Assembly: GCA_903838125.1 (NCBI GenBank)
Contig: CAILXF010000004.1
Span: 1-38,510, forward strand
From: an uncultured Pseudomonadota bacterium
GTDB taxonomy: Bacteria > Pseudomonadota > Gammaproteobacteria > Burkholderiales > Methylophilaceae
Length of the DNA stretch: 38,510 bases
Direction of reading: 5' to 3'
The notes below the pieces were generated by a model. That model was given only the letters and a program-made list of their open reading frames with translations. It was not told the origin of the DNA and did no database searches. Both the position numbers and the translations under genes were made by a program. Shown piece after piece: positions 1-38,510 of the stretch. Within the stretch, counting starts at the first letter, position 1. Each line of letters starts with the position of its first letter.

Positions 1-140
1 ACTACTGTGGATAAATTGTTGAGAAAATATTATGATTTCGTAAAACGCGTACTTATCCTAAAATTATCCACAACATATCCTTAACATTACACACAATTTT
101 AATAAAGATCTTAAACGATTTTTGTTAAAAAAATGTGATT
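1..140. other. dnaA downstream spacer with DnaA boxes (possible oriC part)
   Basis: This AT-rich spacer lies just beyond the dnaA stop codon, where dnaN normally follows; dnaN itself would be outside the window. Two perfect 9-bp DnaA boxes are visible: TTATCCACA at 64-72 and its reverse complement at 6-14. A weaker copy (TTATCCTAA, 7 of 9 matches) is at 53-61. Boxes in opposite orientation in an AT-rich dnaA-dnaN spacer fit an origin or an autoregulatory DnaA-binding region. That function is inferred. Confidence 0.55.
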
Positions 141-1535
141 TTAATCTCTAATTACCTGAACCAAGAAACTTATGTCCCTAGTAAAGGTTGGGTCATTTTG
201 CCTTAATAAATCAATTTCATCACAGGCATGCATTACTGTAGTGTGATGTCTACCACCAAAGGCCTCGCCAATCTCAGGAAAGCTATGATTGGTTAATTCG
301 CGAGATAAAGCCATAGCAATTTGACGTGGCCGCGCAAAGTTACGCGTACGTTTTTTGCTGTACATCTCAGCCACTTTAATTTTGTAATAATCTGCGACAG
401 TTTTTTGTATATTTTCCATGGTGATTTGACGGCCACGAACGGCAATTAAATCCCTTAACGCATCTTTTGCTAGATGCACATCAATGACATGCCCCGTAAA
501 TTTAGCCATCGCGATAATACGATTGAGCGCCCCTTCGAGTTCGCGTACGCTTGAACGTATTTGTTTTGCAATAAAGAATGCAACATCTTCGGGTAGATCT
601 AAATTAACTGCTTCGGCCTTCTTAAGTAAAATCGCAACACGCATTTCTAATTCAGGTGGTTCGACAGCAACGGTTAAACCCCAACTAAAACGAGTTCTTA
701 AGCGCTCATCAACATCTATAATTTCTTTGGGGTAGGTATCACAAGTAATAATAATTTGTTTCTTGGCTTCAATTAGCGCATTAAAAGCGTAGAAAAACTC
801 TTCTTGAGTGCGTGTTTTTTTGGCAAAAAATTGAATATCATCGATAAGTAGCAAATCTAAAGAGTGATATTGCCGCTTAAACTCATCAAAAGCCTTGTGC
901 TCGTATGCTTTGACGACATCTGAAACGTAGCGTTCTGCATGTAAATAACGTATTTTTGCATCAGGATTATGTTGTTTTAATTCATTGCCAATCGCTTGTA
1001 GCAAATGCGTTTTACCTAAACCGACCCCGCCGTAGATAAACAACGGGTTGTATGCTGTACCGGGATTTTGGGCTACCTGTATCGCCGCTGCACGTGCCAA
1101 CTGGTTAGCGCGGCCGGTAACATAATTATCAAAATTAAAAGCCGGGTTTAGGCCTGAACTTTCATTGCTTTTATTATGGGTTACTTTAAGCGCTTTGCTT
1201 AATGTTGCTGCGCCGTTGTTTTGAATCACATCCGCAACGGCTATTTTTTGTTGTGGGCTTGTAGCGCCTTTAGTAATGGACGCAGGTATTTTGGGGTCTG
1301 ATTCAGTTAAAACAAGCTCAATCTGCATGTTATCTAAACCAGATTCAGTAGCGAATAGGTCAATTTTTTTAAGAAAGCGCTCTTTAACCCACTGCATGAC
1401 AAAGCGATTAGGCGCGACTAGTTTGACCACATTACCTTCGATTTCAGCGATTAGTGGTTTTATCCAAGTATTGAACTGTTGTGTCGACAGCTCCTTCTCA
1501 AAACGACGGAGGCATGTAGGCCAAAATTTTTCCAT
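141..1535 (-). CDS. dnaA: Chromosomal replication initiator protein DnaA
   Basis: DnaA is the AAA+ ATPase that binds 9-bp boxes at oriC, melts the adjacent duplex and loads the DnaB helicase. The 464-residue protein has the usual four parts: an N-terminal DnaB/DnaA interaction domain (about 1-80), a variable linker (about 80-130), an AAA+ domain with Walker A GGVGLGKT (169-176) and Walker B LLLIDDIQ (228-235), and a C-terminal DNA-binding domain with the DnaA signature GGRHHTTVMHA (427-437). Length and start (ATG, MEKFWPTCL) are normal for betaproteobacteria. It is transcribed away from rpmH, and DnaA boxes lie on both sides, which suggests autoregulation. Confidence 0.98.
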   Translation of the reverse strand: MEKFWPTCLRRFEKELSTQQFNTWIKPLIAEIEGNVVKLVAPNRFVMQWVKERFLKKIDLFATESGLDNMQIELVLTESDPKIPASITKGATSPQQKIAVADVIQNNGAATLSKALKVTHNKSNESSGLNPAFNFDNYVTGRANQLARAAAIQVAQNPGTAYNPLFIYGGVGLGKTHLLQAIGNELKQHNPDAKIRYLHAERYVSDVVKAYEHKAFDEFKRQYHSLDLLLIDDIQFFAKKTRTQEEFFYAFNALIEAKKQIIITCDTYPKEIIDVDERLRTRFSWGLTVAVEPPELEMRVAILLKKAEAVNLDLPEDVAFFIAKQIRSSVRELEGALNRIIAMAKFTGHVIDVHLAKDALRDLIAVRGRQITMENIQKTVADYYKIKVAEMYSKKRTRNFARPRQIAMALSRELTNHSFPEIGEAFGGRHHTTVMHACDEIDLLRQNDPTFTRDISFLVQVIRD

Positions 1536-1785
1536 CTACGATTTTTACCTTAGCCAATAGTTAGACTATAGCGTTATTATTGATATAACTAATTGTTTTT
1601 ATTTATTATTTTAATCATATAAAAACAATAATATTTTTTATACGACTGGTTGTATTTTAGCTCCTTTAGCTTAACTTATCCACAGGCAATTATTAAGTAA
1701 ATCAAACTAAATAAACGTTGACAGGTTATGTGGTTATCGGTTCTAATAGCGCCCTTTATAGCATTTTGCATCGCTGGAGATTTAC
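1536..1785. other. dnaA-rpmH intergenic region, AT-rich with DnaA box
   Basis: This divergent spacer separates dnaA (minus) from rpmH (plus). The stretch 1575-1645 is almost only A and T. A perfect DnaA box TTATCCACA lies at 1676-1684, and a weak one on the other strand (TGTGGTTAT) at 1729-1737. In Pseudomonas the origin lies in this rpmH-dnaA spacer, so it competes with 1-140 as the oriC site. The sequence alone does not decide between them. Confidence 0.55.
1718..1747 (+). promoter_or_regulatory. Putative sigma-70 promoter of rpmH-rnpA
   Basis: A consensus -35 box TTGACA (1718-1723) is followed after 18 bp by TCTAAT (1742-1747, 5 of 6 matches to TATAAT). It lies about 40 bp before the rpmH start. 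The weak DnaA-box-like TGTGGTTAT sits inside the spacer, so DnaA could modulate it; this is inference. Confidence 0.6.
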
Positions 1786-1920
1786 ATGAAACGTACCTAT
1801 CAACCTTCTAAGACACGCCGCGCACGTACACATGGCTTTTTAGTTCGCATGGCAACAAAAGGTGGTCGTGCTGTTATTGCAAGACGCCGTGCTAAAGGCC
1901 GTACACGCTTAGGTCTATAA
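1786..1920 (+). CDS. rpmH: 50S ribosomal protein L34
   Basis: This gene encodes the 44-residue, very basic large-subunit protein L34. The translation begins [18 protein letters not shown] and ends in [11 protein letters not shown], which is the standard L34 sequence. The ATG is preceded by a GGAG Shine-Dalgarno at about 1775-1778. It is the first gene of the conserved rpmH-rnpA-yidD-yidC-mnmE cluster, diverging from dnaA. Confidence 0.97.
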
Positions 1921-1924
1921 TCTT

Positions 1925-1946
1925 AAAGCCCTTAGGGCTTTATTAT
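1925..1946 (+). terminator. Weak terminator/attenuator between rpmH and rnpA
   Basis: A 7-bp stem AAAGCCC/GGGCTTT (1925-1931 with 1935-1941) and a 3-nt loop are followed by ATTATTA. The U-tract is poor, so it probably acts as a partial terminator that lets L34 be made in excess over RnpA. Confidence 0.6.
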
Positions 1947-1987
1947 TACAAAGCATTTTATCTAATTTTGTTTTATTAACAGGATTA

Positions 1988-2410
1988 TTGATAATTTTGA
2001 CTTCGCTTAGGTTTTCTAAAAAGGCTAAGCTACTTAAAACGGATGAATTTTCATCCGTTTTTAATTTCCGCAAGCGTATTTCTGCACATTACTTAGTCAT
2101 GCACTACCAGCCTAATAGCCATGAACATGCGCGCTTGGGTTTGGTGGTAGGTAAAAAAACCTCGAAATTTGCTGTGAACCGAAACTATATGCGCCGTGTG
2201 TTGCGCGAGTTCTTTAGGACACAGCAACATCAAATCTCTCATGTTGACTTAGTCGTCCGGGTGCAAAAAAAGTTTGATAGGGTAAATTTTTCTCAAATAA
2301 AGCAAGAATTTGATACTTTATTACTCAAGTTAATCATCAGCAATGCTAAACAGCGTACGCAGTTGAATAATCAATTAAATATCGTCATAAATGCACAATC
2401 TAATGAATGA
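1988..2410 (+). CDS. rnpA: Ribonuclease P protein component
   Basis: RnpA is the protein subunit of RNase P; with the M1 RNA it removes 5' leaders from pre-tRNAs. The protein is basic and shows the family pattern: LRFSKKAKLLKTDEFSSVF at the start, ARLGLVVGKK (about 48-57) and the RNR-type helix FAVNRNYMRRVLREFFR (about 61-77). The only sensible starts are TTG codons at 1988 or 1997; an AGGA at 1981-1984 is better spaced for the second, so the true start may be nine bases downstream. The C-terminus (about 115-140) is a low-complexity Asn/Gln-rich tail. The stop codon directly abuts the yidD region. Confidence 0.93.
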   Translation: MIILTSLRFSKKAKLLKTDEFSSVFNFRKRISAHYLVMHYQPNSHEHARLGLVVGKKTSKFAVNRNYMRRVLREFFRTQQHQISHVDLVVRVQKKFDRVNFSQIKQEFDTLLLKLIISNAKQRTQLNNQLNIVINAQSNE

Positions 2411-2437
2411 TTGTTTATACTTAACGCCGTGAAGAAT

Positions 2438-2650
2438 ATGATGGCGCATTTACTGATTTGGCTGATTAAAATATACCAAATTTTATTAAGTCCATTTTTT
2501 GGCCAGCAATGTCGGTTTTCTCCTACCTGTTCTCAATATGCCTTAGATGCTATTAATAAGCATGGAGCCTTGCTAGGTGCTTATTATGCAATCCGACGTT
2601 TGTTGCGTTGCCATCCATGGCATCCAGGCGGTCATGATCCTGCGCCATAG
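2438..2650 (+). CDS. yidD: Membrane protein insertion efficiency factor YidD
   Basis: YidD is a small membrane-associated protein that helps YidC insert inner-membrane proteins. The translation shows the family hallmarks: an amphipathic N-terminal helix (LLIWLIKIYQILLSPFF), the CRFSPTCSQYA block with two conserved cysteines, and the C-terminal RCHPWHPGGHDP motif. The open frame extends back to a TTG at 2411, directly after the rnpA stop, but alignment with known YidD supports the ATG at 2438 (or 2441). It lies between rnpA and yidC as in most bacteria. Confidence 0.93.
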   Translation: MMAHLLIWLIKIYQILLSPFFGQQCRFSPTCSQYALDAINKHGALLGAYYAIRRLLRCHPWHPGGHDPAP

Positions 2651-2703
2651 CGCTAAACACTAGAAATTTATTACTAATATTTTAAAAAGATTGCAATAAA
2701 ATT

Positions 2704-4353
2704 ATGGATACAAGACGTTTAGTACTATTTGTTATATTTTCAATGTCTATATTGATGCTTTGGGAGGCTTGGCAGCGTCAACATACACCAATAGAAATTA
2801 CCCAACAAATTAGCAGTAATGCGCCAATGGACAATAGCGTTCCTAGCCAATCCACAAGCGCAGCAGTTGTAGCTAAAACAGAGATGCCGGCGGAGTCTGA
2901 CTACAAATTACTTAGTGGACAGCGTATTAGCGTAATGACTGATCTTTATAAAGCCGATATTGAGACTACAGGCGGTGATCTACGTAGACTAGAATTACTT
3001 AAGCATCGTGCAGCTGATAATGATAAAACAAACTTTGTGTTGCTAGATGACTCTGCTAAACCAATGACCTACGTGGCACAAACCGGTTTAATTGGCGCTG
3101 ACTTACCTACACACAAAGCAGTTTTTACAACAAGTGCAACGAGCTACCAAATGCAACCGGATCAAGATGCACTTGAGGTCCGACTAAATTGGCTTAGCAA
3201 CGGTGTCAGCGTAGACAAAATATACACATTCCATCGCAATCGCTATGCAATTGACGTCACATATGAAATTAAAAATGGCTCAGCCAACGCGATTACACCC
3301 GCCGTTTATTATCAAATAGTGCATGACAACTTATCTAACCAAGGTTCTAAATTAATGCCAACCTTTACTGGCGGTGCGTATTATTCAGAGGAAACTAAGT
3401 TTAAAAAGTTAAAGTTTGCTGATATGGATAAAGAGGCTCTCAAGCTTAGCTCTAATGATGGTTGGGTTGGGTTGTTACAGCATTATTTTGTAAGTGCTTG
3501 GATTCCAAAAGATGGTTTAGTACGTAATTTTTACAGTAAGAAAATTAATGAAAATATGTACACGATTGGTAGCAAAAGCGCATTAGCGACGATTGCTCCT
3601 GGCGCTTCACTAGTTGTTCCCGCCCGTCTTTTCTCTGGACCTCAAACCAAGGGTGATTTGATATCAACAGCACCGGGCTTAGAATATACGGTAGATTATG
3701 GTTGGTTAACAGTTGTAGCTTCACCCCTGTTTTGGATGTTATCGAAAATACACGCGATAGTGAGTAACTGGGGGGTGGCGATTATCTTATTGACCATCTT
3801 AATCAAGGCTGCATTTTTCAGACTATCAGCTTCAAGTTACCGTAGCATGGCACAAATGCGTGAATTGGCGCCCCGACTTGAGTCTATGAAAGCAAAGTTT
3901 GGAGATGATCGCCAAAAAATGCAGGCTGCGATGATGGAGCTGTATAAAAAAGAGAAAATAAATCCTATGGGCGGTTGTTTGCCTATATTGGTTCAGATCC
4001 CAGTGTTCATTTCACTGTATTGGATGTTGTTAGGATCAGTAGAGCTTCGCCACGCTCCTTTCTTTGGATGGATTCAAGACCTGTCAGCGATTGATCCCTT
4101 CTATATCTTACCAATACTCATGGGCGCTACCATGATTATTCAAACGCGACTTAATCCTAAACCTGCCGATCCATTGCAGGCTAAGGTAATGACGTGGATG
4201 CCGGTTGTGTTCAGTGTGTTCTTTTTCTTCTTTCCTGCTGGATTGGTCTTGTATTGGTTGGTCAATAATGTGCTGTCAATTACACAGCAGTGGTACATCA
4301 ACAAAATGATTCATGCTGAAGCTTTACTCAAAAAATCAGGTGTCAAACACTAA
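2704..4353 (+). CDS. yidC: Membrane protein insertase YidC
   Basis: YidC inserts and folds inner-membrane proteins, alone or with SecYEG; subunits a and c of the ATP synthase encoded further on are classic clients. The 549-residue Gram-negative form has an N-terminal anchor (about 7-20), a large periplasmic beta domain (about 55-330) and the conserved membrane core (about 340-540). The core includes the loop with [18 protein letters not shown] and the last segment [18 protein letters not shown]. The ATG follows a 53-bp spacer after yidD. The 3' end overlaps the start region of mnmE. Confidence 0.97.
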
Positions 4354-5689
4354 CGTAGTGGAAACGATTGCAGCGATTGCGACCGCATCAGGTGCTGGGG
4401 GCATAGGAATTGTTCGAGTCTCCGGCCCCGCCTCTCGTTTAATCGCCCTTGGTATTTTGGGCCAGTGTCCAACCCCCCGCCATGCAGCTTATCTTGATTT
4501 TAAGTTGGAAGACGGCACGCTTATTGACCGTGGCATCGCTATTTTCTATGCTAATCCACACTCATATACTGGTGAAGATGTGCTTGAACTTCAAGCGCAC
4601 GGCGGCACCGCCTTAATGCAAATTCTTTTGGCGCGTTGCATAGAGCTTGGTGCACGCCAAGCTGAACCAGGAGAGTTTACCCGGAGGGCCTATTTAAACG
4701 ACAAATTGGATCTTGCTCAAGCAGAAGCCGTTGCGGATGTTATTAGCGCGGCTACGGTGGAAGCAGCCAAAAGTGCTGTGCGTTCACTCTCAGGTGAATT
4801 TTCAAAACACATCAATGCCCTACTCCTTAGGCTGATTGATTTACGTATGTTCGTTGAAGCCTGCCTAGATTTCCCAGAAGAAGAAATTGATTTCATTACA
4901 CAGGGACGGGTTGCTGAAAAGCTAGAAACAATTATGGTTGAATTGCTGGCCGTATTTTCTAAAGCGAAGCAAGGCAGTTTGTTGCGCGAGGGCATTGTGG
5001 TTGTATTAGTCGGTCAGCCTAATGTTGGAAAGTCTAGCTTAATGAATCAGTTGGCAGGTGAAGATGTCGCTATTGTTACATCGGTTGCGGGCACCACGAG
5101 AGACACCATAAAAAATGCGATACAAATCAATGGAGTTCCTCTACATATTATTGACACCGCGGGTCTGCGAGAAACTGACGATGAGGTAGAAAAATTCGGT
5201 ATTGAACGAACTTGGCGAGCTACAGAAACGGCCAATATCGCATTATTGTTGGTTGATGCAGCCCACGGCATAGGCGAACCAGAAAAAACGATTCTAGCCC
5301 GCTTGCCACGAGAAATTCACAAAATCTGGGTGCATAACAAAATCGATGTGGGTAATACTCAGCCTTCTTGTGAGCAAGTAGACGGCGCAACCCATATTTA
5401 CCTTTCCGCTAAAACGGGAGATGGTTTGGCGTTGCTTAAAAATCAATTGCTAGCGCTTGCCGGGTATCAAAGTAATTCAGAGGGTATTTTTATGGCGCGA
5501 GCTAGGCATCTACAAGCCCTGACTCAAGTGGACATGCATTTGAATGGCGCTAAGAGACAAATGAGTTCTGCCGAGCTGTTGGCTGAAGAATTACGATTGG
5601 CTCAAGACCAATTGGCTAGCATCACGGGAGAATTTACCCCCGATGATCTTTTGGGTGAAATATTCTCAAAATTCTGTATAGGAAAATAG
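4340..5689 (+). CDS. mnmE: tRNA modification GTPase MnmE
   Basis: MnmE works with MnmG to build the 5-carboxymethylaminomethyl (cmnm5) group on wobble U34 of certain tRNAs. Visible are the N-terminal folate-binding domain ([30 protein letters not shown]), the inserted G domain with G1 [17 protein letters not shown] and NKID, and the C-terminal CIGK motif. The frame is open back to an ATG at 4313 inside yidC. Comparison with the family favours the GTG at 4340 (or GTG 4358), since mature MnmE starts only a few residues before TIAAIAT. No good Shine-Dalgarno marks any of them; translational coupling to yidC is likely. Confidence 0.95.
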
Positions 5690-5733
5690 TCCCATTATTG
5701 GTGCCCTGATATGGGGACTAAATATCAATATTT

Positions 5734-5749
5734 TGTTTCACGTGAAACC
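5734..5749. promoter_or_regulatory. parS: parS centromere-like site 1
   Basis: The 14-bp perfect palindrome GTTTCACGTGAAAC (5735-5748) is the core of the universal ParB-binding site parS. The 16-bp form differs from the consensus only in the last base. It lies downstream of mnmE and about 3.4 kb before parA. Confidence 0.93.
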
Positions 5750-5870
5750 TAATGCTTTAATCTGTTCGGATTAGCATTCTTACAGCTAGAGATCGCTAAT
5801 TGCCAGGATGTTTTCCCCTATATTCAATTTTTAATTGACGGCCACCCAATGTCTATTTGGTGCCTGCAGA

Positions 5871-6314
5871 TTACTTTTTTTCGGAAGGTGTTTTTTCTGT
5901 CATCAAGTAAGTAATGAAGTTCGCTTTTTCTGCGGCAGTGCAGTCACTGCCGATAATGTCGTTGCAATGTTGAGTAAATTGCTCTTCCACTTTGTCAATA
6001 TTGCTAAAGCGCTTGAAGTTAACCGCCGGTGAAAGCGGACGAATGGCTCTCCCCGTCACAGCATGCTTACCTTCGTCAGCAGGGTTTGATGTATGGCAAG
6101 AAGCGCAAGCCTGCGCTTTACCGCTAGTGGCTTTAATTTTACGGTTAAAAAAGAATTTACCGTCAGCAACACTTGGGCCTGAAAAAGCAGCATTAACACT
6201 TTTTGCAATGGCGGTGTATTTATGTGCCAGCTTATCTGCATTAGCAATATCAGCGTATGCTGCAGTGGCTCCGAAGCCTAATAAAGTCGCTAAAACGATA
6301 TTCATTTTTTTCAT
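5871..6314 (-). CDS. Periplasmic cytochrome c'' (SHP/DUF1924-type monohaem c)
   Basis: This is a 147-residue exported monohaem cytochrome c. A signal peptide (1-21, cleavage after AYA) gives a 126-residue mature protein. The haem motif CASCH puts the proximal ligand at mature His53. His95, Cys96 and Cys104 of Methylophilus methylotrophus cytochrome c'' are all present at the same mature positions (QHCNDI...SDC). In that protein His95 is the second axial ligand, lost on reduction so that the spin state changes with proton uptake, and Cys96-Cys104 form a disulfide. The family also includes Rhodobacter SHP (DUF1924). The physiological partner is not known from the sequence. It lies against the direction of mnmE and mnmG and between two parS sites. 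Confidence 0.9.
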   Translation of the reverse strand: MKKMNIVLATLLGFGATAAYADIANADKLAHKYTAIAKSVNAAFSGPSVADGKFFFNRKIKATSGKAQACASCHTSNPADEGKHAVTGRAIRPLSPAVNFKRFSNIDKVEEQFTQHCNDIIGSDCTAAEKANFITYLMTEKTPSEKK

Positions 6315-6449
6315 AATATATTCTATCTTTCAATTTACTAAAAACCTTAAATTGATTATTAAGGTATTTTTGCTGTAAGCCTTGTTGTTTTTAGGCGGCG
6401 CCTCTTACGATTATTTATTGGCAATGAGTGACACGCTAAAAAGTACTAA

Positions 6450-6465
6450 CGTTTCACGTGAAACA
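6450..6465. promoter_or_regulatory. parS: parS centromere-like site 2
   Basis: The second exact copy of the core palindrome GTTTCACGTGAAAC (6451-6464) differs from the 16-bp consensus only in the first base. It lies about 90 bp before mnmG and 0.7 kb from site 1, with the cytochrome gene between them. Confidence 0.93.
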
Positions 6466-6555
6466 ATCATAAAAACTTGGATTTACATGACCTGCAAGCA
6501 AGTTTGCGTTAAACTGCCATCTCTATGACTTTGACCTATTTTATACTTTTTCCAT

Positions 6556-8493
6556 ATGAATTTTCCTGATATTTTTGATGTAATTGTGGTGGGCGGCGGC
6601 CATGCCGGCACCGAGGCGGCACTTGCTAGCGCAAGGATGGGGCAAAAAACCTTATTGCTAAGCCATAACATTGAAACTTTAGGGCAAATGTCTTGCAATC
6701 CAAGCATAGGCGGTATTGGTAAAGGGCATTTGGTTAAGGAGATTGACGCGCTTGGTGGCGCCATGGCCGCTGCAACGGATGAAGGTGGCATACAATTTAG
6801 AATTTTAAACTCATCTAAAGGCCCGGCTGTGCGAGCAACGCGTGCGCAGGCTGATCGTGTTTTATATAAAGCAGCTATCCGCCACCGTTTGGAAAATCAA
6901 CCTAATCTATGGCTATTTCAACAAGCGGTTGATGACATCATTTTAGACGGCGATCGCGCATGCGGTGTCGTCACCCAAATCGGATTGCGGTTTAATGCAA
7001 AAGCAGTAGTGCTAACAGCGGGTACTTTTCTCGGTGGTTTGATTCATGTGGGGATGCAAAGTTACAGTGCTGGACGTGCTGGAGACCCCCCTTCCATTTC
7101 CCTTGCCGCGCGTTTGCGCGAAATCGGGTTGCCGGTAGGACGATTAAAAACGGGAACGCCACCGCGCATTGATGGGCGTAGCATTAATTATTCAGTCATG
7201 ACAGAGCAGGCGGGCGACACGCCGGTTCCAGTATTCTCGTTTTTAGGGAATGCGGCACAACATCCAGCGCAGATTTCTTGCTGGATTACGCATACAAATG
7301 AGCGCACCCACGACATTATACGAAGTGGTCTGGATCGCTCCCCAATGTACACTGGGGTTATTGAAGGTGTGGGCCCAAGGTATTGTCCTAGTGTGGAAGA
7401 TAAAATCCATCGCTTTGCTGATAAGGATTCCCATCAGATTTTTCTAGAGCCAGAAGGATTAACCACTAACGAAATTTACCCCAATGGTATTTCGACTAGT
7501 TTGCCATTTGATATACAGCTTGCGTTAGTACGATCTGTAAGGGGTTTAGAAGAGGCTCATATTTTACGTCCAGGTTATGCGATTGAGTATGATTATTACG
7601 ATCCACGAGGCCTAAAAAATTCACTCGAAACCAAAGCGGTGCGGGGTTTATTTTTTGCTGGACAGATCAATGGCACTACGGGTTATGAAGAGGCTGCTGC
7701 ACAGGGCTTGCTAGCGGGCGCCAATGCCGCTTTATATGCACAGGGTAAGGAGTCTTGGTGCCCTGCCCGTGACGAAGCATATCTTGGCGTACTAGTGGAT
7801 GATTTAATTACGCGAGGCGTTACCGAGCCTTATCGTATGTTTACCTCACGAGCAGAATATCGATTACAACTTCGTGAAGATAATGCAGATATGCGTCTAA
7901 CAGAAATTGGCCGTAAATTAGGTTTGGTTGATGATGCGCGCTGGGAAGCTTTTAGTCGCAAGCAGGAAGCGGTAGTGCGTGAGCAGGCAAGGCTAAGAAA
8001 GACATATGTGCAGCCTGCAAATCTCAATGCCGAGAAAATGCAAGAGATCTTTGGTAAGCCATTGGAGCATGAATACAGCTTATTCGAATTACTGCGTCGA
8101 CCTGAGGTTAGTTATGAGGCATTGCTATCTTTGGGCGCAGAGGGTTTAGGCGAAATTGAACCAGTGGTGCGTGAGCAAATAGAAATTGCGGCAAAATATC
8201 AAGGATATATTGACCGTCAAACTGATGAGGTGGCGCGGAGTCGCGGTCAGGAAAATACTAAATTACCAGCGGATTTAGACTATCGTCAAATTCATGGATT
8301 ACCTATCGAAGCACAGCAAAAGCTCAATGCACAAAAGCCGGAAACTATAGGCCAAGCCGGCCGCATTTCAGGCATTACGCCTGCTGCTATTTCGTTGTTG
8401 CTTGTATACCTCAAACGAAAATCCAGAGCTAAAACGATTGATAATTCACCCGAAGAGCCCTCGTCAATACCCCCTGTAGAAAACGTCGCCTAA
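6556..8493 (+). CDS. mnmG: tRNA U34 5-carboxymethylaminomethyl modification enzyme MnmG (GidA)
   Basis: MnmG is the FAD-dependent partner of MnmE in cmnm5U34 synthesis. The 645-residue protein has the N-terminal dinucleotide-binding motif GGGHAG (13-18), the family signatures [17 protein letters not shown] and [21 protein letters not shown], and the C-terminal helical MnmE-binding domain (about 550-625). It is slightly longer than usual because of a polar C-terminal tail rich in Ser and Pro. The start [15 protein letters not shown] matches the family. Its stop codon overlaps the rsmG start by one base. Confidence 0.98.
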
Positions 8494-9149
8494 TGTTAAG
8501 GTTGAGTTTACAAGCAAAGTTAGACGCTGGTTTAACAGACATGGGTTTGCATGTTTCAGAAGAAAAGCAAGCGCAGTTAATTCAATATTTATTGCTTCTG
8601 CAGAAATGGAATCAGGTGCATAACCTAACGGCGGTGCGCGATCCCTTGGAGATGGTCACTTTGCATTTGTTAGACTCCTTGAGTGTATTGCCTTATGTTG
8701 AATCTTCGGGCGCCAAGCGTTTACTGGATGTTGGAGCTGGCGCAGGACTGCCGAGCATTCCATTAGCAATTTGTTTGCCCGATTTACAAGTGACCGCTAT
8801 TGACGCGGTAATGAAAAAAACAAGCTTTATGCGCCAAGCCAAAGGCGAATTGGCCTTGCCTAATTTTCATGTTGAAACTGGTCGGGTTGAAGCTTTAAAA
8901 AAAGAGTTTGGTTTTGATTTGATTATTTCCCGCGCATTTTCTGAGATGGCGTTATTTGTTAAATTGACCAAACACTTACTGTCGCCCAATGGATTATGGC
9001 TTGCTATGAAAGGCGTTGCGCCGCAGTTAGAAATAGAGAGCCTAATGCTAGAAGACATTTCGGTGCATGTGAAAAATATAATACCGCTAACTGTATCTGG
9101 ATTGCAGGCTGAGCGGCACTTGGTATATTTAAGTCCTTTATCCAATTAA
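8493..9149 (+). CDS. rsmG: 16S rRNA (guanine527-N7)-methyltransferase RsmG (GidB)
   Basis: RsmG uses S-adenosylmethionine to methylate N7 of G527 in 16S rRNA; its loss causes low-level streptomycin resistance in other bacteria. The 218-residue protein has the family N-terminus (LLLQKWNQVHNLTAVRDP), the SAM-binding loop LLDVGAGAGLPSIPLAI and IISRAFSEMALF. It starts in the mnmG stop (TAATG), so the two are translationally coupled, and it is 10 bp from parA. Confidence 0.97.
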   Translation: MLRLSLQAKLDAGLTDMGLHVSEEKQAQLIQYLLLLQKWNQVHNLTAVRDPLEMVTLHLLDSLSVLPYVESSGAKRLLDVGAGAGLPSIPLAICLPDLQVTAIDAVMKKTSFMRQAKGELALPNFHVETGRVEALKKEFGFDLIISRAFSEMALFVKLTKHLLSPNGLWLAMKGVAPQLEIESLMLEDISVHVKNIIPLTVSGLQAERHLVYLSPLSN

Positions 9150-9159
9150 AGAAGATGAA

Positions 9160-9945
9160 ATGAAGATACTTGCAATCACCAATCAAAAGGGCGGCGTAGG
9201 AAAAACCACCACCTGTGTAAACTTAGCCGCTAGCTTGGCTAGTAAAGGTAAGCGCGTGTTGCTAATAGATTTAGATCCGCAAGGCAATGCTAGTACTGGT
9301 AGCGGTATTGATAAGGCACACCTTAAACACAGTATTTATCACGTATTAATTGGTGAGAAGTCGTTGGAAGAAGTGATTGTGCGCTGCGAAAAAGGAGGGT
9401 TTGATATTGCCCCTTCTAATCGAGAGTTGGCTGGCGCGGAAGTAGAGTTGGTCAATGAAATTGCACGAGAAACGCGCTTAAAAGTTGCACTTAAAAAGTT
9501 AGCTGAAGCAAAAACAGCCGAAGCTTATGACTATGTGCTTTTAGATTGCCCCCCAGCCCTCAATCTTGTAACGGTCAATGCGCTCACGGCAGCAAGTGCT
9601 GTGATGATACCTATGCAATGCGAATATTACGCATTAGAAGGCTTGTCAGATTTGGTGAATACCATTAAAAAAGTACGTGCGCATTTAAACCCCAGTTTAG
9701 AGATTGAGGGGTTGTTGCGTACTTTATTTGATAACCGTAATATGCTCGCCAATCAAGTGTCTGCTCAGTTAACAGACCATTTTGGCGACAAGGTGTATAA
9801 AACAATTATTCCACGCAATATTCGCTTAGCTGAGGCGCCAAGCTATGGCGTATCAGTTCTTGGTTACGATAAAGGCTCAAAAGGTGCGATAGCTTATATG
9901 GAGTTAGCACAAGAAATTATGCAAAAAGAGAGAGAAAATGGCTAA
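9160..9945 (+). CDS. parA: Chromosome partitioning ATPase ParA (Soj)
   Basis: ParA is a deviant-Walker ATPase whose DNA-bound dimers pull ParB-parS complexes apart and so segregate the origins. The 261-residue protein has the deviant Walker A KGGVGKTT (10-17), the DLDPQGNAS block (about 38-46) and YDYVLLDCPPALN (about 124-136). The short N-terminus without a helix-turn-helix marks it as chromosomal (type Ib) ParA rather than a P1/F plasmid form. It overlaps parB by 8 bp. Confidence 0.97.
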   Translation: MKILAITNQKGGVGKTTTCVNLAASLASKGKRVLLIDLDPQGNASTGSGIDKAHLKHSIYHVLIGEKSLEEVIVRCEKGGFDIAPSNRELAGAEVELVNEIARETRLKVALKKLAEAKTAEAYDYVLLDCPPALNLVTVNALTAASAVMIPMQCEYYALEGLSDLVNTIKKVRAHLNPSLEIEGLLRTLFDNRNMLANQVSAQLTDHFGDKVYKTIIPRNIRLAEAPSYGVSVLGYDKGSKGAIAYMELAQEIMQKERENG

Positions 9946-10816
9946 GTTAAAAGGTTTGGGCAGGGGCTTGGACTCTCTGTTGGCGGGAGACATGGGTAGT
10001 GTTGGTGAGGCAGATTCACTAATGATGCTTAAAGTAAGCCAGTTGCGACCAGGAAAATATCAGCCACGTAGTTATATGGATGAAACCGCTTTAAGAACAT
10101 TGGCCGACTCTATTCTGGCGCAAGGTATTATGCAGCCGATTTTGGTGCGATTGCTACGTGTGGGTCAGTCAGCTGATGAGTATTATGAAATTATCGCTGG
10201 TGAGCGTCGTTGGCGCGCAAGTCAGATGGCAGGTCTAGAAGAAGTGCCAGTGCTGGTGCGTGAAATTGCCGATGAATCCGCCCTCGCAATGGCATTAATT
10301 GAAAACATTCAGCGTGAGAACTTAAACCCGCTTGAAGAAGCCCAGGGCATCAAGCGATTGATAGAAGAGTTTTCGATGACGCATGAAAAGGCGGCGGATG
10401 CGGTTGGCCGCTCACGCGTTGCAGTTTCTAATCTTTTACGCTTGTTGACTTTGAGCGAACCTGTACAAGAGATGTTGCTGACAGGCAAGCTTGATATGGG
10501 ACATGCCCGAGCTTTGATTGGACTCGGTGGAGCGCAGCAAGTAATGTTTGCTGAGCAGATTATATTAAATAATTCATCTGTACGTGATGCTGAAAACTTA
10601 GTAAAAACACATCATGAAAAAACTTCAAGACCCGCAAAAAAAACAGCGGTTAAAGCGGGCGCAAGCCAAGACGTGTTGAGATTAGAGCAAGAGTTAAGTG
10701 ATAAGGTGGGCGCTAATGTGACCATCGGTGCAAACGCAAAAGGAGCTGGTACTTTGAAAATTAATTACGCCTCTTTGGAGCAGTTGGATGAAATTGTAGC
10801 CAAGCTCATGCGCTAA
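9938..10816 (+). CDS. parB: Chromosome partitioning protein ParB (Spo0J)
   Basis: ParB binds parS, spreads along the DNA as a CTP-dependent clamp and is moved by ParA. The 292-residue protein has the N-terminal ParA-stimulating peptide (KGLGRGLDSLL), the CTP-binding motif GERRWR (88-93), the ENIQREN box (122-128), a helix-turn-helix (about 147-172, AADAVGRSRVAVSNLLRL) and a C-terminal dimerisation domain (about 245-292). The two parS sites at 5734 and 6450 are its expected targets. Confidence 0.97.
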   Translation: MAKLKGLGRGLDSLLAGDMGSVGEADSLMMLKVSQLRPGKYQPRSYMDETALRTLADSILAQGIMQPILVRLLRVGQSADEYYEIIAGERRWRASQMAGLEEVPVLVREIADESALAMALIENIQRENLNPLEEAQGIKRLIEEFSMTHEKAADAVGRSRVAVSNLLRLLTLSEPVQEMLLTGKLDMGHARALIGLGGAQQVMFAEQIILNNSSVRDAENLVKTHHEKTSRPAKKTAVKAGASQDVLRLEQELSDKVGANVTIGANAKGAGTLKINYASLEQLDEIVAKLMR

Positions 10817-10853
10817 TGATGTTTGCATGTATTGATTGCTTACAACTTAAGCC

Positions 10854-10882
10854 TTGACTAAAAAGTGGTAATAATTCAAAAT
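10854..10882 (+). promoter_or_regulatory. Putative promoter of the atp operon
   Basis: TTGACT (10854-10859) and CAAAAT (10877-10882) are separated by 17 bp, about 100 bp upstream of atpI in the 163-bp spacer after parB. The -35 is good and the -10 is moderate. Confidence 0.4.
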
Positions 10883-10979
10883 CGCGGACTTTACAGCTTG
10901 GTGATATTTGTACAGGCTAAAAATAGACATTGAATAATAAAAAGCATTAAAGCTTAATCATTTAACTGGGTTCAAAAAA

Positions 10980-11354
10980 TTGTCAGCATCCAATAGCGTG
11001 GACGTGTTTAGTAAGATGCTAAAAATTCAGCTGATTGCAACAATAGTTGTTGCTGCGATTGCGTTTGTAGTGGCTGGGCTTAATGCCGCGGTATCTGGGA
11101 TTTTGGGTGGAGCAAGTGTGTTATTAGGCGCAACAGCTGCAGCTGCCATAGCAAGACGTGGCGCAAGTCATGTAGACGCCACAGCAATTCTGCTTAATTT
11201 ATTAAAAGCAGAAGCAGTAAAAATTTTGGTGATTATCATAATGTTGATCGTCATATTTAAAGTATATGAGCAGTTAGTGCCATTTGCGCTGATTGCCGGT
11301 TTAGCAGCGGCGGCTTTGTTTTCTGGAGCGGCACTGAGTAAATTAAAAGTTTAA
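10980..11354 (+). CDS. atpI: ATP synthase protein I (AtpI)
   Basis: AtpI is a small membrane protein encoded at the head of proteobacterial atp operons; it is thought to help assemble the c-ring. The 124-residue protein has about four hydrophobic segments (about 17-33, 36-57, 76-92, 99-117) and the Gly-rich GILGGASVLLGA stretch. The open frame starts with TTG at 10980; GTG codons at 10998 and 11004 and an ATG at 11016 are alternatives. The call rests on position and topology, as the family is poorly conserved. Confidence 0.85.
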   Translation: MSASNSVDVFSKMLKIQLIATIVVAAIAFVVAGLNAAVSGILGGASVLLGATAAAAIARRGASHVDATAILLNLLKAEAVKILVIIIMLIVIFKVYEQLVPFALIAGLAAAALFSGAALSKLKV

Positions 11355-11375
11355 GTAAAATTCTTGTCAATTAGA

Positions 11376-11391
11376 GCGACTTAAAAGTCGC
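11376..11391 (+). repeat. Intercistronic hairpin atpI-atpB
   Basis: The perfect inverted repeat GCGACT-TAAA-AGTCGC lies between atpI and atpB with no U-tract after it. It may be an mRNA processing or stabilising hairpin. Confidence 0.5.
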
Positions 11392-11416
11392 ACTTTAAAG
11401 TTAGAGTAAATATTAG

Positions 11417-12637
<1,221 letters not shown>

Positions 12638-12655
12638 TTAGTCAATAAATAAACT

Positions 12656-12680
12656 GTTTGAGCCTGTATATGGCTCAAAC
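12656..12680 (+). repeat. Stable hairpin after atpE
   Basis: A perfect 9-bp stem GTTTGAGCC/GGCTCAAAC (12656-12664 with 12672-12680) and a 7-nt loop lie 19 nt after the atpE stop. No U-run follows, so it probably protects or punctuates the mRNA rather than terminating it. Confidence 0.65.
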
Positions 12681-12756
12681 ACTTGTTGTATGGCTTGTTA
12701 GTTTAACGATTAAAGCTTTAATAATTTGCTTTAATGATATTTAATTTGGATCTAAA

Positions 12757-13227
12757 ATGAACATTAACTTTACACTTATCGCACAAGCTATCGCATTTGC
12801 TGTGTTGATTTGGTTCACAGTGAAATTCGTTTGGCCACCGCTGTTAACAGCGATAGAAACACGCCAAAAAGAAATCGCTGACGGCTTAGCAGCTGCACAA
12901 GAGGGCAAGAGCGCTTTAGATGTTGCCGCTAAAAAATCAGCAGCAACTTTGAACGAAGCAAAGCAAAAAGCCAGCGAAATTATTGGCCAAGCTGAAAAGC
13001 GTGGTTCACAAATCGTTGAAGAAGCTAAAGGTAATGCTAAGGCAGAGGGTGATCGTATTCTTGCTGGTGCAAAAGCTGAAATCGACCAAGAAGTGAATCG
13101 CGCCAAAGAAGGTTTGCGCGCTCAAGTTTCAGCCCTGGCTATTGCTGGCGCTGAAAAAATCTTGCGTAAAGAGATCGATGGCAAAGCTCACAGCGAAATG
13201 CTAGCAAACCTTGCGGCGGAGCTATAA
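12757..13227 (+). CDS. atpF: F1Fo ATP synthase subunit b
   Basis: Subunit b is the peripheral stalk that links Fo to F1. The 156-residue protein has one N-terminal membrane helix (about 5-27, [20 protein letters not shown]) and then a long, charged, Ala/Lys/Glu-rich helical dimerisation region, with the C-terminus contacting delta. Its length equals the E. coli protein. It is 3 bp from atpH. Confidence 0.98.
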
Positions 13228-13230
13228 ATA

Positions 13231-13767
13231 ATGGCTGAAATTTCAACCATCGCACGTCCTTACGCGGTCGCTGCATACCAACTGGCAAAAGAGCATAAAG
13301 CCCTAGCTAAATGGTCGGAAATGTTGGCGTTTGCAACTGCAGTATCTAATGATGCGCAAATGCAAGCCTATGTTCAAGATCCGAAAGTGGTAAGCAGTCA
13401 ATTGCAAGCCACTTTTTTGGCTATTTGTGGCGACAGGCTTAACGAGCAAGGACAAAACTTGATCAAAGTGTTGGTGGAATATAACCGCATGTCAATTTTG
13501 CCTGCCATCGCCGATGCTTTTGAAGAATTAAAAGCACAGGATGAAGGTGTGTTGGATGCGCAAATTATTGCAGCGGCTAAACCTAGTGCTGCAGAAATTA
13601 AAGATTTAGTAAAACGTCTAGAAGCAAAATTCGGTAAAAAAGTTGAAGCGGTTATTTCTGTAGATGCAGAACTGATCGGCGGAGTCAAAATTATCGTTGG
13701 TGATACTGTGATAGACGCATCGGTCAAAGGTCAGTTACAAAATTTAGCCTACGCACTTTCAGCTTAA
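13231..13767 (+). CDS. atpH: F1Fo ATP synthase subunit delta
   Basis: Delta joins the b stalk to the top of the alpha-beta hexamer. The 178-residue protein has the helical N-terminal domain (STIARPYAVAAYQLAKE...) and the C-terminal family signature around VDAELIGGVKIIVGDTVIDASVKGQL. It follows atpF by 3 bp, so the two are coupled. Confidence 0.97.
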   Translation: MAEISTIARPYAVAAYQLAKEHKALAKWSEMLAFATAVSNDAQMQAYVQDPKVVSSQLQATFLAICGDRLNEQGQNLIKVLVEYNRMSILPAIADAFEELKAQDEGVLDAQIIAAAKPSAAEIKDLVKRLEAKFGKKVEAVISVDAELIGGVKIIVGDTVIDASVKGQLQNLAYALSA

Positions 13768-13772
13768 AAGCT

Positions 13773-13792
13773 TTGCGCTTAGTTTAGCGCAA
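13773..13792 (+). repeat. Intercistronic hairpin atpH-atpA
   Basis: The inverted repeat TTGCGCT/AGCGCAA with a 6-nt loop lies just after the atpH stop and is not followed by a U-tract. It is likely an mRNA structure between cistrons. Confidence 0.45.
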
Positions 13793-13841
13793 CGCTTGAT
13801 AGCCAAGAGCTTAGGTAAGGTATAAAAACTTAGGAGTCATA

Positions 13842-15383
13842 ATGCAGTTATCTACATCAGAAATCAGTGAACTGATTAAAAGCAGATTAGAAAATTTTTC
13901 GACCAGTGCTGAAGCGCGTACTCAAGGTACAGTAATATCAGTGACCGACGGTATTGTTCGTATTCACGGCCTTTCAAACGTAATGGCTGGTGAGATGATC
14001 GAATTCCCAGGCAATACATTTGGCCTAGCACTTAACTTAGAGCGCGATTCAGTTGGTGCTGTTGTGTTAGGTGATTATGAGCACATTACTGAAGGTGACA
14101 TTTGCAAATGTACTGGACGTATTTTAGAAGTACCAGTCGGACCAGAGTTAATTGGTCGTGTTGTTAATGCATTAGGCCAGCCGATTGACGGCAAAGGTCC
14201 AGTTAATGCAAAAATGACGGACAAGATTGAAAAAGTTGCACCAGGCGTGATTGCGCGTAAATCTGTTTCTCAACCAGTGCAAACTGGATTGAAATCAGTC
14301 GATTCAATGGTGCCAGTTGGTCGTGGTCAACGTGAGTTAATTATTGGTGATCGTCAAACGGGTAAAACAGCCGTTGCGATTGATGCCATCATTAATCAAA
14401 AAGGTCAAAACATGACCTGTATCTACGTCGCGATTGGTCAAAAGGCTTCAACCGTTGCTAACGTGGTCCGTAAACTAGAAGAAAACGGCGCAATGGCTTA
14501 TACCATTGTGGTTGCTGCAACAGCTTCTGATTCAGCAGCATTGCAATTCTTAGCACCATACGCAGGCTGTACCATGGGTGAATACTTCCGTGATCGCGGT
14601 GAAGATGCACTGATCGTTTATGATGATTTGACTAAACAAGCGATTGCTTACCGTCAAATCTCATTGCTGTTACGTCGCCCACCAGGTCGTGAGGCTTATC
14701 CTGGCGATGTATTCTATATTCACTCGCGTTTACTAGAACGTGCAGCTCGTGTTAATGAAGACTATGTAGAAAAATTCACAAATGGTGCCGTTAAAGGTAA
14801 AACTGGTTCATTAACGGCATTGCCTGTTATTGAAACAGCAGCTGGCGATGTTTCTGCATTCGTACCAACTAACGTGATTTCAATTACCGATGGTCAAATC
14901 TTCTTAGAAACTGACTTATTCAACGCGGGTATTCGTCCAGCGATTAACGCCGGTATTTCAGTATCTCGTGTTGGTGGTGCTGCGCAAACTAAAGTAATTA
15001 AAAAATTAGGTGGCGGTGTACGTTTAGCTCTAGCTCAATACCGTGAGTTAGCTGCCTTTGCTCAATTCGCATCTGACTTAGATGAAGCAACACGTAAGCA
15101 GTTAGATCGCGGTCGTATGTTTACTGAGTTAATGAAACAAGCGCAATACGCACCATTAAGCGTTTCAGACATGGCTATTACATTATTAGCAGCTAATAAA
15201 GGCTACTTTGATGATGTTCCAACCAATAAAGTGTTGGCATTTGAAAATGCTTTACATGGCTTCATGAGCTCTAAATACAAGAAGCTAATGGATGGCATTG
15301 AATCAAGCAAAGACTTAGCTGGCGATAATGAAAAAGCGGTTGAAGCAGCAATTCAAGACTTCAAAGCAACTAACGCTTACTAA
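13842..15383 (+). CDS. atpA: F1Fo ATP synthase subunit alpha
   Basis: Alpha carries the non-catalytic nucleotide sites of F1 and donates an arginine finger to each catalytic site. The 513-residue protein has an N-terminal beta-barrel, the P-loop GDRQTGKT (169-176) and the late motif [15 protein letters not shown] containing the arginine finger. The Shine-Dalgarno TTAGGAGTC is well placed before the ATG. Codon choice is visibly more uniform than in neighbouring genes, as expected for high expression. Confidence 0.99.
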
Positions 15384-15405
15384 ACCTACTATTTAGGATA
15401 AAAAA

Positions 15406-16272
15406 ATGGCTGGTAGTAAAGAGATTAGAACCAAGATCAAGAGTGTAGAAAATACACGCAAGATCACTAAGGCAATGGAAATGGTGGCAGCATCTAAAAT
15501 GCGTAAAGCGCAAGATAGAATGCGTGCCTCACGCCCATACGCTGAAAAAATCCGCAATGTTGCAGCCCATCTTTCATTTGCTCAAGTAGAGTATAAGCAT
15601 CCGTATTTAATTAAACGTGATGTAGTTAAAAATGTAGGTTTGATTGTGATTAGCTCAGATAAAGGCTTATGTGGTGGATTAAACACTAACATGTTGCGTT
15701 TATCTGTGAATCAGATGAAAACCTGGGAAACAGAAGGTAAGGCGGTAACGGTTAGTGCTATTGGTAATAAAGGCTTCGGCTTTATGAACCGTGTTGGTGC
15801 AAATGTTAAGTCGCACATTATTGGTTTAGGTGATGTGCCTCATTTAGAATCATTGATTGGCACCATCAAAGTGATGTTGGATGCTTATACTGATGGTGAA
15901 ATTGATCAGCTGTACATTTGTTACACACGTTTTATTAATACCATGAAGCAAGAGCCAGTAATGCAGCAATTGTTACCACTAAGTGGCGAGCAGCTCGGCA
16001 GTCCAAAAGGACATTGGGATTATATCTACGAGCCAGAAGCTAAGCCTGTGGTTGATCAGCTGATGATGCGTTACGTTGAATCATTGGTTTACAACGCGGT
16101 GGCAGAGAATATGGCCTCAGAGCAATCATCACGTATGGTGGCAATGAAGTCAGCATCTGACAATGCAAAAGAAGTAATTGGTGATTTAAAGCTGATTTAC
16201 AACAAAGCGCGCCAAGCCGCGATTACCAAAGAAATTTCAGAGATTGTCGGTGGTGCAGCCGCAGTAGCCTAG
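15406..16272 (+). CDS. atpG: F1Fo ATP synthase subunit gamma
   Basis: Gamma is the central rotor shaft. The 288-residue protein has the coiled N-terminus with the conserved [18 protein letters not shown] and the matching C-terminal helix with [19 protein letters not shown]. These two helices form the shaft inside the alpha-beta hexamer. The gene ends GCA-GTA-GCC-TAG, and the same end is repeated in frame 33 bp further on. Confidence 0.98.
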
Positions 16273-16304
16273 GAATCAAAGTTTCTAGGTCAAGCAGTAG
16301 CCTA
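16261..16304 (+). repeat. Duplicated atpG stop region
   Basis: The 11-mer GCAGTAGCCTA occurs at 16261-16271 and again at 16294-16304, in the same frame. Both copies encode Ala-Val-Ala-stop (TAG, then TAA), so reading through the first stop would add only eleven residues and end in the same tripeptide. Confidence 0.7.
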
Positions 16305-16351
16305 AAAAGAATTTAATTAACATTCAACAGATTAGTTTGAATAGGATATAA

Positions 16352-17782
<1,431 letters not shown>

Positions 17783-17831
17783 TTGATGGTCGTTAGACTT
17801 TAGTTATTAGTTAATTGTTTAAGGAAAAAAG

Positions 17832-18257
17832 ATGGCAAATACAGTTCATATCGATGTAGTAAGTGCAGAAGCTTCAATATTCTCTGGCGAAGCCGAGTTT
17901 GTTGTAGCGCCTGCCAGCGCCGGTGAAGTGGGTATTTACCCACATCACGCGCCTATGGTCACAACCATCAAGCCAGGTGCATTACGCATCAAACTTGCGG
18001 ACAATGCAGAAGAGACTTTGATTTTTATCTCAGGTGGATTGTTGGAAGTGCAACCAGGTTTAATTACTGTGTTGGCTGATACAGCGGTGCGAGGACATGA
18101 TTTAGATGAGGCGAAAGCCATTGCCGCAAAAGATGCAGCAATGGAAGCCATGCAAAACAGAACTTCTGATATGGACTATGCAAAAGCCCAAGCAGAGTTA
18201 TCTGAAGCGCTAGCGCAAATTCAAGCCATTGAGCGTTTACGTAAAAATACGCATTAA
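17832..18257 (+). CDS. atpC: F1Fo ATP synthase subunit epsilon
   Basis: Epsilon is the rotor-foot subunit and intrinsic inhibitor of ATP hydrolysis. The 141-residue protein has the N-terminal beta-sandwich (VDVVSAEASIFSGEAEFVVAPASAGEVGIYPHHAPM) and a C-terminal helical hairpin (about 90-140). It is the last gene of the operon and is followed by a strong terminator. Confidence 0.98.
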   Translation: MANTVHIDVVSAEASIFSGEAEFVVAPASAGEVGIYPHHAPMVTTIKPGALRIKLADNAEETLIFISGGLLEVQPGLITVLADTAVRGHDLDEAKAIAAKDAAMEAMQNRTSDMDYAKAQAELSEALAQIQAIERLRKNTH

Positions 18258-18281
18258 ATCTAGGGTTACTTTAAACCAAGC

Positions 18282-18308
18282 AAAAAGGCAGCCTAGGCTG
18301 CCTTTTTT
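18282..18308 (+). terminator. Rho-independent terminator of the atp operon
   Basis: A perfect palindrome with 12-nt arms AAAAAGGCAGCC/GGCTGCCTTTTT (18282-18293, 18296-18307) runs into T6. It is the strongest terminator in the window. Because it is symmetrical it would also work on the other strand. Confidence 0.92.
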
Positions 18309-18316
18309 GTTATACT
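18308..18316 (+). promoter_or_regulatory. Putative extended -10 promoter of glmU
   Basis: TGTTATACT fits the extended -10 pattern (TGn followed by TATACT). It lies right behind the atp terminator and 36 bp before glmU. No convincing -35 is seen. Confidence 0.4.
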
Positions 18317-18351
18317 TTCGGTAACCATGCATCATCAAAAAAATCTCATTA

Positions 18352-19722
18352 ATGAATAAGTTAAATATCGTCATCTTAGCTGCGGGTAAAGGTACGCGCA
18401 TGCACTCCGATACCCCTAAGGTATTGCATAAGATTGGTGCTAAACCCATCCTTGCCCATGTGATTGATTGCGCTAAAAAATTAGGCGCATCAAGCATTAT
18501 CGTGGTCTATGGTTATGGTGGCCCTGAGGTACGTACGGCTATCAACGATGAAAAAATCATTTGGGTTAATCAAGCGCATCAAAATGGAACTGGCCACGCG
18601 GTACAGCAGGCAATCGAACATTTAGACGCAGATGCGAAAACACTCATTTTGCTAGGCGATGTGCCATTAGTTGATGCGGGCGCGTGTAAAAACTTAGTAA
18701 ATTTAGCTACTACGCAGCTGGCTATCCTCTCGTTTAATAAAACTGACCCTACAGGCTATGGACGCATCGTGCGTGAGCCTAGCGGAAGCGTAGCAGCAAT
18801 TGTGGAACATAAAGATGCTAGCGTTGAGCAACGTGCAATTACAGAGGTCAATACAGGCATTATGGCGCTTCCTAATGCGCATCTCATTCCTTGGTTGGCT
18901 CAGTTGAATAATCACAATGCACAAGGTGAATTTTACTTAACCGACATCGTACAAATTGCAGTGCAACAAGGTGTGGCAGTCGTCGCTGAAATCACTGATG
19001 ATGAATGGTCGGTAACAGGCATTAATTCAAAACAAGATTTGGCGCAGATCGAACGTGTTTACCAAACCCGTATTGCCCAAACATTACTTGAACAAGGGGT
19101 TAGCCTAAAAGACGCAGCACGCATTGATGTGCGCGGAACTCTAAAATGTGGACGCGATGTTGAGATTGATGTGAATTGCGTATTCGAGGGGGAAGTTACT
19201 CTTGGAGATAATGTAAAAATTGCTTCAAATTGTGTAATCAAAAATGCACACATTGCGGCAGGTACCTTAATAGCTGCATTTACGCATATTGATGATGTAC
19301 AAATCGCCGAGGATTGTCAGGTTGGACCTTACGCTCGTCTACGTCCAGGGACAGTGCTTGCAGCACAAGCGCATGTAGGAAATTTTGTTGAGTTAAAGAA
19401 TAGCCAAGTAGATCAGGGTAGCAAAATCAATCATTTAAGCTATGTCGGTGATACCACGGTAGGTAAAAACGTAAATATTGGTGCTGGCACCATTACGTGC
19501 AATTACGACGGCGTTAATAAATACAGAACCATTATTGAAGATGACGTTTTTATCGGCTCGGATACACAGTTGGTCGCACCGATCACTATTGGTCACGGCG
19601 CAACAATTGCTGCCGGATCTACCATTACGCGAGATGCACCTGCAAATCAACTCACTTTTTGCCGTGCTAAAGAACAAAAATCCATCGCCGCGTGGAAGCG
19701 CCCTAGCAAGCTAATAAAATAA
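18352..19722 (+). CDS. glmU: Bifunctional GlcN-1-P acetyltransferase / GlcNAc-1-P uridyltransferase
   Basis: GlmU makes UDP-N-acetylglucosamine, the precursor of peptidoglycan and lipopolysaccharide, in two steps. The 456-residue protein has the N-terminal nucleotidyltransferase domain with LAAGKGTRM (9-17) and PKVLHKIG, and the C-terminal left-handed beta-helix with hexapeptide repeats (about 250-430). The latter includes the acetyltransferase block NHLSYVGD and [11 protein letters not shown]. It lies directly before glmS, which supplies its glucosamine precursor. Confidence 0.98.
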
Positions 19723-19741
19723 ACTAGAAAGATTAAACCTT

Positions 19742-21574
19742 ATGTGTGGCATTGTCGGTGCAGTTGCAAATAGAAATGTAGTGTCAACCTTGATAGAGGG
19801 GCTTGCCCGCTTAGAATACCGTGGCTATGATTCAGCTGGCATTGCGGTATTAAACGCCAGCGGTATTGAGCGTGTGCGTGCTGTAGGCCGTGTTGCGGCA
19901 ATGACAGACAAAGCTAACGAGATTCAACTGAATGGTCAGGTCGGTATTGGTCACACGCGTTGGGCTACTCATGGCGGAGTAACGGAAAGCAACGCCCATC
20001 CACATGTGTCTAAGGGCGAAATTGCCGTGGTGCATAACGGCATTATCGAAAATCATGACGAACAACGCGCACGCTTACAAGCCTTAGGCTATGAGTTTAC
20101 TTCGCAGACCGATACAGAAGTCATCGCACATCTGATTCATTATTACCATCATCAAGGCATGGTGCTCCTTGCGGCTACCCAAAAAGCAGTGGCAGAGTTA
20201 AGCGGTGCTTTTGCTATTAGCGTTATATCGGTGAAAGAGCCGAATATAATGATTACTGCCCGCTTGGGTTGTCCGCTCCTGATCGGATTAGGTGACGGCG
20301 AAAATTTCATCGCTTCCGATGTGTCCGCAGTGTTATCAGTTACGCGTAAAGTTATTTATCTAGAAGATGGTGATGTGGCAGAAGTGAGACGTGATGGCGT
20401 CACTATTTATGGCAAAGATGGATTAGAAGTAACGCGTAAAATTCACTTAAGCGATGTGTCTTTGGCAAGCATGGAGTTAGGCCCGTACTCACATTTTATG
20501 CAGAAAGAAATTCACGAACAACCACGTGCCTTAACCGATACCATTGAAGCGCTCATAGACGACAATAGCTTTTCACCGGCCCTATTTGGCGATGCAGCAA
20601 GCGAAGTATTTGAGCAAGTGGATAGCATATTAATTTTAGCCGCTGGCACTAGTTATTACGCCGCATTGACTGCAAAGTACTGGTTAGAAAGTATAGCTAA
20701 ACTGCCGACCAGCGTTGAAATAGCAAGCGAATATCGCTATCGTGATTCAGTGCCGAACCCACGGCAATTGATTGTGACCATATCCCAGTCAGGCGAAACC
20801 TTGGATACGATGGAAGCACTTAAACATGCAATATCCTTAGGTCAGAATTTAACCCTTAGCATTTGTAATGTTCAAGAAAGCGCCATTCCACGCGCCTCGC
20901 AATTGGTATTATATACACGTGCAGGACCTGAAATCGGCGTCGCTTCTACCAAGGCTTTCACTACACAACTGGTAGCTTTATTCACATTGGCAGCGACCTT
21001 GGCCAAAAAGCGAGGTCTATTGACTAGTGAGCAGGAGCGCTCGCACTTAAATGCTTTGCGCGAACTGGCAGGTAGCGTGCAGCGCGCACTGAATTTAGAG
21101 CCACAAATTAGGGAGTGGGCAAAACGTTTTGCTAATAAGCACCATGCTTTATTTCTAGGACGCGGAATTCACTACCCAATTGCCTTGGAGGGCGCGCTTA
21201 AGCTTAAAGAGATTTCCTACATCCATGCTGAGGCATACCCAGCGGGTGAGCTTAAACATGGCCCATTGGCCTTAGTCGATAACGATATGCCAGTGGTAGT
21301 AATTGCGCCGAACGATTCACTTCTTGAAAAAGTAAAATCTAATATGCAGGAAGTCCGCGCACGTGGCGGAGAGCTATTTGTATTTGCCGATAGTGATAGT
21401 CATTTTGTAGAGTCAGAGGGCGTCAATGTCATTCGCACGCCACGCCATGTTGGTGTGCTCTCCCCTATTTTGCATACGATTACAGTGCAGTTGCTGGCCT
21501 ATCATGTGGCGCTATTAAAAGGCACCGATGTCGATAAGCCAAGAAACTTAGCGAAGTCGGTCACAGTGGAGTAG
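19742..21574 (+). CDS. glmS: Glutamine--fructose-6-phosphate aminotransferase (isomerizing)
   Basis: GlmS makes glucosamine-6-phosphate from fructose-6-phosphate and glutamine, the first committed step to UDP-GlcNAc. The 610-residue protein starts MCGIVGA, so Cys becomes the N-terminal glutaminase nucleophile after Met removal. Two SIS sugar-isomerase domains follow (about 285-425 and 455-600; [42 protein letters not shown]) and the end is the invariant [13 protein letters not shown]. It is 19 bp from glmU. No glmS ribozyme is expected or seen. Confidence 0.98.
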
Positions 21575-21638
21575 AAATTATTGGATAGCATGACTAGCAA
21601 GTCACGCCAATTCAACTTCAGCCAATATTTCCTAATGA

Positions 21639-22187
21639 CTAACCTCTGGAGTCTAATCCTTTAAGCATCACTGGGCTAATATCAAAACTACCAGTGTCAT
21701 GACTAACTAGTATTTGCCCATCTTGTATTGTGCAACTCATGGTTAGGCCACGCTCGGCAGCAGCTGTGAGCTCTTGAGTATCAGGTAAATTAAGGATAGT
21801 CAGGTTATTATTTTTTAGCAGGGCCTTGCTGTTTTGTGTCCACCACATATCGGCAATACGGCCACCATAAAGCACCACTACTACCTGTTTAGACCTACCA
21901 CAAGCTTTACGAATATCGCGCTCCGTCGGCAGGCCAACGTCTATCCATAATTGAATCGCACCTGTCAGATCTTTCAGCCACAGGTCTGGCTCCTCGTCAT
22001 CGCTTAACCCTTTTCCAAATACAAGGTATTCATCCGCATAAAGTGCAAAGGCGATGAGTCTTACCATTAACCGTTCGTCGGTTTCTGAAGGATGTTTAGC
22101 CAAGGTAAGGCTGTGCTGACCATAGTAGTTGCGATCCATATCCGCAATTTGTAAGTCAACTTTATAAATGGTCGATTTAATTGCCAT
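21639..22187 (-). CDS. yaeQ: YaeQ family protein
   Basis: This 182-residue protein is of the YaeQ family, whose fold resembles PD-(D/E)XK nucleases and whose biochemical role is unsettled. Family landmarks are the start MAIKSTIYKVDLQIADMDR, the blocks LTLAKHPSETDERLMVRL and DDEEPDLW, and the RKACGRSKQVVVVLYGGR region. It overlaps the upstream S4-domain gene by 11 bp, so the two form a coupled pair on the minus strand, convergent with glmS. Confidence 0.93.
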   Translation of the reverse strand: MAIKSTIYKVDLQIADMDRNYYGQHSLTLAKHPSETDERLMVRLIAFALYADEYLVFGKGLSDDEEPDLWLKDLTGAIQLWIDVGLPTERDIRKACGRSKQVVVVLYGGRIADMWWTQNSKALLKNNNLTILNLPDTQELTAAAERGLTMSCTIQDGQILVSHDTGSFDISPVMLKGLDSRG

Positions 22188-22419
22188 CTGGTTCTGCGCC
22201 GTTACTTGCGATTACATGAATGTGGGTGCCCTCACATTGCACCACCTGCCCCGCCCTTATTTTGGCAGTTTTACGATACTCAATATAGTCATCAACAATT
22301 ACCAAACCCTCGGCTACCATAGACTTTCCACGGCCACCGCTATCGGCTAGACCGACAAGCTTAAGTAAGTCGCATAGGGGTACATATTCAGTCTTAATCT
22401 TAAATTCTATGGTTTGCAT
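22177..22419 (-). CDS. Small S4-type RNA-binding protein (YbcJ-like)
   Basis: This is an 80-residue protein consisting of a single S4 RNA-binding fold: LCDLLKLVGLADSGGRGKSMVAEG is the S4 helix-turn-helix (about 16-39) and the rest is the beta part (VDDYIEYRKTAKIRAGQVV). E. coli YbcJ has the same build and is thought to bind structured RNA; the target is unknown. It is the first gene of the pair with yaeQ. Confidence 0.85.
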   Translation of the reverse strand: MQTIEFKIKTEYVPLCDLLKLVGLADSGGRGKSMVAEGLVIVDDYIEYRKTAKIRAGQVVQCEGTHIHVIASNGAEPDGN

Positions 22420-22467
22420 GAGTGGTTTTCTTTGCTGATTTTGGATTGCGCATTTTCACGCTAACGC

Positions 22468-22476
22468 ATTATAGCA
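22468..22476 (-). promoter_or_regulatory. Extended -10 promoter for the S4/yaeQ pair
   Basis: On the minus strand the sequence reads TGCTATAAT, a perfect -10 with the TGn extension, about 50 bp before the S4 gene start. The -35 region is not recognisable, which extended -10 promoters tolerate. Confidence 0.5.
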
Positions 22477-22580
22477 AACATTGCGTTGCCTAATTTTACA
22501 CGTGCTGTTAGTAGAAGCCGCAAGCAGGCTAGGCAGCTTTCTGTTAAGCTTTCATTCTTTCAAATGCGCAAATATTTATC

Positions 22581-24245
22581 ATGGCTCAATATGTAATGTC
22601 TATGCTCCGAGTGAGCAAAATCGTCCCTCCTAAAAAAACCATTATTAAAGATATTTCCTTATCTTTTTTCCCTGGCGCCAAAATTGGTCTGCTTGGTTTG
22701 AATGGTTCTGGAAAATCAACGGTGTTACGCATTATGGCTGGCGTGGACAAAGAGTACGAAGGTGAGGTCCAGCATCAACCTAACCTTGCGATTGGGTATT
22801 TGCCGCAAGAGCCACAGTTAGATCCAGAAAAAACCGTGCGAGAAGAAGTGGAATCTGGCATGGGAGAAGTAATGCAGGCGCAAGCCAAATTGGAGGCTGT
22901 CTATGCGGCCTATGCTGAACCAGACGCGGACTTTGATAAGCTGGCAGAAGAGCAGGCTAAGTATGAAAATATTATTGCTGCCAGTGGCGCCGATTTAACT
23001 ACGCAGCTAGACATTGCTGCTGATGCCCTTCGTTTACCACCTTGGGACGCCAAAATTGGTCCGCTTTCCGGTGGTGAAAAGCGTCGCGTTGCTTTGTGCA
23101 AATTGTTGCTATCCAAGCCAGATATGCTGCTATTAGATGAGCCAACCAATCACTTGGATGCTGAGTCTGTGGAATGGTTAGAGCAGTATTTGGTGCGCTT
23201 TCCTGGTACCGTAGTTGCCGTGACGCATGATCGCTACTTTTTAGATAATGCCGCGGAATGGATTTTAGAGTTAGACCGCGGTCATGGTATCCCATGGAAA
23301 GGTAATTACTCCAGCTGGTTGGATCAGAAGCAAGCGCGTTTAGCACTTGAAGAATCGCAGGAATCCTCACGCCGCAAAGCCCTTAATACCGAGTTGGAAT
23401 GGGTGCGTCAAAATCCAAAAGCGCGCCAAGCGAAGAGCAAGTCACGTATTGCCCGTTATGAAGAGTTAGCCAGCGCAGAATACCAAAAACGCAATGAAAC
23501 GCAGGAAATATTTATCCCAGCTGGTGAGCGCTTAGGTGATCAAGTCATTGAGTTTAACGGTGTGAGCAAAGCGTTTAAAGATCGCTTATTGATCGATAAT
23601 TTAAGTTTTAGTGTTCCCGCTGGTGCGATTGTTGGAATTATCGGCCCAAATGGGGCGGGTAAATCAACCCTGTTTAAATTAATTACCGGTAAAGAGCAGC
23701 CCGATAGCGGAGAAGTAAAGATAGGCTCTACAGTGCAATTGGCCTACGTTGATCAAAGCCGCGATGCGCTGAGCGACAGCAAAACCGTGTTTGATGAAAT
23801 CTCCGGCGGTTCAGATATTTTGACCGTCGGTCGATACGAAACACCATCACGAGCTTACATCGGGCGCTTTAACTTTAAAGGCGGGGATCAGCAAAAGATT
23901 GTTGGCAATCTTTCTGGTGGTGAGCGCGGACGTTTGCATTTAGCCAAAACCTTGATTTCTGGCGCCAATGTATTGCTACTCGATGAGCCTTCAAACGATC
24001 TGGACATTGAAACCTTACGCGCCTTAGAGGATGCGTTGCTAGAGTTTGCGGGTTGCGTGCTGGTGATTTCTCATGATCGCTGGTTCTTGGATAGGATTGC
24101 CACCCATATTCTGGCGGCTGAAGGCGATTCACAATGGACCTTCTTTAATGGTAATTATCAAGAGTATGAAGCCGATAAGCGTAAACGTTTGGGTGAAGAA
24201 GGCGCCAAACCAAAACGACTACGTTACAAACCAATTAGTCGTTAA
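22581..24245 (+). CDS. ettA: Energy-dependent translational throttle protein EttA (ABC-F)
   Basis: EttA is a soluble ABC-F ATPase that binds the ribosomal E site and gates entry into elongation according to ATP/ADP. The 554-residue protein has two ABC cassettes. The first has Walker A GLNGSGKST (39-47), signature LSGGEKRR and LLLDEPTNHLD. The second has GPNGAGKST, LSGGERGRLHLA and LLLDEPSNDLD. Between them lies the arm/linker region with NPKARQAKSKSRIARYEEL. No membrane segment is present. The length and the full-length similarity distinguish it from Uup and YheS. It is transcribed alone, divergently from the S4 gene. Confidence 0.96.
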   Translation: MAQYVMSMLRVSKIVPPKKTIIKDISLSFFPGAKIGLLGLNGSGKSTVLRIMAGVDKEYEGEVQHQPNLAIGYLPQEPQLDPEKTVREEVESGMGEVMQAQAKLEAVYAAYAEPDADFDKLAEEQAKYENIIAASGADLTTQLDIAADALRLPPWDAKIGPLSGGEKRRVALCKLLLSKPDMLLLDEPTNHLDAESVEWLEQYLVRFPGTVVAVTHDRYFLDNAAEWILELDRGHGIPWKGNYSSWLDQKQARLALEESQESSRRKALNTELEWVRQNPKARQAKSKSRIARYEELASAEYQKRNETQEIFIPAGERLGDQVIEFNGVSKAFKDRLLIDNLSFSVPAGAIVGIIGPNGAGKSTLFKLITGKEQPDSGEVKIGSTVQLAYVDQSRDALSDSKTVFDEISGGSDILTVGRYETPSRAYIGRFNFKGGDQQKIVGNLSGGERGRLHLAKTLISGANVLLLDEPSNDLDIETLRALEDALLEFAGCVLVISHDRWFLDRIATHILAAEGDSQWTFFNGNYQEYEADKRKRLGEEGAKPKRLRYKPISR

Positions 24246-24256
24246 CAAAAACCTAT

Positions 24257-24290
24257 AGCCACAAGTTAGGCTGTGGCTGTATGTTTCTAT
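24257..24290 (+). terminator. Possible terminator between ettA and the SDR gene
   Basis: An inverted repeat AGCCACA/TGTGGCT (24257-24263, 24272-24278) with an 8-nt loop lies in the 41-bp gap between two converging genes and is followed by a moderately T-rich stretch. Confidence 0.4.
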
Positions 24291-25093
24291 AACCAATCCC
24301 AATAAAGGCGCTTTTTATAAGGCGCTTTTTTCATGACAAAATCCCAAAGCACGGGTGGGATAAACCACATTAGTCTTGCTATCCAACCCATCTGCCAAGG
24401 GATTACTACAAAGCGGCGTTTATGTTCTATGGCGTTGACAAACTTTGCCGCCGCAACATCAGCATCCAATAGAAATGGCATTTTATATTGGTTCACATCG
24501 GTCATCGGTGTGCGGATATAACCGGGCGCGATGGTGGTGACAGCAATTTTAGATGCAGCCATTTCTACGCGCAAACTTTCTAAATAGGCAATGACGGCAG
24601 CCTTGCTGGCGCTATAAGCGCCAGCGCCAGGCAAGCCGCGAATGCCGGCAACGCTGGCAATACCCACTAGCTGGCCGCGTAATTTTTGGTTTGGATTTTG
24701 GCGCATTGCACTGATAAATGGCTGAAAAGTGTGCACCATGCCAAGTAGATTAATATCGATTACTGCTTGGAATGCGGCATGGTCTTCGGCAAATTCAGTC
24801 AGGGTTCCGCGGCTCACACCAGCGCTGGCAATCACCACGTCGGGCGAACCAAATTGCTGTATAAAGTCAGCCGCAGCATTGTTGAGTGCAACACTATCGC
24901 GCACATCTAATGAATAGACTGCGCATTTGATTTGGTAGTTTTTTTCCAAGATAGTCCGCAGCTCGTGTAAGCACTCACTACGCCTAGAAGCTAGTCCTAT
25001 AAAGGTTCCAGCGCCAGGGTGGCGTTTTGCATACTCGGTGGCTAATGCAGCGCCTATGCCACTGGAAGCGCCTGTAATAAAAACCTTCATCAT
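24287..25093 (-). CDS. Short-chain dehydrogenase/reductase (SDR)
   Basis: This is a 268-residue classical SDR oxidoreductase; the substrate cannot be told. The cofactor motif TGASSGIG (7-14) and the catalytic Ser147, Tyr160 and Lys164 (YSASK) are present. NAG is replaced by SAG (90-92). The Arg-Arg pair at 37-38 after the second strand suggests NADPH. The C-terminus (about 230-268) is rich in Trp, Pro and Lys with a hydrophobic stretch, as in SDRs that sit at membranes. AGAGGA lies 4 nt before the first of two adjacent ATG codons. Confidence 0.88.
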   Translation of the reverse strand: MMKVFITGASSGIGAALATEYAKRHPGAGTFIGLASRRSECLHELRTILEKNYQIKCAVYSLDVRDSVALNNAAADFIQQFGSPDVVIASAGVSRGTLTEFAEDHAAFQAVIDINLLGMVHTFQPFISAMRQNPNQKLRGQLVGIASVAGIRGLPGAGAYSASKAAVIAYLESLRVEMAASKIAVTTIAPGYIRTPMTDVNQYKMPFLLDADVAAAKFVNAIEHKRRFVVIPWQMGWIARLMWFIPPVLWDFVMKKAPYKKRLYWDWL

Positions 25094-25140
25094 GCAATCC
25101 TCTTCTTAAGCGATTTCAATATGCCAGCAATATAGGCATA

Positions 25141-25180
25141 AAAAAACCCGTTATCACCGGCATGGTAACAACGGGTTTTA
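25141..25180 (-). terminator. Rho-independent terminator of dsbA
   Basis: The arms AAAACCCGTT (25143-25152) and AACGGGTTTT (25170-25179) enclose a 17-nt loop. On the minus strand the stem ends in a U-run, 25 bp after the dsbA stop. Confidence 0.8.
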
Positions 25181-25204
25181 ATTAATGATTAGGCTGATTT
25201 CTAA

Positions 25205-25840
25205 CTATTTTTTACCAGCCTTAGCTGCACGTACATTTGCAATTAGGTAATCGGCTACCTTTAACGCTTGCTCATTACTTCCCGCCATGGTGCTAGATGT
25301 AATATATTGGCCATCAATAATAATTCCTGGCACGCCAGTTGCGCCTGAAGCGCGGAAAAATTGTGCAGCACGATTAAGCTTGTTGTTCATAGAGAATGAT
25401 TTAAAAGCTTCTTCCACTTTTTTTCTATCCAAACCACTTTGCTTGGTGATCCAATCTATGGTTGCCACTTCATCAGTAGGATTTAACACTTTTTGTTTAT
25501 GAATCGCATCAAATAATGGGGTGTGTAATTTTTCGGTTAACTTTAAATCTTCCATGGCGTAATAAGCTTTTGCCATTGGTGCCCAGTCAGCACGCGGAAG
25601 TCCAGGAACACGTTTGAAGACCACGTCAGCAGGTAATTTTTTTACCCATGCCGCAAGGATAGGATCCATTTGGTAGCAATGGATACAACCGTACCAAAAC
25701 AGCTCAATGACCTCTATTTTATTTGGGGTGTCAGTTGGAATCGTTTGTGCTGTTCTATCAAACTCAGTGCCGGCCTGAGGATCCGCTGCCAACACATTAA
25801 ATGAGGCCAATAACATTAAGGCGATTAATAACTTCTTCAT
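25205..25840 (-). CDS. dsbA: Thiol:disulfide interchange protein DsbA
   Basis: DsbA is the periplasmic oxidase that introduces disulfides into exported proteins, such as the cytochrome at 5871. The 211-residue precursor has a signal peptide (1-19, VLAA/DPQ), a thioredoxin-like fold with a helical insertion, and the active site FWYGCIHCY with Cys52 and Cys55. The cis-proline loop reads TGVPG (Val170-Pro171). The dipeptide between the cysteines is Ile-His instead of the Pro-His of E. coli DsbA. AAGGAAAG precedes the ATG. It is downstream of argS and the SPOR gene with a 100-bp gap, and may have its own promoter there. Confidence 0.93.
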   Translation of the reverse strand: MKKLLIALMLLASFNVLAADPQAGTEFDRTAQTIPTDTPNKIEVIELFWYGCIHCYQMDPILAAWVKKLPADVVFKRVPGLPRADWAPMAKAYYAMEDLKLTEKLHTPLFDAIHKQKVLNPTDEVATIDWITKQSGLDRKKVEEAFKSFSMNNKLNRAAQFFRASGATGVPGIIIDGQYITSSTMAGSNEQALKVADYLIANVRAAKAGKK

Positions 25841-25940
25841 TTTACTTTCCTTATAAAGGGTTTTTTAATTGGGTTGATAAGAATACATTCAATTTTTTGC
25901 TAATGTACTACTATTAATTCTGAGGACTAATCAATACCAA

Positions 25941-26558
25941 TTATTGGTTTTCGTTATTCACTTTAATTAAGTCAGCCTTAAAACCGTTGGCTAGCAAATC
26001 TTTCTTGGTTTTGTTAATTTGCTCTAAGTCTTTTAATGGACCCACTCGCACGCGGTGCCAAACACCTTTGTCTGGAATAGTTGCGGTTTGCACCAAAGCT
26101 TCAAAACCTTGTAAGGCTAACTTCGCCTTCATATTGTCAGCCTCTTCACCAGTTTGAAAAGCACCCACCTGTAAAAAGTAGCTTTGTTGTATTACGGGTT
26201 GCTGCGCACTTTCTTTAAGTCGATTTTCTTCTTCTGGCGAAACTTTACTCTCGCTACCAGGCAATATATTATAAAAATCAAAGCGTGTTTTTTCTTCAGT
26301 ATTGCTACTTACGCCATCTGCAGGCTTAGCACTAGCTAAATCTGCCTTCACATCTTTTTGATCTACGATTTTATCTGCCACAGATTTTTCTGTTGGGGAC
26401 TGATGCGTAAATGGACTTTCACCACCTTTAATAAACATCACTACCGAAAGTGATGCAGCCACACCCAGTAAAAACCCAATAAGCAACCCTGTAATTAAGG
26501 GGTTGCCAGCCTTTGTTGATTTGCTGCGCTCGGCATGTGGTTTGTAGTCTATACTCAT
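25941..26558 (-). CDS. SPOR-domain membrane protein
   Basis: This 205-residue bitopic inner-membrane protein has a short basic cytoplasmic N-terminus, one transmembrane helix (21-43, LITGLLIGFLLGVAASLSVVM), a polar periplasmic linker (about 45-120) and a C-terminal SPOR domain (about 124-201; SYFLQVGAFQTGEEADNMKAKL, WHRVRVGPL). SPOR domains bind denuded peptidoglycan at division septa, so a FtsN-like or DedD-like septal role is possible but not shown. It follows argS by 12 bp, an arrangement often seen in betaproteobacteria. Confidence 0.88.
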   Translation of the reverse strand: MSIDYKPHAERSKSTKAGNPLITGLLIGFLLGVAASLSVVMFIKGGESPFTHQSPTEKSVADKIVDQKDVKADLASAKPADGVSSNTEEKTRFDFYNILPGSESKVSPEEENRLKESAQQPVIQQSYFLQVGAFQTGEEADNMKAKLALQGFEALVQTATIPDKGVWHRVRVGPLKDLEQINKTKKDLLANGFKADLIKVNNENQ

Positions 26559-26570
26559 CGTTATTAATCC

Positions 26571-28256
26571 TTACATTCTTTCTTTGGCGTCAACACCAAG
26601 TAAATCTAACCCATTTTTAAGCACTTGCTGGGTGGCGCTAATTAAGCTTAAGCGTGCTATTTTAACTGCTTCATCATCAATTAAGAACTTATATTCATTG
26701 TAATAGCTGTGCAAATCGCTGGCTAATTCTTTTAGATAATTGGCAATCACATGCGGTGCTAGTTCGGTCGCTGCATTTTCCACAGTTTCAGGATATTCAC
26801 TCAAGCGCTGCATTAGGGCCACTTCATGTGCGTTGGTGAGCGGCCTTAAGTCGGCACTAACTAGCGACACTGGTGTGCCATTCCCTAGCGCGGCCCATTG
26901 GCTCAGCACGCTACATATCCGTGCATGTGCATACTGTATATAAAACACAGGATTGTCATTGGTTTGTGTGCGAGCTAGATCTATATCAAATACTAGCTGT
27001 GAATCTGCTCGGCGTGCCGCTAGGAAATAACGAGTAGCATCGACACCTACTTCTTCAATCAAATCACGTAAGGTGACATAGCTTCCTGCACGTTTTGACA
27101 GTTTCACTTCTTCGCCGCCACGCATCACTGTCACCATTTGATGTAACACATAATCGGGCCAGCCAGCTGGTATGCCAACATCCAATGCTTGCAGTCCAGC
27201 ACGAACGCGAGTAATGGTGCTGTGGTGGTCGGCGCCTTGCTCATTAATCACGCGCACAAAGCCACGATGCCATTTTTCGGCGTGGTAAGCCACGTCAGGG
27301 ACAAAATAGGTGTAGCCACCATCAGTCTTTCGCATTACGCGGTCTTTATCATCGCCAAAGTCAGTGGTTTTGAGCCATAGCGCATCATCAAGCTCGTAAG
27401 TATGCCCACTAGCAACCAAGGCATTCACGGTTTTCTCAACCTTACCTTCTGAATATAAAGCGCTTTCTAAGGAGAATACATCGAACTCAATTTGAAACGC
27501 TTTTAAATCCAAATCTTGCTCGTGGCGTAAATATGCTACAGCAAAGCTACGGATAGATTCAATATTGTTAATATCGCCGCTTGCAGTGACCTCAATATCA
27601 TCCGCAACAACAGTATGTTTGGTTAAATAAGCTGCGGCAATATCATTAATATATTCGCCACGGTAGCCATTTTCTGGAAAGCTTTCATGTTCAGTTGAAA
27701 TGCCCTTGCAGCGCGCTAATACCGATATTGTTAGATTATCAATTTGTGCGCCGGCATCGTTGTAATAAAACTCACGCGTCACATCCCAGCCACTGGCATC
27801 AAGCAAGCGTGCTAAGCAATCCCCTACTGCCGCGCCTCGACCATGCCCGACGTGAAGGGGACCAGTTGGGTTAGCAGACACAAATTCCACTTGTACTTTT
27901 TGAGGCTTACCCTGCGCATCATGACCCTGAGTATTGTGGCCATATCGTTTGCTGGCAGTAAGAATATCGTGCACCACCATTTGCCTAGATTGCGCACTTA
28001 GAAAGAAATTTATAAATCCAGCGCCGGCAATTTCCGTTTTCGTAATATAGTCGTTATTTGGAAGCGCTGCGATAATTTGTGTGGCAATGGCGCGAGGATT
28101 TTGCTTAAGTGATTTTGCTAAAATCATAGCCAAATTGGTAGAAAAATCCCCATGCTCGGCCGATTTAGGGCGATCTAGCAAAATGCTGTCAGCGTTGAGG
28201 TCGGGAGCAATACTTTTTGCTGCAGTAGCAAGTAATTGGGTAAGATGTGCTTTCAA
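26571..28256 (-). CDS. argS: Arginyl-tRNA synthetase
   Basis: ArgRS charges tRNA-Arg with arginine. The 561-residue class I enzyme has the N-terminal Add-1 domain (1-100), the HIGH-type motif HVGH (135-138) in [15 protein letters not shown], the KLSKRAG loop (KMSK equivalent) and the C-terminal anticodon-binding DALR domain ending in [13 protein letters not shown]. The start codon is TTG. The gene diverges from priA and leads an argS-SPOR-dsbA run. Confidence 0.98.
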
Positions 28257-28367
28257 AGCTAATTTATATCATTTAAGTGTAAAGCAGCATTTTAACCTAC
28301 TGCCGTAACTTTTTCTTTAATCACTTGAAATCAAGCATTAGCCTTTAATTTAACTCCAAAAACCACC

Positions 28368-30599
28368 TTGCCAAAATCCATACTTAAAATCGCCTTAGAT
28401 GTGCCCTTAGATCGATTATTCGATTATTTAAGTGGCGGTCATGCCGTGCAGGTTGGGCAGCGCGTTCTTGTGCCATTCGGTCGGCGCAGTCAAATCGGTA
28501 TCGTGATAGCGTTGGCAGATACTAGCGAATTTCCAATAGAAAAATTAAAACCCGTCAGCCACGTGTTTGCCGACGAACGACCGTTAGATCATGAAGTTAT
28601 AAGTTTACTTAAATTTAGTGCCGACTATTATCAGTACCCATTTGGCCAGGCGCTGTTATCGGCATTGCCAGCTCGGTTACGGCAAATTGCGCCAGCGGTA
28701 TCGCGTAAGCAATACGCCTACCAGCTTACGACGCTAGGCTTAAACGTCGATATTGCGGAAATTCCCAAGCGCCAGTTGTTATTGCGCCGCGTACTTGAGG
28801 CACTAAAAACTAGCGCACAACTAACTGAAATTGAGTTAGATGCCATCTCTAGTGGTGCTCGCAAAGTGGCTAAACAGCTTGTGGATCTTTCTTGGGCAAG
28901 TAGCCATCAAGTGCAAGCCGCCATACGCATGCCCGAACTCCAGGTGACATCTGCGCCCGATCTAAATGTTGAGCAAGCGTTGGCAGTGGACAGTATTGTG
29001 CAGGCACCACAGGACTTTGGTGCGTGGCTATTGCATGGCATTACTGGCAGTGGGAAAACCGAAGTATATATCCGGCTCATGCAACATGCGTTGCAGCAAC
29101 CAGATGCACAGGTGCTTGTATTAGTGCCAGAAATCAATTTAACGCCACAGTTAGAAGCGCGCTTTAGAAGTCGTTTGGCGAATTATTCTTTGGTAAGTCT
29201 ACATAGTAATTTGAGCGAGGGTGAGCGCTTACATCACTGGCAACTAGCGCAGTCGGGCGTGGCAAAAATAATTATCGGCACTCGGCTTTCAATTTTCACC
29301 CCCCTGCCCAACCTCAAGCTGATTATTGTTGATGAAGAGCATGATAGTTCTTATAAGCAGCAAGATAGCATGCGCTACCATGCGCGCGACGTTGCGTTGG
29401 TGCGTGCGAAGCGACTAAACATTCCAGTGGTGTTAGGTTCGGCAACGCCGGCATTGGAAAGTTGGCACAACGCAACGGCTAGCGCCACTTCAGCGGTAAG
29501 CACCAGTCAGCCAAATAAGTACAATTTACTGAGTTTGAATCAGCGCGCGGTAACTGCGGCACAGTTGCCAGAGATTACATGTATAGATACCACTAAAGTT
29601 CATTTACAGCAAGGATTGACGCCTCAATTAATCCAAGCCTTGCGTTTACGCTTGGAGCGTAAAGAGCAAAGTTTGTTGTTTATTAATCGGCGTGGTTATT
29701 CGCCAGTTTTACTGTGTTCTGCTTGTCATTGGATTGCCCCTTGCATGCGCTGCAGTAGTAAACTCGTGGTGCATTTGGGGCAAAAGAAACTTCGCTGCCA
29801 TCATTGTGGACATGAACAAAGAATTCCCAACCAATGTCCTAGCTGTGGCAATGCTGATTTGCATCCGACGGGACAAGGCACGCAGCGGCTAGAGCAAACG
29901 CTGGCCCAATTATTTCCTAGCGCACGGATTGCTAGAGTGGATCGTGATAGCACAAGCCGTAAAAATTCGTTGGTAGAGATTCTAGAGCGAGTACATGCAC
30001 AGGAAATTGATATTTTGGTTGGTACGCAGATGCTAGCCAAAGGCCATGACTTTCCAAACTTAACCTTGGTTGGCGTGATTGATACCGATAGCGCGCTACA
30101 TAGCCCAGATTTTCGTGCCAGCGAGCGATTATTTGCGCAACTGATGCAAGTGGCTGGTCGCGCTGGTCGCGCCGACAAAGCTGGCCAAGTCATTATTCAA
30201 ACCCAGTTTCCTGAGCACGTGCTATTCAACGCTTTGCGCAGCCAAGATTATGTGGCTTATGCCAACGCCATGTTGCAAGAGCGTGAGCAAGTGCAGTTCC
30301 CACCCTATGTGTTTACCGCGTTACTGCGAGCAGAGGCAAACGACTATGCTTTGGCGAATCAGTTTTTACAGCATGCGTTTAGTTTGGCGCGAAACCTAAG
30401 TCAGGATGTTCTGGTGTATGACCCTGTGCGCCCACAAATGGAACGCCTAAAGGGCATGGAGCGCGGCCATATGCTGATACAAGCTTCGCATCGGCCAGCA
30501 TTACAGAAATTACTGAGAAATTTGGTGATGCAATTGAGGGGCACAAGTATTGCAGCTAAGGTCAGATGGTCTATGGACGTTAATCCTTTAGATTTCTAA
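28368..30599 (+). CDS. priA: Primosomal protein N' (replication restart helicase PriA)
   Basis: PriA recognises collapsed replication forks and reloads DnaB through the primosome. The 743-residue protein has the N-terminal 3'-end-binding domain, the SF2 helicase core with Walker A GITGSGKT (224-231) and DEEH (322-325), and eight cysteines (about 448-485: CSACHWIAPCMRCSSK, CHHC, CPSC) that bind two zinc ions within the helicase. The QVAGRAGRA motif VI is present. The start is TTG; no better codon lies nearby. Confidence 0.97.
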   Translation: MPKSILKIALDVPLDRLFDYLSGGHAVQVGQRVLVPFGRRSQIGIVIALADTSEFPIEKLKPVSHVFADERPLDHEVISLLKFSADYYQYPFGQALLSALPARLRQIAPAVSRKQYAYQLTTLGLNVDIAEIPKRQLLLRRVLEALKTSAQLTEIELDAISSGARKVAKQLVDLSWASSHQVQAAIRMPELQVTSAPDLNVEQALAVDSIVQAPQDFGAWLLHGITGSGKTEVYIRLMQHALQQPDAQVLVLVPEINLTPQLEARFRSRLANYSLVSLHSNLSEGERLHHWQLAQSGVAKIIIGTRLSIFTPLPNLKLIIVDEEHDSSYKQQDSMRYHARDVALVRAKRLNIPVVLGSATPALESWHNATASATSAVSTSQPNKYNLLSLNQRAVTAAQLPEITCIDTTKVHLQQGLTPQLIQALRLRLERKEQSLLFINRRGYSPVLLCSACHWIAPCMRCSSKLVVHLGQKKLRCHHCGHEQRIPNQCPSCGNADLHPTGQGTQRLEQTLAQLFPSARIARVDRDSTSRKNSLVEILERVHAQEIDILVGTQMLAKGHDFPNLTLVGVIDTDSALHSPDFRASERLFAQLMQVAGRAGRADKAGQVIIQTQFPEHVLFNALRSQDYVAYANAMLQEREQVQFPPYVFTALLRAEANDYALANQFLQHAFSLARNLSQDVLVYDPVRPQMERLKGMERGHMLIQASHRPALQKLLRNLVMQLRGTSIAAKVRWSMDVNPLDF

Positions 30600-30608
30600 G
30601 GCCTCCTG

Positions 30609-30812
30609 TTAAGAAGTCGGACCCTCTTTATTATCCTTAACTTCTGCCGAACCTAGCGCTAATTTTAGCGCATCCTCACCACTTAAAAATTTATGGTGTT
30701 GAGCGTGCCGTTGTGCTGAAGACTCAAACATACGCGCATGACGATCGATATAAGTGTCTTTGTTATAAATCTTACAGGGCTCTTGTTGCTTAATATCCGA
30801 TGCCTGAGTCAT
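30609..30812 (-). CDS. Small hypothetical protein
   Basis: This is a 67-residue polar protein of unknown function, without signal peptide or membrane segment. It has a His/Gln/Arg-rich middle (DRHARMFESSAQRHAQHHKF) and an acidic end. An excellent Shine-Dalgarno (AAGGAAGG, seven bases before the ATG) supports it as a real gene. It converges on priA with a 9-bp gap. No family is recognised. Confidence 0.7.
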   Translation of the reverse strand: MTQASDIKQQEPCKIYNKDTYIDRHARMFESSAQRHAQHHKFLSGEDALKLALGSAEVKDNKEGPTS

Positions 30813-31135
30813 TTTGTATCCTTCCTTTAAATTGCTAAGCGTACTATCAGCTATTGAAAAGTTACATATGTAGATGACGTGACGATGGGATTAAGCGCTA
30901 GTCCCAAACCAGAGACGTCATACCCTACAAACGCAAGCGACACATTGAACATAAACCACTGCTAAACTATTTTAATGGATGTTGGTGACTGACGAAGAGT
31001 GAACAGGGTCTACCACCAGCCTAGATTAAGTATCCTATGGACATATCAATGTTGTGGCAAGCATTTTGACTGGTAATAAAACTGGTAAGTAATAGGTACT
31101 AGGCTTAACTAATCAGGATTGGTCACTTTGGCTAG
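30813..31135. other. Non-coding stretch upstream of the small gene
   Basis: This 323-bp region separates the LuxR-type gene from the small hypothetical gene; both are on the minus strand. It should hold the promoter of the small gene and the 3' end of the regulator transcript. I see no convincing promoter, terminator, RNA gene or repeat. Confidence 0.5.
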
Positions 31136-31972
31136 CTACTTTTCTATGGTCACTAAATAGCTACGTAGATTATTCGCCTTACTTTCTAGGCCGAGTTTTT
31201 TCCGTATATTTTTGCGGTGTATGCTGATGGTTTCGGGCGACAGAGATAAGGTTGCAGCTATGGCCTTAGTTGACGCCCCCTCCCTCACCATGGATGCCAC
31301 TAGAACTTCTTTTGGTGTCAAATTTTTATAGGCCGAACTTAGGGAGGTTGTGTAGCCATACGATGAAATCAAACGCTGCAAGTTGGCTTCTAGTGTACTG
31401 AGTAAGCGTATATGTTTGGGGTCACGGCTACTGTTTTTTAGTCTTTGTAAAAACGGCATAACCTCTTGTTTTAGTTCAAGTATAAGTAAATTTTTTGCGT
31501 CTAAGCTTTCCTTTTCACGCATTTTAAGGATCACTTTGAGTGCAGTATTAGCCTCAGAAGATTCGGCTTTGCTCTGATCAAGTTCAAGCGCTGCTTTTTC
31601 AACTTGCTTGAGTAAGCGCTTACGTGATTCTTTTATGGACTGATAAGAATGTTGTAGCTCTTCATTTTGTATTACTAACGCTAAATAACTTAATTGTAAT
31701 TCATGCAACATAGCTTCTAGGGATGTATTAGCCATCAACGGGATGATTGACGTTTGAGTAAGATTGTTTGCCAGCTCTTCCTCTATCCCTACTTTACGGC
31801 GACCGAATGGCGGCTTACATCTATCAGCTTGTTGATTACGACGATTTAGCAATATGGCTGCCCCATTTACAGAAGCGCCTGCGACTGGCATATGAAACTT
31901 AGTTTCTTGCGCTCCGTCCGCAATCTTGTTAGTCGTGAATGGGTTAGATGTTTTCTTGTTAGCCACAAGCAA
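31136..31972 (-). CDS. LuxR-type regulator with coiled coil, PAS-less
   Basis: This is a 278-residue transcription factor with a C-terminal LuxR/FixJ helix-turn-helix (about 216-262; LTPKEVLVASMVREGASTKA, then TISIHRKNIRKKLGL). The middle (about 85-170) is a long charged coiled coil. It begins LHELQLSYLALVIQNEEL, which resembles the HELQ(V)HQIELEMQNEELR segment that precedes PAS domains in sensor proteins. The segment LKQEVMPFLQRLK...LEANLQRL is the usual linker between PAS and HTH in PAS-LuxR regulators, but no PAS domain lies between. The start is uncertain: TTG 31972, GTG 31966, or later codons. The target genes are unknown. Confidence 0.8.
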   Translation of the reverse strand: MLVANKKTSNPFTTNKIADGAQETKFHMPVAGASVNGAAILLNRRNQQADRCKPPFGRRKVGIEEELANNLTQTSIIPLMANTSLEAMLHELQLSYLALVIQNEELQHSYQSIKESRKRLLKQVEKAALELDQSKAESSEANTALKVILKMREKESLDAKNLLILELKQEVMPFLQRLKNSSRDPKHIRLLSTLEANLQRLISSYGYTTSLSSAYKNLTPKEVLVASMVREGASTKAIAATLSLSPETISIHRKNIRKKLGLESKANNLRSYLVTIEK

Positions 31973-32189
31973 ATCTCACTAAAGATACATTACTGTTTGA
32001 ATTGAGAAATATTATAAAACAGTCGGTATGTCATGGGGCTGTAGTAAGTGCTTGCACTTATGTTTGACCAAAATAGCAATGTCATCCTGAAGATATCGCC
32101 GACTTTCAATGAAGCTAATAGGACGTAAGCGTGCAAAAAAGGGTGCAACTTCTTTGCTAGCGTCAACCATTAAGCCAAAATGATTGAGG

Positions 32190-32195
32190 TATAAT
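32190..32195 (+). promoter_or_regulatory. -10 box of the tRNA-Gly promoter
   Basis: A perfect TATAAT lies 13 bp before the mature tRNA 5' end. No clear -35 is seen at 16-18 bp spacing. Confidence 0.5.
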
Positions 32196-32208
32196 TAACA
32201 CATACGCG

Positions 32209-32282
32209 GCGGGTGTAGTTCAATGGTAGAACGCTAGCTTCCCAAGCTCGATACGCGGGTTCGATTCCCGTCACCCGCTCCA
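32209..32282 (+). tRNA. tRNA-Gly, anticodon CCC
   Basis: This 74-nt tRNA has an encoded CCA end. The acceptor GCGGGTG pairs with CACCCGC, the D stem GTTC with GAAC, and the T stem GCGGG with CCCGT (one G-U). The anticodon loop TTCCCAA reads CCC (32241-32243). It is very close to E. coli glyU. The anticodon stem CTAGC/GCTCG has one mismatch, T28 (32235) against C42 (32249), which fits a 3' half replaced by the integrated element. It reads GGG codons. Confidence 0.95.
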
Positions 32283-32429
32283 GTTGATGCAATCATAATT
32301 AACGGTAGTCAATCACAAATCCCCTGTCAAGGTCTTTGCAGTCAACTAAATCAATGGTTTAAGTTGAATTCAGTTCTTGCCTAAACGTCATAGCTCCCCA
32401 AATAACTTGTGTAACTTGGTACAAAAATA

Positions 32430-32463
32430 GGTATAATTTTACTTACTAGAATATTTTTATACC
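32430..32463 (+). promoter_or_regulatory. Integrase promoter region with inverted repeat
   Basis: A TATAAT -10 box (32432-32437) lies about 30 bp before the integrase. It is embedded in an inverted repeat GGTATAA (32430-32436) / TTATACC (32457-32463). A regulator bound there would cover both promoter and start codon; the integrase itself or an excisionase is possible. A weak -35 (TTGTGT, 32407-32412) is 19 bp upstream. Confidence 0.45.
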
Positions 32464-32465
32464 TT

Positions 32466-33698
32466 TTGGATTGTCTTGTGGCGAAACTTGGTTCTAACTT
32501 ATTGGATGACTTAACCATCAAGGCAGCAAAGCCTTCAGATAAGCCTAACCCCCTTAGGGATGGAGGTGGTTTATACCTTTTGGTTAATGGGAATGGTAGT
32601 AAATATTTCCAACTGAGGGCAACCCTTCATGGAAAGCGTAAGCTAATACAGCTTGGGGTTTATCCTAAGATAACATTGGCAGACGCTCGTGCTATGGCAA
32701 GAGACATGCTTTCTCAAATTAAAACTAATGTAGACCCTGTGTTGCTACGTAAGAAGACAAAGTTAGGGAAAGCGATTGATGCTGATAATACATTCCAGAA
32801 AGTAGCTTCTGATTGGTTGTTAATCAAAGGCAGGTCATTGGCCAAGTCTAGTCATAAGAAGATTCAGCAAACATTCAATGCAAACGTCTTTGGGATGATA
32901 GGAAAATATCCAATTAAAGATGTTGATAATGTAATGGTTAGAAATTGCCTGTTAGTGATGCAGAAGCGTGGGTCATTGGAGTTGATGGAGCAGACAAGGT
33001 CATGGATTAAGGCGGTGTTTGACTTTGCATTTGCTGACGGCTTATTACTGGAGAATCCTATCCCAGTTAAAGACATTAGACTGGAAGTTGCCGTTAGTAA
33101 GGGTTATCCACATCTTAAATCACTAGCTGATGCAGGCACTTTCCTTCGTAATCTCGCTAAGTATAGGGGGAGTTTTGAAGTCGCTACCTGTACATACTTG
33201 TGCCTTCATTTAGCACAACGACCAACGGAGCTAAGAGATGCTAAGTGGGTTGAGTTTGACTTGGATAATAGTTTGTGGACGCTACCTTTAGAAAGGTCAA
33301 AGACTCGTAAGCGCATGGCTAAAGCTCACACTATTGTTCTGTCTAGACAAGTCATAGCGAGATTGCGAGAGTTACAAGTATATTCAGGTCATAGTGAGTA
33401 TTTATTTCCTAGCCGAGTTAAGGATAAAGCCTTATCGGAAGCAACAATCCGCAAGTGCTTTAGAGCTGTTTTTACTAAATATCACACAGTACCGCATGGA
33501 TGCAGGCATTTCTTCATAACACAGACTAACGAGAGCTTATTGTTTAACCGAGATGTGATTGAGGTTGCCGTTTCTCATGGCGATAAAGATAGGGTTAGGG
33601 CTACATACAACTTTGCTACTTATGAAGATGAGCGCAGGAGATTGTTTCAATGGTGGAGTGACCAACTAGAGGGAGCAAAGGAAACTGGCAATAGCTAA
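32466..33698 (+). CDS. int: P4-type tyrosine recombinase/integrase
   Basis: The integrase catalyses site-specific integration and excision, here into tRNA-Gly. The 410-residue protein has the N-terminal DUF4102 arm-binding domain (about 10-95; LRDGGGLYLLV, LGVYPKITLADAR), a SAM-like core-binding domain (about 105-200) and the catalytic domain with Arg252 (QRPTELRDAKW), His344-x-x-Arg347 (HGCRHFF), His371 and nucleophile Tyr381 (VRATYNFATY). All catalytic residues are intact, so it is probably active. The start is TTG 32466 or GTG 32478; neither has a clear Shine-Dalgarno. Confidence 0.95.
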   Translation: MDCLVAKLGSNLLDDLTIKAAKPSDKPNPLRDGGGLYLLVNGNGSKYFQLRATLHGKRKLIQLGVYPKITLADARAMARDMLSQIKTNVDPVLLRKKTKLGKAIDADNTFQKVASDWLLIKGRSLAKSSHKKIQQTFNANVFGMIGKYPIKDVDNVMVRNCLLVMQKRGSLELMEQTRSWIKAVFDFAFADGLLLENPIPVKDIRLEVAVSKGYPHLKSLADAGTFLRNLAKYRGSFEVATCTYLCLHLAQRPTELRDAKWVEFDLDNSLWTLPLERSKTRKRMAKAHTIVLSRQVIARLRELQVYSGHSEYLFPSRVKDKALSEATIRKCFRAVFTKYHTVPHGCRHFFITQTNESLLFNRDVIEVAVSHGDKDRVRATYNFATYEDERRRLFQWWSDQLEGAKETGNS

Positions 33699-33774
33699 TT
33701 TAAGAGTAGAAAACTTACTGGAAAGACTTGGATAAAAACATCCTACTATCACTTTAAATTTAAGGGTTGATGTA

Positions 33775-33858
33775 ATGCCTTATCCGTGTGTTTTTAATGC
33801 GTTATGGGCAGATATAGATGCTCCTTGTAAGGGCTTAACTGGATGTATGAATGGCTAA
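33775..33858 (+). CDS. Possible 27-residue Cys-containing peptide
   Basis: A short ORF runs from an ATG, preceded by AAGGG at suitable distance, to TAA. The peptide MPYPCVFNALWADIDAPCKG ends LTGCMNG and has three cysteines. It is too short to judge by composition, and no family is recognised. It lies between the integrase and the primase promoter. Confidence 0.3.
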   Translation: MPYPCVFNALWADIDAPCKGLTGCMNG

Positions 33859-33862
33859 CTAC

Positions 33863-33876
33863 ATGATTTAAATCAT
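33863..33876. promoter_or_regulatory. Perfect palindrome upstream of the primase promoter
   Basis: The 14-bp palindrome ATGATTTAAATCAT ends 7 bp before the -35 box. It looks like a dimeric repressor or activator site. No regulator gene of the element is visible in the window. Confidence 0.5.
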
Positions 33877-33883
33877 ATAACCA

Positions 33884-33912
33884 TTGACTAATTTAACATA
33901 ACGTGTTATACT
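33884..33912 (+). promoter_or_regulatory. Promoter of the primase-helicase gene
   Basis: TTGACT (33884-33889), a 17-bp spacer and TATACT (33907-33912) with an upstream TG make a near-ideal promoter. The interrupted palindrome ATAAC-GT-GTTAT (33898-33909) overlaps the -10 and may be an operator. The expected start of transcription is near 33919. Confidence 0.75.
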
Positions 33913-33919
33913 TATTGGA

Positions 33920-34015
33920 GTGAGGTATAGATTTACCTCACAAGTGCTAGCGACTGTTCTTGGTTGCAAATCAACATCCGTAAATACTTAAAAGCTAGCT
34001 CCAAAAGAGCTGGCT
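33920..34015 (+). promoter_or_regulatory. Structured 5' leader of the primase-helicase mRNA
   Basis: Two hairpins are visible. GTGAGGTA/TACCTCAC (33920-33927, 33934-33941) is an 8-bp stem right at the predicted RNA 5' end. AGCTAGCTC/GAGCTGGCT (33993-34001, 34007-34015) is a 9-bp stem with one G-U and a 5-nt loop. The coding start with its Shine-Dalgarno comes 22 nt or more after the second. The leader has no recognised riboswitch; it could serve RNA stability or attenuation. Confidence 0.5.
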
Positions 34016-34053
34016 ATTGTTATTTATGGTCTCTTAAAAGGAGAAAAGTACAG

Positions 34054-36669
34054 ATGGTTAATTATAAATTAATAACTGCAATTCACATGTCCAATTTGGG
34101 ATTTTCAATCATCCCAATTACAAGCAATAGCAAAATACCCGCAATTAAATACTGGCAACAAAATGCACGTTCATCAAAAGTGCAAATAACTACTTGGGCA
34201 GATGAATTCCCAAACTGTAACTTTGGCATTGCGACTGGTAACGGCCTTGTGGTTTTAGACGTAGATAACAAGAATGGAAAGAATGGCTCTGATGCTTTAT
34301 CTGCAATGGGTCAAATTCCATTGACGTTCACCGTGTCTACACCTTCAGGTGGCTTTCATTATTACTTCAGAACTACTGAAAATCTAAGAAATAGTACGAG
34401 CAAGGAAGGTTTGGATATTAGAGCCGATGGAGGGCTAGTGGTTTGCCCAGGCTCTATTGTTGATGAAAAAGAATACCAAGTAATTAATGATGCACCTCTT
34501 GCAGAACTACCTGAATGGCTCATTGAGAAGCTTGGTTCAACAAAAGCATCCTACCCTGTAGAGATTGAATATCCAGAATCATCACTTGAATGGAATGAAG
34601 AGCAAAGATATGCACTAGAGAGACATTTGTCACTCATAGACCCTGATTTGCCTTACGAGCCTTGGTTAGTCGGGATATATGCAGTCATCAATATATACGG
34701 CAATAACTCCGATGTGTTTGAGTCGCTAAATCAATGGTCGGCTAATGGAGTTAAATATGATGAGGCAGAGTTTTGGAAAAAGATTAAGAGTTACAACCCA
34801 AATCATCCGTACAAAGCTGGATTCACTACTCTGGCTGAAATTAAATGGCAATATCCTAGAAAATCCTCACCTATCTTAAGTAATGCATTTGGAGTGCAGT
34901 TAGAAGCGCCATTGTTTAACAAAGCTGTAGATATTCTTAAGTTGCATGGCAACACGCCATCACCCCAACATGAAAGAGCATTATCAGCCATATGTAAAAC
35001 ACTAGCTAACGGCATAGATAGTGATGAGAAGTTCAGGTTAGCCTTCCCACTTGAAACAGGTATGGGTAAAACCACATGTGTAGTCGCTTTGGCATATGCC
35101 TTGCAACCCTATGACAAAAGTCTTCTCATTTGTGCTGAACGTATTGAACAGTTACAAGAAATGAAGGATGCAATGGTTGAAGCTGGAGTTGATGAATCTA
35201 AGATTGGCATATATCACTCTAAAAAAGATACGGATATTCCTAGCGTAGAATTTAAAGACCTAAAAAGGTGTAAGTTTTTATTAGTAAGCCATGCTCGTGT
35301 AGTTGCCGATAGTAAAAGTGGCAACTGTTCTAATTTGCTTAATTATGAGGGTAGCCCAAGAAGTATGACTATTTGGGATGAAAGCTTGATAACAACAGAG
35401 TCTTTCTATTGCTCTTTGAGTGACATGCGTTGTGCCCTACAAGACTGGATAGCTCGTTTTCAAGAACGTTTGCATATGGGTCAAGCTAGCTTTAAACACA
35501 ATGAAGAATATCATAAGCTACGTTTCTTTTTCATGGAGCTAAAAGATAGCCTTGAGCAGGAAGAGGTTAAAGATGGGATGGTTATCCAACTACCTTATCT
35601 TAGTGCTGGAGGTATTAGCATTGAACTCATTAACACCATAGTGAATAATGAATCCTATAGAAATGCCCTTAGAACCCTGATTAACTTTGTTCAGTTGGGA
35701 GAGGTAAGAATTGTCAAAGTTAAAGATGGCTTTAGTGTGATGCACTTTGCTCCAGTTATTGATGACAGCTTTGACAAGATTGTTGTGATGGATGCTTCAG
35801 CTAGAATTAAGACACTACTGAATTTTGACCAGTCCATTTCAATCAATCATCTTGAGGTTAGCAAGGATTACGCTGATGTGAAGATTTGCCATGCAAACGT
35901 CCAGAGCAGCAAACATAGCTTTAAAGATAAGAATCACTTGAAGAATTATCTACAAGAAATAACTTATTTAATAAACACCAAAATCCCTAAGAATGAAGAG
36001 CTAATAATCTTCTGCCACAAGGAAAATAAGGATGAAATACGTGGTTGGGCTACTAGTGAATACCCTTTACGAACGATTAATGTTCTTAATTGGGGTGAGC
36101 ATAAGGCAACCAATAAATATAAGCATGTAAAGTATGTCATTACCTGTGGGAACATCTATAGAGAGTGGCAGGAAATATCAACTAAAATTATTGGCCAAAC
36201 TCGTACCTTAAATTACACGTTGCTTGATGCTGATGCTAGTGAAACGTTCTACAGCGAACAGGCTGAAATGTTCTATCAAGGATTTAGCAGAGGAAACTGT
36301 AGGAATACTATTGATGGTAAGGCTGGTGAACAAACCATCTACTTATTTCACCCCACACCTGATTATTTAAAGGTAATGGACTCTTTGAGAAAGGTGATGC
36401 CCAACGTTATAGAGGAAACTTATAAACCACAATACCTAACTGAAGGTAGAAAGGATGCTAAGGACCACCAAGAAATAGCCCGTAAGATTACAGACTATCT
36501 AACTTCGTTAGCTTTAGATATGTCAAGGGTCACTAAAACACACCTGTTAAGGTGCATAGCACCTCATCTAAGTAGTAATAGTAAAACTTGGAGAAAGGCA
36601 ATTGACCAAGCACAACAAGACCTGAAAGGGTGGATGTTTAATAGTAAAAAAGTAGAACGTATAATTTAA
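34054..36669 (+). CDS. Prim-Pol primase fused to SF2-like helicase
   Basis: This 871-residue replication protein probably starts replication of the element. The frame is open back to 33964, but AAGGAG (34038-34043) and the domain start favour the ATG at 34054; positions below use this start. An N-terminal bifunctional primase/polymerase domain (about 10-160) has the metal-binding DVDNK (Asp69, Asp71), GGFHYYF (99-105) and DIRADGGLVVCPGS (121-134). A PriCT-like helical region (about 180-265) follows. The rest is helicase-like: Walker A GMGKT (336-340), DExx-box WDES (441-444), IIFCHKE, and the arginine motif QGFSRGNCR (742-750). This looks like superfamily 2 rather than the SF3/D5 helicase usual next to Prim-Pol. 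A long insertion (about 455-570) is unassigned. Confidence 0.85.
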   Translation: MVNYKLITAIHMSNLGFSIIPITSNSKIPAIKYWQQNARSSKVQITTWADEFPNCNFGIATGNGLVVLDVDNKNGKNGSDALSAMGQIPLTFTVSTPSGGFHYYFRTTENLRNSTSKEGLDIRADGGLVVCPGSIVDEKEYQVINDAPLAELPEWLIEKLGSTKASYPVEIEYPESSLEWNEEQRYALERHLSLIDPDLPYEPWLVGIYAVINIYGNNSDVFESLNQWSANGVKYDEAEFWKKIKSYNPNHPYKAGFTTLAEIKWQYPRKSSPILSNAFGVQLEAPLFNKAVDILKLHGNTPSPQHERALSAICKTLANGIDSDEKFRLAFPLETGMGKTTCVVALAYALQPYDKSLLICAERIEQLQEMKDAMVEAGVDESKIGIYHSKKDTDIPSVEFKDLKRCKFLLVSHARVVADSKSGNCSNLLNYEGSPRSMTIWDESLITTESFYCSLSDMRCALQDWIARFQERLHMGQASFKHNEEYHKLRFFFMELKDSLEQEEVKDGMVIQLPYLSAGGISIELINTIVNNESYRNALRTLINFVQLGEVRIVKVKDGFSVMHFAPVIDDSFDKIVVMDASARIKTLLNFDQSISINHLEVSKDYADVKICHANVQSSKHSFKDKNHLKNYLQEITYLINTKIPKNEELIIFCHKENKDEIRGWATSEYPLRTINVLNWGEHKATNKYKHVKYVITCGNIYREWQEISTKIIGQTRTLNYTLLDADASETFYSEQAEMFYQGFSRGNCRNTIDGKAGEQTIYLFHPTPDYLKVMDSLRKVMPNVIEETYKPQYLTEGRKDAKDHQEIARKITDYLTSLALDMSRVTKTHLLRCIAPHLSSNSKTWRKAIDQAQQDLKGWMFNSKKVERII

Positions 36670-36675
36670 TATAAC

Positions 36676-36703
36676 GGGGGCTTTGGGGCCCCCTATTTGT
36701 TTA
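36676..36703 (+). terminator. Terminator after the primase-helicase gene
   Basis: GGGGGC (36676-36681) and GCCCCC (36688-36693) form a stem with a 6-nt loop, followed by TATTTGTTTAT. It is 6 bp behind the stop codon. Confidence 0.75.
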
Positions 36704-36989
36704 TAGCACTTGTGTACCCTTTCTCTAATAGAAGTATATATTAATAGGTACACTTAACTACTAACACCTAACTACTAACACCTAACTACTAACACCGTGT
36801 ATCAATCAATTAGAGCGGTGGTACACACACTCCATACCAATCAAACACTTAAGCCATACAAATATCCCATATATTAATTATAAAATATAAAAATACAGTA
36901 AAAAAGTAGAGCATACTTGACGTGTATCAAAACCATGGCTAGCGGTTAAGAGCACAGTAAAACTTGTTGCTAGATGAAGGAAGATTTCA
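36704..36989. other. Candidate replication origin of the element
   Basis: This gene-free AT-rich region follows the replication gene. It contains three 14-bp iterons (36754-36795), the inverted pair GTGTACC (36712-36718) / GGTACAC (36747-36753), a third GGTACAC (36820-36826), the 10-mer CGTGTATCAA twice (36796-36805, 36921-36930), and a very AT-rich tract at about 36868-36900. Iterons plus an AT-rich unwinding stretch beside the initiator gene is the usual build of a replication origin. It must also hold the promoter of the small genes downstream; TTGACG at 36917 is a weak -35 candidate. Confidence 0.55.
36754..36795 (+). repeat. Three tandem 14-bp iteron-like repeats
   Basis: Three head-to-tail copies of YTAACTACTAACAC start at 36754, 36768 and 36782; only the first base of the first copy differs. 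Each unit contains the sub-repeat TAACTA/CTAACA. Confidence 0.9.
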
Positions 36990-37133
36990 ATGAAAAAACT
37001 ACTATCAATTATTTGCATAATGCTTATTGTTGCGTCCTCAATAGCTGAAGCTGCTAACCGTAAAGGTAGTCATCGTGTTGGTGGATATAACAGTCATGGC
37101 AAAGGCAGTCATTATGTTGGAGGTCATAGATAA
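36990..37133 (+). CDS. Small secreted His/Gly-repeat peptide
   Basis: This 47-residue precursor has a signal peptide (1 to about 22; lysines, then a hydrophobic stretch, cut near AEA/AN) and a mature part of about 25 residues made of two imperfect repeats, KGSHRVGGYNSHG and KGSHYVGGHR. Histidines could bind metal, but the function is unknown. GAAGGAAG lies 6 nt before the ATG. Its TAA overlaps the next ATG by one base (TAATG). Confidence 0.7.
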   Translation: MKKLLSIICIMLIVASSIAEAANRKGSHRVGGYNSHGKGSHYVGGHR

Positions 37134-37399
37134 TGAAAAACCTATTAATCGCACTACTAATGTTTTTATCTTTCAGCGCATTTGCTGACCAATCAACTTG
37201 CGAGCAACTCAAAGCAGACAGCAATACGACTAAAGAGCAATTAGCTCAAAGTGGATGTTGCTCTTGGCATAGTGGTGTTTGTGGATGCTCAGGTGGTGTT
37301 GTGCAATGTTGTGACGGAGCAGCTAGTCCCTCTTGTCGTTGTCATGCAAATGATTTAATAGAACCAAAAGCAGTTGAGTCTGAAATACCTAAAGGTTAA
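37133..37399 (+). CDS. Small Cys-rich secreted protein
   Basis: This 88-residue protein has a signal peptide (1-18, cut after AFA) and a mature core with nine cysteines in a tight block (about 42-70; CCSWHSGVCGCSGGVVQCC, then SPSCRC), plus one near the N-terminus. Similar blocks occur in uncharacterised exported proteins of proteobacterial mobile elements. Disulfide folding by DsbA or metal binding is possible; the function is unknown. It is translationally coupled to the peptide before it. Confidence 0.75.
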   Translation: MKNLLIALLMFLSFSAFADQSTCEQLKADSNTTKEQLAQSGCCSWHSGVCGCSGGVVQCCDGAASPSCRCHANDLIEPKAVESEIPKG

Positions 37400-37406
37400 C
37401 GGTTGT

Positions 37407-37481
37407 ATGCTCATTTACTTTCTACTGATATGGGGTATTGTTTGTTTTGTGAACATTACTATTGAGGAAGAGTCATCATGA
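37407..37481 (+). CDS. Possible 24-residue membrane peptide
   Basis: A mini-ORF codes for MLIYFLLIWGIVCFVNITIE followed by EESS, a single hydrophobic helix with an acidic tail. It starts 7 bp after the previous stop and its TGA overlaps the next ATG (ATGA), exactly as its neighbours do. That fit, more than its composition, supports it as a real coupled gene. Confidence 0.45.
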   Translation: MLIYFLLIWGIVCFVNITIEEESS

Positions 37482-37726
37482 AAATATTAGGATATTTAAT
37501 CCTCATCGCTGCAGGTTTGTTTGGTCTGTTTGCATCTTTATCTATTATTGCCCATGAATTAGGATTTATTGGTGGTTTTATAGCATTTTTATTCTTCCCC
37601 GTTACCCTTGCTTTTGCACCTTGGTACGCAGGATTTGCATATGGGAATTGGCAGTTATTGGGAATAATTTATGGCGGTACGATTGTTGGTTCACTATTAG
37701 TCGGTCTAGGTGACAAAAACAAATGA
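37478..37726 (+). CDS. Small membrane protein
   Basis: This 82-residue protein has probably three membrane segments (about 3-25, 29-50, 57-76), with a short charged C-terminus DKNK. No family is recognised. GAGGAAGAG precedes the ATG. It overlaps the following gene by 4 bp (ATGA). Confidence 0.7.
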   Translation: MKILGYLILIAAGLFGLFASLSIIAHELGFIGGFIAFLFFPVTLAFAPWYAGFAYGNWQLLGIIYGGTIVGSLLVGLGDKNK

Positions 37727-38001
37727 TAAAAATACTTGCATTTCTTGTCCTTATAGCAATATTTCCTCTGCCTTATTCGTATTATGAGGTTCTACGTGTT
37801 GCTGTATGTCTGGGAATAGTTTTCATAGTACTTAAAGAATGGAAGTCGATAGATACAACAACAAAGACAATACTTGCAGTCATCGCAATTTTGTTTAATC
37901 CATTCTCACCAATCTATCTTTCAAAGATGGTATGGGTGGTCATAGATTTGGTTGTTGGACTCTACATGCTGAATTTGAAATTGGATGGAAATAACGAATG
38001 A
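37723..38001 (+). CDS. Small membrane protein, DUF6804-like
   Basis: This 92-residue protein has three hydrophobic segments (about 3-19, 24-40, 48-85). The block ILFNPFSPIYLSKMVWVVID recalls the NP(I/L)xPIxLxxxxWxxID pattern of a family of small membrane proteins (DUF6804) found scattered on bacterial genomes. The function is unknown. It has ATGA overlaps at both ends. Confidence 0.65.
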   Translation: MIKILAFLVLIAIFPLPYSYYEVLRVAVCLGIVFIVLKEWKSIDTTTKTILAVIAILFNPFSPIYLSKMVWVVIDLVVGLYMLNLKLDGNNE

Positions 38002-38510
38002 AAAAACTGATACTAGCAATATTGCTAACAGTCTTGAGCACAAGTGCGATTGCTGAGAAAACAGGAGAGCAGTTATATTCTGAACTTAAATCAAATAGCT
38101 CCTTTGAAAATGCACAAGGAATATCATTCCTTGAAGGTGTTATTGATATGGAAAGTTGGTATGTAACTAAAGAAATATTCAAATCCATAGATTTGGACAA
38201 TCCCAGCAACCCTTCAAAAAAGTTTATTTTTGAGCATTATTGCTTAAATGGAATTACTCTAGGTGAAGTTAAAGATATTGTAGTTGGTTATATGGCCTCC
38301 CACCCTGAAAAGAAAAACCTTCCTGCACACACAGTAATTTGGAGAGCCCTTCTAGAGCAGTTTGATTGTGCAGCTAACCCAAAAACAGACTGGACAATTG
38401 TTTATGGGTCAGTTAACCCAATAACCTACGTTGATTTAGAGTCTATTCAGCGGATTGGCAATAAATCACAAATGACTAATTTAAGAGACTATAAAGATAT
38501 TCAAATTACA
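37998..38510 (+). CDS. Exported Rap1a/Tai-like protein with Adhesin-E-like end (partial)
   Basis: The frame is open for 171 residues and runs off the window, so the end is missing. A signal peptide (1-19, AIA/EK) is followed by a Rap1a/Tai-like domain: GISFLEGVIDM, YCLNGITLGEVKDIVVGYM, then HPEKKNLPAH, ALLEQFDC, with the paired cysteines of that family. After residue 130 comes WTIVYGS...ITYVDLESIQRIGN, which resembles the surface-adhesin E domain. Rap1a proteins include immunity proteins against type VI effectors, but many members have no known role. It starts in the ATGA overlap with the previous gene. Confidence 0.65.
   Translation, partial: MKKLILAILLTVLSTSAIAEKTGEQLYSELKSNSSFENAQGISFLEGVIDMESWYVTKEIFKSIDLDNPSNPSKKFIFEHYCLNGITLGEVKDIVVGYMASHPEKKNLPAHTVIWRALLEQFDCAANPKTDWTIVYGSVNPITYVDLESIQRIGNKSQMTNLRDYKDIQIT

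Follow-up and report, generated by a model that had tools for sequence, protein, structure and literature searches.

A coupled cassette of small exported and membrane proteins on an integrative element in a tRNA-Gly gene, with a possible role in envelope protection

Six coupled genes at the end of a contig from an uncultured Methylophilaceae bacterium form an operon carried as cargo by a small satellite-like or IME-like integrative element that resides in a tRNA-Gly(CCC) gene, as shown by an integrase, a PrimPol-helicase, attachment repeats and an empty site in a related genome. We tentatively favor the view that this operon is exchangeable cargo that protects the cell envelope, and we consider themed, exchangeable cargo a better reading than a fixed six-gene machine. 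The window, that is, the whole stretch of DNA that was analyzed, makes up the entire contig C4, 38,510 nucleotides long, of a draft genome that totals 1.61 Mb in 61 contigs and is 86% complete. The features of the element and its cassette are as follows.

32209-32282, + strand: tRNA-Gly (CCC), the integration target (ARAGORN; Rfam tRNA at 32209-32279)
32262-32308, + strand: left attachment repeat of 47 nt, made up of the tRNA 3' end plus 26 nt
32466-33698, + strand: tyrosine integrase (Pfam Arm-DNA-bind_3, Phage_int_M and Phage_integrase; TTG start called)
33964-36669, + strand: replication protein, a PrimPol with a helicase-like region (Pfam Prim-Pol and ResIII; PHROG primase matches; TTG start called)
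36676-36693, + strand: terminator-like hairpin 3' of the replication gene (consensus scan; three sites in the region versus 1.2 expected)
36750-36796, no strand assigned: iteron-like 14-bp tandem repeat, 3.4 copies, 96% match (Tandem Repeats Finder)
36990-37133, + strand: o47, 47 aa; predicted signal peptide and an exported Gly/His-rich peptide, roughly 26 residues long
37133-37399, + strand: o88, 88 aa, TAATG junction with o47; exported, Cys-rich, a single-lobe relative of Dot/Icm Dis2
37407-37481, + strand: o24, 24 aa, after a 7-bp gap; possible one-helix membrane peptide without family match, doubtful as a gene
37478-37726, + strand: o82, 82 aa, ATGA junction; membrane protein without family
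37723-38001, + strand: o92, 92 aa, ATGA junction; DUF6804 membrane protein (Pfam, 76.3 bits)
37998-38510, + strand: Rap1a-domain protein, at least 171 aa, ATGA junction; exported; Rap1a domain at residues 22-124, extended by additional C-terminal sequence (gene incomplete because C4 ends at 38510)

A first-pass annotation had placed the cassette on a replicating element, and the anatomy of the region bears this out. An identical copy of the 47-nt repeat is found four bases upstream of thiD on a second contig (C37:2188-2234; 100% BLAST identity over the 42 nt searched, 47 nt by count), so that the halves of the repeat sit on two contigs of one draft genome, with the middle of the island unseen. 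In another genome (G182) the site is uninterrupted: luxR, tRNA-Gly and thiD are adjacent, and thiD is 99% identical. The site is used repeatedly by islands, the same tRNA-Gly hosting related integrases in G177 (L152, 64% identity) and G107 (L153, 73% identity). Other genes make up these two islands, in which tblastn found relatives neither of the PrimPol nor of the cargo genes. The PrimPol itself was found in no further genome of 187 from the family at E 1e-20 and in no viral contig; primases of phages and plasmids match it in part. The hairpin and the 14-bp tandem repeats, the latter a possible replication origin, separate the replication gene from the cassette. P4-like satellites and PICMIs resemble this element in integrase, own primase-helicase, small size and variable cargo, whereas here no capsid or helper-hijacking gene is seen and the cargo seen is all envelope-type.

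The six ORFs run in the same direction from 36990 to 38510 on the + strand, joined by TAATG or ATGA overlaps and separated once by 7 bp, exactly as originally annotated. The accompanying claim that every one of them has a signal peptide or membrane helices likewise held up: a simple signal-peptide and hydrophobicity script called all six envelope-type, and all nine cargo ORFs (o24 included) once three genes from C37 were added. The same script made this call for 12 of 27 chromosomal genes hand-picked from the window and, among 94 spurious ORFs that lie within these genes, for 17; at the 12/27 rate, the odds of six out of six would be about 0.008 and those of nine out of nine about 0.0007. A consensus scan revealed no promoter-like sites above chance (three found versus 7.5 expected), PADLOC matched none of ten proteins to an anti-phage system, and no conjugation or secretion family was found among the island proteins scanned. 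Adhesion, one of the functions initially suggested, was dropped; its sole hint was a sub-threshold match to Adhesin_E (15.6 bits versus a cut-off of 23.7), and the sub-threshold family matches of the remaining proteins were treated as chance.

Evidence for exchange comes from C37, which starts inside a partial second copy of o92 that is 97% identical to C4 over 242 bases. The first 119 bases are identical, which looks to us like a branch in the assembly graph. Past the shared ATGA junction, the exported genes on C37 are others, with lengths of 153, 260 and 84 codons; the attachment repeat and thiD come next (C37:1-2234, L005). Either the island has two copies of o92 or the sample has two strains, and in both cases the gene that follows DUF6804 differs from the junction onward. 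The 84-codon gene matches PHROG 33759 (E 3.2e-16) and was found in none of the viral contigs searched. The 260-codon protein has, by eye, a periplasmic ClpP-like look, with a family match that is sub-threshold.

None of our searches turned up the full cassette anywhere else. Two samples, each of 150 family genomes (draws that may differ slightly), contained the o88 family in six genomes and DUF6804 in eight, own genome included, and the own genome was the only one to have both. Two pairs of cargo genes do recur, so the homologues are not, as would have spoken against the original proposal, always apart. Among 114 loci tested by tblastn (94 of them o88 loci), an o47 relative lies beside an 88-type gene once, in G008 (L039, the same place as L025), and a DUF6804 gene lies near an 88-type gene once, in a record from Omnitrophota (L067, 4902-7241). 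In this operon the DUF6804 gene (78.7 bits) shares 4 bp with the gene of a membrane protein of 237 codons; a gene with the 88-type Cys motif follows, and an ORF of 53 codons and a gene for a CAP-domain protein are further members. In addition, 6 of 82 o88 loci (the distinct loci with the motif, out of the 94) have, on the same strand and no more than 700 bases away, an exported protein with GSHxVGG or VxGYxRxxGTYV, and one locus has it further off; the p value of 4e-5 is flattering, because the pattern was chosen after the neighbors had been viewed. The proposal of a fixed joint function for all six genes thus finds no backing: o88 and o92 coincide in the own genome only within the two samples of 150, none of the 186 further genomes among the 187 has a match to o82, and C37 departs from C4 after o92.

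The best single functional clue is that the last gene may encode an orphan immunity protein. Its Rap1a domain scores above the curated Pfam cut-off (46.8 versus 27.7 bits), and the script assigns it a signal peptide. It has two cysteines, Cys82 and Cys124, whose spacing, matched by position only, is much like that of the Cys78-Cys122 disulfide given for Rap1a (PMC3852654). The statement that none of the six has a known role is accordingly in need of amendment for this gene, and it stands for the fifth, DUF6804 being a family of unknown function; immunity against a toxin, another of the options first raised, gains one gene with a predicted immunity-protein domain. The Rap1a family name alone does not prove immunity. 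The protein also matches PHROG 3870, a virus protein family of unknown function (E 9.4e-11); it has a relative in one further genome of the 187, none in the viral contigs, plasmids or phages searched, and no solved structure that matches it by sequence. Tae4 was found in none of the 187 family genomes, the own genome being 86% complete, and VipB, the T6SS sheath protein, in one, not the own genome. Since VipB is absent from the own genome and Tae4 from all 187, any immunity would be orphan, the absence of T6SS genes from the own genome being less than firm because of its incompleteness. The protein is like the Rap1a/Tai4a immunity proteins (PMC3852654) in its Pfam domain, signal peptide and suitably spaced cysteines, and it differs from them in the lack of Tae4 among the 187 genomes, in its further C-terminal stretch and in being island-borne. 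A precedent for orphan immunity is provided by the mobile immunity arrays (acquired interbacterial defense, AID) of Bacteroidales (PMC10470768), in which a mobile immunity-type gene likewise occurs in a host apparently lacking the matching effector or secretion system. Those arrays, from another phylum, have several adjacent immunity genes, whereas here an immunity domain is present in just one of nine cargo ORFs, the rest being small exported or membrane proteins. On a further contig, downstream of the tmRNA gene, we noted a short ORF, some 33 codons long, with a start that over 57 bases shows 78% identity to that of the Rap1a gene (C40:15985-16041; L006, 7986-8094); it may be a relic of the cassette of another island.

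The product of o88 belongs to a family with matches in 121 genome stretches and without a Pfam model. A profile of the family matches both lobes of Dis2 (E 1.5e-8 when built from 52 sequences, 1.5e-5 from four), and the two have in common the motif GCC...HGGV...C...C. In a fold search with a moderate AlphaFold model (pLDDT 72), Dis2 came first among 350,542 chains, weakly so (E 0.75, 33 columns); nothing useful came from a viral fold library. Dis2 (Lpg0823), a component of the Dot/Icm outer-membrane cap, is also disulfide-rich and exported (PMC8486379), but it has two lobes where o88 has one, and no Dot/Icm-type gene was recognized on the island. Nor was one recognized by eye among the neighbors at 90 o88-type loci; a neighbor at L050 is pilin-like. 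Many of these 90 loci have no recognized mobile or defensive neighbor (up to two ORFs per side, read by eye and uncounted). No o88 relative was found in plasmids or, by tblastn at E 0.01 with the low-complexity filter on, in annotated phages. Relatives do occur on viral contigs (L118 and L119), where the o88-type gene is followed by two genes for small membrane proteins and an exported HNH-like gene (in L118 a sub-threshold match, 17.2 bits versus a cut-off of 21.4), with a repressor-like gene, judged by eye, nearby. Exported HNH-like genes, recognized by motif or by sub-threshold Pfam matches, also adjoin o88 relatives in L023 and L038. Separately, exported proteins with a VxGYxRxxGTYVxPH-like motif adjoin 88-type genes in L051, L071, L076, L091 and L127/L128, from unrelated bacteria and one viral contig; four of these proteins were scanned and had no Pfam match.

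The upstream gene, o47, is a conserved peptide that is predicted to be exported. Comparison of its exported part with that of G008 over 27 codons revealed 11 identical codons, 14 synonymous differences and 2 nonsynonymous ones. Relatives were found in three viral contigs, in no further genome of 349 from the order, and in no annotated phage (tblastn, E 0.01, low-complexity filter on). In two of the three viral contigs, which are similar to each other (L166 and L167), the o47 relative overlaps a lipoprotein-like gene by 4 bp. The presence of relatives of both o47 and o88 on viral contigs was counted as support for the interpretation given in the first-pass annotation.

Of the remaining three genes, the shortest, o24, is possibly not a gene, because three family libraries contain nothing that matches it, because tblastn in the fetched loci gave no match outside its own genome, and because no clear ribosome site is seen. 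Its neighbor o82 was found in no further genome of the 187 and in no viral contig, and its one match in plasmids is weak and spans 40 residues. The fifth gene, o92, is assigned to DUF6804 (76.3 bits versus a cut-off of 27); it has no relative in viral contigs and matches in 14 plasmid records, all under 60% identity. DUF6804 relatives adjoin what by eye are efflux-pump-like genes in L027-L029, and in L026 the nearest o92 relative lies about 1.1 kb from an exported SNase gene (97.1 bits).

How, then, might the cassette function? In the reading that we tentatively favor, envelope-protection cargo on a satellite-like island, the Rap1a-domain protein would act as periplasmic orphan immunity against peptidoglycan amidases injected by neighbors, while the disulfide-rich o88, the o47 peptide and the small membrane proteins would modify the envelope or screen it from other invaders, for example phages or competing elements. 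Genes would be traded singly or in pairs at ATGA junctions, and the cassette would therefore be a shifting assortment of genes at a common location, not a fixed machine. The anatomy of the island, the envelope-type call for nine of nine ORFs, the Rap1a domain with its cysteines, the viral-contig relatives of o88 and o47, the mostly synonymous differences of o47 from G008, the exchange at the o92 junction and the recurring pairs argue for envelope protection; against it are the blank PADLOC result for ten proteins, the many o88-type loci where reading by eye recognized no mobile or defensive neighbor, the efflux-like neighbors of DUF6804, the lack of cargo relatives in the G177 and G107 islands and the absence of an above-chance promoter. 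A sizeable part of our doubt attaches to a chance collection, in which unrelated cargo genes, each of some benefit or none, are coupled by compact packing with export as the sole theme. Such a collection, which we regard as quite possible, would be consistent with the failure to find the full set elsewhere in the searches made, with o88 and o92 meeting only in the own genome in the two samples of 150, with the lack of matches to o82 and the PrimPol in any other of 187 family genomes, with the different genes after o92 on C37, and with the missing cargo genes in the related islands at the same tRNA. It sits less well with nine of nine cargo ORFs being envelope-type, with the recurrence of two pairs, and with the six of 82 o88 loci near an o47-like or VxGYxRxxGTYV-type protein (p 4e-5, flattering for a post hoc pattern).

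The viral connections of o47 and o88 bring to mind superinfection exclusion: the genes would form a module of a phage-related element that interferes with how DNA enters across the envelope, and the Rap1a domain would be incidental. The exported HNH-like genes beside o88 relatives (L023/L038 and L118/L119, by motif or sub-threshold) and the SNase gene near an o92 relative point the same way, but relatives of o47 and o88 are absent from the annotated phage collection under the tblastn settings given above and PADLOC yielded no match, and we judge this explanation unlikely. More improbable still is that the genes encode parts of an envelope-spanning machine, in which a Dis2-like o88 would be pinned by disulfides at the outer-membrane side of a secretion complex with the membrane proteins as its partners: the two-lobe profile match and the first, if weak, place of Dis2 in the fold search suggest it, whereas the scanned island proteins include no conjugation or secretion family and the o88 loci, read by eye, have no recognized Dot/Icm-type gene. 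Finally, that several of the ORFs are noise from gene calling is hardly credible; o24, lacking both a match and a clear ribosome site, would fit, but o47, o88, o92 and the Rap1a protein all have conserved relatives, which leaves o24 and, less so, o82 without support.

Envelope-protection cargo may also be looked at more broadly. Somewhat speculatively, and with more doubt than confidence, we propose a class of satellite-like islands in which an integrase and a replicase would drive an operon of solely exported and membrane proteins, exchangeable by swaps at ATGA junctions and serving the host as a tunable periplasmic shield. Its members would include a widespread family of single-lobe Dis2-type disulfide proteins and an exported peptide on which purifying selection acts. 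The element described here may pay its way through protection of the cell surface.
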